Source: Psychrobacillus glaciei
GTDB lineage: Bacteria; Bacillota; Bacilli; Bacillales_A; Planococcaceae
Assembly (NCBI RefSeq): GCF_008973485.1
Contig: NZ_CP031223.1
Span: forward strand, 372,001-436,000
Direction of reading: 5' to 3'
DNA: 64,000 nucleotides
This document shows, in pieces, positions 1-64,000 of this stretch. The stretch's first letter is position 1. Every line of letters begins with the position of its first letter. The notes under the pieces were generated by a model. It worked only from the letters and a program-made list of their open reading frames with translations. It made no database searches and was not told where the DNA came from. Made by a program: the position numbers and the translations under genes.

Positions 1-2
1 TC

Positions 3-386
3 GAATTGAAATCATTTCAGGACTTATTAAAAGATTCTCCAACTAAATATTTTGGTAATTTACTTGCTAAAATAGTTGGTACTGATACGATTCCCTTCTT
101 CTTAATTACGAAAACAGGAGACCTTTTAAGTCTGATTGATACAGATGAGTGCTTTGAAACAAACTATTTTCGAGTTGAGTCTATTGATAGAGAGAAATGC
201 TGTACAACTATTTCATTATTGCGTCCTTTAGATATTGAAGGAAATCTTTGTAATTCTCTTTGTGATGTAGTTAGGTTAGAGAAATCGCCTACGTGTAAAG
301 TAGTTGATTTATCAAGTGTCTGCGCAATCCAACCTCTAGATACTAAGTTGCTAACTAGAAAAATTATTATTGAGCCGAAATGGTAG
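3..386 (+). CDS. Spore coat protein, CotY/CotZ family (5' end outside window)
   Basis: The protein looks like the C-terminal part of the CotY/CotZ/ExsY spore coat family, Cys-rich proteins of the outer coat or exosporium crust. Visible family-like segments are a TIPFFLITKTGDLLSL stretch, NYFRVESID, paired cysteines (CC, then C-x3-C) and a closing VVDLSSVCAIQPLD. Full-length members have a Cys-rich N-terminus that is missing here. The frame is open to the window edge (codon boundary at base 3), so the TTG at base 6 is probably internal and the gene is cut by the window. It ends in TAG and is followed by a terminator. Known CotY/CotZ proteins are made in the mother cell under late sigma factors; no promoter is in view. 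Family is fairly sure, the exact paralogue is not. Confidence 0.72.
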   Translation, partial: ELKSFQDLLKDSPTKYFGNLLAKIVGTDTIPFFLITKTGDLLSLIDTDECFETNYFRVESIDREKCCTTISLLRPLDIEGNLCNSLCDVVRLEKSPTCKVVDLSSVCAIQPLDTKLLTRKIIIEPKW

Positions 387-398
387 TGACGCATCCTC

Positions 399-428
399 TC
401 CCTAAGAACTTCTTAGGGAATTTTTTTT
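399..428 (+). terminator. Rho-independent terminator after coat gene
   Basis: Arms TCCCTAAGA and TCTTAGGGA close on a 3-base loop, followed by eight T. It lies 13 bases after the coat gene stop. Confidence 0.85.
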
Positions 429-533
429 ACTTTTACTGAAAATTTTATAAAACTGAACGTTTGTCCATATTCAAAGCATAATGGATGAATTTAATAGTTA
501 TATATTTGAACAAATATAAAAGGAGAATATTAT

Positions 534-2702
534 ATGACATTAATAGGAATGTTACATCATCGTAGAGATCCCACAACTGTCATCAAGTCTTATGCATATG
601 CCGCGGTTGCAAAGGCAGAAGGAGTCAATTTTTTTTACTTTTCACCTGGGATGGTGAATTTTGTGAACCGATCCATTAGAGGTCAAGTTTATGAAAATGG
701 AAGTTGGAAAGAGAGAATTATGCCCTTTCCGGATGTTATCTATAACGCAGGAAGTCCCGAAAAATTAGCAAATTCAAAAGAAATTATTGAAAAATTAAAA
801 AGCGAAATTCCCTTTACTACAAACTCGATAGGTAATAAATGGAATATTACTGAAAGACTAATAGAAGCGAAGGAATTTACAAACTACTTAATTCCTTCTG
901 AAGTTGTAAAGACAGTTGAAAATTTTCATAAATTTTTAGCATCATTTCAGAAAGTTGTCTTTAAACCTATTGATGGAAGAAAGGGAAAAGGAATCTACTT
1001 CATTTCTAATATGGACGGGGTTTTTGAAGTAAGACAAAACTCTGAAAATAAATATTATTCAAAGCAACAATTGAACGAGTTTTTGAAGGATAAGCTTTTA
1101 ACAGGAAATTATATTATTCAGCCATATATACAGTCCGTCACTAAATCTGGCCAAGTATATGATTTTAGGCTTCATGTTCAAAAAGACGGGGAGGGAAAGT
1201 GGGTGATTACTACTATTTATCCACGAATAGCTCCAAAAGGGTCTATCATTCCCAATATTAACAATGGAGGTTTCACTAATTACTTAGATCCGTTTTTGCA
1301 ACAGGAATTTAAAGAAGAAGCATTTGATATTAAACGTATGCTTGAGCATTTTTCTTTGTCATTAGCCAATCATTTAGATAATATACAAATGGTAAAATAC
1401 GGAGAGGTTATTGATGAAATCGGAATAGATGTAGGTTTAGATGAGAATTTGAAAATTTGGGTTTATGAAGTAAATTGGCGTCCAGGCTGTCCTCCAGCTT
1501 TTTATTTGGAATTAGATGTAGTAGTCCATTCTATTCAATATGCAAAGTATTTAGCGGAAAACCAAACAAAAATTAAAAATGAAATAAAGTCATTAAAGAG
1601 GAAAAAGATTGAAGAAAAAAGGGGATCACCAGTCATTGCAATAACGGGAAGTGCTGGAAAAACAACGTCCAAGGCATTTCTTGCATCTATATTATCAAAA
1701 AAATGGAACATCTTTGAGTCCAAAGATTATTGGAATACAACAGAGCATACGAAAAAACATGCAGCCGAAATTAATGACTCTCATGAAGCTGTAGTCTTAG
1801 AGTATGGGATGGCTTATCCTGGCGTCATTACGGAACATTGTAGCATCATTCAACCAACTATTAGCATTGTGACAAATATCGGACTTGCACATGTAGGAAA
1901 CTTTGATAGTGATATTAAAAAAGTTGCTCATGCAAAGTCAGAACTAATACATGGAATGGATCAAAAGGGTATTCTCATTATAAACAAGGACGATGAGAAC
2001 TCTAAGTATTTGGAAACACAGCAATTCAAAGGGAAGATAATGACAGTCAGTATTAAATCCCCAGCTAACTATAGAGCATATGGTATTCAATACGAGGAAA
2101 ATGGTATGAGTTTCAAAATGAGGTTACAAAAACAAGAAATTAAATTATTTATTCCTATTTTAGGTGAGCATCATGTGTATAATGCGTTAAATGCGATTGC
2201 TGTTGCTGATTACTTAGGATTCACACCAATGGAAATTAAAGCTGGATTAATTTTTAGAAAACCACCAAGAAGGTTAACAATTTATAATTGTCGTGACAAT
2301 ATTACAGTAATCGATGACACCGTTCACTCCCACCCACAAGGAGTAAAAGCAGCACTTGACGTCCTTTCCAATATAGGAAAGCGTAGAAAAATAGCTATTA
2401 TTGGTCAAATGAGAGAGTTAGGCGATTTGAGGGAACAAGAATATCGTAAAGTAGGCGAATACGTGCATGAAATAGGAATTGATCTATTAATAACTTATGG
2501 TTTTCGGACGGAAGAAATAGGCGATCAAGCGAAAGAGAAAGGTTTTTCATCTGAAAATATTTATCATTTCACTAATAAGGAAAAGTTACATGAGTTGTTG
2601 AAGGAGATTGTGAGGAAAGACGATACCATTTTAGTTAAGGGAGCAAGTAAGACGAATATGTTTGATACGGTCAAGTTTTTAGACGAAACGTTTAAAGAAT
2701 AA
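534..2702 (+). CDS. YheC/D-type ATP-grasp fused to a MurF-like ligase (cyanophycin-synthetase-like architecture)
   Basis: A 722-residue two-enzyme fusion. Residues about 1-345 match the YheC/YheD endospore-coat-associated ATP-grasp family: GMLHHRRDP start, ATP-binding lysine in VVFKP (K144) before a Gly-rich loop, YDFRLHV, and Mg-binding ExN in YEVNWRP (E312, N314). Residues about 365-722 are a Mur ligase: P-loop GSAGKTTSK near 372, TNIGLAHVG, the AKSE lysine segment (carbamylated in Mur enzymes), H-x2-YNALNAIA, and a C-terminal lobe with IDDTVHSHPQG where MurF has IDDxYNANP. No UDP-MurNAc-binding N-domain is present, so it is not MurF itself. ATP-grasp followed by Mur ligase is the order in cyanophycin synthetase, which adds amino acids alternately to a growing chain. 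The RBS AAAGGAG sits before ATG 534. Inference: a peptide or amino-acid polymer ligase, perhaps acting in spore formation. Both active sites look intact. Confidence 0.8.
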   Translation: MTLIGMLHHRRDPTTVIKSYAYAAVAKAEGVNFFYFSPGMVNFVNRSIRGQVYENGSWKERIMPFPDVIYNAGSPEKLANSKEIIEKLKSEIPFTTNSIGNKWNITERLIEAKEFTNYLIPSEVVKTVENFHKFLASFQKVVFKPIDGRKGKGIYFISNMDGVFEVRQNSENKYYSKQQLNEFLKDKLLTGNYIIQPYIQSVTKSGQVYDFRLHVQKDGEGKWVITTIYPRIAPKGSIIPNINNGGFTNYLDPFLQQEFKEEAFDIKRMLEHFSLSLANHLDNIQMVKYGEVIDEIGIDVGLDENLKIWVYEVNWRPGCPPAFYLELDVVVHSIQYAKYLAENQTKIKNEIKSLKRKKIEEKRGSPVIAITGSAGKTTSKAFLASILSKKWNIFESKDYWNTTEHTKKHAAEINDSHEAVVLEYGMAYPGVITEHCSIIQPTISIVTNIGLAHVGNFDSDIKKVAHAKSELIHGMDQKGILIINKDDENSKYLETQQFKGKIMTVSIKSPANYRAYGIQYEENGMSFKMRLQKQEIKLFIPILGEHHVYNALNAIAVADYLGFTPMEIKAGLIFRKPPRRLTIYNCRDNITVIDDTVHSHPQGVKAALDVLSNIGKRRKIAIIGQMRELGDLREQEYRKVGEYVHEIGIDLLITYGFRTEEIGDQAKEKGFSSENIYHFTNKEKLHELLKEIVRKDDTILVKGASKTNMFDTVKFLDETFKE

Positions 2703-2828
2703 TTCTACAAAATGCCTGAATAACACACTCTTATTAAAGAGGTATTATTCGGGTTTAATTATTTTTAAAGTGAGTTAATTTAATAAATAGCATTTAATTA
2801 TTATAACACGAACAATTATTATTTTATT

Positions 2829-2945
2829 GATTGGAGCGACAGGTGGCGACTCCAGCGGGATGAGTGAGACAGACGAGCCAACACAAACGACGCGAATGCG
2901 GCACCCTATAGCAGAATCATGCTGATTTATGAGGAACATATTTTC
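2829..2945. repeat. Degenerate Bacillaceae-type intergenic repeat
   Basis: In the 343-base gap after the fusion gene lies GGTGGCGACTCCAGCGGGAT with GAGTGAGACAGACGAG. This resembles a decayed copy of the common Bacillaceae repeat seen as GGCGACTCCTGCGGGA in many genomes (from memory, not searched). Nothing else recognisable is in the gap apart from the terminator at its right end. Confidence 0.5.
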
Positions 2946-3019
2946 ACATTTCACTTTGATATTGTTCTTGTTTTATGCTCTAACTTTGAATTATGAAATT
3001 GATTTTAATAGAAAAAAAA

Positions 3020-3042
3020 AGAGCACCTAAAAGGTGTTCTTA
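3020..3042 (-). terminator. Terminator of ATP-grasp gene
   Basis: Read on the minus strand, GAACACCT and AGGTGCTC form a stem followed by a run of T. It directly follows the stop of the minus-strand ATP-grasp gene. Confidence 0.85.
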
Positions 3043-3045
3043 GTA

Positions 3046-4266
3046 TCACTCCTCTTCTAAATGAAAAATAATTTCCTTTGCTGCAGTATTTGCTAGGTTT
3101 TTGGCTTCTTCTAAACTACTACCAACAGCAATTATATAAGCATATCTATGACCCATGGATAATGGTGGCATTAAAAGAGTTCCTTTTTTAGGCTTCACGT
3201 AAACTTCTACGACTCCTGGAGATTTTTTAGCCCTTCTTTTCCCGGTCACTTTTTCTAATATTCCTTTCTTTGTCGCAATAATGTATTTGGTAAAAACATA
3301 TTTTTTATGCTTCGGTAAAATTGCAGGACTTTCTCCTAATAATAATTTCAAAGTCTGTTCGACTAAACTAAATCCAAATGCTGCTTGAATCATTTTATTC
3401 ATGGCACCACCTGAAATTCTGGGATTAATCTCAATGAGTTTCCAACCATTCTTAGCTAAACGGATTTCCAAATGTAAAGCTCCATTTTCAATACCGAGTT
3501 CTTTAACAATAGACTGAAGAACATTTTCAATCCCTGTTCTGATCGTTACAGGAACATTTGCAAGGACTCCATAACCTGTGATAATAAATCTCTTCCTTTT
3601 TGTGATTTCTTGTTCTATAATTCCGACGATTCGTGCTTTATGGTTATGAACGAGTGCCTCAACCAAATATTGATCGCCGTCTATATATTCTTCAACCATA
3701 ATTGTGTTATCCGGGTTCTTATTCCGAAGATTATCAAAATGTTTTTCTAACTGTTCTTCTCCTTCAGCTAAAAGAACGTCTTTAGATCCTGTAGATTTCG
3801 GAGATTTTATAATAATAGGGAAATCAAGTTGTTTACATATTGTTTTAGTAGGAATCGACTCGTCCGGTTTGATTAAGAAAAAATTAGGGGTATAAGGTTG
3901 ATCTTTTAAAGACAACCGTGTGTCCTCTTTATTTTCCATTATTTCAATGGCTTTAGACGAAACATAATTGTGGCAGAATTCATCACAAAGAATGGATGCG
4001 GTGTGAACAAAAGGATCAACAAAACTAACTATAGTTTTTATATCCACACCATTTGTTTGTAACTTGGAAATTTCTTCTCTCATTTTGTCTAGGTTGTTTG
4101 TATTTACAGAAACCATTTTATGGACATCTGTGTACTCCTGTCTTTGTTGAATTTGCTTTTCGTTATTTGTGAAGAGAATAGTAAAGTATCCCAAATGCTC
4201 AGCAGCTCTAATTGCTTCTCTACTGGATCCAGATTTGTTTGTACTAATAAAAATAATTGCTTTCAA
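3046..4266 (-). CDS. Stand-alone ATP-grasp ligase
   Basis: A 406-residue ATP-grasp enzyme of the carbamoyl-phosphate-synthase/PurK/dipeptide-ligase type, which activates a carboxylate as acyl-phosphate and joins it to an amine or thiol. Seen: a Rossmann-like pre-ATP-grasp half (AIIFISTNKSGSS) to about residue 110, the lysine strand FPIIIKSPKSTGSKDV, the lid segment MVEEYIDGDQYLVEAL, and the Mg-binding LIEINPRISGG. The basic C-terminal section (GKRRAKKSPGVVEVYVK) is typical of the family. The start is TTG with AAGGAG about 9 bases upstream. It diverges from the Mur-like ligase at 4429, so the two probably share a control region. Substrate cannot be read from sequence; lying among Mur-like ligases suggests a shared product. 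Own terminator. Confidence 0.78.
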   Translation of the reverse strand: MKAIIFISTNKSGSSREAIRAAEHLGYFTILFTNNEKQIQQRQEYTDVHKMVSVNTNNLDKMREEISKLQTNGVDIKTIVSFVDPFVHTASILCDEFCHNYVSSKAIEIMENKEDTRLSLKDQPYTPNFFLIKPDESIPTKTICKQLDFPIIIKSPKSTGSKDVLLAEGEEQLEKHFDNLRNKNPDNTIMVEEYIDGDQYLVEALVHNHKARIVGIIEQEITKRKRFIITGYGVLANVPVTIRTGIENVLQSIVKELGIENGALHLEIRLAKNGWKLIEINPRISGGAMNKMIQAAFGFSLVEQTLKLLLGESPAILPKHKKYVFTKYIIATKKGILEKVTGKRRAKKSPGVVEVYVKPKKGTLLMPPLSMGHRYAYIIAVGSSLEEAKNLANTAAKEIIFHLEEE

Positions 4267-4428
4267 ACGACTAACTCCTTCCTATCATTTTTTTTAATAC
4301 GTTTCTTTCTATATGTATGACATGCTTTAGTTTTGACATAGTTATATATCACGCAATTATGTTCCATTTATACAGTCAACTTCAACTAAAAAACATATTA
4401 TGTATATGAAAGGAGTGTGAATAAAATA

Positions 4429-5808
4429 ATGAAACCTCATACAGTCAGCAGTATAAGAACAATCATTTCGGGCGAGTTGATTCAAGGATCTGATGAAGAG
4501 ATAGTCCATTACGGAGCATACCGTTTAAAACAAATAAAGAATCAAAACACCATTCTTTTTACAAATAAGAGAATTATAGACTGGAGAACTCTAAAGAAAT
4601 TCTTCCCTTTAGTGCTTGCAACTGAGTGGAAATATAGTAAAGATGAAATTCCTGAGAATGTAACTGTCATCCAAGTAACCAATGCTGACGAATCATATTG
4701 GAAATTTGTTCATTACTACCGAAACCAATTTGAAATCCCTGTAGTGGCAATTACAGGAACATCAGGAAAAACTACAACAAAAGAAATGATCAAACATATT
4801 CTTTCAGCAGATAGAATAGTAACTGCTACAAGTCTTACTAGTAATTCTAGAACAGCAAATTTGCAGTATCTTTTGAGCATAGATGAGGAAACCGATGCTG
4901 CTATTTTTGAAACGGCTGTTGGTTCACCTGGGGATGTATTAAAAGCAGGGGAATATTTCAAACCTACAATAGGAATCATTACCAACATCGGAGCACATCA
5001 CCTAAATTATTGCAAAACATTAGAAGGCTACATTGGAGCGAAAGGTGAAATGGTTAAAATCGTTAATCCTGCAGGTGTACTAATTATTAATACGGAGGAT
5101 AGTAATACAAGTAAGATTGATATGAAAAGTTTTAATGGGAAGATCATAAAAATTGGAATTCATACGACTTGTCATTTTAGAGCGTTTAATATTCAGTACA
5201 GCCAAGACGGCATGCAATTTAGCGTTAGGCATAAGGAGATAGACTATCAAGTGTATGTGCCAGGATTTGGAGTACATCAGGTCTATAATGCTCTTGCAGC
5301 TATAGCAGCGGTATATGAAATGGGGGTAACTATTCCGGAGGCGGCGGCTCACCTGAAAACATTCAGAAAATTTAATAAACAACTTCAAGTGGTGGATGGT
5401 ATAAACGACTCTGTGATTATCGATGATACATGGAGTATTACAACGACTTCATTGGAAGCGGCATTGAAAGTACTAAATGAAATTGGAAAAGAGAAAAAAA
5501 AGGTGGCAATCATAGGGACTATTACTGATTTGGGTTCCTGGGGCTACATTATTCATGAAAAAGCAGGAGAAATAATTTATCAACAAGGAGTAGATGTCCT
5601 CATTACGATAGGGGAGCATGCGAGCATAATGGCAGAGCATGCAGTAAAAATGGGTTTTAGCTCACCAGTTTATACATTTAGAAATGAAATCCTTGTTCTT
5701 AATCTATTAAGTAAAATTATAGACTCAAATACAATCGTCCTGATAAAAGGAGATATGTACAGCAAACCTATCATTGAATTAGCTTCAAAATTGAGGAAGA
5801 AGAAATAA
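4429..5808 (+). CDS. MurF-like peptide ligase, paralogue 1
   Basis: 459 residues with the central and C-terminal domains of Mur ligases. Motifs: ITGTSGKTTTKEM P-loop near residue 105, TNIGAHHLN, EGYIGAKGEM (family lysine), GFGVHQVYNALAAIAAV, and IDDTWSITTTSLEAALKVL. MurF carries an N-domain with a DSR/DTR motif that grips UDP-MurNAc-tripeptide; the first 95 residues here lack it. The MurF YNANP loop is WSITT. It therefore probably ligates another substrate. Start chosen at ATG 4429 because the product then begins MKP like the paralogue at 6155. GTG 4417 sits only one base after AGGAG. The gap to the next paralogue is 346 bases with no clear terminator. Confidence 0.75.
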   Translation: MKPHTVSSIRTIISGELIQGSDEEIVHYGAYRLKQIKNQNTILFTNKRIIDWRTLKKFFPLVLATEWKYSKDEIPENVTVIQVTNADESYWKFVHYYRNQFEIPVVAITGTSGKTTTKEMIKHILSADRIVTATSLTSNSRTANLQYLLSIDEETDAAIFETAVGSPGDVLKAGEYFKPTIGIITNIGAHHLNYCKTLEGYIGAKGEMVKIVNPAGVLIINTEDSNTSKIDMKSFNGKIIKIGIHTTCHFRAFNIQYSQDGMQFSVRHKEIDYQVYVPGFGVHQVYNALAAIAAVYEMGVTIPEAAAHLKTFRKFNKQLQVVDGINDSVIIDDTWSITTTSLEAALKVLNEIGKEKKKVAIIGTITDLGSWGYIIHEKAGEIIYQQGVDVLITIGEHASIMAEHAVKMGFSSPVYTFRNEILVLNLLSKIIDSNTIVLIKGDMYSKPIIELASKLRKKK

Positions 5809-6154
5809 TTTTCAGTTGAACAAAACTACATGCTTAACTAATACACAATATTGGTGATAAATAATTTTTCAAATATGGACAAATACTGTGCCTTTGAACG
5901 ACGTTCCATAATTATAATACAATATCAAATAGAAATAGATGATTCAAATCCATGTCTGAAATAGTCCCATCCAATTTGATGGACGTAGTAGAAAGAAGGA
6001 AATCTAACTTATTTGACGGAAGGGCATAACTCTAATTTATACGTAAATAATGAGTGCCAGAAAAAGCTACGGTAATCTAAGTGCATGTGCACATTCCATA
6101 CCTAATCATCGAGAAATTACTTTTCATATTATATAGGGGGAAGGAGGAGTAATA
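5809..6154. other. Spacer between the two MurF-like genes
   Basis: 346 AT-rich bases without a convincing ORF, strong hairpin or known motif. A GTGCATGTGCAC near-palindrome lies close to 6081. Independent promoters for the second gene are possible but not obvious. Confidence 0.4.
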
Positions 6155-7543
6155 ATGAAACCTTTACGCGTGAAAGACATTCGGAATTTACTTGAAGGCG
6201 AATTAATAAGTGGTTCCGAACTTTGGAGTGTAAATCATGCTATATACTATAAACGGCATGATCTTACGAAGAGAAATTCGCTAATGTTTGTTAGTAGAAG
6301 TGATGATGTCAACTGGAATGAAATCAATAATAAGGGCCCATCTCTTGTGATTTCTGATAAGCCCTCTTCCGAACTGAAAAATGCACTGTCAGATACTACT
6401 GTCATAAAAGTTAAGAGTCTTGTGCAAGCTTATTGGAAATTCATGGATTATTATCGGAATTTGTTTCAGATACCTGTTGTTACAATAACAGGAACATGTG
6501 GTAAAACAACTACGAAAGAAATGATCAAACATATATTAATCAAAGACCGGAGTGTCCAGGCTTCCATTAGCAGTAAGAATGAGCCTCGCCAATCATTTCC
6601 CTATTTGACGGGCATCGATGAAAAAACAAAAGCTGCAGTATTTGAACTTGGATTGGGTAATACGGGTAATATTAAACATCAGTGTATGATTTATCAGCCT
6701 ACAATAGGAATCATTACTAATATTGGTGTTCATCATTTAGATGGTTGTGGAAATCTAGAAGGTTATATCAATGCTAAGTCAGAAATAGTAGATGGTATAA
6801 AAAAAGATGGCACATTAATCTTAAATGCGGATGATACAAATACTAAAAAAGTTTCTTTGCATTCATTTAAAGGGAAGGTTATCTACTTTGGAGAAAGTTC
6901 AAAGGCTGATTTTAGGGCCTCCAATATTCAATTTACCGAAAACGGAATGAATTTTCAAATTAATTTTATGAATAAAAAGTATACCGCTTTTATACCAGGA
7001 TATGGTGAACATCAAGTGTATAACGCGCTTGCTGCAATTGCTGCTGTAAACGAAATGGGGATGGATATTAAGGAAGCTATCTCTCGTTTAAAAACATATA
7101 AAAATATGAGCAGACACTTGGAGTTTTCTAGTGGAAAAGGCGGGAGTACAATCATTGACGATACGTGGACAAATAATCCTACTTCTGTCGAGGCTGCATT
7201 AAAGGTACTGGATTCAATTGGGGCAGGTAAAAATGTCATTCTAGTACTCGGAGATATTAAACGGTTAGGGAACTTTGAAAAGAAGTACCATGCTGAAATT
7301 GGAAGTCTTGTTGCAAAAAGAGATATTCATACCTTGATTACAATTGGAAGTAAAGCAGAAGAAATAGCTAGGAAGGCGATGGAAGATGGATCGAAAGCAG
7401 ATGTTCATATGTTTAAGGATACCCAGGGAGTGATGGAAGTTCTTCAACCAAAGCTAGACAATCAAGCAGTTTTGCTCATTAAAGGACCAATGTCAAGCCG
7501 TTCCATGATTGAATTTGCCAATAATTTAAAAGAAAATAGTTGA
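6155..7543 (+). CDS. MurF-like peptide ligase, paralogue 2
   Basis: 462 residues, clearly duplicated from the same stock as the gene at 4429: both begin MKP, share YWKF-x2-YYRN before the P-loop, and keep GTCGKTTTKEM, TNIGVHHLDG, EGYINAKSE, GYGEHQVYNALAAIAAV and IDDTWTNNPTSVEAALKVL. Here the substrate loop is WTNNP, closer to the MurF YNANP than in paralogue 1. The UDP-binding N-domain signature of MurF is absent. Strong RBS (GGAAGGAGG) before ATG 6155. Followed by a terminator. Role inferred only: an ATP-dependent amino-acid/peptide ligase acting with the neighbouring ATP-grasp enzymes. Confidence 0.75.
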   Translation: MKPLRVKDIRNLLEGELISGSELWSVNHAIYYKRHDLTKRNSLMFVSRSDDVNWNEINNKGPSLVISDKPSSELKNALSDTTVIKVKSLVQAYWKFMDYYRNLFQIPVVTITGTCGKTTTKEMIKHILIKDRSVQASISSKNEPRQSFPYLTGIDEKTKAAVFELGLGNTGNIKHQCMIYQPTIGIITNIGVHHLDGCGNLEGYINAKSEIVDGIKKDGTLILNADDTNTKKVSLHSFKGKVIYFGESSKADFRASNIQFTENGMNFQINFMNKKYTAFIPGYGEHQVYNALAAIAAVNEMGMDIKEAISRLKTYKNMSRHLEFSSGKGGSTIIDDTWTNNPTSVEAALKVLDSIGAGKNVILVLGDIKRLGNFEKKYHAEIGSLVAKRDIHTLITIGSKAEEIARKAMEDGSKADVHMFKDTQGVMEVLQPKLDNQAVLLIKGPMSSRSMIEFANNLKENS

Positions 7544-7551
7544 TACATGAA

Positions 7552-7593
7552 AAAGAAGCATTCTCGCAATATGCGATGAATGCTTCTTTAGTA
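7552..7593 (+). terminator. Terminator after second MurF-like gene
   Basis: Twelve-base arms AAAGAAGCATTC and GAATGCTTCTTT around a 14-base loop, 9 bases after the stop codon. Confidence 0.8.
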
Positions 7594-7614
7594 ACTGCTA
7601 AGAAAGAATAATTT

Positions 7615-7667
7615 TTTACATAGTGTCTGACCATATTAAGACGAAAGTTGGCCAGATACTATGTAAA
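7615..7667. repeat. Long inverted repeat between convergent genes
   Basis: Arms of about 18 bases starting TTTACATAGTGTCTG and ending CAGATACTATGTAAA, with two mismatches. It lies between the convergent ligase and NlpC/P60 genes and may end transcription in both directions. Confidence 0.6.
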
Positions 7668-7701
7668 GGCGTGGGGCTCGTACGCTTAGGTATTCACTCA
7701 C

Positions 7702-8634
7702 TTAAAAAACACGTTTTGCAGTCATATAATGCTGATTATAATAATCTACAAATAGTACTCTTGATAAGACCCCGCTTGAATTTGGAATGATGATACGATA
7801 ATCGCCAGCATATATCGCTACCAAAGATGGTGTTTTTGAACCTTTAACACTATTAAAAAAGATCAAATCACCTTTCTTTAAGTTTGCGCGAGAAACAGTA
7901 GTACCTTTGTTCATTAGTTCTTTCAAATTGGTTGTGCCTAAGTTAACACCATTTGATTTATACGCGTAGTCGACAAAACCAGTGGGAGTAAAACTTAGTG
8001 AAGATGTATTGTTGACGCTACCCATTTTCGCCTTACCAATTAAACTATATGCTTTTGTAACAATGTTATCCCCTTTAGTTGCTGGATTAGACGGGAGTAA
8101 AGTTGGTAAGACTCTACGAGCGGTTACATAATTGTCCGTATAATATGGTTTGCTATTTAAGTCTGAGATGACAATATTTTGTTTGGAATCAGCCATGTGT
8201 ATGACTTTGTTGTCGCCAATATACATTGCAACGTGATCTGGATCGGTTCCCGTAGTCTTGCTTCTAAAGAAAAGTAAATCCCCTTTTTGTAGTTGATTTC
8301 TGGCAACATAAGATCCTTGTTGCATCATATAATCTTCGTTATATGTTCCAAGATCTACTCCATTTTTTTCGAAAATGTACATAAGAAAACTTGCACAAGA
8401 AAATTTGTAAGGATATGTTGCTTTGTACACAGTATTACTGTAAGTTGCCTTCCCTATTAAACTCTTCGCAGTTTGGATTAATTGATCTGCCTTTGCTTCT
8501 ACTGCTTTTTGGTTATTCTGCAAATTAATTGTTGCAGCCGAGGCTTTTATTGGATGAATAGCCGCTGGAGTAACCCCTAGTGTACTAAAACCGATTACGA
8601 CTGATAATGTAGTTGCAACGAAACGTTTTTTCAT
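7702..8634 (-). CDS. Secreted tandem NlpC/P60 protein with a degenerate second domain
   Basis: 310 residues with a Sec signal peptide (KKRF, hydrophobic core, cut near ASA at about 33) and two NlpC/P60 domains. These are cell-wall peptidases cutting gamma-D-Glu-diaminopimelate bonds with a Cys-His pair. Domain 1 (about 50-175) has Cys80 in FSCASFLMY and His134 in DPDHVAMYIG, so looks active. In domain 2 (about 190-308) the aligned positions are Pro217 (FTPTGFVDY) and Leu271 (TPSLVAIYAG), so it cannot use this chemistry and may bind wall or regulate domain 1. RBS AGGAGG before ATG 8634. Likely a wall-remodelling enzyme; its place beside the ligase cluster could be coincidence. Confidence 0.82.
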   Translation of the reverse strand: MKKRFVATTLSVVIGFSTLGVTPAAIHPIKASAATINLQNNQKAVEAKADQLIQTAKSLIGKATYSNTVYKATYPYKFSCASFLMYIFEKNGVDLGTYNEDYMMQQGSYVARNQLQKGDLLFFRSKTTGTDPDHVAMYIGDNKVIHMADSKQNIVISDLNSKPYYTDNYVTARRVLPTLLPSNPATKGDNIVTKAYSLIGKAKMGSVNNTSSLSFTPTGFVDYAYKSNGVNLGTTNLKELMNKGTTVSRANLKKGDLIFFNSVKGSKTPSLVAIYAGDYRIIIPNSSGVLSRVLFVDYYNQHYMTAKRVF

Positions 8635-8871
8635 CGTATACCTCCTGATTTTTTTTTATTTATTACTTGCACCGATTTTAGCATGTAAAAGTAGAAGAAT
8701 CGGAAGGGAATTTATTCCTGGTAACGTTGCAAGATGCCCTAAGCCCTTGTCACTATTACGTTTATCAAGGTAATTTACAGTTTGATTACAAATATTACGA
8801 AGAGCCAACGAATAAAAATGACTAAACAGGGTCATGTTAACCTCATAGAGTTAAATAAGGGAGGATTTTCA

Positions 8872-9396
8872 TTGAGTAAAATACTACAAATATCTATGAC
8901 ATTACTTCTTATTAGTTCGCTAGTGGGATGTGGAACAAACAAGACTGCTGATAAAACCGAAACAGAGGTAAATAAAACTACTACTGAAACACCTACCGAA
9001 AACAATACAACCACAACAACAACTACGAACGAAAACGTTAATACCGATGTGACTGGAAATAATGATCATAAGTTGGAACTAGCGGATGATGTTGCGGATG
9101 AAATAACAAAAATGAGCGAAGTAGATAGTGCAAGTGTTATCGTCACGGATAAAAATGCATATGTGGCCGTTAAGCTTAAAGAGGGTGTTAGCGAAAGTGA
9201 GGCACTTGAGACTAAGATTGCAGATCAAGCAAGAGCTACACATGCCGATTTTAAAAATGTATACGTGTCAACCAATCCAGATTTTGCAAAACAGTTTACT
9301 GAATACGGAGAAAAAATTAGAGCAAACGAACCAGTTGAAGGATTTTTTAAGGAGTTCTCCGATACAATAAAAAGAGTATTCCCTGATGCCCATTAA
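8872..9396 (+). CDS. YhcN/YlaJ-type sporulation lipoprotein
   Basis: 174 residues from TTG 8872, chosen for the AAGGGAGG RBS 7 bases upstream and because it yields a clean lipoprotein signal, with lipobox LVGCG. A Thr/Asn/Glu-rich linker of about 40 residues follows, then a compact domain (ADDVADEITKMSEVDSASVIVTDKNAYVAV, cut here by description: residues about 65-170) with the alternating pattern of the YhcN/YlaJ family, lipoproteins linked to spores and germination. An upstream in-frame ATG at 8782 would bury the signal peptide and is rejected. Possibly controlled from the shared region with the divergent NlpC/P60 gene. Confidence 0.72.
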   Translation: MSKILQISMTLLLISSLVGCGTNKTADKTETEVNKTTTETPTENNTTTTTTTNENVNTDVTGNNDHKLELADDVADEITKMSEVDSASVIVTDKNAYVAVKLKEGVSESEALETKIADQARATHADFKNVYVSTNPDFAKQFTEYGEKIRANEPVEGFFKEFSDTIKRVFPDAH

Positions 9397-9429
9397 TCAA
9401 TGCTAAAAAGAAAGTGGAAGCTTTTTCCG

Positions 9430-9458
9430 TTGATAAAAAGCTCAAAAGGGTTTATTAT
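9430..9458 (+). promoter_or_regulatory. Sigma-A type promoter for the structured RNA
   Basis: TTGATA, 17 bases, TATTAT. Predicted start near 9465, upstream of the folded region. Confidence 0.6.
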
Positions 9459-9464
9459 ATACAC

Positions 9465-9705
9465 ATAGGCTGCATTGTACGTATGGATATTAAGTTTTAA
9501 CCTTTATGCTGTAACAGGGAGTTTTATATAGAAGTTGGAATGACATGCCTCATTCTCTTACGACAATGAGGACAGGCAGGATAACTTTTGCGAACACCCA
9601 CTTTGAGGAGTGGTGGTTTAAAACTTTCTTATTAGAGTACGGCAAAGGCGGCTTACTTAATTTAATTATTAAACGACCGGTTTCCATTGGGAGCCGGTCT
9701 TTTTG
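9465..9705 (+). ncRNA. Unidentified structured RNA or riboswitch-like leader
   Basis: No ORF. The sequence folds by eye into a multibranch: P1 AGTTTTA (9520-9526) with TAAAACT (9619-9625); P2 AAGTT (9532) with AACTT (9583) enclosing a CCTCATT/AATGAGG hairpin (9548-9571); P3 hairpin 9595-9615 with a 6-base loop and one bulged C. A terminator closes it at 9675-9705, and a promoter precedes it. It could be a free ncRNA of about 240 nt, or a leader controlling the formimidoylglutamase gene 100 bases downstream. It does not match the conserved cores I know for purine, SAM, lysine, TPP, FMN, glycine, THF, ZTP, ykkC or ydaO switches, nor 6S or RNase P RNA. Confidence 0.55.
9675..9705 (+). terminator. 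Terminator of structured RNA / attenuator before hutG
   Basis: GACCGG and CCGGTC pair around an inner TTCC/GGGA helix, followed by TTTTTG. It ends 100 bases before the hutG start. Confidence 0.75.
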
Positions 9706-9805
9706 TATTTAAAAAATTCTACTTGTAATGGTGTTAGAAAATTTACATACTTTCCTATATAATTTAGACAATATAGATTTCAATAATTCAGAAGGGGCGA
9801 ATAAT

Positions 9806-10765
9806 TTGTTAAACGAAGTTAAAGAAGGTATCTGGTCAGGACGTACCGATCATACGGAAAATAGATCAAGTTTTCGATATCACCAAATTATTGAGTTGTC
9901 CAAAAGAATGGATGATTACAACTCTAGCGAGGAAACTTGCGTTATTATAGGTTTTGAAAGTGAAGAAGGAGTACGACGAAATAAAGGAAATATAGGTGCT
10001 GCAAAAGCTCCTGATGCTCTACGATCAGAATTAGCTAAATTACCATGGAAAATACCTAACCAAAAGCATCTTGCAGACATTGGAACAATTGCATGCAGAG
10101 ATGATAAATTAGAAAAAGCACAGGAACAACTTGGAGATGTTGTCTCTAAAATTTTAAGTAAAAAAATGATACCTATTATTTTGGGTGGTGGACATGAAAC
10201 CACTTACGGACATTATCTTGGTGTACGAAACTATTTAGGAAAAGAAGCAAAGCTAGGGATTATTAATATAGATGCCCATTTTGATTTACGTTCATATGAC
10301 GAGCAAACTTCTTCTGGCACTATGTTTAAGCAAATACTAGATCAGGATGATAATAGTAGCTATTTCGTTGTTGGCATTCAACGTTACGGAAATACACAAG
10401 AATTATTTGACCGAGCGGATGAATTGGGAGCTAATTATATCTTGGAAGAAAGTATACATATAAGCGAAATAGATAATGTGAACGCAAGAATCAATGATTT
10501 TATAAACCAACAAGATTATATAATGCTTACTTTATGTACAGATGTACTGAATGCCGCTTTTGCGCCAGGTGTAAGTGCTCCATCACCATTTGGGTTGGAT
10601 CCAAGTGTTGTACGATCCATCATTCGAAATGTCACTACCAAAAAAAAGACGCTTTCCTTTGATATTTCGGAAGTTAATCCTTCATTGGACGAAAATAATC
10701 GAACTGTAAAGCTTGGTGCATATTTAATAAACGAAGCCATTACATCCTTCTTAGACAGGGATTGA
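9806..10765 (+). CDS. hutG: Formimidoylglutamase (HutG-like, ureohydrolase family)
   Basis: Splits N-formimidoyl-glutamate to glutamate and formamide, the last step of this histidine-degradation route, with two Mn ions. Start TTG 9806 has GAAGGGG 8 bases upstream and gives 319 residues, the normal HutG length; ATG 9728 has no RBS. Metal motifs: GGGHETTYG, NIDAHFDLR, and CTDVLNAAFAPGVSAPSPFGL. In the last, the first Asp of the usual ureohydrolase D-x-D is Cys; this may be normal for Bacillus-type HutG. The WSGRTD start and APGVSAPSPFGL segment favour HutG over agmatinase or arginase. It stands alone, about 42 kb from hutUIH, behind a structured RNA with a terminator. Confidence 0.8.
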   Translation: MLNEVKEGIWSGRTDHTENRSSFRYHQIIELSKRMDDYNSSEETCVIIGFESEEGVRRNKGNIGAAKAPDALRSELAKLPWKIPNQKHLADIGTIACRDDKLEKAQEQLGDVVSKILSKKMIPIILGGGHETTYGHYLGVRNYLGKEAKLGIINIDAHFDLRSYDEQTSSGTMFKQILDQDDNSSYFVVGIQRYGNTQELFDRADELGANYILEESIHISEIDNVNARINDFINQQDYIMLTLCTDVLNAAFAPGVSAPSPFGLDPSVVRSIIRNVTTKKKTLSFDISEVNPSLDENNRTVKLGAYLINEAITSFLDRD

Positions 10766-10816
10766 ACGAAAGTAGTTTTTAGTGAGTAATCATTAATTTT
10801 CTGGCCATCATAATAC

Positions 10817-10852
10817 AAAAGCGAAGAGCTAACCAAGCCCTTCGCTTTTAAC
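10817..10852 (+). terminator. Terminator after hutG
   Basis: AAAAGCGAAG and CTTCGCTTTT arms around a 13-base loop. The rest of the roughly 300-base gap to the helicase gene shows nothing further. Confidence 0.8.
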
Positions 10853-11065
10853 TTTATTAAGCCTAAATTATAATGCAATGAGCTTGCGCAAGAGCTCTCC
10901 ACTTTAAATAATGGCGGTATGTATATAGAAATCTACAATTCAGAGTGGTTCAAACCCGACTGAAATTGAGAAAGGTTTGATGGAAAACTTCTACATTCAA
11001 GATTTGCATGAAAAGTGCTAACATAGATAAGTTGAACATTATATAAATGAAAAGGAGGCATGTCG

Positions 11066-14000
11066 ATGCGAAAAGAATTAGCCAATATAGAAACGATGCG
11101 ATGCAATCTTATTATAACGAATAAGGCTCGCGCGGGAATTCTAGAATTGTCCAAAGATGAGCATGCCTTTTTTAAAATGCAAGAATCCTTTCATATACAT
11201 ATAGAAAAGCGTCCAGTTAATTCTCACGGGAATATATCCCTTTCCCTTTATTTTGATAATGAAATAAATGAGATACTAGCAGAAAAATTAAATGGTAAAG
11301 TTGCAGTGATGGAATGCGTTTTACAAAACGATGGTTTACTAGCAACGGGCTTTTATATAAGAGGATCCAAAGTTCGAGTTCGGACAAATAGACGTCTACC
11401 GGTAAATTTGAAACTCATAACTGCTCGGAATAATGGTGCAGGTTTACCTATCCAATTACATGCTAAAATTCGTGAATTACCTATAGCAGAGGAACGATCC
11501 GAGTATGTGAAGAAACGGATTTCTAGTTGGGAAGGGTATTTGAAGATTCAAGAGCGCAATGCGGATATTGCAGACATTACAACTGCTTACTCAAGAATGA
11601 TTTTAAATGAAGGCTTTAATAGAATGACACTTGTGGGGTGTAACTTAGACGGAAACGAGTGGAATAAAATAAAGAACCTCAGTGTAACTTTGAAGGGTTT
11701 TCAAAATGACATTGGTGACGTTTTAAAAGTTGATCGCAATAAAAAAACAGTAGAAATCGAGCTTAAACCAAAGCTCAGAGATATGGCAAGAAGAAACCAG
11801 TTAAACCCCAGAACGAGAGAAGCTGTATTCAGCAATTTTGCGACGCTAAGCCAAATTAGAAGACTTCGAAAAGGATTTGAAGACCTTCAAAATGGCCTAG
11901 CAGCAAATGCCAATCTTGAAAAGATATTATTTGAAGATAGACCAACAATACGTATAACAGATAAGCGTAAGGAGTTGGTATTCCATAATCAGTTAAATGA
12001 ATTCCAACAAGAAGCAGTTATAGGGGCTATGTCTGCCAAAGACTTATATGTTATTCAAGGACCTCCCGGAACAGGGAAAACTACTGTGATATCTGAAATT
12101 TGTCAACAAAATGCTAAAGCAGGGCTACGTACTTTAGTTGCTTCCCAGTCTAACTTGGCTGTTGATAATGCCCTTAGTAGATTACTTTCAAATAAAGACA
12201 TACGTATATTACGGTTTGGTCGAACAGAGAGTATCGAAGAAGAGGGAAAGAAGTTCATAGAAGAAAACGTAGGACAATATTGGAAAGATCAAACGTTAAG
12301 TGTATTACAACATGAAATAGAATCTCATTCCATAAAAGAAGGACAACTAGAAGATGCAATAGCTAATGATAAAGTACAAATAGAAACCCTACAAAATCAT
12401 TTAATTTCCTTACAAGAAGATATAAAAAAGAAAGATGCTGCCAAGCTTGAATATGCCTCTAGAATAGAAGAGATAAAGAAGCTTAAAAGAAGTTTAGTTC
12501 TTCTGAAAAAAGAACGAGAAGAGCTTGAAAATACACGAATGAATTTAGAAAAATCTTTCGAAGAACTATCGAAGGAAATGACTACGATGGAAGATTTCAT
12601 CCAGTCCAATTTAACGAGTCCAGAATTAATTGAAAAAATGAATCAATTAGTTTTAGAAATCGAAATGTCTAAAGTTCAGTTATTTTATCAACAAACCATA
12701 CAAGAGATTAGAACTGCAGAAGAGATATTAAATGCAACAAGACACGAATATCAAGTTGTGCAATTGAAAATGGAAGGCTTAGAACAGTTTGTAATTGAAA
12801 TTCCTTCCGTTCGCAAATTAGATTCCTTGAAAAGCTATATGACGCAAAATGATATAATGCCGTTTTCTATGTTGGAGCGTCAAATAGCAGAGTTGGACCG
12901 TTTAATAGAAACGATTCGGTCTTTTGAGGATTGGGAAGAACTAAATAAACGACTTTTGTCTGCTATTGGATATATAGAAGGTTTATTGAAAGAGAATCAG
13001 GTATCTTTAGAAAATGTAAAAAATAATGTGAATAGCCAAGGGATTATTTTTGATTCGTCTTATTCTGTGAAAGAAATCCATCAATTCATCGACAGTATGA
13101 AACGATTATTAACTTCGGGAGAAATAACGATAGAAAAATTAGAAGTGTATTTGGAAGGGTTAAATGTAAGGAAGAAATTTGTATGGAAACAAGGAGCAAT
13201 TTTAGCAAAAGCAAAGTCGGATTCTACTGAGAAGTTCCAAACGATAAAAGTTGACATGACAGAGCAAGTAAAGAAAACAATTTATCAAATAGAACAAAAC
13301 AGAAACTTACTGAAAAACAATGGATTTATCCAAAAAGAACAGTTGGATCTGTTAATAGAAAGAAGCGTTGAAATTCGGAGACAATTAGGAAATGTAGAGA
13401 ATATTCCACAACTACATCACTTACAATCGGAAATACAGCAAAAAGAAAATGCATATAATCACTTGAAGAAAACGGAAGAAACAATAACCCAATATGTAAG
13501 TAATATAGAAATTAAAAAAAATAATGCGGAAAACACAGCTGAAAAAATGGAAATGTGTATAAAAGAACTTCAAGAAAAAGAGCATGAAAGTAAAAAAGTG
13601 AATTCAGAAGGTCTAGAGCAAGAGAGACAAGTTAAAGCTTTAGAAGAAATAATGAATAAGAATCCTGAAGAAGAGCATGAGAAAACATTAACCAAATTAA
13701 CGCTTATATCGGAAAAGATAGAGTCTCTTACGCACAAACTAGAGCAGATACCAATTACGCATCCTATCCAAAACGAATGGTTCTCTTTACTAAAAGAGGC
13801 AAACGACCATGATTTGGATGAAATTCGAAAACTTTATGTAAGACACGCAAATGTAATTGGGACAACTTGTGTAGCATCCGCTAGAAAAGAGTTTATGGAC
13901 AATTATCCTATTTTCGATGTCGTTATAATTGATGAGGTGTCAAAAGCCACTCCACCTGAATTACTTTTGCCAATGTTAAAAGGGAAGAAGATTATTTTAG

Positions 14001-14881
14001 TAGGGGATCATCATCAGCTCCCTCCTCTAGTCGGAGAAGATACGCTCGATGAAACACTAAAAGCAATTTTAGAAGAGAGCGATAGTTTCGAGGAAAAAGA
14101 TGAATTGAAGAAACTATTAAAAGAGTCTTTATTTGAACGACTATTTAAAAACTTACCAAAAAGCAATAAAACAATGTTAGCCATCCAGTATCGAATGCAT
14201 GAAAGTATTATGGAGACAATTACACCATTTTACGAGGAAGAAAACTATCGCCTGCAATGTGGATTAGTGGATTCCGATTCTGTTCGTGACCATTTACTTG
14301 AATCTAATTATGTAAAAAGAAACGATCATCTTCTATGGATCAATATGCCAAACGAACCGGCTTATTTTGAAGAGAGAGTAAAAGATGGAAAAAGTCGTTT
14401 TAACCAGGCGGAATTAGACACAATTCGAGACGTTTTAATTGATTTGGACAAGGCAACCGAAACCGCCAAAAATGAAGGGCGAATGGGGCAAGATGAAAGA
14501 AAGAGCATAGGAGTAATTAGTTTTTACGGTGAGCAGGTTAAAAGGATAGATAGACTGATTCAACAAGAAACTAACTTAAAGCATTTAACTTTCAGAACCG
14601 GAACAGTCGATAAGTTTCAAGGTATGGAAATGGATGTCATCCTATTGAGCATGGTTCGTAATAATAAGGATAAAAATGGTGATATTGGATTTGCAAATGA
14701 TTATAGACGTTTAAATGTAGCGTTATCCCGAGCAAGGGAATTGCTCGTTCTTGTAGGAAGTGCGGACATGTTTACGGAGCGGACGAAACTAAAAGATTCA
14801 AGAAAGATGTATACACGATTGCTCGATATTGTAAAAAATAAAAATGGTTTCCGAGACCAAAAACTAATGAAGTTGACTTAG
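11066..14881 (+). CDS. Large SF1 (Upf1/Dna2-like) helicase with coiled-coil insertion
   Basis: 1271 residues. Helicase motifs in order: NEFQQEAV (Q-motif-like), GPPGTGKTT near 332, VVIIDEVSKATPPE near 954, ILVGDHHQLPP, AIQYRMHESI, TVDKFQGMEMDVILL, and RRLNVALSRAR. These are the Upf1/Dna2-like SF1B set, translocases on RNA or DNA. Between the first two motif blocks (about 400-930) lies a Glu/Lys-rich coiled coil unusual in length. Residues 1-300 form an N-terminal domain I do not recognise. ATG 11066 is preferred (AAAGGAGG with 7-base spacing) over ATG 11060. The next gene starts 12 bases after the stop, so the two form an operon. No transmembrane segment or nuclease motif was found. Role unknown: RNA metabolism, DNA repair and phage defence are all possible. 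Confidence 0.8.
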   Translation: MRKELANIETMRCNLIITNKARAGILELSKDEHAFFKMQESFHIHIEKRPVNSHGNISLSLYFDNEINEILAEKLNGKVAVMECVLQNDGLLATGFYIRGSKVRVRTNRRLPVNLKLITARNNGAGLPIQLHAKIRELPIAEERSEYVKKRISSWEGYLKIQERNADIADITTAYSRMILNEGFNRMTLVGCNLDGNEWNKIKNLSVTLKGFQNDIGDVLKVDRNKKTVEIELKPKLRDMARRNQLNPRTREAVFSNFATLSQIRRLRKGFEDLQNGLAANANLEKILFEDRPTIRITDKRKELVFHNQLNEFQQEAVIGAMSAKDLYVIQGPPGTGKTTVISEICQQNAKAGLRTLVASQSNLAVDNALSRLLSNKDIRILRFGRTESIEEEGKKFIEENVGQYWKDQTLSVLQHEIESHSIKEGQLEDAIANDKVQIETLQNHLISLQEDIKKKDAAKLEYASRIEEIKKLKRSLVLLKKEREELENTRMNLEKSFEELSKEMTTMEDFIQSNLTSPELIEKMNQLVLEIEMSKVQLFYQQTIQEIRTAEEILNATRHEYQVVQLKMEGLEQFVIEIPSVRKLDSLKSYMTQNDIMPFSMLERQIAELDRLIETIRSFEDWEELNKRLLSAIGYIEGLLKENQVSLENVKNNVNSQGIIFDSSYSVKEIHQFIDSMKRLLTSGEITIEKLEVYLEGLNVRKKFVWKQGAILAKAKSDSTEKFQTIKVDMTEQVKKTIYQIEQNRNLLKNNGFIQKEQLDLLIERSVEIRRQLGNVENIPQLHHLQSEIQQKENAYNHLKKTEETITQYVSNIEIKKNNAENTAEKMEMCIKELQEKEHESKKVNSEGLEQERQVKALEEIMNKNPEEEHEKTLTKLTLISEKIESLTHKLEQIPITHPIQNEWFSLLKEANDHDLDEIRKLYVRHANVIGTTCVASARKEFMDNYPIFDVVIIDEVSKATPPELLLPMLKGKKIILVGDHHQLPPLVGEDTLDETLKAILEESDSFEEKDELKKLLKESLFERLFKNLPKSNKTMLAIQYRMHESIMETITPFYEEENYRLQCGLVDSDSVRDHLLESNYVKRNDHLLWINMPNEPAYFEERVKDGKSRFNQAELDTIRDVLIDLDKATETAKNEGRMGQDERKSIGVISFYGEQVKRIDRLIQQETNLKHLTFRTGTVDKFQGMEMDVILLSMVRNNKDKNGDIGFANDYRRLNVALSRARELLVLVGSADMFTERTKLKDSRKMYTRLLDIVKNKNGFRDQKLMKLT

Positions 14882-14893
14882 GAGTATAAGAAC

Positions 14894-15652
14894 ATGCGTG
14901 ATTTGGAAAAGAGATTAAAAAAAGAACTGCAACAAAATATAAAGGTAAAAATCATGCATTCCGCTATGTGGAGTATACCGATCCATTCGGTCGAAGCTGA
15001 ATTCATTGCAATGAAGCGGACAAAAATGGATGTCCTTATGAAAATGATGCTTATTACTTTTCAAAAAGCTAAAATTGCAAATGCAGAGGAAATAAGTGAG
15101 TTGCTACTTGTGGAGCAGCTCTTTATTCAAGATTTAACAGAGATTATGTTGAAAACTCGCCTCATTAAGAAAAGTGAGAGCATATATAAATTAACTGATA
15201 GAGGATTTCAACAATTAGAAAACGGTATATTTGAAGAAGAGCAAGAAGCAGAGTCTCAGAATGTTCTCTACAGTCCTAGCCATGAAGCATTTTTAAAAGG
15301 CGTATTAAAAGAGGCTCCTGAGGAACAGCTCGACATTTATCGTTACGTAAAAGAAGACTATTTGGATGAAGAACTATCTTTTGAAAACGAGTCAATCATT
15401 CATGCGCTTCAAGCGAATGGCTTGGAAAAGAAAGAGGGAGATGTCCAAACTGTTATCTCTGAAATTGTCTCGACAACCGATTTGTTTATAGAGGATGTCC
15501 CTTGCGTAGAGATTATCCTTTATAACAAAGAAGAAGACATCATCTATGCTCGAGTCTGGAATACATTACTAGAACGCTGGGACGAGACATTGGAAAACCA
15601 ATTAAATGAAAAAGAACGACTAGTATGGAGAAAAGCTTATTTAGATAGTTAG
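14894..15652 (+). CDS. Helicase-linked protein with predicted winged-helix region
   Basis: 252 residues, family not recognised. The N-terminal half is helical and charged. Around 65-110 a stretch (AEEISELLLVEQLFIQDL, then TRLIKKSESIYKLTDRG) has the helix-turn-helix plus beta-wing rhythm of a winged-helix domain. An acidic linker (FEEEQEAES) follows, then an alpha/beta C-terminal domain ending in WRKAYLDS. No catalytic motif, signal or membrane segment is visible. Its start lies 12 bases after the helicase stop with an AGGAG-like site overlapping that stop, so the pair is co-transcribed. A helicase cofactor, loader or nucleic-acid-binding specificity subunit is an inference from the linkage only. 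Confidence 0.6.
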   Translation: MRDLEKRLKKELQQNIKVKIMHSAMWSIPIHSVEAEFIAMKRTKMDVLMKMMLITFQKAKIANAEEISELLLVEQLFIQDLTEIMLKTRLIKKSESIYKLTDRGFQQLENGIFEEEQEAESQNVLYSPSHEAFLKGVLKEAPEEQLDIYRYVKEDYLDEELSFENESIIHALQANGLEKKEGDVQTVISEIVSTTDLFIEDVPCVEIILYNKEEDIIYARVWNTLLERWDETLENQLNEKERLVWRKAYLDS

Positions 15653-15778
15653 TAATGAATGTACATTAAATGGTAGAGTTAGACCAATTCCTATGAAGAA
15701 GAAAAAATGTTGTGCGTACAGAATAAGTAATCTTATAATGAATATAAACTTTGAATTACAGTAAAGGGGGATGAATTA

Positions 15779-16216
15779 ATGACGACTAAATTTGGTGATG
15801 TGCAAGAGGTTTTGGAAAATTACAAATCCGCCATTTATGAGAAAGATGTTGAAAGATTTTTATCTTCATACGCTTCTGATATACATATTTATGATTGCTG
15901 GGAAAAGTGGGAAAGCATCGGTATTTCCAATTGGCGAGAAATGGTGAAAGAATGGTTTAATGGATTAACTGAGGAAGGCGTTTTACTCAAAATAGATTTT
16001 AATGATTTAGTAGTAGAGGAAAGTTCGAACATGGCTTTTGTTCGCTGTGCTATTAAGTTTGCTGCTCAAAATGAATCAGGAGAAATACTTCGTCAGACGA
16101 CAAATAGATTCACATTCTGTTTAAGAAGAGTAAATGAATCTTGGTCCATTTTACACGAACATTCATCATTACCAATAAATATAGGGACTGGGAAGGGTAT
16201 TTTTAACTTGAAGTGA
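15779..16216 (+). CDS. NTF2/SnoaL-like protein
   Basis: 145 residues with the cone fold pattern of SnoaL/DUF4440: an N-terminal helix (VLENYKSAIYEKDVERFLSSYASD), DIHIYDCWEKWESIG, then three beta strands ending TTNRFTFCLRR and SWSILHEHSS. Members include ketosteroid-isomerase-like enzymes and small binding proteins, and activity cannot be told from sequence. RBS AAAGGGGG before ATG 15779. It is a single gene with no operon partner in view; the following 240 bases contain nothing recognisable. Confidence 0.72.
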   Translation: MTTKFGDVQEVLENYKSAIYEKDVERFLSSYASDIHIYDCWEKWESIGISNWREMVKEWFNGLTEEGVLLKIDFNDLVVEESSNMAFVRCAIKFAAQNESGEILRQTTNRFTFCLRRVNESWSILHEHSSLPINIGTGKGIFNLK

Positions 16217-16457
16217 GAACGAACCCAACTCGTTAAACTCAGTAAATTAAGTATGAAAAAACCTGCTTTATAAAGGCACTAAGCAATACTAAAAACAACT
16301 GAGTTAAATAAAATTAACCCCAAAAATAATTATATGAGCAAATGTGTTGATTTTGCCGGATATAGAAAACCATCGTTTTGAATAAAGATCAATTAGCTGA
16401 AGGTAAACAGATTAAAGAATATAACTAAAAAGGTGAAATTGAGGGGGAGGAATAGAA

Positions 16458-17318
16458 TTGAAGAAGTTTCAAATAGCTGTAGATGGTAGTACTTTTCACG
16501 GATGTGAATTTGGTGATAACAATCTTCCTTCACTTGTTTGTCTTCACGGAATGACTGGTGATTTAAAAAGTTTTTTGGGGCTTATTGAATACCTAATAAA
16601 TGATTTTCATCTTATTCTTATAGATAACCCAGGACATGGCGAAACTGAATCACTAAAAATGGAGGAGGATTATATGTTTTCCTCCTTAGCAAAACGTATT
16701 TATCAAGTAATACAAAAAATTACTAATAAACCTTTTTACATGTTGGGACATTCATGGGGGGCAGACATTTGCCTAAACGTAGCAAAACTATTTCCGACTA
16801 AGATAAGCGGCGTTATTTTATTAGACGGAGGATATGCGTTTCCTGAACATGTTGATGGACTGACAGAGGAAAAAGCCTTGATAGATTGGAAGGAATATGT
16901 TGAATCAAGTATATATGGTTCTTGGGACGAAGTGGTCAAAGAATACCAAAGTTACACAACAAAGCAATGGGATACAAATCTTAATTCAATAATAACATCT
17001 ACTTTTAAAAAGGTTAAAGATAACTATATATTTAAGGCCGATGTTTTCAGTATTTTAGCAATTATTAAGGCATTCTATAAAGAGCCTTGTTCGACCACTT
17101 TTGATAGTATTCAGTGCCCTGTTTTATTACTTCATGCAACAATTCTACCGACAGATTCATCCCGAAAAAAGGGAATACAGGAAATTAAAAAAGGCATTAA
17201 AGTATTAAAGGTAATAGGCATAGAAAACACTAAACACCACCTTCATTGGGACTGTCCTGAAAAAGTTGCTAATGAAATTCTGTTGTGGAAACAGGAAAGC
17301 AATCATGAAGTTTATTAA
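16458..17318 (+). CDS. Alpha/beta hydrolase
   Basis: 286 residues with the alpha/beta-hydrolase order: oxyanion segment LVCLHGMTG, nucleophile elbow GHSWGAD (Ser), an acid candidate on the strand CPVLLLHATILPTD, and the late His in TKHHLHWDCPEKV. Start TTG 16458 follows GGGGGAGG with good spacing. Esterase, lipase or C-C hydrolase cannot be told apart; no signal peptide, so cytoplasmic. A strong terminator follows. Confidence 0.8.
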   Translation: MKKFQIAVDGSTFHGCEFGDNNLPSLVCLHGMTGDLKSFLGLIEYLINDFHLILIDNPGHGETESLKMEEDYMFSSLAKRIYQVIQKITNKPFYMLGHSWGADICLNVAKLFPTKISGVILLDGGYAFPEHVDGLTEEKALIDWKEYVESSIYGSWDEVVKEYQSYTTKQWDTNLNSIITSTFKKVKDNYIFKADVFSILAIIKAFYKEPCSTTFDSIQCPVLLLHATILPTDSSRKKGIQEIKKGIKVLKVIGIENTKHHLHWDCPEKVANEILLWKQESNHEVY

Positions 17319-17364
17319 CAACATTTTCTTCTTCAACAAATTACGATTGTAGAAGAAAATAGTT

Positions 17365-17405
17365 AAAGTAGCCTTGTTAAATTGTTTTTAACAAGGCTAC
17401 TTTTG
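17365..17405 (+). terminator. Terminator after hydrolase gene
   Basis: Seventeen-base arms AAAGTAGCCTTGTTAAA and TTTAACAAGGCTACTTT, followed by a further T run. Confidence 0.9.
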
Positions 17406-17420
17406 TATCTCATTAATTTT

Positions 17421-17879
17421 CTATTTAAACTGCTCAAATTGTTTAGTTACGCATCGCTTTTGGTTTTCTGCAAAGTATTTTTCAACCGCAATTAATCTAT
17501 ACACCAAATCCTCTTTCGAAAGCCACATATACCTCTTTTGGATGATGTATACATACCCCGTTCAGATTAATGATCCTTCGTCAAATATAGAGGACATTAC
17601 AGGCATTCTACGCGTGTTTTTTAATTTATACGTTCTGTTATGTTTGTGATAATAAGAATGTAGTTCCTCATTACGTTTAATTGTATTTTGGTGGATACCT
17701 TTTCCATCAACTGTTTTTGAATGCTCACTAATGTTGAGATAAGTTATGGGAATCCTTTGTTCTACGAGAAAATCAATTGTTTCAATATCAATAGTAAGTG
17801 AATGATCTTTACGTTGCTGATGCACTTTATCAAGCCATTACCGCTTATCTGAATGGATTACGCTTTGTTGCTGGTTCAT
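17421..17879 (-). pseudogene. Tn554-type tnpC remnant with two in-frame stops
   Basis: Read from ATG at 17877-17879 on the minus strand: MNQQQSVIHSDKR, stop (TAA, 17838-17840), WLDKVHQQRKDHSLTID and on to FDEGSLI, stop (TGA, 17562-17564), then TGYVYIIQKRYMWLSKEDL to VTKQFEQFK and a final TAG at 17421. One frame carries about 150 codons broken by two nonsense changes. Its start overlaps the end of the tnpB remnant, the arrangement of Tn554-family tnpB-tnpC, where TnpC assists the two integrase-like transposases. The gene is dead. Assignment rests on the linked tnpB tail and general resemblance. Confidence 0.65.
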
Positions 17880-18190
17880 AATGACGTTCCTCTCTGTATT
17901 GTTGTATCAAGTCAATTTCTTTTAATTCGATCTTAACTTGCTTGGCCATTTCTTTTGCTTTACGAACTTCAACTCCTAACCCCATTTGCTTGAAGCGTTA
18001 GCCATATCTTTTGATAACTGAATAACTTCTAAAAGTTCATCCTCTTGGTCTGGTTCAGGTACTTTTGCTTTACAACCTAGACATTGCATTTTAGTTGGAC
18101 ACACGAAGTCAGTCACGCATGTACCACCTAATACTTTGTTATATACACCAACATCTTTCTTTAAAATGCGTGGGTTTCTTCTATAATAAA
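17845..18190 (-). pseudogene. Tn554-type tnpB C-terminal remnant, frameshifted
   Basis: Minus-strand reading gives RNPRILKKDVGVYNKVLGG, then TCVTDFVCPTKMQCLGC and LLEVIQLSKDMAN. One base is missing near 17996, after which the frame resumes FKQMGLGVEVRKAKEM and ends EPATKRNPFR at TAA 17845-17847. The Cys-rich C-x5-C-x5-C-x2-C tail after the integrase domain, followed by an overlapping tnpC, is the Tn554-family layout. The catalytic domain upstream is gone: the frame is closed by TGA near 18195. This is decayed debris of a transposon that inserts site-specifically in its best-known form. No intact ends or resistance cargo are visible. Confidence 0.65.
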
Positions 18191-18304
18191 ATCAATGTTC
18201 GTAGCATTCTTTTAATCAAACTTTATTCCAAAGCTACAAATATTGTGCTCCCATCAATAATAGTCGTTAAATAGCTAAAATGGTCAAAGATAAACGGTAA
18301 ATCG

Positions 18305-18350
18305 CACGAGTGAAAATTGGACTCTCCATCCAATTTTCCTCGTGTTTTTT
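18305..18350 (+). terminator. Hairpin in gene-free stretch
   Basis: CACGAG plus AAAATTGGA pair with TCCAATTTT plus CTCGTG, followed by TTTTTTG. The 18190-18685 stretch otherwise shows gene debris: minus-strand fragments LEKILEKYQSFYTFEDEELL and EWTAHGYQEGKLFLETVDL in different frames, source unknown. Confidence 0.55.
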
Positions 18351-18618
18351 GTTTGGAAAAAACAAAGAAAAAGCCAGATAAAGACCGACAAATCAACGGT
18401 TTCCAAAAACAGTTTTCCTTCTTGGTACCCATGTGCTGTCCATTCGTATCCTCATTCAGGTCAAATAAGCAATTCCTCATCTTCAAACGTATAGAACGAT
18501 TGATATTTCTCCAAAATTTTCTCTAACCCGCATATTGTAAGCGAACGGCCGATAGAAATGGAAAATTTAGCTTAAGTAGCTATTGACAAGAAATTAAAAA
18601 GAGACTATTATTTTAAAT

Positions 18619-18637
18619 AGTAATGATTATCATTATC
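18619..18637. promoter_or_regulatory. Fur box
   Basis: AGTAATGATTATCATTATC matches 16 of 19 bases of the classical Fur box GATAATGATAATCATTATC. It lies about 50 bases upstream of the siderophore-binding lipoprotein, implying iron repression. Confidence 0.8.
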
Positions 18638-18685
18638 AATAGAAAAACGATAGAGATGATAACAAATATAAAGGAGAATCTTAAA

Positions 18686-19606
18686 TTGAAAAAATTAATC
18701 TTACCTTTCATTTTAATGTGTGTTCTTATTATTAGTGCCTGTGGCAATAGTTCAAAAAATCAGTCAGCAGGGGATGAAAATAAAAAGGACGAAAATGAAA
18801 CAATTACATATCAATCTGAAAATGGACCTATTGAAGTACCCGCTCATCCGAAAAGAGTAGTAGTTCTGACTGGTAATGCAGGTGACTTAATCTCACTTGG
18901 CATCAATATCGTAGGGGTGGACGAATGGTCTAAGGAAAGCCCATTACTTAAAGATCAATTAAAAGATATTAAAGCTGTTTCAGATGAGGATTTAGAGAAA
19001 ATTATTGAATTAAAACCAGATTTAATTATTGGAGCAAGTGATAATAATAACCTAGATAAGTTGAAAAAAATTGCTCCAACAATTACCTATACGTATAATA
19101 AAGTAGATTATTTAACACAACATTTAGAAATTGGTAAATTGGTAAACAAAGAAAAAGAAGCTCAAAGCTGGATTGATGACTTCAAAAAACGGGCAAATAC
19201 TGTAGGAATTAAAATTAAAGCAAAAATTGGTGAAAATTCAACAGTGACTGTAATGGAAAGTTACGATAAAGATATGGGTATTCTTGGCGATAGTTGGGGA
19301 AGAGGCACAGAAGTTCTTTATCAAGCAATGGGTCTGAAAATGCCTGGAAAAGTAAAGGAAATGACAAGTAAAGAAGGATACTACATGATTTCATCTGAAG
19401 TATTACCTGACTATGTTGGGGACTACTTGATTGTTAGTAAATACAATGACCAAGATAATTCCTATCAAAGGACGGATCTATATAAAGAAATGCCAGCTGT
19501 GAAGAACAACCATGTAATTGAAGTGGATGGAAATACCTTTTTGTTTAACGATTCTTTAACTTTAGACTACCAATTGAACTATTTTGAAGAACAATTTTTA
19601 AAATAG
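18686..19606 (+). CDS. Iron-siderophore ABC transporter substrate-binding lipoprotein
   Basis: 306 residues from TTG 18686 (AAAGGAG about 10 bases upstream), giving signal MKKLILPFIL and lipobox IISAC. The mature protein has the class III (FecB/FhuD-like) binding-protein pattern: PKRVVVLTGNAGDLISLGI, then VDEWSKES, DLEKIIELKPDLIIGASD, IAPTITYTY, and a C-terminal LDYQLNYFEEQF. Such lipoproteins pass ferric siderophores or ferric citrate to a permease. No permease or ATPase gene is nearby, so it must use one encoded elsewhere. The Fur box upstream supports iron control. Exact ligand unknown. The longer frame from ATG 18623 overlaps the Fur box and is rejected. Confidence 0.82.
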   Translation: MKKLILPFILMCVLIISACGNSSKNQSAGDENKKDENETITYQSENGPIEVPAHPKRVVVLTGNAGDLISLGINIVGVDEWSKESPLLKDQLKDIKAVSDEDLEKIIELKPDLIIGASDNNNLDKLKKIAPTITYTYNKVDYLTQHLEIGKLVNKEKEAQSWIDDFKKRANTVGIKIKAKIGENSTVTVMESYDKDMGILGDSWGRGTEVLYQAMGLKMPGKVKEMTSKEGYYMISSEVLPDYVGDYLIVSKYNDQDNSYQRTDLYKEMPAVKNNHVIEVDGNTFLFNDSLTLDYQLNYFEEQFLK

Positions 19607-19730
19607 GCTGTTTTCAAAGAGATTGTTGCTTTTAATAATATTGTAAACACAGAGTGGATGGAGTGTTCCATTGTTTATTCCCGAAAACAACAAACTTTAC
19701 GAAAAGAGCCTTAAAATAAAATGAAACAGG

Positions 19731-19770
19731 GAACGCAGAATGCGATAATTTAGCATTCTGTGTTCTTTTT
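19731..19770 (+). terminator. Terminator of siderophore-binding lipoprotein gene
   Basis: GAACGCAGAATGC pairs with GCATTCTGTGTTC (one G-T pair), then a T run. Confidence 0.85.
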
Positions 19771-19879
19771 TATATATGCTATCATGCGTGTTGATCAACT
19801 AATAAAAACCAGGGGAAAGATACAGAAAAGGGCACTTTTGTAGAATGGAGTTTGCGAATTAACAAACTATTGTTCCTAA

Positions 19880-19979
19880 GATTGAAGTAATTTCAGCCGA
19901 CCAAATTGACGAATCCAACGAATGCGTATTAACTTTGGATGTGAAATATCGATTTGTGATTGACGTAAGTGCAATTTGA
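19880..19979 (+). pseudogene. Short ORF fragment of unknown origin
   Basis: After an in-frame TAA the frame reads QTIVPKIEVISADQIDESN, then ECVLTLDVKYRFVIDVSAI and stop TGA. It looks like a piece of a beta-rich protein but has no start codon or RBS. Probably a gene fragment in the 900-base gap 19607-20502, which also holds two hairpins described separately. Confidence 0.35.
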
Positions 19980-20047
19980 GTTGACAAAAATGATTTATTA
20001 GTATTCTTTATTATTTGGTAGATTAGTCTATATTATAGATACAATAA

Positions 20048-20118
20048 GAAGGCCTCTTTCTAGATGTATTTGCCCTATAAAGCATACATTTATGATAGGG
20101 CGCCTTCGTTATTTTTTC
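20048..20118 (+). terminator. Strong hairpin with T-rich tail; possible small RNA
   Basis: Outer GAAGGC/GCCTTC (20048, 20102) and inner GCCCTAT/ATAGGGC (20072, 20095), followed by TTATTTTTTC. A TATATTATAG box lies just upstream near 20030, so a transcript of about 70 nt is conceivable. Confidence 0.5.
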
Positions 20119-20305
20119 TAGTGGAAACCCTCGAGAAATATGTACACATACGTAAAATGTCCGTTACATATGACGTTCTATAAGAAATTCCGGTTGATCT
20201 TTCAACTTTCTTCAAAATGGTAAAATACTAGGGTTCGGTGGCAGCCATGCAAACTATTCAGATTTGTGGTGGTTCCTGCATTTAAAATTATGAACAAATA
20301 AATAC

Positions 20306-20347
20306 TTTTATATATGTTGCTTCCACTTTGAAGTAACATATATAAAA
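20306..20347. repeat. Near-perfect palindrome
   Basis: TTTTATATATGTT plus GCTTC pair with GAAGT plus AACATATATAAAA around a 6-base loop. It has an A run on one side and a T run on the other, so may be a bidirectional terminator. The adjoining 20118-20456 otherwise shows no gene. Confidence 0.55.
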
Positions 20348-20456
20348 ATGATTCAAATGAGTGATAAATTAAAGTAGTCTCAAATTGTATAACATCCTTT
20401 AGAGTAGAATTATCTATTCGATGCTGTTTTAAGTTGTAGTTACATTGATTTAATCT

Positions 20457-20489
20457 AAAAAAAGACCGCTAAGAAAATTGCTTACGGTC
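20457..20489 (-). terminator. Terminator of HtrA-like protease gene
   Basis: On the minus strand GACCGTAAG pairs imperfectly with CTTAGCGGTC, followed by a run of seven T. Confidence 0.7.
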
Positions 20490-20502
20490 ATTTACATTGG
20501 TT

Positions 20503-21330
20503 CTAATTCGTACCATTTTGCTGTTTGTAATACTCATCAATCGGTATAAATAATCCTACTCTACCATACGTATCATGATCCAACGTAGCAAAAACGACGC
20601 CAATCACTTGCCCGTACTTATTCAAAACCGGACTTCCACTATTTCCACGATAAACAGGTGCCTTTATCATAACGACAGGTTCTTCCCAATCGCTTAACTG
20701 AATATAATCTATAATTTTACCTTCATTTGCAATACCCGTAAAACTTAGGGGATTACCAATAAAATAAACGGGGTCGTCCTCTTCAAAGGACGTTTGTTTC
20801 GCTAGTTCCAAATAGGGCAAGTCTTGGCCATCTATTTCTAACACAGCAAGATCAACTGAAGGATAAGTGTTTACCACCTTAGCTTTGAAACGACGATCAT
20901 CTGGAAAACCAACTGTAACGGTCTTATGTCCTTCCACGACATGATAATTTGTTAAAATTGTTCCGTCACTTGATATGGAAAAGCCAGTCCCTTTGCTGCC
21001 ATCTGTTAAAACAACGACAACCGACTTTTTTAAACTAGTAATATCTTCTTGAGAAGATAATTTTGCAGAAGTTTTTAAAAACTCAATTGCTGGAATGGAA
21101 TATACAGAAAAGATAGCTGCAAATGTATTAACGAACAAAATGGTAGCCATCAGATAGAATATCCATTTAGGAAAAGGACGTTTAGACTTGCGACTTGTTT
21201 TTTCTTGCGCCGCTTTTAGAAGAGCCTCTTGTTGAGCTGCCAATACAAACTCTAAAAATTCTTCATCTATTTCTTCTTCAATACTCTCATCTTTCCATAT
21301 ATCCTTATGCTGTTTTTCATTTGGATCCAT
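20503..21330 (-). CDS. Membrane-anchored trypsin-like serine protease (HtrA-like, no PDZ)
   Basis: 275 residues. An acidic cytoplasmic segment (about 1-60), one transmembrane helix (IFYLMATILFVNTFAAIFSV), then a trypsin-fold domain outside. Catalytic triad visible: His in LTNYHVVEGH, Asp in VDLAVLEID, Ser in RGNSGSPVLN. HtrA proteins normally add one or more PDZ domains; here the protein ends after the protease domain (FIPIDEYYKQ), so it is a short form. Start at 21330 gives MDPNEKQHK with an AGGA site upstream; the longer frame to 21441 adds an unlikely Cys-rich leader. Likely extracytoplasmic quality control or signalling protease. Confidence 0.82.
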   Translation of the reverse strand: MDPNEKQHKDIWKDESIEEEIDEEFLEFVLAAQQEALLKAAQEKTSRKSKRPFPKWIFYLMATILFVNTFAAIFSVYSIPAIEFLKTSAKLSSQEDITSLKKSVVVVLTDGSKGTGFSISSDGTILTNYHVVEGHKTVTVGFPDDRRFKAKVVNTYPSVDLAVLEIDGQDLPYLELAKQTSFEEDDPVYFIGNPLSFTGIANEGKIIDYIQLSDWEEPVVMIKAPVYRGNSGSPVLNKYGQVIGVVFATLDHDTYGRVGLFIPIDEYYKQQNGTN

Positions 21331-21473
21331 TGCACACATCCTAACTGTATAACACATATCTTTACATGTATTATACACAATCGGAAAGGCACAGGGTGCT
21401 CTAAATAACGTAATACATATGTATGGTGCACGCTGGAGCACAGGAATTATGCCCCAACCTGCTAAAGTTTAAT

Positions 21474-21650
21474 TTAGTAAGATTTTTCTTCTTCGCTTTT
21501 TTCTCGTTGATTTTGAGTCATCTTTCCTTGCTTTGGTTTCAAATTTCCTAACTCAGCTAATTCCAGAGAAATTTCTTCTTTCTTGCTACTTGGATTTTTA
21601 GCCATGGACCCCTTATTGTTGCTAGCTCCTTGATGATTATCTCTTGTCAA
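21474..21650 (-). CDS. Small hydrophilic protein, spore-protein-like
   Basis: 58 residues from TTG 21650, chosen because GGGAGG lies 8 bases before it; the ATG at 21665 overlaps that RBS. The sequence is charged and Gln/Asn/Lys/Glu-rich (NHQGASNNKGSMAKNPSSKK, later LELAELGNLKPKQ) with no Cys, Trp or hydrophobic core. This is the make-up of minor small acid-soluble or YfhD-like proteins of spore formers, but I cannot name the family. Expression during sporulation is an inference. Confidence 0.5.
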   Translation of the reverse strand: MTRDNHQGASNNKGSMAKNPSSKKEEISLELAELGNLKPKQGKMTQNQREKSEEEKSY

Positions 21651-21739
21651 AATAAAACCTCCCATCTAAACTATTTTGATGCCCTTTTAACATGGTTCAA
21701 AAATAATTAAACATGTATGCAAATTTGAAATTAAATAAT

Positions 21740-22117
21740 TTACATCATCTCTAAATGACCATTTTCAAGAGTTATAACCTTCTTCAAACTATCTTTAGTA
21801 AAAATAAAAGTCCATGGCATACTAGTATTAGGTTGGATTATAAGCGTTGAAAGTGTAAAAGTATTCTCTGCTATAACTTCATTATTTTCCAAATAGGTCA
21901 CTCTTTTTTCACTAAAAATAAGTATTTCATCAGTGAAATTATGAACAAGTACGGTAACTAATAAATCACCTTTATGATTAGTTGCTCGCCATATAAGTGA
22001 AAGCCGAGCACTTGGAAACTCCCTTTTATTTGTATGAAGAAAAATCCTCTCAATTTCTTTCCGATCTTTATCAGACAATGCCCTATCCCATGACATTTCA
22101 AATGCAAGCTTTTGCAA
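21740..22117 (-). CDS. SLAP-domain-like protein
   Basis: 125 residues matching the style of the SLAP domain found beside accessory Sec/S-layer proteins of Bacillales: MSWDRALSDKDRKEIERIF, SLIWRATNHKGDLLVTVLVHN, IFSEKRVTYLENNEVIAE and a closing MPWTFIFTKDSL. No signal peptide or membrane segment, so cytoplasmic unless partnered. Preceded by GGAGG about 7 bases before the ATG. Divergent from the FG-GAP gene. Function unknown; in known settings the domain is linked to S-layer export. Confidence 0.62.
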   Translation of the reverse strand: MQKLAFEMSWDRALSDKDRKEIERIFLHTNKREFPSARLSLIWRATNHKGDLLVTVLVHNFTDEILIFSEKRVTYLENNEVIAENTFTLSTLIIQPNTSMPWTFIFTKDSLKKVITLENGHLEMM

Positions 22118-22258
22118 TTTCTAAACCTCCTTTATTAAGAAATATTTTATCATGGTCTTTTATTACATGCTAAAACTGGTGCTAAGTATGCTTCAATTTG
22201 GCGATACATGTGTTGTCCTACCATTTCTAAGCATATGTTATTTGGAAAGGAGGGTACT

Positions 22259-23719
22259 ATGAGTGACTATGTAAATTTATTTCAAAACTTTTTACCCCCA
22301 ACTGCAACGATTCTTGAATTACCGAATACCCAAGAGAGCCCGGCCGTATTGGTGGCTGATATAGATGGGGATCATATAGAAGAAATAATTGGAGCATATA
22401 AATATGAAAAGCAAAATTATCTTTTGATTTTAAAGATAATGAATGATCAATGGCTTCCTTTAATCCATATTAAAGGAAGTGGATATGGCATTACGGATTT
22501 AATGGCAGCACCATTAACAGAGAATTGGATAAATACTATCATTGTTGGTTGGCAAAAAGGGAGTATGTGGTCGGAATTGGACCTTTTGCAATGGACGAAT
22601 AAAGGATTTGTGCGATTACCTACGAACAATATGGTCTATAGTAAATTAGAAGCAGAAGACATGCCAGGTACGTATGGACAGGATGGACAATATGAACTTG
22701 CAATATGGCTTCATGATACGGGTGAAGCCTATAAAGTAGATGTATATCGTTTTAGTCAAGGAGAGCTTGTTCAAGCACATGATGTCTATCCATACTATTA
22801 TAAAAAAGTCGAATATTACTACGAAAAATTGTTGCAAACAAATGATTTTTCTTTTTACTGGTATTATTTATCGGATGCGCAGAAGAAGACAGGAGATTTG
22901 GAACAGAGTCTAAATTCAATCGATAAAGCACTGACCTTTCATTTACCATACCCATCCAGAGAATTGTTATTAAATAAACAACAACAAGTTGCAAAGCTCT
23001 TAAGTGATGCTAGTTCTAACAATAAAGTTGTAATCGACCAAAAAAGTGGCGATGTGACTGGTGATGGTTTCATAAATACTGTTTATCTTACAGGTGAAAA
23101 GACAGAAGGAAGTCCTTTTTGGAAAAATATTAGCCTTGAAATTATTAATGAAAAGACGAATATGTACGAAATAATTCCTTTAAAAGAGAATGCGGGTTAT
23201 AACCCTACGATATTTCTTGGTGACTTTACAGGAGATCGAGTAGACGACATACTCATTGTCATCGATACAGGTGGTAGCGGCGGCACAATATACGCATACG
23301 TATTTTCATTCATTGAAGGAAGTATGCGACAAATATTTGATGCGGATGAATATAATGAACGTACAAAGTATGAAGTCAATTATCAAAATCAATACAAAGT
23401 AACGGTCCTAAGCTCTGACCCAAAAAAGAAATATTTGCTGGACTTAATGTATAAAGGACAGGAATATTTATCCGAAATTTATAACGAGAATGGAACGCTT
23501 AAACAACCGATTAAAGGATGGGTAGATCCAATTGGAGGACTTTATCCAATAGACTTTGCAAGGGATGGCAATTATGAACTGATGGCTATTCAAGAAATCG
23601 CAGGAAGATACCATGCGGATGGATTAGGATATGTAGAAAATGTATTAAAATGGAACGTTCATGCATTCGTTACGGATAGGCAAAATGTATCTATCTTTGG
23701 CGAGGATTTACCATCGTAA
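22259..23719 (+). CDS. FG-GAP/VCBS-repeat-like protein without signal peptide
   Basis: 486 residues from ATG 22259, just after GGAAAGGAGGG; the ATG at 22208 lacks an RBS. Asp/Gly calcium-loop-like repeats, as in FG-GAP beta-propellers, occur in two blocks: VADIDGDHIEEIIGAY, then SGDVTGDGFINTVYL, LGDFTGDRVDDILIVID and FARDGNYELMAIQEI. A helical TPR-like section (SFYWYYLSDAQKKTGDLEQS, region about 200-265) lies between them. There is no signal peptide, odd for a fold usually found outside the cell. Ca-binding scaffold of unknown role. Terminator follows. Confidence 0.62.
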   Translation: MSDYVNLFQNFLPPTATILELPNTQESPAVLVADIDGDHIEEIIGAYKYEKQNYLLILKIMNDQWLPLIHIKGSGYGITDLMAAPLTENWINTIIVGWQKGSMWSELDLLQWTNKGFVRLPTNNMVYSKLEAEDMPGTYGQDGQYELAIWLHDTGEAYKVDVYRFSQGELVQAHDVYPYYYKKVEYYYEKLLQTNDFSFYWYYLSDAQKKTGDLEQSLNSIDKALTFHLPYPSRELLLNKQQQVAKLLSDASSNNKVVIDQKSGDVTGDGFINTVYLTGEKTEGSPFWKNISLEIINEKTNMYEIIPLKENAGYNPTIFLGDFTGDRVDDILIVIDTGGSGGTIYAYVFSFIEGSMRQIFDADEYNERTKYEVNYQNQYKVTVLSSDPKKKYLLDLMYKGQEYLSEIYNENGTLKQPIKGWVDPIGGLYPIDFARDGNYELMAIQEIAGRYHADGLGYVENVLKWNVHAFVTDRQNVSIFGEDLPS

Positions 23720-23728
23720 TAGTATTTA

Positions 23729-23770
23729 GAATTGCTGCAAAGTCATAGGCTATGTCGCAATTCTTTTTTT
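23729..23770 (+). terminator. Terminator after FG-GAP gene
   Basis: GAATTGC and GCAATTC arms, then seven T. Confidence 0.65.
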
Positions 23771-23833
23771 GTTGCGAAGTGCTTTGTTTTTTATGCATGT
23801 CAAGTAGAATGCATGATATTTTTAAAAAAGGAT

Positions 23834-23862
23834 TTGACAATTTTGTGAACTGCGTGAATAAT
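23834..23862 (+). promoter_or_regulatory. Sigma-A type promoter
   Basis: TTGACA, 17 bases, AATAAT, upstream of the 78-residue membrane protein gene. Confidence 0.6.
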
Positions 23863-23886
23863 ATATAGAAAAGGAGGATGGTTTAA

Positions 23887-24123
23887 GTGGAAAAATATAA
23901 GAATATGTTAAATGCGACAAGATATGTTGGTGGTACATTACTCTCTATAGGAATAGCTATCTTCTTATATGGAATTTTTATAAGCGAATATAATGCTGTT
24001 ATGGGTGTTGGTATTGGCACAGTAATGGGTGCTGTTTTTATTTTTTTAATTGGTATGTTTCTAATAGCTTCTGAAGAAATGGTGGTAAACTCTCGAAAAT
24101 CTAAAAAAGAGAGCGCCGTATAG
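23887..24123 (+). CDS. Small two-helix membrane protein
   Basis: 78 residues from GTG 23887 with AAGGAGG upstream. Two transmembrane helices (YVGGTLLSIGIAIFLYGIFI and a Gly-rich GVGIGTVMGAVFIFLIGMFL) and a charged tail (NSRKSKKES). Family not recognised. It converges on qoxD and shares a bidirectional terminator with it. No evidence that it belongs to the oxidase. Confidence 0.65.
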   Translation: MEKYKNMLNATRYVGGTLLSIGIAIFLYGIFISEYNAVMGVGIGTVMGAVFIFLIGMFLIASEEMVVNSRKSKKESAV

Positions 24124-24134
24124 ACGCTCTCTTT
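24106..24134. terminator. Bidirectional terminator between membrane protein and qoxD
   Basis: AAAGAGAGCG (24106-24115) and CGCTCTCTTT (24125-24134), A run to the left and T run to the right. It overlaps the last codons of the 78-residue ORF. Confidence 0.8.
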
Positions 24135-24146
24135 AAGTATTTATAT

Positions 24147-24428
24147 TTACATATCCCAAACCATTGCCATTAATGTTCCGAAAATGGTAACTAGCGCAAT
24201 AAGTAAACCGTAATATACGTTTGCATAGATAGATTTTTTATCATTAGTCTCACCAGCATGCATAAATACAACCAGCTGAAGACCGGCCTGTATAAATGCT
24301 GTTAGGAGAAGAACTGTCATACCAACTGCAAATGACATATCAGTAAAGTAAACTAAAAGTGCCACTGCAGTAAGAACTAGCGAAGCGACAAAGCCCATTA
24401 CTTGTTTAAAAGGGAATAATTCTTTCAT
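24147..24428 (-). CDS. qoxD: Cytochrome aa3 quinol oxidase subunit IV
   Basis: 93 residues, three predicted transmembrane helices (VMGFVASLVLTAVALLVYF; AVGMTVLLLTAFIQAGLQLV; YYGLLIALVTIFGTLMAMVW), the pattern of QoxD/CyoD. This subunit assists assembly of the heme-copper quinol oxidase. Last gene of qoxABCD; it starts two bases after the qoxC stop, so translation is probably coupled. Shares the terminator at 24106-24134 with the convergent gene. Confidence 0.88.
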   Translation of the reverse strand: MKELFPFKQVMGFVASLVLTAVALLVYFTDMSFAVGMTVLLLTAFIQAGLQLVVFMHAGETNDKKSIYANVYYGLLIALVTIFGTLMAMVWDM

Positions 24429-24430
24429 AA

Positions 24431-25027
24431 TTACATCATTCCTTTCAAGTAGATGAAGCTAAAGATGAAAATCCAAACTACATCTAAGAAATGCCAATAA
24501 AGGGAGAAGATAAATGATTTATTGGCTGTTTCAGGAGTTAAACCACGTTTTTTAATTTGTAATAGGATAAATAATCCCCAGAAGAAACCAAATGTTACGT
24601 GTAATCCATGTGTTCCTAGTGTTGTTAGCAGGATAGCAGTAAATCCACTAGTTTGTAGTGTTGCACCTACATGAACGTAATGAATAAACTCAGAAACTTC
24701 GAAGCTTAAGAATCCTGCACCAAGAAGAAGTGTGATTAAAAAGAATACCATCGTTGCTTTCTTGTTGCCGATACGCATGGCATGAATTCCAAGACCTATC
24801 GTAAAACTACTAGTTAATAGTAAGATTGTTTCCATTAATACTGGTGCAATTTCAAAGATTTCAGCTCCAGTAGGACCACTGCCTGTTCGGTGAACCATTG
24901 TAAAGTAGGTAGCGAAAAGTGTTGCAAAAAGCATTATTTCCGCACCTAGGAAAATCCAAAAGCCTAAAATCTTCAAGCTATTTTCTTCCGTACTATATTC
25001 CAGTGGAAGCGAGTTATCTACCTTCAT
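24431..25027 (-). CDS. qoxC: Cytochrome aa3 quinol oxidase subunit III
   Basis: 198 residues with five transmembrane helices and typical subunit III segments: LGFWIFLGAEIMLFATLFATY with its membrane Glu, FTAILLTTLGTHGLHVTFGF, and the final SLYWHFLDVVWIFIFSFIYL. Stabilises the oxidase core and proton entry. ATGA overlap with qoxB (4 bases) shows translational coupling. Confidence 0.92.
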   Translation of the reverse strand: MKVDNSLPLEYSTEENSLKILGFWIFLGAEIMLFATLFATYFTMVHRTGSGPTGAEIFEIAPVLMETILLLTSSFTIGLGIHAMRIGNKKATMVFFLITLLLGAGFLSFEVSEFIHYVHVGATLQTSGFTAILLTTLGTHGLHVTFGFFWGLFILLQIKKRGLTPETANKSFIFSLYWHFLDVVWIFIFSFIYLKGMM

Positions 25028-26973
25028 TTTTTAGCACCTCGCAATTTTGCTTCAGTTTCTTCAATCTCTTCGACAGAGATGTATCGTCCGTGATCTTTCT
25101 CAAATGACCGGTAAGCAAGGCAAGCCAATAAACCGATTAACGAAATAATGGCGATTGGCCACATGCTGAATACCATTGCAAATCCAAAGCCAAAGAAGGC
25201 ACAGCCCATAATGAATGGTAATCCACTGTTATTAGGCATATGAATCTTTTCCAGTTTACCCGGGAATAATTCATGACCATTCTTCTTAGAATCCCAAAAT
25301 GCTTGGGTTGAATTAACTTTTGGTGTAATGGCAAAGTTATACTCCGGTACTGGTGTATGTGTTGCCCATTCAAGGGAACGTGCATCCCAAGGGTCATTAC
25401 TAATATCCCTTGATGCATAACGCGTACTATAGTAAATGTTATAAACAAGTAAAACAAAACCTACAGCCATCAAGCCTGCACCGAAGAATGCAACCATATT
25501 CAACGGACCAAATCCTGTTGATTCGGAATAAGTATACATACGACGTGCTTGACCATCTAAACCTGTAATATACATTGGTATGAAGGCTAAGACGAAGCCG
25601 ATGGAAAGTAACCAAACTGTCCATTTACCAATTTTTTCATTCAACATGAAGCCAAACATTTTTGGCCAGTAGTAAGTAAGACCTGCAAGCATCGCATAAA
25701 CTACTCCCGGAATGATTACATTATGGAAGTGAGCCACTAAAAACATCGTATTATGATATTGATAGTCAGCTGCTGACATTGCAAGCATAACTCCTGTAAC
25801 TCCACCTAATGTGAACAAAGGAATGAAGAGTACAGAGTATAGCATCGGGGTTGTAAATACAATTTTCCCTTTCCAAAGCGTGAACAGCCAGTTAAACATC
25901 TTAACTCCGGTAGGAACGGCAATCGCCATTGTGGTAATCGAGAAAATACTATTTGATACTGGACCTTGACCCATCGTAAAGAAATGGTGAGCCCATACAA
26001 AAAACGATAATAAAGAGATAAGAACCATTGATGCAACCATTGATTTATAACCATATAAATTACGGCGTGCAAAAGTGGATATAATTTCACTGTAAAGACC
26101 AAAAGCAGGCAAGATTAAGATATATACTTCCGGATGTCCCCAAACCCAGAACAAGTTAGCCCACATCATATCCATACCACCATTAGCGGTTGTAAAGAAG
26201 TTTGTTCCGAATAGTCGATCCATCGTTCCCATTGCAAGTGCTACTGTTAATACAGGGAAAGCGAAAACAATAATTACATTGGCGATAAACGCAGACCATG
26301 TGAACATTGGCATTTTCATTAAAGACATACCAGGTGCTCTCATTTTTAGAATCGTCGTCATAAAGTTAATACCAGTCATTAATGTTCCGAGACCGGCTAT
26401 TTGTATTGCAATCATATAATAGTTGGTTCCTACAGAGGTACTGAACTCATTTCCTGCAAGTGGGAAATAAGAAGTCCATCCTGCATCAGGTGAACCACCT
26501 ATAATGAATGAGAGGTTGAATAATCCCATCCCCATAAAGAATAACCAAAAGCTTATCGCATTTAATCGTGGAAACGCTACGTCACGAGCCCCGATTTGCA
26601 ATGGAACAAGGAAATTAAAGAAAAACATAATAAACGGCATTGCCATAAACAGGATCATAACGACCCCGTGTGTCGTGAAAACTTCGTTATAATGCTCAGA
26701 ATCTAGCAGGGTGTTATCAGGTAATGCTAGTTGAGCACGCATCATGATAGCATCTACGCCACCACGGAATAGCATTAGCAAAGCAGATAGCAAATACATA
26801 ATACCAATTCGTTTATGGTCAACAGTTGTTAACCATTCTTTCCATAGATACCCCCATTTTTTAAAATAGGTAATCCCTACGACTATTGCAAGCATAGTTA
26901 GACCAATGCCAACCATGGATGCGTATATTAAAAAGCTTGGATGTGGTACCGCAAACTGTTTAAAGAAATCCAT
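25024..26973 (-). CDS. qoxB: Cytochrome aa3 quinol oxidase subunit I
   Basis: Catalytic subunit of the proton-pumping menaquinol oxidase: quinol electrons pass through heme a to the heme a3/CuB centre where O2 is reduced. Seen: WVWGHPEVYILILPAFG (CuB His and the cross-linked Tyr), WAHHFFTMG (CuB His pair), and AHFHNVIIPG (heme His ligands). Start at 26973 (MDFFKQF) has AAAGGAG 10 bases upstream and gives 649 residues, the usual QoxB length; the frame reaches 27012 but without RBS. Between qoxA and qoxC in the operon. Confidence 0.95.
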   Translation of the reverse strand: MDFFKQFAVPHPSFLIYASMVGIGLTMLAIVVGITYFKKWGYLWKEWLTTVDHKRIGIMYLLSALLMLFRGGVDAIMMRAQLALPDNTLLDSEHYNEVFTTHGVVMILFMAMPFIMFFFNFLVPLQIGARDVAFPRLNAISFWLFFMGMGLFNLSFIIGGSPDAGWTSYFPLAGNEFSTSVGTNYYMIAIQIAGLGTLMTGINFMTTILKMRAPGMSLMKMPMFTWSAFIANVIIVFAFPVLTVALAMGTMDRLFGTNFFTTANGGMDMMWANLFWVWGHPEVYILILPAFGLYSEIISTFARRNLYGYKSMVASMVLISLLSFFVWAHHFFTMGQGPVSNSIFSITTMAIAVPTGVKMFNWLFTLWKGKIVFTTPMLYSVLFIPLFTLGGVTGVMLAMSAADYQYHNTMFLVAHFHNVIIPGVVYAMLAGLTYYWPKMFGFMLNEKIGKWTVWLLSIGFVLAFIPMYITGLDGQARRMYTYSESTGFGPLNMVAFFGAGLMAVGFVLLVYNIYYSTRYASRDISNDPWDARSLEWATHTPVPEYNFAITPKVNSTQAFWDSKKNGHELFPGKLEKIHMPNNSGLPFIMGCAFFGFGFAMVFSMWPIAIISLIGLLACLAYRSFEKDHGRYISVEEIEETEAKLRGAKK

Positions 26974-27046
26974 ACTTTTGAAACTCCTTTCGGGAAATAT
27001 AGTGCTGCTCATAAAAATGAGCTAAAGTTAAGCTTGTAAACCAGAA

Positions 27047-27964
27047 TCAATGATGAGAGTGTTCTGATTCTTCATGTGATTCTTGATCATGTGAATCAGA
27101 CATGCCTGGCATATCGGACATATCGGACATGCTCTGGTGTTCTGGAGCTGGTGAGAATTCTAAATGAGTTCCATTATAAGTGGAACGCCCCAAATGTCCG
27201 GGTTTTAATAATTCTTCAAACTTTTCTTTTGTAAGTGTTTTAGCTGTTTCATGTACTTCTTTTACCCAGTCATCAAAGTCAGCTTGAGACATGGAAGTAA
27301 CTTGGAACGTATTTTGTGCAAAACCTGCACCACTAAAGTTTGCGTTTCGACCATCGTACTCGCCTTCCCCATCAGCTGCTAAGAATAACGTCGTAACCAT
27401 ATCCGACATAGCATATTTTTGGCCGCCAAGTTGTGGAATCCAGAAGCTGGTGATTGGCCCATACGAATAAAGTCTAAATTCAATAGGACGGTTAGCTGGA
27501 ATATATAGATAGTTTACTGTCTCAATATTTTCTTCTGGATAACTAAAGTGCCACTTCCAGTTGGAAGATGAAGCATAAACTACTAATGGCTTTTGATCTT
27601 CATATTTTACTGGTATTGCCTCTACTTCATAGTTACTTCTGACTGAAACGATGGAAAGAATTATTACAATAATAATTGGAATTCCTACACAAATCGCTTC
27701 CACAATATGATTTCCTTCAATATGTGGTGGTTCATAATCTTCACTTTGTTTAGAAGCACGATATTTAATTAAAATAAATATTAAAATCGCAAAAACAACA
27801 ATTACAACACCAGACATCATCCAAATGGAAAACATAATATCATGCGCTTGCGCTTCAGCTTGTGGACCTTTCGGATCTAATACTAATAATGGTTCACAAC
27901 CAGATAGCACAGTGGCTACAGTGAGAAACATTGTAAATAGAACCCATTTCATTTTCAATTTCAT
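27047..27964 (-). CDS. qoxA: Quinol oxidase subunit II (lipoprotein)
   Basis: 305 residues: lipobox VLSGC, two transmembrane helices (MFSIWMMSGVVIVVFAILIF and HIVEAICVGIPIIIVIILSI), then a cupredoxin-fold domain. The Cys-x3-Cys of the CuA centre found in cytochrome c oxidases is absent, so this is a quinol oxidase. The C-terminal tail is His/Met/Asp-rich (DMSDMPGMSDSHDQESHEES), possibly metal-binding and unusual in length. First gene of the operon. A TTGTTAAC/GTGAACAA inverted repeat lies about 170 bases upstream. Confidence 0.92.
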   Translation of the reverse strand: MKLKMKWVLFTMFLTVATVLSGCEPLLVLDPKGPQAEAQAHDIMFSIWMMSGVVIVVFAILIFILIKYRASKQSEDYEPPHIEGNHIVEAICVGIPIIIVIILSIVSVRSNYEVEAIPVKYEDQKPLVVYASSSNWKWHFSYPEENIETVNYLYIPANRPIEFRLYSYGPITSFWIPQLGGQKYAMSDMVTTLFLAADGEGEYDGRNANFSGAGFAQNTFQVTSMSQADFDDWVKEVHETAKTLTKEKFEELLKPGHLGRSTYNGTHLEFSPAPEHQSMSDMSDMPGMSDSHDQESHEESEHSHH

Positions 27965-28132
27965 AGTTGTACCCCTCTCGAATTATTTTAATAAAGTTGT
28001 ATTTCATAGAAATCCAAATTATTGATAGACGTTTTGTATCTGCCTCTATATTAGTCCCATCCTTTTTTAAAAACCATGGAAAGAAACTGCCTTCACAAAA
28101 AGTTCATGAAGATATGTACAAAAGTAAAATGT

Positions 28133-28154
28133 TTGTTAACCAAATTGTGAACAA
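28133..28154. promoter_or_regulatory. Inverted repeat upstream of qoxA, candidate redox-regulator site
   Basis: TTGTTAAC, 6 bases, GTGAACAA (7 of 8 paired). It resembles Rex-type sites (TTGTGAA-N4-TTCACAA) loosely. It lies in the 363-base divergent region between qoxA and the DUF2071 gene, which holds no other clear feature. Confidence 0.35.
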
Positions 28155-28327
28155 GTTTTAAGTATCGACAATTAAATGGATAAACCAGGGTTACTTGGTT
28201 CTGTTTTACTTTTTGTTAAGTACAATATTTTTTGCTGTTCTTTTGGAAGAAGAACGTCTTCTAAAGTTTGAATTTACTCTTCTTAGGAAATACTTCGTAA
28301 CAGTACCCTGTAGGAAGAAGGCATACC

Positions 28328-29035
28328 ATGTATCGAAATCAGTGGATAATGACACAAGTATGGCATGATGTATTATTTCTTCATTGGCCAGTTTCTCCAG
28401 ACGACTTGGTTGAACACATTCCTCCTGAACTAGAACTGGATCTCTATAACGGGAGGGCGTGGATTGGGTTAATATTTTTCAAAGTAAAAGGGAATCGTCC
28501 AAGACTTACTCCTTCTATACTTGGATTTAGCTCTTTTTTAGAGCTAAACGTTCGTACGTATGTCACATTTGAGGGGAAAGTAGGTGTGCATTTCTTCAGT
28601 TTAGATGCGAATAATTCTTTGATTGTAAAATTGTCGACACTCGGAGGCTTTTTGCCTTTTCGTCACGCGAAGATAAGTTTAAAACGACGCAAGAATAAAT
28701 TTACGATTCAGAGTATATATAGAGACAAAAAAACAATTCGGGAAGTGTTTGTTACAACATTTGAATCGATGCCTAGTTCGATTGAAAGTAATCCATTCGA
28801 ACGGTGGTTGACGGAACGGTATCATTTGTGGACAAAAACGAAAGATCAATTATTTCGTGTAGATATTAGGCATTCTCCTTGGATTTTACAAAATGTTACT
28901 GGTAGAGTAATTGAAAATTCAATGGGAACATTTTTAAAAAGTAATTATCAAGTGAATGCTCCAATAGCCCACTATTCTAAAATGAAAAAAGCACTTATAT
29001 TTCCGCCTGTAAAGGAAAATACGGAGAACAAATAA
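28328..29035 (+). CDS. YqjF-like DUF2071 protein
   Basis: 235 residues of the DUF2071/YqjF family: N-terminal VWHDVLFLHWPVSPDDLVEHIPPELELD, split here as VWHDVLFLHWPV and LVEHIPPELELD, then AWIGLIFFKVKG, ELNVRTYVTF, and GVHFFSLDANN. The fold is an acetoacetate-decarboxylase-like beta cone, but members have no established reaction. RBS AGAAGG before ATG 28328. Monocistronic, with a shared terminator after it. Confidence 0.82.
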   Translation: MYRNQWIMTQVWHDVLFLHWPVSPDDLVEHIPPELELDLYNGRAWIGLIFFKVKGNRPRLTPSILGFSSFLELNVRTYVTFEGKVGVHFFSLDANNSLIVKLSTLGGFLPFRHAKISLKRRKNKFTIQSIYRDKKTIREVFVTTFESMPSSIESNPFERWLTERYHLWTKTKDQLFRVDIRHSPWILQNVTGRVIENSMGTFLKSNYQVNAPIAHYSKMKKALIFPPVKENTENK

Positions 29036-29072
29036 AAGGTTCCAGAACAATTTATTTGTTCTGGAACCTTTT
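29034..29072. terminator. Bidirectional terminator
   Basis: Seventeen-base arms AAAAGGTTCCAGAACAA and TTGTTCTGGAACCTTTT between the DUF2071 gene and the convergent MFS gene. Confidence 0.9.
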
Positions 29073-29092
29073 ATATTTTTGTTTAGTTGAAA

Positions 29093-30586
29093 TTATTTAT
29101 CTTGAAACATTTGTGAATCGGATAGTTTCTCTTTGCTCATTAACAAAATAAAAACAAACGCAAGTGCAAGAGGAACGAGTGTCCACAAAAATGTAGTAGT
29201 TAAAGAATTCGATAAAACATCTGTAATTTGCTTCAAAATATCTGCAGGAATTTTAGCGCGTAATTCTGGAGATAAAATGGCACGACTATTTCCGCCAACC
29301 ACATTTTGTTTAAATGACTCTGGTAACCCTGAAATAAAACTATTTCTTTGAATTACGCCAAAAATAGTAATACCAAGTGTCATTCCTAAAGCGCGCAAGA
29401 AACTACTCGTTGAACTGGCGCTACCTCGTTGTTGAGGAAGAGCTTTTTGAATAGCAGACATACCAAGAATCGAGAAGGAAGGACCAACTCCAAGGCCTAC
29501 AATCATCATATAGATAGTCAGCATCCAACGCGGAGTAGAAGGCTCTAAGGTTCCAAGTAAGATGGCTCCAGTTCCAAGGAGAATACTTGAAACGATCATT
29601 ATAGATCGATAGCTAAACTTATTAGCTAGTGCACCACCCATGGCTGCTCCTATACTAGATGTTACCATCATCGGTAATAATAATAAACCTGAGTTTGTAG
29701 CACTTCCACCTGTTACCCCTTGAATATAGAGCGGGATATAAATAGTAGAAACCATAAATACGCCACCATAGAACATGCCTGTTAAAACACTAGTAGTATA
29801 TAAACGTTCTTTGAATAAATCAAATGGCAAAATTGGATCTTTCGCATATTTTTCGATGATTAAAAATGCAACAAAACAAACAGCCGATAAAATAAATAAC
29901 GAGATAATTTGCCATGAGCTCCAGCTATACGTATCTCCACCTAATTCGAGTGCGAACATAAGAGATACAGAAAAGCTTACAAGGAATATGGCACCAGCCC
30001 AATCAATAATTTGACGAGAATGCGTTTTAGATTCATTGTAAAATAAAGCAATAAGACCTAAAGCAAGTAAACCAATTGGGATGTTGATATAAAAAATCCA
30101 ACGCCAATGAATGTGGTCTGTAATAAATGACCCTAGTAAAGGGCCTGCTATACTAGAAAGACCGAACACTGCCCCAAATAACCCACTCATTTTTCCGCGT
30201 GATTCACTAGGAACAACATCCCAAATGATCGTGAAAGCGATTGGCATTAATGCACTGCCACCAATTCCTTGAATAGCACGGAAAACACATAATTGAACCA
30301 TTGTTTGTGCAGTTCCACACAAAATCGAACCAATTAAAAATAACAATATTCCAAAGATAAAAAACTTCTTTCGACCATACATATCGGATAATTTTCCGAA
30401 TATCGGCATTCCTGCCATTTCAGCAACTAAGTAAGCGGAAGTAACCCATACATATTTGTCCATTCCACCTAAATCGCCGATAATCGAACCCATACTTGTA
30501 GCGACAATGGTGTTATCCAAAGATGCCATAAATATTCCTAACAATAGTGCGGCCATGACAGGCTTGACCTTAGTTTCTCTGTTCAT
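29093..30586 (-). CDS. MFS multidrug exporter, DHA2 (14-TM) family
   Basis: About 497 residues with 14 hydrophobic segments. Signature segments: LDNTIVATSMGSIIGDLGG (DHA2 motif D1), GKLSDMYGRKKFFIFG (MFS motif A), FRAIQGIGGSALMP (motif B), and GLFGAVFGLSSIAGPLLGSF (motif C, drug/proton antiport). Typical of EmrB/QacA and Bacillus MDR proteins. ATG 30586 has GGGG about 9 bases upstream; GTG 30598 overlaps the RBS. Substrate unknown. No TetR or MarR gene adjoins. Confidence 0.88.
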   Translation of the reverse strand: MNRETKVKPVMAALLLGIFMASLDNTIVATSMGSIIGDLGGMDKYVWVTSAYLVAEMAGMPIFGKLSDMYGRKKFFIFGILLFLIGSILCGTAQTMVQLCVFRAIQGIGGSALMPIAFTIIWDVVPSESRGKMSGLFGAVFGLSSIAGPLLGSFITDHIHWRWIFYINIPIGLLALGLIALFYNESKTHSRQIIDWAGAIFLVSFSVSLMFALELGGDTYSWSSWQIISLFILSAVCFVAFLIIEKYAKDPILPFDLFKERLYTTSVLTGMFYGGVFMVSTIYIPLYIQGVTGGSATNSGLLLLPMMVTSSIGAAMGGALANKFSYRSIMIVSSILLGTGAILLGTLEPSTPRWMLTIYMMIVGLGVGPSFSILGMSAIQKALPQQRGSASSTSSFLRALGMTLGITIFGVIQRNSFISGLPESFKQNVVGGNSRAILSPELRAKIPADILKQITDVLSNSLTTTFLWTLVPLALAFVFILLMSKEKLSDSQMFQDK

Positions 30587-30757
30587 ATTTTGCTTCACCC
30601 CTTAATGGTACTAAATTGCTATTTTGTAGTTTACCACCGTTAAATAGAGGAGTAAAGAAAGTATGTGAAAAGGACGATATAATAAAAGTAATGAGATGCT
30701 GAAAATGTAAAGAAATTATTACGGAAGCTGCATAACAATTAACCTCTTTTACCTATA

Positions 30758-31322
30758 ATGCCCAATAAGGACGGTGCTACTATAATAAGTTACACTTCTT
30801 TTCCTAACCTAGAGACAAAGAATCTTCTGTTAAGAAGAATAGAACAAAATGACACTCATGATTTGTATGCCATGAGAAAAGATCCGAGAATGAATATATT
30901 TACAAATACAAAAGTAGACGAAAATATCGAAGAAACAAATGTCTATATAGCGCAGATGAATAAAGGAGACGATGATGAAAAAATGGGTAATATGGGCAAT
31001 AGAACATAAACAATCAAAAAAGGTAACAGGAACTATTAACATATGGAATCTTAATAAGGAAGAAAAAAGTGGAGAACTTGGTTATGGAATTATTCCTGCA
31101 TATCAAGGGCAAGGATTAATGTTCAAAACCTTATTAAGTAATAGCTGAATATGGTTTTGAACAAATGAACTTAGATAAGCTTCTTGCTTATACAGAGGAG
31201 CATAATAGACCTCCATTAATCTATTAGAAAAGTGTAAGTTTGTGGGAATCGGGAGAGTAGATGAATAAGGATACACTAACAAACAAATATATCGTCTAGT
31301 AGTTTATCAACTGGAGCGGTAA
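30758..31322 (+). pseudogene. Broken GNAT acetyltransferase gene (RimJ/RimL type)
   Basis: Three frames must be joined to read it: LETKNLLLRRIEQNDTHDLY; after an extra A in the A6 run at 30977-30982, WVIWAIEHKQSKKVTGTINI and GIIPAYQGQGLM (acetyl-CoA motif Q-x2-GxG); then AEYGFEQMNLDKLLAYTEEH; and after another lesion near 31215, LLEKCKFVGIGRVDE, ending QIYRLVVYQLER and TAA at 31320. At least three frameshifts. The order matches N-terminal-ribosomal-protein-type acetyltransferases. The gene is inactive unless the sequence has errors. Confidence 0.75.
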
Positions 31323-31484
31323 GTATTTTATTGCCTACATACAAAATATAATTCTTCTTTCAGACCCCAGTATTTGTTTCTCCTGCGGTTACTCGTCATA
31401 GAAAATGCATTGCTCCAATTAGATGTTGTATTATAATACATATAGGTAAAAAGGGTCATTATGACGTTGAATGGAAGTGGATAG

Positions 31485-33653
31485 ATGATGAGGCGGCAAA
31501 AGAACATCAATATTTTACTAGTAATTGTTTTCCTAAGTGTTCTTACATTTGCATTTATTAACTATAATTCGACAAAACAACTTGTATTGGATTCAGTTGA
31601 AAGGGAAACAAATGGACTACTAAATGACTTTACTTTGGAAGTTAATCGCTTTTCCATGGCGCGAATCGCTGAAATGCAATTGATGGCGATGCACATATCT
31701 CATTTGCTTGAGAAAGACGAGGACATAACTTTATTTTTACATAAGCAAAATGCTAATATGCCCTATTTTTGTGGGCTTGGTTTTATCACACCAGATGGTG
31801 AAGTTAATGCAGCTGATGGAACACAATTTCATGTGAAACAAAAAGAGTCATTTGTACGTGCCATGAACGGTGAAAACATGTTTAGTTCTGATTTTAGCTT
31901 GCATCAAGATCCCAGCCAAAAAGTAACGGCAATTTCTGTGCCCGTTGTCAATAGCGAAGGGAAAATTATTGGTGTATTATCCGGTGTAATTAATATGGCT
32001 AATATTATTAGCGAACTTGCAGATGAATCAAGTTTGCCGGGAATCGTTTTTTTATTAAAAGAAAATGAGGTTATCTTTAGTTCGCAAAAAGAAATGGTAT
32101 TTGAGAAGGTAATACCTCATAGCAGTCAATTGTTAAATGAAATCAACAAAAAAACGAATGGTAGCTGGATTGTTGATACGCCCACAGCTCGCTTCGTTAA
32201 GTTTCAGAAAACAGAGAGTAATTGGGTCGTTATAGTTGACTCCATTTCAAACCATGATACGTATAAAATCTCAAAAGCATTTTGGAATAATATTTTTATG
32301 GTATTATTAACACTTTCTATAACTTTTGTAGTGTTTATATATGTACTTCGACTTGAAAATAGGGAAAAAACACAGTCCAAACGTGATTTATTGACAGGGT
32401 TAGGAAATCGCGTTCAACTGGAAGAAAACCTGGCTAAAAAATTACAATACACTTCTAAAAAAAAAATAACACTGTTCTTTATTAATATAGATCATTTCGA
32501 AGATGTAAATGAACGGAATGGTTATCAGATTGGTGACCAATTATTGTTTAAAGTGAGTAGAAGTTTATTAGAACTAACAGGAAAGCAAAACGTATATCGA
32601 GTTTCAAATGAGGAATTTGTAATAACTTCCTATATCGATACAATCCAGGAGCAAAGGCAGTTTGCCTTAACAATTGTCCAAATGTTGGAGCAACCTATTT
32701 ACTTTGAAGAAGGGAATGTATTATTAACAGCGAGTGTTGGAGTCCGATCATATTCAGCAGATGACCAAGTAGAACTTATGATGCGAGATGCGGCATTTGC
32801 TTGTAAGGAAGCAAATAAAAGTGGCGGAAATCAATTTGTTTATTTTACCGAGCAATTGGCGAAAGAAAGTGAAAATAATCGACGTATTGCTAAAAAAATA
32901 TATCAAGCACTAGAAAATGATGAGTTTTACTTAGTTTACCAACCTATTTTTAGTATATCAGTTGATCAAGTTGTCAGTTTCGAAACGTTGCTCCGATGGA
33001 AATCGCCGGTTTTGGGGGAAGTGGGTCCCGTAGATTTTATTCCATTGTTAGAAGAAAATGACTCGATTGTCAAAGTAGGCAGTTGGGTCATTCGACAGGT
33101 GGCATTGCAAGTGAAGAAGTGGGAGCTTGAGGGATACAAAGACTTTACTGTTACTGTCAATATTTCGGTTAAACAACTTCAACATCCAACCTTTTTACGT
33201 GATGTAGAAACAATTTTGGCAGAGACTTTTGTGGAACCAAGGATGCTCATATTTGAAATTACAGAATCGATCGTAGCTCAAAATATTGATTCTGCTAAGC
33301 GAATTTTAGAAACCCTCAATTCCGTGGGAATTAAAATAGCATTGGATGATTTTGGAACAGGTTATTCGTCATTGTCCATTTTAAAAATGTTGCCGTTTCA
33401 ATTTATGAAAGTCGATCGTGCTTTTGTAATGGAAGTAGAAAGTGATGGGGGAGAGTCACGAGCAATATTGAAAGGGATTTTGGAAATTGCGAGTGGACTC
33501 GAATTGACGACTATAATGGAAGGTGTCGAAACGAAGGAACAATTGCTTCTCCTAAAAGAAATGGGAGCCCATAGAATCCAAGGATATTATATTAGCAAGC
33601 CAGTAGCACCAATGATTGCAGTAGAATTTTTGAGCAAGAAAGACAAAGTGTAG
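31485..33653 (+). CDS. Membrane-bound cyclic-di-GMP protein: degenerate GGDEF plus EAL
   Basis: 722 residues: TM helix 9-27, a Cache-like outside sensor (about 40-260, with VINMANIISEL), TM helix 268-288, GGDEF-like domain (300-455), EAL domain (470-722). The GGDEF signature is replaced by VSNEEFVI near 375, so cyclase activity is unlikely. The EAL domain keeps ETLLRW (ETL for EAL), NISVKQL, EITES, DDFGTGYSSL, KVDRAF, EGVET and QGYYISKP, the metal and catalytic set, so phosphodiesterase activity is likely. It would lower c-di-GMP in response to an outside ligand. Starts ATG-ATG at 31485. Terminator at 33760. Confidence 0.88.
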   Translation: MMRRQKNINILLVIVFLSVLTFAFINYNSTKQLVLDSVERETNGLLNDFTLEVNRFSMARIAEMQLMAMHISHLLEKDEDITLFLHKQNANMPYFCGLGFITPDGEVNAADGTQFHVKQKESFVRAMNGENMFSSDFSLHQDPSQKVTAISVPVVNSEGKIIGVLSGVINMANIISELADESSLPGIVFLLKENEVIFSSQKEMVFEKVIPHSSQLLNEINKKTNGSWIVDTPTARFVKFQKTESNWVVIVDSISNHDTYKISKAFWNNIFMVLLTLSITFVVFIYVLRLENREKTQSKRDLLTGLGNRVQLEENLAKKLQYTSKKKITLFFINIDHFEDVNERNGYQIGDQLLFKVSRSLLELTGKQNVYRVSNEEFVITSYIDTIQEQRQFALTIVQMLEQPIYFEEGNVLLTASVGVRSYSADDQVELMMRDAAFACKEANKSGGNQFVYFTEQLAKESENNRRIAKKIYQALENDEFYLVYQPIFSISVDQVVSFETLLRWKSPVLGEVGPVDFIPLLEENDSIVKVGSWVIRQVALQVKKWELEGYKDFTVTVNISVKQLQHPTFLRDVETILAETFVEPRMLIFEITESIVAQNIDSAKRILETLNSVGIKIALDDFGTGYSSLSILKMLPFQFMKVDRAFVMEVESDGGESRAILKGILEIASGLELTTIMEGVETKEQLLLLKEMGAHRIQGYYISKPVAPMIAVEFLSKKDKV

Positions 33654-33759
33654 TGGCGCAGTAGGTGTTGAAGCGACTAATATATGTTGAAAGATATCAT
33701 TATTTTAAGTTATTAAGTTTGAGTCATTGCTTATATTACCAAAAATAACCGCTAGTTTG

Positions 33760-33794
33760 GACCGTTTGATGCGATAAATATCAAACGGTCTTTC
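33760..33794 (+). terminator. Terminator after EAL/GGDEF gene
   Basis: GACCGTTTGAT and ATCAAACGGTC arms with TTTCTTC tail. Confidence 0.85.
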
Positions 33795-33968
33795 TTCTGC
33801 TCAAATCCTATATACTTTGGTCTTTATATGGAGAAATGGTTGTTTTGGCTACACATTTGGATGCTGTCCCTGATGAACTGGTTGGTTTCAACTTACCAAT
33901 GGTTGCTCTTTTCCATTTTCGTCCTATCTTGTATGCGACATTTTATTATAATAGGTAAAGCTTTATCT

Positions 33969-34010
33969 GCCACAAGATTACCGAAAAAAATGTAGCTACT
34001 TATTGCTACC
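33969..34010 (-). repeat. Dispersed hairpin repeat, copy A (partial)
   Basis: GCCACAAGATTACCG, then A7, then hairpin GTAGC/GCTAC. Read on the minus strand the hairpin is followed by TTTTTTTCGG and lies at the 3' end of the YhgE-like gene, so it probably terminates it. Core shared with copies C to G. Confidence 0.65.
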
Positions 34011-34033
34011 TATAAACTCTTTCGCAAAATGTA

Positions 34034-36205
34034 TTAATGAAATAATCCTGATTCTTTCGATTTGTTTAACAAATCTCTTGTTTTATGGTTTACTTTCTCT
34101 TTTAGGAAAGTGGCAAACAATATAAACGCAAGTGCAGTTAGTATGAGAAATATAATATCTTGGATGACGCGTTGCCAAAGGATGCCGCCTACTGCTTCTC
34201 GCATTAAGCTAACAGCATAGGTGAAGGGTAGAGCTGGATTAATCCACTGAAAAAATTTTGGCAATAAAACAACTGGGTACGTTCCCCCTGACCCAGCAAT
34301 CTGCAATACAAGCATAACTATTGCAAAAGCCTTTCCAACGTCACCAAATACAGAAACTAATGTATATACTATTGTCATGAAAACGAAGCTAATCAGAAAC
34401 CCGAAGAGAACAAACCAGTAGGAATCCTTTACATCCACACCTAATAAAACAATATCCCCGATTGTTACGATCAATGCTTGGAGAAGACCAATTGCAGAGA
34501 AGGTAAATAATCTTCCGAAATAGACTTCACGCTCCCTTATTATTTTGTCGTGTTTAACGTCTGTAGCAAGCAGTGAGATAAGGAGTAAACAACCGACCCA
34601 AATGGCAAGGACTGTATAGAATGGGGTCATTCCAGTTCCGTAATTTGCAATAGGAAAGAGCTTATTTTCATTTAAAATGACAGGTTCTTCAAAAAAGCTA
34701 CGTTCTGCTTCTGGATCATTACGAAGTAACTCAATAATTTCATTGATATTCGTTTCCCCTTGAACTTTCTTTATTCTTTCAGCTAACTCATTCACTTTAT
34801 GGCTTATATAAGGATACTGAGATACTGCCAGATCTAAAGTCTTTTTTCCTTCTTTTATATGGTCGTCTGTATTTTTTAGAGTACGTTCGACTTTAGGTAA
34901 TGTATCCTGGATACTTCTCAATGTTACGGTAGCATTTTGTAATGTATTTCTTGCATTATTTACTTCCGCAAGAATGGTTGGTTCGATTGAATCTTTGTAT
35001 TCCTTTATAAATGCATCTAATTGAACGGAAGTGTTCTCTGCAACTTTTTGAAAGTCATTTAACATAGCTGACATTTGTTGTTCTTTGCCTATTACTTGTT
35101 CGTTTATTACTCCTGTATTGGTCTGAGCTTCTAATAATAGCTTCTTCAAATGAGCAGTTTTATTAATTGCTTCTGTCAATTTTTCTTGTTGGTTTAATAT
35201 TAATGAAGATAGAGATTCTGCATGGTTTAAATTATTTAACCAATTTAGGTCTTCTTCGATAGAATGGACTGTTTGAATGGAGGAGGTCATCTTATTGTCG
35301 AGTTCCTTCTTTAACTTGTCCAACTCAGTAAAATTGGGTTTGATATTTTGTGTTGTTTGTAGCATTTCCTTCGACATCTTCAATACTTTTTCTAAGTCAT
35401 TTTCGATAACTGGAGCCATAGTATTTAAACGATTTTGGGCTTTGGACAAGAAGGATAGGGCAGTTTCGATTGTTTCGATACCATTCGCAGTTATCTCTTT
35501 TGCTTGTGGCATAAGTGATTGTGCCTTGTGGATAATGGACTGGGCAGATGCAATATCGTCTTGGGTGCCAGTAAGTAACTCATGAATTGCGGGTAAATCT
35601 TTTTGCACTTTTATTACATACTCTTCAAAGTTCTTAATATCAGGCATATCTTTTTCGAGTTCAACACCTAGATTATTGAAAAGGTTGAAGATGATGCCAT
35701 TAACGGTTGCTGTGAATTGGCTACTAACGTTCTCGACAATAACACTTGCCCCTTTTTCTGTTATCTTCGGCGCGATGGAATTAATTTTTTCATTCACATA
35801 GTATTCCATAGTTGCTTTTTCGGGATAATCCGATAGAACAGATGCTAGCTTTTCGGAAAAGTTTTTGGGAATGATAATGACTGCAAAAAAATCGCCGTAC
35901 TCTACTTTTTCCATAGCTATTTTTCGAGATGTAAAAGACCATTCCATGTCTTGATTATTTTTCAAAGTGTTCACTAGTTCATTTCCTACGTTTAATTTAT
36001 CTCCATGAACTTCTGCACCAGCGTCCTCATTAACAATAGCAACTGGTAGTTGATTAGTATGAGCATAAGGATCCCAAGAGGCATAAATATTAAGCCATGC
36101 ATATAAAGAAGGTAGGAAAATTAAACCTCCAATAAGTACTGCGGCTACCCAATTTCGGCATATGTTTTGAATGTCAGTCCGGAATATATTCAAACTGTTT
36201 TTCAT
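34034..36205 (-). CDS. YhgE/Pip-family membrane protein
   Basis: About 723 residues. N-terminal TM helix in WVAAVLIGGLIFLPSLYAWL, the family segment YASWDPYAHTNQLPVAIVNED, a long outside coiled-coil region (about 200-520), then five C-terminal TM helices as in ABC-2-type permeases. YhgE/Pip proteins include a Lactococcus phage-adsorption factor and are linked to type VII secretion loci; their transport role is unproven. ATG 36205 is preferred (GGTG 7 bases upstream) to GTG 36214. Stands alone, no ESX genes near. Confidence 0.82.
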   Translation of the reverse strand: MKNSLNIFRTDIQNICRNWVAAVLIGGLIFLPSLYAWLNIYASWDPYAHTNQLPVAIVNEDAGAEVHGDKLNVGNELVNTLKNNQDMEWSFTSRKIAMEKVEYGDFFAVIIIPKNFSEKLASVLSDYPEKATMEYYVNEKINSIAPKITEKGASVIVENVSSQFTATVNGIIFNLFNNLGVELEKDMPDIKNFEEYVIKVQKDLPAIHELLTGTQDDIASAQSIIHKAQSLMPQAKEITANGIETIETALSFLSKAQNRLNTMAPVIENDLEKVLKMSKEMLQTTQNIKPNFTELDKLKKELDNKMTSSIQTVHSIEEDLNWLNNLNHAESLSSLILNQQEKLTEAINKTAHLKKLLLEAQTNTGVINEQVIGKEQQMSAMLNDFQKVAENTSVQLDAFIKEYKDSIEPTILAEVNNARNTLQNATVTLRSIQDTLPKVERTLKNTDDHIKEGKKTLDLAVSQYPYISHKVNELAERIKKVQGETNINEIIELLRNDPEAERSFFEEPVILNENKLFPIANYGTGMTPFYTVLAIWVGCLLLISLLATDVKHDKIIREREVYFGRLFTFSAIGLLQALIVTIGDIVLLGVDVKDSYWFVLFGFLISFVFMTIVYTLVSVFGDVGKAFAIVMLVLQIAGSGGTYPVVLLPKFFQWINPALPFTYAVSLMREAVGGILWQRVIQDIIFLILTALAFILFATFLKEKVNHKTRDLLNKSKESGLFH

Positions 36206-36390
36206 AAGATTCACCTCACTGTACAGATTGATGTTAAAGAATTATTTCACAGTATGCCCCAATGAATAGGGATTAACCGAAAGAATTTGAAAAAGGTTGA
36301 GTACCCAAATATTACCGTTTATAATAAAAAGAGTGACTTTTTATTTTTTTTAGAATGTTTAGTTTATATGGTTAAAAAGGGGGTTTGGAT

Positions 36391-36951
36391 GTGCATAGAA
36401 GATATGATACAAGGCATATTTTTATGGCGATTGGGGCTTGTATTGCTTTTTTGTCACCAGTTTTTTTGATAATAATACCTTTAGTTGTTGTTAATACACT
36501 GTATGATAAGAGAGATATCTGGATTACGTATGTTCCTGGAGCGAATTATGCGGCATTTGGTGTTGGGGTGTTTTTCCTTATTCTTGCGTGCGCGTTGTTA
36601 TGGTTATTTGATGTGCGGAAGTGGACAGTTAGTGCTGGAATTCTCTGTTTGATTCTTTGTGGGTTTACTTTTTATGTTGCTTCCTTATCTTATGTGACTT
36701 TATCAGACGAAGAGATTTCTTACCGGAAGCTTTTCTCCAAGGAAAAGCAGATATATGATTGGAGGGAACTCGATGAGTTACTTTATTATGAGAAGTTCGA
36801 GGAGGACAAAGAATTGTCTCATTATGAGTTTCATTTTAAAGATGGGCAAGTATTGACTATAAAGCAAAATAGCTTTGTTGCCGGAATCCAAGGAAGTATA
36901 AGTTCGAAAGTAAGGGGATTGGGGATACCTCTTGAATATGTGGAAGACTAA
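36391..36951 (+). CDS. Membrane protein with PH-like cytoplasmic tail
   Basis: 186 residues from GTG 36391, which has AAAAAGGGGG 7 bases upstream; in-frame TTG 36385 overlaps the RBS. Three TM helices (IFMAIGACIAFLSPVFLIII; YAAFGVGVFFLILACALLWL; ILCLILCGFTFYVASLSYVT) are followed by a beta-rich tail, LSDEEISYRKLFSKEKQIY to LTIKQNSFVAG, like bacterial PH domains. Family and role unknown. Confidence 0.65.
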   Translation: MHRRYDTRHIFMAIGACIAFLSPVFLIIIPLVVVNTLYDKRDIWITYVPGANYAAFGVGVFFLILACALLWLFDVRKWTVSAGILCLILCGFTFYVASLSYVTLSDEEISYRKLFSKEKQIYDWRELDELLYYEKFEEDKELSHYEFHFKDGQVLTIKQNSFVAGIQGSISSKVRGLGIPLEYVED

Positions 36952-36960
36952 GTTATATGA

Positions 36961-37000
36961 AATATTAGCCCGGTAATTTAAGGATTACTGGGCTAATATT
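36961..37000. terminator. Bidirectional terminator
   Basis: Arms AATATTAGCCCGGTAAT and ATTACTGGGCTAATATT between convergent genes (membrane protein and tlp). Confidence 0.88.
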
Positions 37001-37008
37001 TCTTTCAT

Positions 37009-37230
37009 TTAAATGTAACCGTTAATGCTTGACTTTGCCTCGGCATTTACTTCATTTTTCAAAACCTCTATACTCTCTTTGCGTCGTTCATTCTTTTCCT
37101 TAATAGTAGCAAGTTCTTTTCCCTCTGCAAATTCCGTTGCTGCTTCTGCTGCTTCCATATTATTAATTGTTTTCTTTAGCCTTTCTTTATTAGTCGCTAA
37201 ATCATTCGGTCTTTGGCTAGTATTGGGCAT
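37009..37230 (-). CDS. tlp: Small acid-soluble spore protein Tlp
   Basis: 73 residues, hydrophilic, with the Tlp pattern RPNDLATNKERLKKTINNME, then a helical EAAEAATEFAEGKELATIKE and KNERRKESIEVLKNEVNAEA, ending SSINGYI. Tlp is a minor SASP of the forespore, degraded at germination. RBS GGAGG 8 bases before ATG 37230. About 10 residues shorter than B. subtilis Tlp (from memory). Forespore sigma control expected from the family; no clear promoter was picked out. Confidence 0.85.
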   Translation of the reverse strand: MPNTSQRPNDLATNKERLKKTINNMEAAEAATEFAEGKELATIKEKNERRKESIEVLKNEVNAEAKSSINGYI

Positions 37231-37330
37231 TCTTTTTCCTCCTTCATTTTAAAAAATCTTGCAAGAGGTAGTGTTCCCAAACTCATAAGAACTATAAGGT
37301 ACACACGAATGAATATAGACGGTGTGATAT

Positions 37331-37354
37331 TACCATATTAAATTTGATATGGTA
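37331..37354. promoter_or_regulatory. Operator-like palindrome
   Basis: TACCATAT, 8 bases, ATATGGTA, just before AAGGAGG at 37357 and a small ORF. Could bind a dimeric repressor. Confidence 0.4.
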
Positions 37355-37389
37355 TTAAGGAGGAATTTGATAAGGTAGATCACACACAA

Positions 37390-37539
37390 ATGAGTTGTAA
37401 AGTAGATAATGTTATTGCTCAATTACACAACTCCGTGGATAATGTTATATTTGCTGTAGGTCAAGCTCTAACAAATCTCACGGAGCAGTTTATTCAATAT
37501 GCACAGAACATGATTGAACGTGCAGAGCGATCGGTTTAA
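37390..37539 (+). CDS. Possible small protein or frameshifted gene
   Basis: ATG 37390 gives MSCKVDNVIAQLHNSVDNVI, then FAVGQALTNLTEQFIQYAQN and MIERAERSV (49 residues), helical and amphipathic. TAATG leads into a second short frame of 30 codons (MAIQARGNLEPIMSLHEQLN onward) ending at 37631. The frame is open back past AAGGAGG at 37357 but no ordinary start lies at the right distance. Either two tiny overlapping genes or one gene broken by a frameshift. Unknown family. Confidence 0.35.
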   Translation: MSCKVDNVIAQLHNSVDNVIFAVGQALTNLTEQFIQYAQNMIERAERSV

Positions 37540-37756
37540 TGGCAATCCAAGCAAGAGGGAATTTGGAACCTATTATGTCACTTCATGAGCAGTTAAATGA
37601 AGACAAGGAGAAATTAAACAGAATGCATTAGGTAAAATAATATAAACTATCTACATTATCTATCGTTCGATGCCCTACTAAGATTCGTTTATAAATAAGT
37701 CTACTACATAGTGTGAATATTCTTTTACAGAAAGTATATAAGTTTTTATGCTATGA

Positions 37757-37850
37757 ACAGGTTGATTTTCGTTGCAGGCGGATGCTTTCAGATTGGCGGT
37801 TCGTGAACCTTCTCGCTTCGCTGTGAGGTCTCTTTACAAATTCCATTAAT
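37757..37850. repeat. Degenerate Bacillaceae-type intergenic repeat, second copy
   Basis: Contains TTTTCGTTGCAGGCGGATGC and CCTTCTCGCTTCGCTGTGAG. This is the decayed form of a repeat common in Bacillaceae intergenic DNA (CAGGCGGACGCTTTCC type, from memory). It lies in the gene-poor 37231-38409 stretch. Confidence 0.5.
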
Positions 37851-37852
37851 CT

Positions 37853-37938
37853 AACGGTAATAGTGTAGCCGATGTTTCGTCCAAAACACTTAGGAAATAG
37901 TGAAGACCATATGCACTAAAAGGACGCATGCTTTTTTC
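37853..37938 (-). repeat. Dispersed hairpin repeat, copy B (partial)
   Basis: Shares ACGGTAATAGTGTAGC and GATGTTTCGTCCAAAACAC plus the AAAAGGACGCATGC end with copies C and G, but lacks the central hairpin. Confidence 0.65.
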
Positions 37939-38096
37939 TTGAAAGATAAGAAAGTATATGAATCTTGGATGCTAGTAATCCCGTAATAGTAAGGATTCAT
38001 AGTATAATTTTAAGGGTTTGATCTTGATTTTTTTTAGTTTTACCGTCCACAGTTTACATGAATCAGTAGGCAGATAATCAAAGTTGGTGGAACCTG

Positions 38097-38403
38097 AAAA
38101 ATAGATAGCATCCATTGATAAATAAGCGGTGAGCGGACGAAATTGCATCTTCGTCCGCTTTTAAAAGAGTAGGAAAGCATCTAGTCTCTCATTAAACAAA
38201 ACTAGTGCACTGTGTCTCTACAAATTTCAAGAGGGCAAAGGACAAATATCCGTCACAAGGTTACCGAAAAGAGAGGATCTGGAAGTAGCGCAGTCACTTC
38301 CAGATCCTCCATAAAAGTTTCCGTTAATAGTGTAGCTAATGTTTCGTCCAAAGCATCGGAAATTGGTAAAGACAAGATGCCCTAAAAGGACGCTTGCGTT
38401 TTT
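38097..38403 (-). repeat. Dispersed hairpin repeat, copy C (full length)
   Basis: About 307 bases alignable end to end with copy G. From the left: hairpin GCGGACGAA/TTCGTCCGC (38134-38159), GGTTACCGAAAA, central hairpin 38273-38309 with loop GCA, TTAATAGTGTAGC, GATG/AATGTTTCGTCC, and the AAAAGGACGCTTGCG end. On the minus strand the hairpin is followed by a T-rich tract. It begins 6 bases after the stop of the minus-strand gene at 38410. Confidence 0.8.
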
Positions 38404-38409
38404 ATACGA

Positions 38410-38778
38410 TTAATAAACTTCCATTTCATTCAGAGTAGTATTTAAATCTGTTTCTAATATTTTTTCAGTTGCCTCATCTATTAGGTGTTGAATAAACGCT
38501 TCTTCATCGAAATCTTCTGGATCTACTTCATACCTGTCTAGTGCAATCTGGACGTTTTCTCTTATATCTGTTCTAGTTTCTATTAAATCTTTAAAAAAGA
38601 ATGCCCATCTTGTTTCTTCAAATAACGTTCCACTTATATGAATGATATAAGATGAAATCATAGAGGAAGGTACCGAGTACGTATTCTTTATACAGACAAT
38701 TGTTTCATCATTATTTGCTTTAAAAATCATCTCACTATATCCAATATCAAAATGCTGTTTAAATTCTACTTTATTCAA
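38410..38778 (-). CDS. Hypothetical protein
   Basis: 122 residues from TTG 38778, 8 bases after GGAGGG; the upstream in-frame TTG 38793 overlaps this RBS. Mixed alpha/beta start (MNKVEFKQHFDIGYSEMIFK), a central SSYIIHISGTLFEETRWAFF, and an acidic helical C-terminus (DPEDFDEEAFIQHLIDEATE). No Cys pair, signal or TM. Family not recognised. Single gene whose 3' end abuts repeat copy C, which may serve as its terminator. Confidence 0.6.
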   Translation of the reverse strand: MNKVEFKQHFDIGYSEMIFKANNDETIVCIKNTYSVPSSMISSYIIHISGTLFEETRWAFFFKDLIETRTDIRENVQIALDRYEVDPEDFDEEAFIQHLIDEATEKILETDLNTTLNEMEVY

Positions 38779-38885
38779 AAAACATCCCTCCAAACCGAAT
38801 CTACTTCTTCTTAGTATATAAATAGAAAGGAGGGTTTATACCCATCAAAAAAGAGAGCCAGATTGTTGGCTCTCTTTTCTAAAAC

Positions 38886-40757
38886 TTAAATGGCAGTTTT
38901 TGTTGAAAACTGGCTGTTATATAGATCAGCGTAGAATCCATTTTCTTCAATGAGTTCAATATGTGTTCCTTGTTCAATTACTTTTCCTTGATTCATGACT
39001 AATATTAAATCAGCATCTCTTATTGTAGATAGACGATGGGCGATGACGAAACTTGTTCGTCCTTCCATTAAACGGTTCATCGCTTGTTGGATAAGCAATT
39101 CCGTACGAGTGTCTACACTAGAAGTCGCTTCATCTAAAATCATAATCGGTGGATTAGCAAGAATAGCTCTAGCAATCGTGATAAGTTGTTTTTGTCCTTG
39201 TGAAATATTGGATGCTTCTTCATTTAAAATGGTATCATAGCCATCCGGTAAAGTGCGGATAAAATGATCGGCACGCGCCGTTTTGGCTGCATCGAAAATT
39301 TCTTCATCCGTCGCTCCATCTTTTCCAAATGCAATATTGTCTTTAATAGTTCCATTAAATAACCATGTATCTTGAAGAACCATACCAAATGTTGTCCGTA
39401 GATCAGTACGCGACATTTTTCGAGTGTCGTGACCATCAATCATTATTTTCCCATCATTTAGCTCATAAAATCTCATCAATAAATTAATCAAGGTTGTTTT
39501 CCCAGCACCAGTTGGTCCTACAATTGCTACCGTTTGACCTGGTAATACATTGATATTCATATTTTCAATTAATAATTCTTCTCCATAACCAAAGTCAACT
39601 TGTTCAAATGTCACGGCACCTTCTGCACTTGATAAGTGTTCAGTCGTTACTTCTCTTTCTTCTTCTGTCTCATCAAGTAATTCAAAGACACGTTCTGCTG
39701 CTGCGACTGTTGATTGGATAATGTTGGCGATATTGGCCGTTTGCATAACGGGTTGAGTAAACTGACGAGTATACGTAATGAATGCTTGAATATCACCGAT
39801 CGAAATGGCACGTTGTGTAACTAATAATCCTCCGACGACGCTTATTACGACATAGCTCAAGTTTCCGATGAAGGACATCATAGGCATAATAATACCGGAG
39901 ATAAATTGCGCTCTACGTCCGGCATCATACAATTTCTCATTCACTTCATCAAACTCAGCGACCGCTTTTTTCTCATGTCCAAATACTTTTACTACTTGAT
40001 GTCCTGTATACATTTCTTCGATGTGTCCATTTAACTGACCGAGTGTTCGTTGTTGGTCAGCAAAATGTTTTTGTGATCTTTTCAATATGGGCTGGATCAC
40101 AAACATTGATAATGGCAAACTAACGATAGAAATTAATGTAAGAATTGGGCTAATCGTTAACATCATCACAATAATACCGACAATTGTAACAACCGAGGTG
40201 ATAAATTGCGTTAAACTTTGTTGAAGTGTGCTTCCAATGGTATCGATGTCATTTGTTACGCGACTTAATGTCTCACCGTTAGGTCGACCATCATAATACT
40301 TAAGTGGAAGTTTTTCTAGTTTGTTGTTTACTTCTTCACGTAAATCATAGACTGTTTTTTGTGCAACACTGGACATAATGTATTGCTGAATATAGCTAAA
40401 CAAACTACTGATCACATATAAAGCTGTTAACAGAAGAAGAAGTCTTCCAATTGCAGTAAAATCGATTGTTGCACCAGGTACTCCGGTCATTTTTGCGTAT
40501 GCACCTGTAAACAATTCAGTAATCGCATTCCCCATAATTTTCGGTCCCACAATAGAAAAAACAGTACTTAAGATAGCTGCGATGACCACTGCAATTAATT
40601 GATTGCGACGGGGTTTTAAATAAGTAAGGAGACGTTTTAATGTTCCTTTAAAATTCTTAGCCTTTTGCCCACCCATCATCATGTTTCCGCCACCGGGTCC
40701 TCCACCAGGTCCCATTGGACGTCCGCCTTGAGTGTGCGACTTTGTTTGCTTGCTCAT
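38886..40757 (-). CDS. ABC exporter half, catalytic subunit (YfiC-like)
   Basis: 623 residues: a Gly/Met-rich N-tail (GGRPMGPGGGPGGGNMMMGG), six TM helices, then the ATPase domain with GPTGAGKTTL, signature ISQGQKQLITIARA (Q for the second G of LSGGQ), and Walker B IMILDEATSSVD with the catalytic Glu. With its partner at 40754 it should form a heterodimeric multidrug or lipid exporter like YfiB/YfiC or BmrC/D. Partner overlap is 4 bases (ATGA), so translation is coupled. RBS AGGAGG within the partner's end. Confidence 0.88.
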   Translation of the reverse strand: MSKQTKSHTQGGRPMGPGGGPGGGNMMMGGQKAKNFKGTLKRLLTYLKPRRNQLIAVVIAAILSTVFSIVGPKIMGNAITELFTGAYAKMTGVPGATIDFTAIGRLLLLLTALYVISSLFSYIQQYIMSSVAQKTVYDLREEVNNKLEKLPLKYYDGRPNGETLSRVTNDIDTIGSTLQQSLTQFITSVVTIVGIIVMMLTISPILTLISIVSLPLSMFVIQPILKRSQKHFADQQRTLGQLNGHIEEMYTGHQVVKVFGHEKKAVAEFDEVNEKLYDAGRRAQFISGIIMPMMSFIGNLSYVVISVVGGLLVTQRAISIGDIQAFITYTRQFTQPVMQTANIANIIQSTVAAAERVFELLDETEEEREVTTEHLSSAEGAVTFEQVDFGYGEELLIENMNINVLPGQTVAIVGPTGAGKTTLINLLMRFYELNDGKIMIDGHDTRKMSRTDLRTTFGMVLQDTWLFNGTIKDNIAFGKDGATDEEIFDAAKTARADHFIRTLPDGYDTILNEEASNISQGQKQLITIARAILANPPIMILDEATSSVDTRTELLIQQAMNRLMEGRTSFVIAHRLSTIRDADLILVMNQGKVIEQGTHIELIEENGFYADLYNSQFSTKTAI

Positions 40758-42478
40758 GCGATTTCCTCCTCTGAAAGCTGCGATTCAACGATTTCTCGGT
40801 ATACACGATTATTTTCAAGAAGTTCTTTATGTGTACCAATTCCTGCAATTTCGCCTTTATCTAGTACGATGATTTGATCGGCATCGACTACAGAACTCAC
40901 GCGCTGTGCAACGATCACTACTGTTGAATTTTTTGTTTCGTCTTTCAGTGCAGCTCTTAATTTGGCATCTGTTTTAAAATCGAGCGCAGAGAAGCTATCA
41001 TCAAAGATGTAAATATCAGGTTTTCGGATAAGAGCTCTTGCAATTGATAAGCGTTGTTTTTGTCCACCAGATACATTCGAACCACCTTGTGCAATGACGG
41101 AATCGAATCCTTCGTCCATTCTACTGATAAAGTCTTCCGCTTGCGCAATTCGAGCAGCATGTTCAATCTCTTCCTGTGTAGCATCTTGTTTTCCAAAGCG
41201 AATGTTTTCTTTTATTGTTCCTGAAAACAATAGTGCTTTTTGGGGTACAAAGCCAATCTTAGAACGCACTTCATCTTGAGAAGATTCCCGAACATCTACG
41301 CCGTTTACCCGAATTGTCCCGCTTATTACATCGTAAAAACGTGGTATCAAGTTGACGAGTGTCGATTTACCGGCACCTGTTCCTCCGATAATCGCCGTAA
41401 TTTCACCCGATTTCGCTTGGAAGTTAATATTTGATAAAGCAGGCTCTTCTGCTCCTGGATAGCTAAAAGTTACATGATCAAATTCAAGCGTACCTCGTTC
41501 TTTGTTCGCTTTTTTTGATCCCTCATTTAACGATGTTGGTATTTTGTTGAGTACTTCATTGATACGGTTTGCAGATACTGCGGCACGCGGAATCATAATG
41601 AACATCATAGAAGCCATTACAAGTGCGAACATTATTTGCATAACGTATTGTATAAATGCCATTAAATCACCAATTTGCATAGCGCCACCATCAATGCGAA
41701 TCCCACCAAACCAAATAACTGCAACAACTGTTAAATTCATCACAAGCATCATGACTGGCATTAAAAAAGCCATTACTTTGTTTACTTTAATGGAAACATC
41801 TGTTAGTTCCTTGTTTGCATTTTGAAGTCGCAACTTCTCTTGTTTTTCATGATTGAATGCACGAATTACTCGAATACCAGTTAAGTTTTCTCGTAATACA
41901 AGATTTAAACGATCTAGTCGTTTTTGAACGATTTTAAAAAGGGGTACCCCTTTATAAAGTATTAATAACACAGCACCTATCAATACAGGCGTAGTAAGTA
42001 CAAGAACCAAAGATAGTTTGGCATCTTTGGATACAGCCATAATTAGTCCGCCAACAAACATGATTGGTGCACTAATAACCATACGCAACATCATAATAAC
42101 TACTTGCTGTACCTGTGTAATATCATTCGTCGTTCTCGTAATAAGGGATGCCGTACCAAACTCATCAAAGTCTTGTAGAGAAAATTGTTCTACATGTTTA
42201 AATACTTTGCGACGAATATCTTTCCCGAGACCCATTGCAGCTTTTGACGAATAAAAACTGGCAACGACTGATGCGATCGCTCCAAATGCGGCAACTAAAA
42301 GCATCAACCCACCTATCTTCCAAATATAAGGTGTATCCCCGACAACGACCCCTTTATCAATAATGTCTGCCATTAAAGTAGGTAAGTAAAGATCTGACAT
42401 GGATTGAATAAAAACTAATCCAAAAACAGCTATAACAATCCACTTATAGAAGGACAAATTTTTTAGTAGTTTAATCAT
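40754..42478 (-). CDS. ABC exporter half, degenerate-site subunit (YfiB-like)
   Basis: 574 residues: six TM helices and an ATPase domain with GGTGAGKSTL, intact SGGQKQRLSIARAL, and Walker B IYIFDDSFSALD, where Asp replaces the catalytic Glu. Together with the partner's altered signature this gives one full and one weak ATP site, as known for heterodimeric exporters (TM287/288, BmrCD). Second gene of the marR-abc-abc operon; its start overlaps the marR end by 8 bases. Substrate unknown. Confidence 0.88.
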   Translation of the reverse strand: MIKLLKNLSFYKWIVIAVFGLVFIQSMSDLYLPTLMADIIDKGVVVGDTPYIWKIGGLMLLVAAFGAIASVVASFYSSKAAMGLGKDIRRKVFKHVEQFSLQDFDEFGTASLITRTTNDITQVQQVVIMMLRMVISAPIMFVGGLIMAVSKDAKLSLVLVLTTPVLIGAVLLILYKGVPLFKIVQKRLDRLNLVLRENLTGIRVIRAFNHEKQEKLRLQNANKELTDVSIKVNKVMAFLMPVMMLVMNLTVVAVIWFGGIRIDGGAMQIGDLMAFIQYVMQIMFALVMASMMFIMIPRAAVSANRINEVLNKIPTSLNEGSKKANKERGTLEFDHVTFSYPGAEEPALSNINFQAKSGEITAIIGGTGAGKSTLVNLIPRFYDVISGTIRVNGVDVRESSQDEVRSKIGFVPQKALLFSGTIKENIRFGKQDATQEEIEHAARIAQAEDFISRMDEGFDSVIAQGGSNVSGGQKQRLSIARALIRKPDIYIFDDSFSALDFKTDAKLRAALKDETKNSTVVIVAQRVSSVVDADQIIVLDKGEIAGIGTHKELLENNRVYREIVESQLSEEEIA

Positions 42479-42956
42479 TCTGTGTGTTCTCCTTTGTACT
42501 AGTTTCTTTTTCTAAATAGTCGGCGATATAGTGAAGCGTAGCTTGGAATTCTTCATATTGTCTTTTAGGAAGTGTTTCTAAAACGGAATCAATTACTTGA
42601 TGAAGTGTCCCTTTTTGTCGATTAATCTGTTCAAACAACATTTTCCCTGTTTCATTAAGTATTAGCTGCATTTCCCGGCGGTTGTCGGGAACCGGTTCTC
42701 GCTCAATCCATCCAGCTTGTACGAGTACATCAACCGACTGACTTAACGTACTCTTTGGAATTTGTACAATCTCTCCTAATTGCTTTTGTGTAATTTCCCT
42801 ATGTGGGGCAATTGTCATAAGAAGCGAATATTGAGGTACGGTTAAATCATGTTCTAATGCAATTTTTTGAACAAATTGCATTTGTTGCCTACTTATACGT
42901 CGAAGTGAATGTAAAAATTCCGAAGATTTCGGATGGTATTTACTATTCAAGTTCAC
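42471..42956 (-). CDS. MarR-family regulator of the ABC exporter
   Basis: 161 residues with a winged helix: PQYSLLMTIAPHREITQKQL, GEIVQIPKSTLSQSVDVLVQ (recognition helix), AGWIEREPVPDNRREMQLIL (wing, with the DNRR motif of MarR). Start GTG 42956 has AGGTG 6 bases upstream; GTG 42965 lies within that RBS. First gene of the operon, so it probably represses itself and the exporter through the inverted repeats just upstream, released by a ligand. Confidence 0.88.
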   Translation of the reverse strand: MNLNSKYHPKSSEFLHSLRRISRQQMQFVQKIALEHDLTVPQYSLLMTIAPHREITQKQLGEIVQIPKSTLSQSVDVLVQAGWIEREPVPDNRREMQLILNETGKMLFEQINRQKGTLHQVIDSVLETLPKRQYEEFQATLHYIADYLEKETSTKENTQND

Positions 42957-42968
42957 TTTTGTCACCTC

Positions 42969-42998
42969 ATTCTATTTTAGAATAGTTCCGATTGGAAC
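42969..42998. promoter_or_regulatory. Candidate MarR operators
   Basis: Two adjacent palindromes: ATTCTATTTTAGAAT (42969-42983) and GTTCCGATTGGAAC (42985-42998), directly upstream of marR. One or both may be the repressor site. Confidence 0.55.
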
Positions 42999-43054
42999 AG
43001 TTTTGAAACGGTAAGATAAATTTACTCCTCCTGTAAACAAGAGTCAAGTGAAAA

Positions 43055-43220
43055 GATGCAAATATGTCTTTAAACATTTTAAAAAGTCTAGGGACAAACA
43101 TTCGCCACAAATAACTAAAAAAATGTAGCTGGAAGTGACGCAGTCACTTCCAGCTACACAGACTTTCCTAAGTAAATGTGTAACTGATGTTTAGTCCATG
43201 CATTTAAAGACCACTTACAC
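43055..43220 (-). repeat. Dispersed hairpin repeat, copy D
   Basis: GGGACAAACATTCGCCACAA, A-rich tract, a perfect 16-base-pair stem (43124-43139 with 43143-43158) with loop GCA, TGATGTTTAGTCC and the trailing AAAGACCAC. It ends 6 bases from the 3' end of the minus-strand yunC-like gene. On that strand the stem is followed by TTTTTTT. Confidence 0.75.
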
Positions 43221-43225
43221 TTTCC

Positions 43226-43528
43226 TTAAATCATTCTTAAAAGTGCTTCTCTTCCTATCATTCCTTTTGTAATTCCTAGTTCTTCTGCTTCATAAGTGAC
43301 TGACTCTAGTGGTGCATCTAAAAGCTGCTGAATGGTTTTAACGCCTACTGCTCTACCTGCAATAACTTTACGATCTTTTAATTTTTCATTTAAAAGTGCT
43401 ACGTCGAGTGCACCGCACATAATATAACCTTTATCATTTGATACTGTAAGCAAGTTTGTTTTTGGTAATTCAACCGAAATGGCTAAAAATGTAATACCTT
43501 CAATATAAATTGGTTGCATATTAATCAT
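43226..43528 (-). CDS. YunC-like DUF1805 protein
   Basis: 100 residues of the DUF1805 family: SVELPKTNLLTVSNDKGYIM, the conserved CGALDVALLNEKL, and RKVIAGRAVGVKTIQQLL, ending GITKGMIGREALLRM. B. subtilis YunC is the type member; no reaction is established. AAAGGAG lies about 10 bases before ATG 43528. Single gene ending against repeat copy D. Confidence 0.85.
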   Translation of the reverse strand: MINMQPIYIEGITFLAISVELPKTNLLTVSNDKGYIMCGALDVALLNEKLKDRKVIAGRAVGVKTIQQLLDAPLESVTYEAEELGITKGMIGREALLRMI

Positions 43529-43667
43529 TTACAATTTCACTCCTTTTCTGTTCACTACAATTTATGTATATAGAAGGAAAAAAGTGTTTAGGTGATTTAA
43601 TATGGTTTTTTAATATAGATAAGGGGAAGATAACGAAGAGATATACTTTTATAAAGAGGTGATTTTG

Positions 43668-44720
43668 GTGAATAAGTTTTTTGCCATTTTAGTTTTCGTT
43701 GGTGTTCCATTAGTTATTGTTGGAGCATTAATTAATTGGTCAGATATGCTTATGTTCTTCCTTAGCTGCGCTAGTATTATCGGGCTTTCTGGATATATAG
43801 GACGTGCAACGGAAAGTTTGGCAATTGTGAGTGGGCCAAGGGTAGGCGGATTATTAAATGCAACATTTGGAAACGCAGTAGAACTTATTATTTCTATATT
43901 CACATTAAAGGCGGGTATGGTTGGAATTGTACTTGCATCACTTACAGGTTCTGTTTTAGGAAATTTACTGCTTGTGCTGGGACTTTCTTTTTTTGCAGGT
44001 GGAATTAAGTTTAAAAGACAAAGGTTTAGTGTACATGCTGCTAGATACAATTCTGGTTTGCTTATATTCGCTGTTATTGTGGCGTTTGTTATTCCGGAAG
44101 TATTCTCTATTACCATGAGTTCTCAAAAAACATTGAGTTTGAGTATTGGTATTGCAATCGTCTTAATTGCACTTTATCTTGCTGGACTCTTTTTTAAATT
44201 AGTTACACATCGTGGTATTTTTGCTTCTACCGATCAACCGGAAGTAACTACAGAAGTACCAGAATGGACGAAAAAGAAGTCCATATTGATTTTACTTTTG
44301 GCAACTGTAGTAGTTGCTTTTGTGTCGGAACAATTGGTACATACATTTGAAATGCTTGGTACAAAGTTTGGTTGGACAGAGTTATTCATAGGAGTTATTA
44401 TCGTAGCGATTGTTGGAAATGCGGCAGAGCACGTTTCTGCTATTACGATGGCGGTAAAAAACAAAATGGATGTATCTGTGGAAATTGCAGTTGGTTCAAC
44501 ATTGCAGGTGGCAATGTTTGTAGCACCTGTTCTTGTTCTTGTGTCGCTCTTTATGCCGAAATCGATGTCGCTCGTTTTTACTTTGCCAGAATTGGTTGCG
44601 ATGATAACCGCTGCGCTTCTTGTGATTAATCTATCAAACGATGGTGAATCGAACTGGTTTGAAGGTCTGACACTATTTGCTGCATATTTGATTATGGGAA
44701 TTGGTTTTTATCTCCTTTGA
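43668..44720 (+). CDS. Calcium/cation:proton antiporter (CaCA, CAX/ChaA type)
   Basis: 350 residues, about 11 TM helices, with the two inverted alpha repeats of the CaCA superfamily: GGLLNATFGNAVELIISIFT and VGNAAEHVSAITMAVKNKMD with the key Glu residues. A central acidic loop (DQPEVTTEVPEW) joins the halves. It exchanges Ca2+ (or Na+/K+) for protons across the cell membrane, like B. subtilis YfkE/ChaA. Start GTG 43668 is preferred with AGAGGTG 6 bases upstream; GTG 43659 overlaps that site. Confidence 0.88.
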   Translation: MNKFFAILVFVGVPLVIVGALINWSDMLMFFLSCASIIGLSGYIGRATESLAIVSGPRVGGLLNATFGNAVELIISIFTLKAGMVGIVLASLTGSVLGNLLLVLGLSFFAGGIKFKRQRFSVHAARYNSGLLIFAVIVAFVIPEVFSITMSSQKTLSLSIGIAIVLIALYLAGLFFKLVTHRGIFASTDQPEVTTEVPEWTKKKSILILLLATVVVAFVSEQLVHTFEMLGTKFGWTELFIGVIIVAIVGNAAEHVSAITMAVKNKMDVSVEIAVGSTLQVAMFVAPVLVLVSLFMPKSMSLVFTLPELVAMITAALLVINLSNDGESNWFEGLTLFAAYLIMGIGFYLL

Positions 44721-44849
44721 TGAATGAGAAGTTTAGTATCTACTCTGTGGATACTGAGCTTTTTTAAGTTGTATAGATTGCAAATGATAAGCTAGTATGT
44801 AGGGAAATAGCTGTTGAAGTCCAAAACCACCTACGAAAAGGTAATATTA

Positions 44850-45010
44850 GAAAAAATCCAATCAAATTGAATGATTGATTCTATTACCGAAAATAAAGGA
44901 GTCGGAAGAAACCCAGCCGCTTTCCGCTCCTTTTAAACTCCATGGTATTAGTGTAGCTGTTGTTTAGTCTAAAGTACTTAGGAAATAGTAAAGAATAGTT
45001 GCACCTAAAT
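44850..45010 (-). repeat. Dispersed hairpin repeat, copy E (diverged)
   Basis: TATTACCGAAAA, hairpin 44895-44932 built on AAAGGAG/CTCCTTTT, GGTATTAGTGTAGC, TGTTGTTTAGTC and a run similar to copy B. It fills most of the gap between the two antiporter genes. On the plus strand the hairpin ends in TTTT, so it may terminate the upstream gene. Rest of the gap: nothing seen. Confidence 0.6.
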
Positions 45011-45182
45011 GCAATAGATCTGGTTCAAAAGAAAAAATTCCTAATTTGCGATTAAGTATTTCAGATGGTGGGGTACTAGTCGATTAATTAATAGAAAAAA
45101 ATATTAACTTCAAAGCTCGCTATTTGTAATTACAATATAATCCCTTTAGACTTAGAGAGATAGAAAAGAGAGGAGATACAAG

Positions 45183-47225
45183 ATGGAGTTTTTTTTAACT
45201 ATACTACTTTTACTAGCTATCATCGGGCTCTCTAATTTCATAAATCATTTTATGCCATACATACCGGTGCCGATTATTCAAATTGCACTGGCCGTTTTGC
45301 TTGCCGGACTTCCGTTAGGAATTCATGTGCCAATAGAGCCGGAGTTATTTTTCATTTTATTTATAGCTCCGTTATTATTTTATGATGGAAAAAATGTATC
45401 AAGGCATGAATTATGGAAATTACGAAAACCGATATTATTACTTGCACTTGGGTTGGTATTTTTAACTGTATTTGTTATAGGATACTTAATTCATTGGCTT
45501 ATACCGTCAATTCCCTTATCAGCAGCTTTTGCATTAGCTGCAATCTTATCCCCTACGGATATTGTCGCAGTTGGGGCGATTTCTAGTCGAGTAAAAATGC
45601 CGAAAACAATTATGCATATACTAGAAGGCGAAGGACTTATGAATGATGCCTCAGGTTTAGTCGCGTTTAAATTTGCTGTGGCAGCTACTGTGACCGGTGT
45701 TTTTTCATTGGCTGGGGCTAGTTGGAGCTTTTTGGTTATCGCAATTGGAGGATTTGTAGGAGGAGCATTTTTAGCTTATCTTTTTATTCGACTGAAGATC
45801 TACATTCGACGTCTTGGCATGGAAGATGTAACACTTCATATGCTCATTCAACTTCTTACCCCCTTTGTTATCTTTTACGTTATCGAACATTTTCATCTTT
45901 CTGGAATATTATCTGTAGTAGCTGCAGGAATAGTTCATGCGATTTACCGAGATCGTGAACAATCTCCTTCGATGCAGTTACAAGTTGTCTCTAAAAGTAC
46001 ATGGACAATACTTATCTATATTTTGAATGGTTTAGTGTTTGTACTACTAGGATTACAAATACCGAGTGTTATGAATGAAATATTTGAAAGTCCTCTGTTT
46101 AATAATTTTGAAGTAATTAAGTTAATTTTGATCATTACGGCTGCCCTTTTATCCCTTCGTTTCCTATGGATATTTATATCGTGGTGGGGTGGATGGTTAA
46201 CTAAACAACAACTTCCAAGGCCTACAATAAGGTTCATTTCTATTCTAACTATTTCTGGTGTTAGAGGAGCAGTTACATTGGCTGGTGCTTTTACAATTCC
46301 ATATTTCTTAGCTGACGGGAATGCGTTTCCTGATCGAGCGTTAATTATTTTTATCGCAGCTGGAGTTATATTGGTCACATTAATAGTTGCTAGTGTATGC
46401 TTGCCCCTACTTGCTAGTTCAGAAAAAGGGAATACCGAAAATTTGAGAGAAGAAAAGGAAAAGATAGCAAAACTTCTAACGGTTGATGCCGCAATTAGGT
46501 CTATTCGAGAACTAATGAATGATGACAACCGTGGAGCAGCCGTGTCGATCATCTCCTCATACAATCAAATCCGAAATCGCCTCACGCATGAAAATAATGC
46601 AGACTCAGGGCGTTTAAAGGTAATGGAAAGCAAAATTCGAATGAAAGCTCTTGAAGCGGAAGCTAACTATATGGAGAAGTTGAAAGAAGAGGGAAAAGTT
46701 GATCGGGAAACTATTTATTTGATGAATGAACATATTGATCGGATGAGAGTGGCAGTGACAAACCGCATGCAGTATAGAGGTTTGTTCATTTGGACAATAA
46801 TAAAAAGAAGTTTGTATAATCTATTTCAAATTTTTGTATTCAAAAATAAAGAACGTCTGACAAAACGCCTTGCAAAAAACAAAAAAATAATTCTACTAAA
46901 GGTAGACATGGCAAAAGCCGCGATTAACTATTTGAAAATACAGATGACAGCTGAAAATGAAGAGATTTACTTGTTAATTATTGGCGAGTACAATGAAATG
47001 ATTATGAAATTTAAGTTAGCTAAAAAAGGATCAGGATCAGAGTCTAAGCAACATGCACAAATGAAAAGGGATATACAAGATAAAGCCTTTCAGGCGGAAC
47101 GAGATGAAATTCAAAATCTTTTCGAAAATGGTGAAATTACTGCAGAAGTTACTAGAAAGCTTAGGAAACAAATTAATATAAGAGAAGCGTATTGGATGGA
47201 AGAAAATAGTTTACAGAAACATTAA
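45183..47225 (+). CDS. CPA1 Na+(K+)/H+ antiporter, NhaK-like
   Basis: 680 residues: 12 TM helices to about residue 410 and a large charged, coiled-coil cytoplasmic domain after. Transport-site segments: ILSPTDIVAVGAISSRVKMP (TD pair), LEGEGLMNDASGLVAFKFAV (NDASG), and ISGVRGAVTLAGAFTIPYFL with the conserved Arg. Length and form match B. subtilis NhaK (YvgP). It exchanges Na+, K+ or Li+ for H+. GAGGAG precedes ATG 45183. The second ion antiporter in a row after the CaCA gene, but separated by repeat E. Confidence 0.87.
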   Translation: MEFFLTILLLLAIIGLSNFINHFMPYIPVPIIQIALAVLLAGLPLGIHVPIEPELFFILFIAPLLFYDGKNVSRHELWKLRKPILLLALGLVFLTVFVIGYLIHWLIPSIPLSAAFALAAILSPTDIVAVGAISSRVKMPKTIMHILEGEGLMNDASGLVAFKFAVAATVTGVFSLAGASWSFLVIAIGGFVGGAFLAYLFIRLKIYIRRLGMEDVTLHMLIQLLTPFVIFYVIEHFHLSGILSVVAAGIVHAIYRDREQSPSMQLQVVSKSTWTILIYILNGLVFVLLGLQIPSVMNEIFESPLFNNFEVIKLILIITAALLSLRFLWIFISWWGGWLTKQQLPRPTIRFISILTISGVRGAVTLAGAFTIPYFLADGNAFPDRALIIFIAAGVILVTLIVASVCLPLLASSEKGNTENLREEKEKIAKLLTVDAAIRSIRELMNDDNRGAAVSIISSYNQIRNRLTHENNADSGRLKVMESKIRMKALEAEANYMEKLKEEGKVDRETIYLMNEHIDRMRVAVTNRMQYRGLFIWTIIKRSLYNLFQIFVFKNKERLTKRLAKNKKIILLKVDMAKAAINYLKIQMTAENEEIYLLIIGEYNEMIMKFKLAKKGSGSESKQHAQMKRDIQDKAFQAERDEIQNLFENGEITAEVTRKLRKQINIREAYWMEENSLQKH

Positions 47226-47361
47226 AAAATGGAATATGAAAAATAGATTCATTAAGAAAAGTCAGCCAAATTTGTATTGGTTGATTTTTTTATTTTTAAA
47301 AAAGTCTATCCAATACATTCGGGGGAATGCTAAATAAGTACGAAGAAAAGGAGGTTATAGG

Positions 47362-48156
47362 ATGACGATTAATAATGAACTTAAAGCATTAAAAGAGTAT
47401 ACGTCTAGCGATCGATGTGTGTTGAGTGTTTATTTAAATACGAATCCCGGTGATCCCGAGCAATTAAACGGAGGTTGGAAAATCCATTTGAAAAGCGGCT
47501 TAAAGCGTTTAGGTGAGTATTTAGAAGCCTCGGATGAAAAAGAAATTGAATCATTCCAGATTTTAAAGAAAAAAATAACTGATGAACTGTATGAGAAAAA
47601 TCAAACGGAGCTACGTAAAGGTGTTGTCATTTTTGCTACTGCCAATGATGATTTGTGGTCCGTTCATTATGTGCAGGTTCCGGTAAAAACAAATTTCTAC
47701 TGGGAAAACCATCCGGTAACTGAACAATTGGAGTATATGTATAAAGCATATCCAGAAGCAGGTATTATCATGCCAAGCTTTGGAGAAGTTCGTATATTGG
47801 ATACGGCAATGGGATTTGTAAGAGATGATTTAACTTTCAAATACGATCCAATTTCCGAAGTTTGGGGAGAAAAGAAAAAAATAGATGCAAAAGGTAGACG
47901 TACAGTTGCGGGTAGTAAAAGTGAAGTTTTGGATCCGAGGTATAAGGTAAATACAAGTAGTTTCTTTAAAGGAATGAGTACGACTATAGAACAATTAAAG
48001 AAAAAGCGTGGTTGGAGAGAATTGCATGTGGCAGGCGAGGCTGAAATGGCAAACGCATTTGCCGATAGCTTAAGGGATCTTCCTTCGAGTTGCATTTATA
48101 AAAATTTGAATAGAAGTAAACCGAGCGAAGTAGTTCATCAAGTTCTTGAAAAATAA
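47362..48156 (+). CDS. Bacterial archaeo-eukaryotic release-factor-like protein (baeRF/VLRF1 type)
   Basis: 264 residues resembling the bacterial relatives of eRF1/Pelota/Vms1: a start DRCVLSVYLNTNPGDPEQLN, LRKGVVIFATANDDLWSVHY, VPVKTNFYWENHPVTEQLEY and GIIMPSFGEVRILDTAMGFV, then a basic stretch with KGRRTVAGSK and the C-terminal LHVAGEAEMANAFADSL. eRF1-type domains act on peptidyl-tRNA in stalled ribosomes, and related bacterial proteins may do so, which is inference. RBS AAAGGAGG before ATG 47362. Single gene. Family moderately sure. Confidence 0.68.
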   Translation: MTINNELKALKEYTSSDRCVLSVYLNTNPGDPEQLNGGWKIHLKSGLKRLGEYLEASDEKEIESFQILKKKITDELYEKNQTELRKGVVIFATANDDLWSVHYVQVPVKTNFYWENHPVTEQLEYMYKAYPEAGIIMPSFGEVRILDTAMGFVRDDLTFKYDPISEVWGEKKKIDAKGRRTVAGSKSEVLDPRYKVNTSSFFKGMSTTIEQLKKKRGWRELHVAGEAEMANAFADSLRDLPSSCIYKNLNRSKPSEVVHQVLEK

Positions 48157-48265
48157 ATGATTGTGATAGGTGCTGAGTGGGGTTACTGCTCAGTACTTAT
48201 TTTAAATAATACTTTTTAGTATTCAATCATTTAACTCGCTGTAAAATTTCACCTTATAGTTTTTT

Positions 48266-48295
48266 TGTATAAATGATTCAAAATTGCACATTCTA
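48266..48295 (+). promoter_or_regulatory. Sigma-G promoter of SASP gene
   Basis: TGTATA, 17 bases, CATTCTA: an excellent match to the forespore sigma-G consensus (TGNATA and CATNNTA). It lies 23 bases before the SASP start. Confidence 0.82.
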
Positions 48296-48317
48296 ATTTC
48301 ACAAGGAGGTGAGAGAC

Positions 48318-48521
48318 ATGCCGAATAACAATCAACTAGTAGTACCAGGAGTTAGACAAGCACTTGACCAAATGAAATATGAAATTGCTCAAGAATTCGG
48401 TGTACAACTTGGAGGAGACGCTACAGCGCGTGCTAACGGTTCCGTTGGCGGAGAAATTACAAAGCGTTTAGTAGCTCAAGCCCAATCACAAATGAGTGGA
48501 TATCAAAATACCCAAAAATAA
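48318..48521 (+). CDS. Alpha/beta-type small acid-soluble spore protein
   Basis: 67 residues: [60 protein letters not shown]. This is the alpha/beta SASP pattern, including the region around YEIAQEFG cut by the germination protease GPR. These proteins coat and protect forespore DNA. Start ATG 48318 lies 7 bases after AAGGAGG; GTG 48309 is within the RBS. A sigma-G promoter precedes and a strong terminator follows. Confidence 0.95.
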
Positions 48522-48530
48522 CATATCCGA

Positions 48531-48556
48531 CCGGTGGCAAATTTGCCACCGGTTTT
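48531..48556 (+). terminator. Terminator of SASP gene
   Basis: CCGGTGGCAAA and TTTGCCACCGG form a perfect palindrome, followed by TTTT. Confidence 0.9.
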
Positions 48557-48809
48557 CTTCTTGAAAAATAAGAAAGTAATGAAATTTAGCACTGGAAATT
48601 CAGTATTCATGATGTTTTGTAATTCTTTCTACCTCGTATATCGCTTATTGGGAGTAGCTTAAATATAAGTGTCATCATAGCTTTTCATGTCTGTTGATTA
48701 GCCACTTTCTTATATAATAAATTTGTAAGGAAAACGTAAATTTTTCCATTTTCACTTGTATGTTTTTGATCCTCTTTGGACGAAATGATGGAGAACAAAA
48801 GACAAACGA

Positions 48810-48925
48810 CAAACGACTACCACGCGATTACCGAAAAAAAATGCGGAGAGTTTTGACAAAGTCGCATCCCTCCGCATCCAGAAATCTCGGTAATGGTGTA
48901 GTGATCATTCATTCCAAAGCAATCC
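48810..48925 (-). repeat. Dispersed hairpin repeat, copy F
   Basis: GACAAACGACTACCACGCG, GATTACCG plus A8, hairpin ATGCGGAG/CTCCGCAT (48841, 48870), and CGGTAATGGTGTAG, which pairs with the ATTACCG side. It lies 3' of the minus-strand YxcD-like gene but about 140 bases away. The remainder of 48557-49062 shows nothing clear. Confidence 0.65.
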
Positions 48926-49062
48926 AAAAGCCGATAAGTAGAGAGTGTGTAGTGTTTTATCGCCAAATTAACTAGTATTAACGGGATACTTTTGGTTAAT
49001 TACTACATGTCATAGCTTTTATAAAAAAACCGAGGATTCGCTCCTCGGCTTCGTATTATTTA

Positions 49063-49353
49063 TTAATTAACTGCTGCAACAATGCCTTCTTCGTCGTCTA
49101 ACAAAAGCTCAATTCCAGTAGAAATCGGGTCTATATTTAAAAATTCCTCCATGCTTAGACGAAGCGCTTTAATTAAATTAAACGTGTTCAGAACTTCTTT
49201 CTGTTCATTTAGATAAGCTTCAGCTGTAAACCCATTTTCATCATCATAAAGTAGTTCTACTTCTACGTCTTCAGGTTCGCATTGCAATTGACGTGAGATA
49301 TAAACGCAAACGGCATTAATTATATTTTGCTCAGGAATAATCAGCTTCTCCAT
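49063..49353 (-). CDS. YxcD-like DUF2653 protein
   Basis: 96 residues, acidic: IIPEQNIINAVCVYISRQLQ, VEVELLYDDENGFTAEAYLN, ALRLSMEEFLNIDP and a tail ending DDEEGIVAAVN. It matches the DUF2653/YxcD pattern of spore formers; no function established. Its start overlaps the end of the membrane-protein gene at 49341 by 13 bases, so both are one operon. Confidence 0.75.
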   Translation of the reverse strand: MEKLIIPEQNIINAVCVYISRQLQCEPEDVEVELLYDDENGFTAEAYLNEQKEVLNTFNLIKALRLSMEEFLNIDPISTGIELLLDDEEGIVAAVN

Positions 49354-49790
49354 GAGTTAACTTCCTCTTTTTTCTTCTTATTATTAAAGATGCCAAATAT
49401 TTTTCTGATGAGAACTACTATAAAAATAATCGCTGCTGCATTAATAGCGAAGCCTAGAAGCGATCCTAAAGCGCCCATACTTCCAAACATGCTGCCAAAT
49501 AATAAACCGGCAATTCCCCCTACAAATAGGCCTCTCATTAACCCACCTGAAGTGAAGCTTCCTTTACTACTTGTTTTAGTAGTAGAATTATTTGTAGATG
49601 TTTTAGAATCTTGTTGTTTCTTTTGAATATTAGAATTATTGATCGTGTTATTTTTATTGGTGTTAAAGTTTCTTTTCCCTGACTTATAAGATTTAGCCTC
49701 GGCAGTCGTTGAATGATCGTTGAAAACAAAGCTTCCAACTGATGAAAATACAAGTGTTGCTGTAAGTAAAACTGCTACTAATTTTTTCAT
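49341..49790 (-). CDS. Exported membrane protein with Asn/Ser/Thr linker
   Basis: 149 residues: signal peptide or first TM (KKLVAVLLTATLVFSSVGSF), an Asn/Thr/Ser/Lys linker (about 35-75), then two Gly-rich TM helices (LFVGGIAGLLFGSMFGSMGA and LGFAINAAAIIFIVVLIRKI) and a basic tail. The layout is like small Tim44-like-associated membrane proteins of Firmicutes, but I cannot name it. GGAGGG before ATG 49790. Co-transcribed with the YxcD-like gene. Confidence 0.68.
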   Translation of the reverse strand: MKKLVAVLLTATLVFSSVGSFVFNDHSTTAEAKSYKSGKRNFNTNKNNTINNSNIQKKQQDSKTSTNNSTTKTSSKGSFTSGGLMRGLFVGGIAGLLFGSMFGSMGALGSLLGFAINAAAIIFIVVLIRKIFGIFNNKKKKEEVNSWRS

Positions 49791-49936
49791 TTTATATACC
49801 CTCCGTATTAAATCTAATGAATAAGAGATTATTCTCTTATATAGAGTATATACGATACAAGGTTAAAATAGTTTCGCTTTATATTCGTCTTTTCTTGTAT
49901 TTCAACTATTTATGGCTAAAATAAGTCTAAATATAT

Positions 49937-50077
49937 TTAGAGTAGAATACATTGTTCGATAGAAAGAGATCGCCGGTGAATTTCATCTTTTAGTAAGGTA
50001 ATAAAGTCCGGAGAAAGGTTTAACTCGATCGCTGTAACATAAGATTCAATTAACAATTCATCTGACATTTTACTCAT
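49937..50077 (-). CDS. sda: Sporulation checkpoint inhibitor Sda
   Basis: 46 residues: [46 protein letters not shown]. The SDELLIESY start and the second helix with EIxRRSL match B. subtilis Sda. Sda is a helical hairpin that binds sporulation kinase KinA (also KinB) and blocks entry into sporulation when DNA is damaged or replication has just started. AGGAGG lies 10 bases before ATG 50077. In B. subtilis, DnaA boxes upstream drive its replication-linked pulses; here the 120-540 bases upstream hold a duplicated DnaA-box module. The gene is too short for routine ORF cut-offs. Confidence 0.9.
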
Positions 50078-50198
50078 CTGTAATTCACCTCCTACTTTCC
50101 TGAACGTAACATTATTGTTTGAAGCTCCAAAAATGAATTAATAGAATTATTAACTTACTCTAATCTATCAAATAGTTTCGTTTGGAACAACCGTTCTG

Positions 50199-50327
50199 TT
50201 ATCCACAGGAAGTAGTGGATAACATGTGATTAACATGTTCATATGTTGATTAAATGCAGGTAGAGCACTCGGGATAATGTGCATAAAGTTATCCACATGA
50301 GTAGAGAAATGCAGAAATTGTCGAAAC
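50199..50327. promoter_or_regulatory. DnaA-box module 1
   Basis: Boxes: TTATCCACA (50199-50207), AGTGGATAA (50214-50222, one mismatch on minus strand), TGTGCATAA (50278-50286, minus strand TTATGCACA), TTATCCACA (50289-50297), then TTGTCGAAAC (50318-50327). Upstream of sda. Confidence 0.82.
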
Positions 50328-50484
50328 ATTTTTTATTAAATTTTCTAAAAAGGAGTTTGCTCAATAGTTTATAGAATTTTCCACTGTCGAAATCAGCTTT
50401 CCTTTTCAAGTTATCTGTAGGATGATTGGAGTTTTCGTTTTATTATAAATATTATTTCATAAAATAGTTAGAAATATTCTGTGG

Positions 50485-50611
50485 TTATCCACAAAAGTAG
50501 TGGATAACCTGTTATTAACTTCATTTTATAGAGTGAAATTGTATTTAAAATGGACTTTTTGTTGTGTATAACTTTATCCACAAGTAGAAAATTTGCGGAA
50601 TTTGTCGAAAC
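50485..50611. promoter_or_regulatory. DnaA-box module 2, tandem copy of module 1
   Basis: Same order and nearly the same spacing: TTATCCACA (50485-50493), AGTGGATAA (50499-50507), TGTGTATAA (50563-50571), TTATCCACA (50574-50582), TTGTCGAAAC (50602-50611). It ends 11 bases before the L,D-transpeptidase gene stop. Confidence 0.82.
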
Positions 50612-50622
50612 TATTAGTCTTC

Positions 50623-50958
50623 TTATTTGTGGATATACACATTTGTACTAGTTGGAACGAAGGAGGAAAGCTCAAGAATATCATGGTTATGCATTCGAAT
50701 ACAGCCGTGAGAAACATTCTTGCCTATAGATGCTGGATTGTTGGTACCATGAATTCCGTAATGTGGTTTGGAAAGACCCATCCATAAAACACCAAAAGGT
50801 CCATCAGGGTTTAGTTCTTTGTTAATGATGATATAATTCCCTGTCGGAGTTGGAGTCAATACTTTTCCAATTGCTATTGGATACGTCTTCAAAAGTATAC
50901 TGGCATCATACAGTTTAAGTTGAAAGGTATTTACCGAAATATCTATCCAAAGGGTCAC
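50623..50958 (-). CDS. Minimal L,D-transpeptidase (YkuD domain)
   Basis: 111 residues, essentially one YkuD catalytic domain: [33 protein letters not shown] and the active-site [12 protein letters not shown] with the catalytic Cys. Such enzymes make 3-3 cross-links in peptidoglycan and several Bacillus members act in the spore. No signal peptide, TM or LysM domain, so export is unexplained. Start GTG 50958 follows AGGAG by 8 bases. Transcription would run toward the DnaA-box modules and sda. Confidence 0.88.
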
Positions 50959-51136
50959 GTTAACATCTCCTCATAATATTCTTTTCATATTTATATGAAA
51001 AGAGAGAGCTACATGACTACCGTTTATAGATGAAGCAAAAAACCTTGGTGATTACATAAAATAATTTAAAATTTTGTAGCATAGGACAATCAGGAGTATT
51101 CATATTCTTTAACAAATGACTTAAGGGGTGTTGCTA

Positions 51137-51202
51137 ATGGCAAATAAGAAGTGTAAACAATGTAAAAAAAATAGTTCTGGATTATGTAAATGTGGTAAAT
51201 AA
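51137..51202 (+). CDS. 21-residue Cys-rich peptide
   Basis: Reads MANKKCKQCKKNSSGLCKCGK: two cysteine pairs (CxxC and CxC), nine lysines if counted with flanks of each pair being basic, a likely Zn-binding knuckle. AAGGGGTG stands about 5 bases upstream, and a perfect terminator begins at the stop codon, so a translated mini-gene is plausible. Function unknown. No homologue recalled. Confidence 0.55.
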   Translation: MANKKCKQCKKNSSGLCKCGK

Positions 51203-51229
51203 AAAAACCGCCGAAATGGCGGTTTTTTT
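51203..51229 (+). terminator. Terminator of Cys-rich peptide gene
   Basis: ACCGCC and GGCGGT with flanking A7 and T7, right after the stop codon. Confidence 0.85.
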
Positions 51230-51238
51230 ATTGGTTTT

Positions 51239-51285
51239 ATTACAGAGGTGTTACTGGTGCCTGGCACCAGTAACACCTCTGTAAT
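51239..51285. repeat. Perfect 47-base palindrome
   Basis: Two 23-base arms around a single central T; the centre is GGTGCCTGGCACC. Palindromes with this core occur widely in Bacillales intergenic DNA (from memory). Confidence 0.85.
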
Positions 51286-51437
51286 ACCAGTAATGATTTT
51301 GTTAATTGAGGGAGGGAATGAAAAAGAGTCGTCTGCTCGTCGACTGGGAAGAGTTGGACAACTCTGTATTATAAGAGAATCTCTTTTTTAAAAAGATAGA
51401 AAAGCATAAATATAGCTTAGCTTTTGGATAAATACCG

Positions 51438-51489
51438 GACCCTGCGTCAATCACAATTTTTTGGTGGGAATTAAGTCTGACACAGGGTC
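51438..51489. repeat. Inverted repeat GACCCTGCGTCA / TGACACAGGGTC
   Basis: Twelve-base arms with one mismatch, spaced by 28 bases. Its TCTGACA/GGGTC style recalls the inverted repeat at 7615-7667. Confidence 0.55.
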
Positions 51490-51513
51490 GTTAGAGGATC
51501 GGTAGTACTAAAG

Positions 51514-51816
51514 AAAAATAGATAGTAGCCATTGATAAAGAAGCGCTGAGCGAACGAAACTGCATCTTCGTCCGCTTTTAAAAGAATAAGAAAGGATTTA
51601 TTCTCTCATTAACCAAAACAAATGCATTATGTCTTTACATATTTCAAGAAGGCGACGGACAAACAGCCGCCCCAAGATTACCGAAAAAAATAGCTCGTGA
51701 AGTGACGCAGTCACTTCACGAGCTAAATTACTACGTTAATAGTGTAGCTGATGTTTCGTCCAAAGCACTCTAAAAATAGAGAAGACAAGGTGCACTTAAA
51801 GGGCGCTTGCGCTTTT
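51514..51816 (-). repeat. Dispersed hairpin repeat, copy G (full length), entering hutH
   Basis: Alignable with copy C over its whole length. Central stem of 16 perfect pairs (51691-51706 with 51710-51725), loop GCA, flanked by GATTACCG plus A7 and TTAATAGTGTAGCTGATG/TTTCGTCC. Its right end (AAAGGGCGCTTGCGCTTTT) lies inside hutH. On the minus strand the hairpin is followed by TTTTTTTCGG and probably ends hutUIH transcription. Confidence 0.82.
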
Positions 51817-53307
51817 CTTATCTGCAGTTTTTTCTTTTAAATACGTATTTAATTTCTCAATGTCTATACTAAAGATACGATCTTCTGTTATTGATGGGAT
51901 AAATGCTCGCATTTCATGCCACTTCTCTGATAGAGCTGGTGCCATTAGGTCAATTCCACGATATTCTACACCTTGCATGGCACAAAGCGCTTCGATGGCA
52001 ATTACACGACGTGCATTTTGCAGTATTTGATGGGCGTGTCTTGCACCAATTGTTCCCATACTGACGTGGTCTTCCTGATTGGCAGAAGAAGGTATCGAGT
52101 CAACAGATGCCGGATGTGCAAGTGTTTTATTTTCAGATACTAAGCTAGCTGCTGCATATTGTAAAATCATTGCACCTGATTGTAATCCAGGTTGCGGACT
52201 TAAAAAAGGTGGTAAACCTTCGTTTAATTGTGGATTTACTAATCGTTCGATTCTTCGCTCGGAAACGTTTGCTAGTTCAGCAATTCCAATTTTCAAGAAA
52301 TCCATGGCAAAGGCAATTGGTTGACCATGGAAGTTTCCACCTGATATTATGAGCTCACCATCTTCCACAATAAGTGGGTTATCGGTTGCGGCGTTCATTT
52401 CGATTTCTAGCTTTTCTTTTACATAACCTAGTACTTGCCAGCTAGCTCCGTGAATTTGCGGAATACACCGTAATGAATAAGCATCCTGCACACGTTTTTC
52501 CCCTTGTTTTGTAACAAGTTTACTTCCTTCAACCCAACCTAGAATACGTTTTGCGACTGCTACTTGCTCTGGATATCCTCGAGCTTCATGAATAGCAGGA
52601 TGAAATGCATCCGTTATCCCATGTAAAGCTTCCATGGTCATAGAAGCAATCCACTCGCTTTGGTAGGCTAGTGTTTCGGATTCTAACCAGTTCACGACAC
52701 CCTGAGCTGTCATAGCTTGTGTACCATTAATAAGAGCGAGACCTTCTTTTGCTTCTAGAACAATTGGCTTTAAGTTATGACTTTCCCACACTTCTTGGGA
52801 AGAAATATGTTTTTCACCGTCCCATACAAGACCCTCTCCAATAAGAACCAAAGCTAAATGGGAGAGAGGAGCTAAGTCACCGGATGCGCCTAATGATCCT
52901 TGTTGTGGTATCACTGGGTGAATACGGTTATTAACCATGTACGCAAGTCTTTCAAGTACTTCAAGACGAATACCAGAAAATCCTTTTAACAATGCATTTA
53001 AACGCAAAACTACCATTGCACGTGACACGGTTTCTTCAAAAGGTTGACCGATTCCACATGCATGGGAACGAATAAGGTGGAGTTGCAGTGCATGAACATC
53101 CTCTTCCTCAATGCTCACATCGCTAAACTTTCCAAATCCGGTATTGATGCCGTAAACTGTTCGGCGTTCTTTCACAATGTTTTCCACTACTTTGCGGCTT
53201 TTTTCCACGGCTTTTATTGCGTTGCCTTCTAGCATAACTGTTTCATTTTGGTATAAGATGTCACGCATATCTTCCAGGGTTAGCCCATGTCCGTTTAAAC
53301 AAATCAT
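51796..53307 (-). CDS. hutH: Histidine ammonia-lyase
   Basis: Converts histidine to urocanate and ammonia, the first step of the pathway. 503 residues. The autocatalytic MIO prosthetic group forms from Ala-Ser-Gly in [15 protein letters not shown]. Other family segments: [23 protein letters not shown], and the late [12 protein letters not shown]. Last gene of hutU-hutI-hutH. The final residues (KKSASAL) are encoded by the edge of repeat copy G, so the native C-terminus seems to have been replaced; the active site is untouched. Confidence 0.95.
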
Positions 53308-53381
53308 TTCTATTCACGTTCTTTCTTTTAAATTAATTGAATTCTTGTCAGCTATTTTATGAGATTTTTGAGTATTCCCTA

Positions 53382-54641
53382 TTATCCAATCACTTTTGTC
53401 CCTTTTTTCCACACACATTTCACATGGTTGACGCCAAATAAATATTGTAGTTCCTGATAATTTCTCACATTCCAAAGAACAATATCTGCTTGCTTACCAA
53501 CTTCTAAGGAACCAACTTTATCCTCCATTTGAATCGCACATGCCGCATTATAAGTGGCTGCACATAGGCTTTCGGCAGGAGTTAATCTCATCGAAATACA
53601 AGCTAAGTTCATCACAAGTGGCATAGATGTGGTTGGAGAAGAACCAGGATTGCAATCCGTAGAAATTGCAACAGGAACACCTGCATCAATCATCGCTCGT
53701 CCTCTAGCTGCTGTTTCCCTTAAATACAAAGCTGTCGCTGGCAATAAACATGCAATAACACCTTGCTCAGCCATAGCTTGAATACCTTCATCTGTTGCTT
53801 TTAATAAATGTTCTGCAGAAATGGCACCCACTTTTGCAGCAAGCTCTGCACCTTGATAAGGTTCTATTTCATCCGCATGTATTTTCGGAGTAAGTCCATA
53901 CAATTTTCCTGCTTCTAAAATGCGTTCGGATTGTTCAGGAGTGAAAACACCAACTTCGCAAAAAACATCATTAAACTGCGCAAGTTTTTCTCGAGCAACG
54001 ATAGGAAGCATTTCTTTAATAATCAAATCAACGTATTCTTCCTCATGACCTTTATATTCTGTTGGAACAGCGTGAGCGCCCATAAACGTAGGAACGATAT
54101 CTATCGGATGTTCCGCTTGCAAACGTTTCATCACCCGGAGTTGTTTCAGTTCTGTTTCCAAATCTAAACCGTATCCGCTTTTTCCTTCCACGGTAGTAAC
54201 ACCATGGGCTAAAAAGGAATCTAATCTTCCTACACTTTGCTGAACTAGTTCATCTTCAGTTGCCTCGCGTGTCATTCGAGTCGTCGCATGAATTCCACCG
54301 CCGGCATTCATGATATCCATATATGTCGCGCCTTCTAGACGCATTTCAAACTCTCTCTCACGGCTTCCACCGAAAGCTAAATGTGTATGTGGGTCGACCA
54401 GTCCTGGTGTTACTAAATGTCCAGTAGCATCAATAACATCAGCTTCTGTTGCTCGATCTGCGTAATGTATTGCAAGTTCTGTGGTTGTTCCTATTGCTTG
54501 AATAACACCATCTTCAAGCCAAACACTGCCATCTTCAATAATCGCTAATTCACTCATGGCTTCCTTTACTCGAGGACCAGGAGATTTATATGCTAGTGTG
54601 ACTAGCTGTGCTGCATGTTTAATCCAAAAGGGTTTTCCCAT
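53382..54641 (-). CDS. hutI: Imidazolonepropionase
   Basis: Hydrolyses 4-imidazolone-5-propionate to formimino-glutamate. 419 residues, amidohydrolase fold with Zn ligands: VDPHTHLAFGG, the HAVPTEY and KIHADEIEPYQGAELA histidines, and the STDCNPGSSPT aspartate. Starts 6 bases after the hutU stop with AGGAGG inside the hutU end. A 74-base gap separates it from hutH. Confidence 0.95.
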   Translation of the reverse strand: MGKPFWIKHAAQLVTLAYKSPGPRVKEAMSELAIIEDGSVWLEDGVIQAIGTTTELAIHYADRATEADVIDATGHLVTPGLVDPHTHLAFGGSREREFEMRLEGATYMDIMNAGGGIHATTRMTREATEDELVQQSVGRLDSFLAHGVTTVEGKSGYGLDLETELKQLRVMKRLQAEHPIDIVPTFMGAHAVPTEYKGHEEEYVDLIIKEMLPIVAREKLAQFNDVFCEVGVFTPEQSERILEAGKLYGLTPKIHADEIEPYQGAELAAKVGAISAEHLLKATDEGIQAMAEQGVIACLLPATALYLRETAARGRAMIDAGVPVAISTDCNPGSSPTTSMPLVMNLACISMRLTPAESLCAATYNAACAIQMEDKVGSLEVGKQADIVLWNVRNYQELQYLFGVNHVKCVWKKGTKVIG

Positions 54642-54647
54642 CGATCC

Positions 54648-56315
54648 TCAATCCTCCTGTTTCATCATTGGAATGTGGATGCCTTTGTCACGTGCTGTTT
54701 TTTCTGCAAGTTCATAACCAGCATCGAAATGGCGTACAACTCCCATTCCAGGGTCAGATGTAAGCACGCGTTCCAATCTTGCTTCCGCTTCTTTCGTCCC
54801 ATCTGCTACTATTACCATTCCTGCATGAATGGAATAGCCCATTCCAACGCCACCACCATGATGAACAGAAACCCATGTTGCACCGCCAACAGCGTTAATC
54901 ATGGCATTCAAAATCGGCCAATCTGCAACTGCATCAGAGCCGTCTTTCATTGCTTCTGTTTCACGGTTGGGAGATGCAACTGATCCAGAATCGAGATGAT
55001 CACGACCAATCACGATTGGGGCACTTAATTCACCGGAAGCGACCATATCGTTAATGATTTTTCCGAAACGTGCACGTTCGCCATAACCTAACCAACAAAT
55101 GCGAGAAGGAAGACCTTGAAATTGAATTTTTTCACGCGCCATTTTAATCCAGTTACATAAATGTGTGTTATAGCTGAACTCTCGTAAAATGACTTCATCT
55201 GTTTTGTAAATATCTTCTGGATCACCCGATAATGCTACCCAGCGGAAAGGTCCTTTTCCTTCACAGAACTGAGGGCGTATATAAGCGGGAACGAAACCAG
55301 GGAAGTCGAATGCACGTTCAAATCCTTCATCTTTGGCTACTTGACGAATATTATTTCCATAGTCAAATGTCACAGCTCCTTTATCCATCATGTCAACCAT
55401 TGCACGAACATGCTGTGCCATCGAAGCTTTTGAGCATTTTACATATTCTTTTGGATCGCTGTTTCGTAGAATAGCTGCTTCTTCTAAAGACATAAGAGAA
55501 GGAACGTAACCGTTTAATGGATCGTGTGCGGATGTTTGATCTGTTAATACATCTGGAATAAAACCACGAGCAATCATTTCGGGAAGAATATCAGAAGCAT
55601 TACCAACAAGACCAATGGATAAAGCCTTACCTTCTTGTTTTGCTTCCTCTGCTATTCGAATCGCTTCATCTAACGAATGAGTTTTAACATCTGTGTAACG
55701 TGTTTCGATTCGGCGATCAATACGTGTCTCATCGACATCGATACCGATACATACACCGCCGTTCATCGTTACTGCAAGTGGTTGAGCGGCCCCCATTCCT
55801 CCAAGACCTGCTGTAAGTGTAATGGTGTGTTTCAATGATCCATTAAAATGTTGCTTAGCTAACTCAGCGAACGTTTCATAAGTACCTTGCACAATTCCTT
55901 GAGAACCAATGTATATCCAACTACCCGCAGTCATTTGCCCGTACATCATTAACCCTTTTTTATCGAGTTCATGAAAATGTTCCCATGTAGCGTATGCAGG
56001 AACTAAGTTAGAGTTAGCAATCAGTACGCGAGGAGCATCAGCATGCGATTTGAATACAGCAACCGGCTTTCCAGATTGCACAAGTAATGTCTCATCGTTT
56101 TCTAGTTCTTTTAATGAGCGAACAATCGCGTCAAACGCATCCCAGTTACGTGCCGCTTTTCCAATACCTCCGTATACGACTAGTTCATCTGGATGTTCTG
56201 CAACCTCAGCGTCCAAGTTATTCATTAACATTCTAAGAGCAGCTTCTTGAAGCCAGCCCTTCGTATTCAATTCTGTTCCTCGATAACGTATAACTTTCTC
56301 ACTTGCTTTCCCCAT
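54648..56315 (-). CDS. hutU: Urocanate hydratase
   Basis: Turns urocanate into imidazolonepropionate using bound NAD+. 555 residues. Family segments: [37 protein letters not shown] (NAD binding), the active-site Cys in [15 protein letters not shown], and [20 protein letters not shown]. First gene of hutU-I-H with RBS GGAGGG. No hutP antiterminator or hutG adjoins, unlike B. subtilis hutPHUIGM; hutG lies at 9806. Confidence 0.95.
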
Positions 56316-56521
56316 GTAAATCCCTCCTCTAATTTCTTATCTCTATTCTATCGAAATATTCCAAGAAATTAAGTGTTTTTGTGAAAAAAGTAAAAATTTC
56401 TCATATGCTAATTAAGTACCTCGTTAGCGTAGTAGAGTGATAGAAAATGAATTTTCAATTATTTTTGTAACTCTTATATCATTTAGCCGTCTATTTATGC
56501 AAAGACAGGGGGCAATTGGAA

Positions 56522-57412
56522 ATGAAAAAACTAATTTTCTATTTACTTCTTATCAGTTTTTTAAGTTTAGTTACAGCTTGTAGTGATAATAAAGATATGG
56601 AAAAGGAATACAAAAAAGAGGAAGCAAACGACTCTGCAAGCTATTCGGCGGAAGAATTGAAAAGTATGGCAAATGTAGCTGAAGGGAAAATTGAAGAAGC
56701 TCCATCAGAAGTGACTATTGAACGTATGATCATTCACAAAGCGATTATAAGTACGAATGTGAAAAATCTAGCGAATGCACAATACAATATTGAACAGAAA
56801 GTTAAGAAATATGGCGGCTATATTGTGGAGTCAAATGTGTTCCAGATAGACGATCAGACGAGTAGTGGCAATATGATTGTACGAATTCCAGAAAAGCATT
56901 TTGACACATTTTTATCCGATACGGAAGAAGTAGCTTCCAAAGTGCTAGAACGCAATGTAACCGGGCAAGACGTAACGGAGCAATACGTAGATTTAACCTC
57001 CCGTATCAAATCGAAACGAGTAGTAGAGGAACGTTTGCTAGAATTTATGAAAAAGGCGGAAAAAACGGAAGATCTATTAAAAATTTCTTCCGATCTAGCA
57101 TCGGTACAAGAGGAGATAGAAGTTATAGTAGGTAAGATAAAATACCTTGAAAACCAAACTTCCTTTTCCACAGTAGAGCTGACAATGTATGAAAATCGCG
57201 TAATCATACCTGAGATAGACAATAAAGACTTAAATACCTTGGACAAAACAAAGAAACAATTTGTAACAAGTACAAATGCACTTTTGGCTGCGGGCTCTGG
57301 AGTAATTGTGTTTCTTATCGGGAATTTACCGGTTTTTCTCTTTTTAGGTGTAATTGCCTTTGTTGTGTATTGGATTTTTAAAAGAAGAAGAGTTGTAAAT
57401 AAGAAGGAGTAG
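56522..57412 (+). CDS. DUF4349 membrane-anchored lipoprotein
   Basis: 296 residues: lipobox LVTAC, Glu/Lys-rich linker, then the DUF4349 domain (IIHKAIISTNVKNLANAQYN; GGYIVESNVFQIDDQTSSGN; VTGQDVTEQYVDLTSRIKSK), a coiled coil (about 165-215), and a C-terminal TM helix (IVFLIGNLPVFLFLGVIAFV) with basic tail. Role unknown. ATG 56522 is preferred, 9 bases after AGGGGG. Confidence 0.8.
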   Translation: MKKLIFYLLLISFLSLVTACSDNKDMEKEYKKEEANDSASYSAEELKSMANVAEGKIEEAPSEVTIERMIIHKAIISTNVKNLANAQYNIEQKVKKYGGYIVESNVFQIDDQTSSGNMIVRIPEKHFDTFLSDTEEVASKVLERNVTGQDVTEQYVDLTSRIKSKRVVEERLLEFMKKAEKTEDLLKISSDLASVQEEIEVIVGKIKYLENQTSFSTVELTMYENRVIIPEIDNKDLNTLDKTKKQFVTSTNALLAAGSGVIVFLIGNLPVFLFLGVIAFVVYWIFKRRRVVNKKE

Positions 57413-57575
57413 TATTTTACAATAAATAGTAACGTTGAGACTGATTTTAATTAAAATAGAACTCCCAACAAAAATAAATACTCTCAGATTGTGCTCGATT
57501 CCTAAAGATAATAGGTATCATAAATTCTATCCTTTCATACTATGTATAAACAACGCCCCTGAATGGAGGGAAAAG

Positions 57576-59471
57576 ATGGATATTTTGAACAAGGTCAAGA
57601 GCTACCGTGAAGAAGAGAATAAACTGAAATGGGAAGGCACGTTCGAAGAGTATTTAGGCATTGTGAAAGATAGACCAGAAGTTGCCCAAACGGCACACTC
57701 GCGTGTTTATAATATGATTAATAGTTCAGGATTAACGGAAAGAGATGGTCTGAAAATGTACCATTTCTTCGGGAATGAAATTTTTGGACTGGAAACGGCG
57801 ATAGAACGACTTGTGCAAGAATATTTTCATCCAGCTGCCAAAAGACTAGACGTTCGGAAGCGAATTCTTTTACTAATGGGACCAGTAAGTGGAGGGAAAT
57901 CCTCCATTGTGACGTTGTTAAAGCGAGGTCTTGAGCAATATTCGCGGACAGATGAAGGAGCAGTTTATGCTATCAAAGGTTGTCCAATGCACGAAGATCC
58001 TTTGCATTTAATTCCACAACATTTGCGTGAAGACTTTACAGAAGAATATGGAATTCGAATTGAAGGTAGTTTATCTCCACTCAATTCGATGCGACTTGAA
58101 AAGGAATACGAAGGTCGAATAGAACATGTTATAATCGAACGAATTTTTTTCTCAGAGGATAAACGAGTTGGAATTGGGACTTTCACACCGTCTGATCCTA
58201 AGTCACAAGATATTGCTGACTTAACAGGTAGTATAGATTTTTCCACGATTGCTGAATTTGGTTCGGAATCGGATCCGCGTGCATATCGTTTTGATGGTGA
58301 ATTAAATAAAGCAAATCGTGGAATCATGGAATTTCAAGAAATGCTTAAATTAGATGAAAAATTTCTTTGGCATTTATTATCCCTGACACAAGAAGGGAAT
58401 TTTAAAGCAGGTAGATTTGCTTTAATTAGTGCGGACGAATTGATCGTAGCGCATACGAACGAAACAGAGTACAGATCCTTTATTTCCAATAAAAAGAACG
58501 AAGCATTACATTCGCGAATTATTGTCATGCCAATTCCTTACAACCTAAAAGTGAGTCAAGAAGAGCGTATATATGAAAAAATGATTAAAGAAAGTGATAT
58601 GACGCATGTTCATATTGCACCGCATGCACTAAGAGCAGCTGCTATCTTCTCCATTTTGACAAGGCTAGAAGTTCCGAAAAAACAAGGTATTGATATTGTG
58701 AAGAAAATGCGCCTATATGACGGGGAAAGCGTAGAAGGGTTTAACGAAATTGACGTGGAAGAATTGAAAAAGGAATCTCAAAACGAAGGAATGAATGGAA
58801 TTGATCCTCGTTATGTCATCAATCGAATTTCTTCCGCTATCATTCGTAAGGAAGTGCCGTCTATTAATGCATTGGACGTTTTACGCGCACTGAAGGAAGG
58901 GCTTGATCAGCACGCATCTATTTCGACAGAAGACCGCGAAAAATATATGAATTATATTGCCATTGCTCGAAAAGAATACGATGAAATAGCGAAGAAGGAA
59001 GTTCAAAAAGCATTTGTCTATTCCTATGAAGAATCAGCAATATCATTAATGAATAACTACTTGGATAATGTAGAGGCATATTGCAATAAAAACAAAATGC
59101 GAGACCCGCTTACTGGGGAAGAAATGAATCCAGATGAAAAACTGATGCGCTCTATTGAAGAACAAATAGGTATATCCGAAAATGCTAAGAAAGCATTTCG
59201 AGAGGAAATCCTTATTCGTCTTTCAGCTTACGCTAGAAAAGGGAAGCGATTTGAATATAATTCGCATGAGCGATTACGTGAAGCAATACAAAAGAAACTT
59301 TTCGCAGATTTAAAAGATGTTGTTAAAATTACGACTTCTTCCAAAACACCAGATGAAGCACATCTTAAAAAGGTGAATGAGGTAGTTGCTCGACTAATAG
59401 ATGAACATGGATATAATTCCACATCCGCAAATGAATTGCTGCGATATGTGGGAAGTTTACTCAATCGATAA
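57576..59471 (+). CDS. prkA: PrkA, AAA+ Ser protein kinase-like sporulation protein
   Basis: 631 residues, the usual PrkA length, from ATG 57576 after GGAGGG; the open frame to 57435 has no RBS. AAA+ P-loop [10 protein letters not shown] near 101, long AAA domain, and C-terminal PrkA domain ([20 protein letters not shown] style segment near 545). PrkA is reported as a kinase or ATP-dependent protease-like factor that acts early in sporulation in B. subtilis. First of prkA-yhbH-spoVR, conserved across bacteria. Terminator between it and yhbH suggests partly separate control. Confidence 0.93.
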
Positions 59472-59480
59472 GGAAGAAAA

Positions 59481-59518
59481 ACAAGACTGATAGCTATATA
59501 TTAGTCTTGTTTTTTTTA
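59481..59518 (+). terminator. Terminator between prkA and yhbH
   Basis: ACAAGACT and AGTCTTGT arms with eight T. Confidence 0.82.
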
Positions 59519-59575
59519 TATACATTGGCAATAACTTTGTCATCTCGGCATATGATAAAAAATAGGCAGGTGTCG

Positions 59576-60736
59576 ATGAAAATGAATGAAAAAAATGAAA
59601 ATCATTATGTCATCTCACAAGAAAATTGGTCTTTGCACAGAAAAGGTTATCAAGATCAGGAACGTCATATGGATAAAGTAAAAGAAGCAATAAAAGACAA
59701 TTTGCCAGACTTAATCAGTGAAGAAAGTATTATCATGTCGAACGGACGAGAAGTAATTAAAATACCCATTCGTTCATTGGATGAATACAAGATTCGTTAT
59801 AACCACGATAAAACAAAACATGTTGGTCAAGGAGATGGCGATAGTCAAGTAGGAGAGATTATTGCTCGCGATCCTAGCAGTGGGGGAAGTGGGGCAGGGC
59901 AAGGGAAACAGGCAGGAGATCAAGCAGGGAAGGATTATTATGAAGCAGAAGTAACCATTGCTGAATTAGAAAATATTTTATTCAAAGAAATGGAATTACC
60001 GAATTTACAGCAAAAGGAACAAGCGGAAATTACAACCGATAAAGTGGAATTTAACGATATTCGGAAAAAAGGGCTTATGGGAAATATAGATAAGAAGCGG
60101 ACGATTATTACAGCTATTAAACGTAATGCGATGAAAGGAAAAGCGGAAATTTCACCGCTTCATAACGATGACTTGCGTTTTAAAACATGGGACGAAGTGA
60201 CAAAACCTGAATCCAAAGCAGTTGTTCTCGCTATGATGGACACAAGTGGTTCGATGGGAGCTTTTGAAAAGTATTGCGCAAGAAGTTTCTTTTTCTGGAT
60301 GACTAGGTTTTTACGATCTAAATACGAGACGGTTGAAATTGAATTTATTGCCCATCATACAGAAGCAAAAGTTGTAACAGAAGAGGCTTTTTTTTCAAAA
60401 GGTGAAAGTGGAGGGACTATTTGTTCATCAGCTTATCAAAAAGCATTAGAGCTTATTGCTGAAAAGTACAATCCCGCACGTTTCAATATTTATCCCGTTC
60501 ACTTTTCGGACGGTGAAAATATGACAAGTGATAATGAGAAATGTATCAAGCTTGTAAATGAACTAATGGAAGTTTCCAGCATGTTTGGATACGGGGAAGT
60601 AAATGCGCATAGTAGATATTCTACGTTAATGAACACCTATAAAAAACTCGAAAATCCAAAGTTTCGTTATTATGTGTTAAAAGAAAATCGCGATGTATAT
60701 GAAGCTCTGAAAAGTCTTTTTAAAGTCCCAAATTAG
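59576..60736 (+). CDS. yhbH: YhbH, DUF444 vWA-like sporulation protein
   Basis: 386 residues from ATG 59576 (ATG 59582 also possible), with AGGTG upstream; the frame extends to 59507 inside a terminator. Pattern [15 protein letters not shown]-like start (here [20 protein letters not shown]), [20 protein letters not shown], and a Gly-rich linker at about 105-120 ([15 protein letters not shown]). A vWA-type domain follows with [14 protein letters not shown]. Partner of PrkA and SpoVR. B. subtilis yhbH mutants sporulate poorly. Confidence 0.92.
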
Positions 60737-60754
60737 ATGGAGGGGAATCATTTA

Positions 60755-62149
60755 ATGGATACGAAGCTTCATCATGCAATTGCTGAAATTACGGAAATTG
60801 CATCTGGATTCGGACTTGATTATTATCCTATGCGATATGAAATCTGCCCTGCAGACATTATTTATACATTTGGTGCGTATGGCATGCCGACACGATTTAC
60901 GCATTGGAGTTTTGGAAAGCAATTTCACAAAATGAAGGTACAGTATGACTTTGGATTAAGTCAAATATACGAGCTCGTTATTAATTCGAATCCTTGCTAC
61001 GCATTTTTGCTTGATACGAATAGTCTCATTCAAAATAAACTCATTATTGCTCATGTCCTTGCTCACTGTGACTTTTTTAAGAATAATGTACGTTTTTCTA
61101 ATACAAGACGAGATATGGTGGAAAGTATGACGGCAACTGCAGAAAGAATTGCGGATTATGAAATGATTCATGGTAAAGAAGAGGTTGAAGTTTTTCTAGA
61201 TGCAGTCCTTGCTATTCAAGAGCATATAGATCCCTCCATTATAAGACCTAAACTAGACTATGATTCTGAACAAGAAGACGTAGAAACAGTACGTAAAACA
61301 CCATACGATGATCTATGGAGCATGGATCAATCAGCAAACGAAAAAAAGTTAACTGTTCCTAAAAGAAAAAAGTTTCCCCCAAATCCCGAAAAAGATTTAC
61401 TGTTATTTATTCAAGAGTATAGTCGTGAATTAGAAGATTGGCAACGGGATATTTTAACGATGATGCGGGAAGAAATGCTTTATTTTTGGCCGCAATTAGA
61501 AACGAAGATTATGAATGAAGGTTGGGCTTCTTATTGGCATCAACGAATTCTAAGAGAGATGAATCTAACCTCGGATGAAACGATCGAATTTGCAAAACTA
61601 AATGCAAATGTGGTTCAGCCATCGCAGACAAGTATTAATCCTTATTATTTGGGGTTGAAAATATTTGAAGACATTGAAAAAAGATATGATCAGCCTACGG
61701 AAGAAATGAAAGGATTAGGGGTAAAGCCTAACTCGGGTCGGGAGAAAATGTTTGAAGTAAGAGAAATTGAATCGGATATATCCTTTATTCGAAACTATTT
61801 AACGAAAGACTTGGTAAAACATGAAGATCTATATTTGTTTGAAAAAAAGGCTGGAAACTACCAAATAACCGATAAAGACTATGAGCATGTACGAGACCAA
61901 CTCGTTTCCATGCGAGTCAATGGAAGTTTTCCGTATATTGTAGTGGAAGATGGAGACTATTCGCGAAACGGAGAACTGTATTTAAAACATGGATATGAGG
62001 GAACTGAACTGGATACACGCTATTTAGAAAATGTACTTCCTTATATTAATCAGTTATGGGGACGCCCTGTGCATATGGAGACAACTGTTGAAGACAAATC
62101 AACACTCTATTCATTTGACGGGAAAAAGATTACTAAAAGTACGTTGTAA
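60755..62149 (+). CDS. spoVR: SpoVR family stage V sporulation protein
   Basis: 464 residues. ATG 60755 ([11 protein letters not shown]) lies 9 bases after GGAGGGG; the upstream in-frame ATG 60737 overlaps that RBS. Typical segments: [71 protein letters not shown], and [13 protein letters not shown]. SpoVR is needed for normal spore cortex in B. subtilis; biochemical role unknown. Only 18 bases from the yhbH stop, so one operon. Terminator follows. Confidence 0.94.
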
Positions 62150-62195
62150 GCCAAACTATAAAAAGAACTTCAATGTCAATATAGGGTAGTAAACA

Positions 62196-62228
62196 AACAA
62201 GATTCCGATTGAGTGGAATCTTGTTTTT
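62196..62228 (+). terminator. Terminator after spoVR
   Basis: AACAAGATTCC and GGAATCTTGTT with T5. Confidence 0.88.
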
Positions 62229-62236
62229 GTATGAAA

Positions 62237-62265
62237 TTGACACTTACTTACTAGTAAGTTAATAT
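62237..62265 (+). promoter_or_regulatory. Promoter with overlapping TetR operator
   Basis: TTGACA (62237-62242), 17 bases, TAATAT (62260-62265). The spacer holds the perfect palindrome ACTTACTAGTAAGT (62246-62259). The predicted start point is at or beside the ATG at 62272. Confidence 0.72.
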
Positions 62266-62271
62266 TTAAAT

Positions 62272-62853
62272 ATGGAAAACAGAAAATCACAAATTATTAA
62301 ACTAGCACTTAGGAATATTCGAGAAAAGGGTTATATATCTTTTAGTTATGATGACTTATCAAGAGAGCTTGGGGTAACAAAAGCAAGTATCCATTATCAC
62401 TTTGAGAAAAAGGAGGATTTAGGCATTGCCGTTTGTACGAAAATAAAAGAAGGATTAGACGCTACTTTCATAAAGGTAGATAACGAACAAATAAGTTTGG
62501 AGGACAAGCTTTGGGAATTCATTTCAAGAAGAGCAAAACAAATTGAAATGAATGAAGTATGTCCCATCTCATCTTTGCAGGCAGATTTTCACTATTTGCC
62601 TTTACAGATACAAGAGAGTGTACAGCAATTGAGCCAATTAGAAATAAGTTATGTTAAAAAGTTTCTAGATGAACTAAATAGCGAAGGAAAACTACGAACA
62701 ACAAACGACACAAAGGCATTGGCTTCACTACTAATAGCAAGTGTAAAAGGAGCTCTTCAATATAAAAGGGTTGTAGGAGAAGATTTATTCTCCACAGTAT
62801 TTGATCAATTAAAACTACTCATAATTGGGAATGTTGAAATAAGTAAAACGTGA
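62272..62853 (+). CDS. TetR/AcrR-family regulator
   Basis: 193 residues. N-terminal helix-turn-helix: SQIIKLALRNIREKGYISFS, YDDLSRELGVTKASIHYHFE, KKEDLGIAV, the standard TetR DNA-binding domain; the C-terminal half is an all-helical ligand domain with VCPISSLQADF. No RBS precedes ATG 62272, and the promoter's start point falls on it, so the mRNA looks leaderless. It probably represses itself and the FabF-like gene 21 bases downstream through the palindrome in its promoter. Ligand may be fatty acyl-related, by context only. Confidence 0.85.
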   Translation: MENRKSQIIKLALRNIREKGYISFSYDDLSRELGVTKASIHYHFEKKEDLGIAVCTKIKEGLDATFIKVDNEQISLEDKLWEFISRRAKQIEMNEVCPISSLQADFHYLPLQIQESVQQLSQLEISYVKKFLDELNSEGKLRTTNDTKALASLLIASVKGALQYKRVVGEDLFSTVFDQLKLLIIGNVEISKT

Positions 62854-62874
62854 AGAAAATAAGGGGGATCTGAA

Positions 62875-64000
62875 ATGGAGAGACGAGTAGTTGTAACAGG
62901 ATATGGAGTAGTATCACCTCTAGGTAATGACGTTGATACACTTTGGGATAATATTAAACAAGGTACAAGTGGGATTAAAAAACTGGAAGCGGATGAGTTT
63001 AAAGAAATAAACACACAAATTGCTGGGACTGTAACAGATTTCCAAGCGGAAAATTACTTTGATAAAAAAGAATTGGGCAAATATGATTTGTTCGCACAGT
63101 ACGCTTATGCTGCCGCAAAACAAGCGATTGATCAATCGAAACTGGATATAGAAAATGCTAATATGAACCGAATAGGTGTTTATGTTGGATCTGGTATTGG
63201 AGGAATAAATACAGTCCTTGAAAACCACAATCTTTTAATAGAAAAAGGGGTAAGAAAAGTGTCTCCCTTTATGGTGCCAATGATGATTAGTAATATGGCA
63301 ACAGGCATTATTGCGATAAAATTAGGTTTTAAAGGACCAAGTTTTTCCCCCGTTTCTGCTTGTGCAACAGGAAATCATGCAATAGGAGAAGCTTATTTAA
63401 ATATTTTGCATGGCTATTCAGATGCCATAGTTGCAGGGGGAGCAGAAGCATCTATAAACCCGCTATCTTTTGCAGGTTTTTCGAGAATGCGTGCAATGTC
63501 GACGTTGAATGATGACCCTCAAAAAGCGAGCCGTCCTTTTGATCGAGCTCGAGATGGTTTTGTTATGTCCGAAGGGGCAGGCATTTTAGTGTTGGAAGAG
63601 TTTGAGCATGCTAAAAAAAGAGGCGCAACGATTTTGGGAGAAATAGTAGGTTATGGCTCTACAACAGATGCCTATCATATAACATCTCCTGATTTCGACG
63701 GAGCAGCAAGAGCTATGAAGTTGGCGTTAGGTATGGCAAAAATTGATCCTACGGACATTGATTATATTAACGCACATGGAACGAGCACACCAGAAGGGGA
63801 CAAATCAGAAACAAAAGCCATTAAAACTGTGTTTGGAGAGCATGCCTATAATCTAATGGTGAGTTCAACAAAATCAATGACAGGTCATTTATTCGGAGCT
63901 GCGGGTGGAGTGGAAGCAATCATCACACTAAAAAGCATAGTAGAAGATATTGCTCCTCCTACTATTAATTACGAAACTCCTGATGAAGAATGCGATTTGA
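62875..64000 (+). CDS. Beta-ketoacyl-ACP synthase II (FabF-like), cut by window end
   Basis: 375 codons to the window edge. Starts [20 protein letters not shown] after AAGGGGG. Active-site Cys163 in [12 protein letters not shown], His301 in [11 protein letters not shown] and His338 in [12 protein letters not shown] give the Cys-His-His set of condensing enzymes that extend acyl-ACP with malonyl-ACP. ACATGNH differs from the common FabF ACATGTH/S. It sits with a TetR regulator and not with fabH or other fab genes, so it may be an accessory FabF for a special fatty acid or stress response. The rest of the gene is outside the window. Confidence 0.9.

Follow-up and report, generated by a model that had tools for sequence, protein, structure and literature searches.

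In Bacillus subtilis, the sda promoter carries eight DnaA sites with a preference for ATP-DnaA, and DnaA, again preferentially in its ATP-bound form, activates the gene (PMC4447404). Boxes 4-7 are needed at low DnaA levels, and either boxes 1-2 or boxes 6-7 are enough at high levels (PMC4447404). The gene is additionally under LexA control (PMC11925247). Spo0A and DnaA sites lie side by side at B. subtilis oriC, where Spo0A boxes with the consensus TGTCGAA (PMC5295017, PMC10134886) partly overlap the DnaA boxes and limit replication (PMC5295017). No Spo0A box is mentioned for the sda promoter in the available part of PMC4447404. Deletion of sda raises Spo0A activity and pulsing persists (PMC3269414); what ties Spo0A~P activity to cycles of replication is not yet settled for this model system.

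This work describes the upstream region of sda, a brake on sporulation during DNA replication, in Psychrobacillus. It resembles the B. subtilis-type loci in its gene, its cluster of DnaA boxes, which includes a convergent and a divergent pair, its promoter spacing, its LexA-type box and a putative Spo0A box, but has two modules rather than one and lacks the divergent yqeG neighbour. For sda, both DnaA boxes and control by LexA were already known. The literature searched, which missed the likeliest primary papers, contained no report of a Spo0A box at sda and, with the same limit, none of a copied DnaA-plus-Spo0A unit; the novelty of both the copied unit and the conserved box is provisional. 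We consider it probable, on the basis of sequence comparison, that three inputs converge on sda: replication through DnaA, DNA damage through LexA and commitment through Spo0A~P, which probably feeds back on the gene, more likely by repression.

Sequences and surveys

The window is the whole analysed stretch of 64,000 nucleotides (positions 372001-436000 of contig C1) of a host genome of 4.35 Mb. Over the part compared, the sda loci of several congeneric genomes match those of named Psychrobacillus species exactly, which places the host in this genus. A perfect DnaA box was scored as TTATNCACA; the one-mismatch members of the box pairs are TTATCCACT. The DnaA-Spo0A composite was searched as TTATNCACAN{18,23}TGTCGAA, and the reversed pattern served as control. 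An alignment and tree of 45 modules were made, in which the rows outside Psychrobacillus are hand-chosen, composite-bearing loci, so that their conservation marks are biased; the unbiased conservation count is that of a survey of 299 genomes of the class.

Two copies of one module upstream of sda

The window's sda is an ordinary Sda gene judging by its predicted product, which also matches the Sda chains 3d36_C, 1pv0_A and 3fyr_A of the PDB (Table 1). The original prediction placed six perfect and two one-mismatch DnaA boxes upstream of it, in two modules of 129 and 127 bases that share the order convergent pair, divergent pair two bases apart and TTGTCGAAAC tail. The boxes proved correct to the base, and lengths and order hold for both modules (50199-50327 and 50485-50611). 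Three further elements had been overlooked, namely a one-mismatch DnaA-like box (TTAATCACA), a LexA-type box and a third TGTCGAA between the modules.

Table 1. Features of the sda upstream region, in window coordinates.
Feature	Position	Strand	Remark
sda, 46 aa, sporulation kinase inhibitor	49937..50077	-	PF08970, E 1.1e-20
Predicted -10, TAGATT	50162..50167	-	17 bp from predicted -35
LexA/DinR-type box GAACGGTTGTTC, GAACN4GTTC	50185..50196	-	overlaps predicted -35
Proximal DnaA box, convergent pair	50199..50207	+	perfect TTATNCACA
Proximal DnaA box, convergent pair	50214..50222	-	one mismatch, TTATCCACT
Proximal DnaA-like TTAATCACA	50225..50233	-	one mismatch; 11 bp from 50214 box
Proximal DnaA box, divergent pair	50278..50286	-	perfect TTATNCACA
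Proximal outer DnaA box, divergent pair	50289..50297	+	perfect TTATNCACA
Proximal putative Spo0A box, TGTCGAA	50319..50325	+	21 bp outside outer DnaA box
Third TGTCGAA, between modules	50385..50391	+	not at composite spacing
Distal DnaA box, convergent pair	50485..50493	+	perfect TTATNCACA
Distal DnaA box, convergent pair	50499..50507	-	one mismatch, TTATCCACT
Distal DnaA box, divergent pair	50563..50571	-	perfect TTATNCACA
Distal outer DnaA box, divergent pair	50574..50582	+	perfect TTATNCACA
Distal putative Spo0A box, TGTCGAA	50603..50609	+	20 bp outside outer DnaA box

Read towards sda, a module consists of the putative Spo0A box, a gap of 20-21 bp, the divergent DnaA pair 2 bp apart and, ~44 bp further on, a DnaA-like box with another box one 11-bp step away, followed by the convergent partner. 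The proximal module then gives way to the LexA-type box and the predicted promoter, TTGTTC-17-TAGATT. An element resembling TTAATCACA recurs in most rows of the module alignment, and its distal counterpart in the window, TTAATAACA at 50510-50518, has two mismatches. The predicted -35 is formed by the last six bases (50185-50190) of the LexA-type box, whose GAACN4GTTC we take to be the LexA (DinR) motif. This motif occurs exactly, at most 260 bp upstream of sda, in 85/99 distinct sda loci, and the spacing TTGTTC-17-TANNNT, with its loose -10 pattern, in all 28 sda loci examined.

Nine DnaA boxes with at most one mismatch fall within 384 bp, and dnaA is ~422 kb away. Given the 273 perfect boxes in the 4.35 Mb of the genome, six perfect boxes in 400 bases have a Poisson chance of ~3e-13, or ~4e-9 over all stretches of this length, and the local cluster is thus far beyond chance. 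Across the whole window, one-mismatch boxes are not enriched (105 versus 93.4 +/- 9.1, with 10/100 shuffles as high). The two modules are true copies of each other: their alignment scores 56.5, and the best of 1000 shuffles, which preserve base composition only, scores 24.

A putative Spo0A box at the outer edge of each module

The tail TTGTCGAAAC, at 50318-50327 and 50602-50611, contains TGTCGAA. The original prediction held that a DnaA-box arrangement had been copied. The copying upstream of sda is real, but the tail had gone unrecognised as Spo0A-box consensus; because the tail holds this consensus, the copied unit would be DnaA-plus-Spo0A and not DnaA boxes alone. TGTCGAA is rarer in the host genome than its reversed control (503 versus 655 occurrences), and the Poisson probability of three copies in the 550 bases of the upstream region is 4e-5. 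The composite occurs twice in the host genome, both times in the sda modules, and its reversed pattern does not occur at all.

A second, degenerate match may accompany the box. Among 32 non-redundant sites, which are partly dependent as relatives, the 10-bp offset ranks first of 48 offsets, with a mean match of 3.28/7 versus 1.89 +/- 0.20, although +11 and +12, where the sequence is T-rich, come close to the same score. In the window itself the better second match lies at 9 bp (5/7 bases), and in the B. subtilis-type loci the 10-bp match is weak. The host has Spo0A, whose C-terminal domain matches PDB 1lq1 at E 2.4e-54, and a perfect TGTCGAA lies upstream of its own spo0A gene; the regions upstream of spoIIE and spoIIGA hold one-mismatch boxes only and no perfect TGTCGAA.

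Taken at face value, TGTCGAA at sda looks like a Spo0A site that the regulator would bind. That it instead binds a different protein, or has been preserved for reasons that have nothing to do with Spo0A, we regard as improbable: seven bases carry little information and the Spo0A site is predicted from sequence, but the consensus is exact, strand and spacing are fixed, and a second, degenerate match peaks at about the next helical turn over the sites compared. This alternative also has to contend with a similar composite that precedes dnaA by 71-73 bp in 3/3 Psychrobacillus genomes checked, dnaA being a gene whose upstream region has known Spo0A boxes in B. subtilis (PMC5295017). The proximal putative box lies ~167 bp upstream of the predicted start site, an unusual place for direct action on the promoter. 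At the window's sda, the box stands outside the array, with no overlap with a DnaA box, and would act on transcription, which sets it apart from the partly overlapping Spo0A boxes of oriC.

Spread of the composite across the Bacilli

Within the family, the composite was found in 38/101 genomes, at 52 places versus 5 for the reversed pattern. In the class Bacilli, 55 composites were found in 46/299 genomes, again versus 5 for the reversed pattern. These genome-wide and class-wide counts rule out a chance composite. Among the matches listed, at least 37 of the 55 composites, from at least 35 genomes, are found upstream of sda at a distance of no more than 900 bp, and all 37 are on the strand opposite to sda, so that TGTCGAA at sda has a fixed strand and stands 18-23 bases outside the outer DnaA box. 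At most 18 composites lie away from sda, four of them in genomes with a further sda match (G186, G282, G308, G361).

The composite is not a universal companion of the gene. An sda gene is present in 128/299 genomes of the class; a composite near it was found in at least 35 of these 128 and is absent in at most 93. By hand tally among the matches listed, at least 13 of the 27 sda-bearing families have it; a hand tally also shows families rich in it (f14 7/7, f37 5/5, f33 3/3, f1 9/12), and four families have no composite near sda among the matches listed (f3 0/24, f22 0/25, f11 0/11, f36 0/7).

We also read 113 sda loci directly, 99 of them distinct; 82 carry the composite, in a set that leans to close relatives. 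The 17 loci without it are L022, L025, L027-L030, L084-L086, L088, L089 and L114-L119; three of these (L029, L030, L116) have a TGTCGAA no more than 400 bp away whose spacing or strand differs, and the remaining 14 have none within that distance. The composite is present in all 10 loci that encode exactly the B. subtilis Sda protein (L091-L100). The exact box, TTCGACA in the alignment, is present in 42/45 aligned modules, of which the non-Psychrobacillus rows were picked among composite bearers.

Further PF08970 genes were encountered in a few genomes. L114, L115, L117 and L118 (genomes G038, G020 and G067) have neither a perfect DnaA box nor a composite within 700 bp upstream, and these paralogues may therefore not be replication-coupled. 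The second PF08970 copy of G040 (L120) has the composite.

The unit stays with sda

The gene next upstream of sda in Bacillus loci is a divergent yqeG that starts close to the box, according to a crude neighbour scan that left some loci unassigned. In the window, it is a YkuD-domain gene co-directional with sda, and the distal TGTCGAA lies 13 bases past its stop; a box serving the YkuD-domain gene is ruled out, as that gene ends just before the modules. The host's yqeG, identified with a query matching TIGR01668, lies at 2.56 Mb, away from sda, and the 500 bp upstream of it contain no DnaA box with at most one mismatch and no TGTCGAA. A box for yqeG is hence ruled out in the host genome, and because yqeG lies elsewhere and has neither site, the unit has stayed with sda.

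A role of the box for the neighbouring upstream gene (yqeG in Bacillus), and not for sda, could draw on the nearness of the divergent yqeG start and on the second TGTCGAA of the B. subtilis-type loci (L091-L100), which is on the other strand, 49 bp further out and nearer to yqeG. We judge it very unlikely, given the co-directional gene that ends before the box in the window, the bare upstream region of the host's yqeG, which lies elsewhere, and the composite kept by all 19 Psychrobacillus sda loci.

The second module in Psychrobacillus

The original prediction called for comparison of the region in relatives. By inspection, two modules, 263-285 bp apart, are present in 10/19 Psychrobacillus genomes; the second module is thus not needed in general. 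Two exact composites occur in 7/19 Psychrobacillus genomes and at least one in 19/19, and among the 99 distinct sda loci two exact composites occur only in this genus. The exact TGTCGAA is missing from 3/10 distal modules. Since these three lack it and not all genomes have two modules, the distal copy appears less constrained, and we infer that it serves as a lineage-specific reinforcement, if it has a role. In the tree of 45 module sequences, which long branches blur, the ten distal modules fail to cluster together; a single origin is not rejected (p-AU 0.238). Psychrobacillus genomes, with their one, two or decayed units, form a natural series.

The cluster had also been proposed as a DnaA-titration or secondary unwinding site. 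The unwinding part did not hold up: a simple scan, itself a weak test, found no run of three TAG/TAA triplets in 50151-50640, and a secondary origin is accordingly unsupported. The same scan found one run in the host's dnaA-dnaN interval, ~20 bases past its last box, and another within a gene upstream, which is why the test is weak. DnaA titration by the cluster is possible. That the doubled cluster serves mainly for titration or unwinding is nevertheless a distant prospect: the density of boxes far from dnaA would suit it, as would the place of the B. subtilis sda region among eight high-affinity DnaA regions (PMC4447404), but besides the scan result the proximal unit holds the same position relative to the sda promoter in different genera, and one module is enough in most relatives.

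Proposed mechanism and sign of the Spo0A input

The anatomy, copying and conservation of the unit and its attachment to sda are observed; the following model of how it may work is proposed from them. Each module would be a DnaA assembly unit, made of the divergent pair, the 11-bp steps and the convergent pair and flanked on its outer side by a Spo0A box, and the proximal unit abuts the LexA-type box and the -35. By analogy with B. subtilis, ATP-DnaA on the proximal unit would activate sda. The box requirements described for the B. subtilis promoter fit the two box pairs as the core of the module, provided that the published numbers correspond to these pairs as we have matched them. Rising Spo0A~P would then bind the box at the array edge and alter DnaA action there; if it represses, the gene of its own inhibitor would be shut and commitment locked in. 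The distal copy would reinforce the same two-input unit.

As to the sign, we consider repression somewhat likelier than activation, because Spo0A~P inhibits replication at oriC (PMC5295017). Rather unlikely, in our estimation, is the opposite sign from the same sites, in which Spo0A~P helps DnaA to activate sda and the resulting negative feedback limits Spo0A~P. The anatomy would be identical, an activator array may assemble more readily with a box upstream of it, and negative feedback has been discussed as a source of Spo0A pulses (PMC3269414); yet sda deletion did not stop pulsing (PMC3269414), and the inhibition of oriC replication by Spo0A~P in B. subtilis suggests antagonism with DnaA (PMC5295017). 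Whichever the sign, a Spo0A-sda loop would tune rather than generate pulses, since pulsing survives sda deletion (PMC3269414).

Extended beyond Psychrobacillus, the model becomes a broader proposition to which we give an even chance: in much of the Bacilli, including B. subtilis, sda would be a three-input hub (DnaA, LexA, Spo0A) with an old, position-fixed box at the array edge, through which Spo0A~P would directly control transcription of a gene whose product inhibits its own phosphorelay, and Psychrobacillus would have copied the whole two-input unit. If true, the conserved Spo0A box closes a direct loop between the master regulator and the replication checkpoint. Such a direct Spo0A~P-sda feedback loop is, provisionally, absent from the models in the literature searched.

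Other DnaA clusters and neighbouring elements

The B. subtilis chromosome has a dense DnaA cluster upstream of ywlC (PMC4447404, peak 6), and the host genome has a counterpart at C1:705185-705600 (L034 1185-1600), between a SpoIIR-like gene and a ywlC-type gene. With seven perfect DnaA boxes in L034 1218-1600, it is a second dense cluster of the host genome; the genome-wide composite search found no DnaA-TGTCGAA composite there. Another host cluster lies at dnaA. The match of the dnaA and SpoIIR/ywlC clusters with B. subtilis supports the view that the sda cluster belongs to a DnaA regulon that has been conserved.

Five other Psychrobacillus genomes have a further, near-identical composite outside sda. 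Three of these composites are the ones upstream of dnaA (L111 3076-3110, L112 2222, L113 2389), the DnaA of L111 being confirmed by TIGR00362, and near-identical sequences occur in G005 and G007. The host's own dnaA upstream region has no TGTCGAA at that place. Two divergent perfect DnaA boxes were observed at C1:362188-362221 (L035 1189-1222), near the 3' end of a 230-aa ORF and 51 kb upstream of the cluster region at the window's sda. Within the window, an intergenic inverted repeat, whose perfectly matched 24-base arms flank a loop of one base, lies at 51238-51286, adjoining a terminator-like repeat at 51200-51230.
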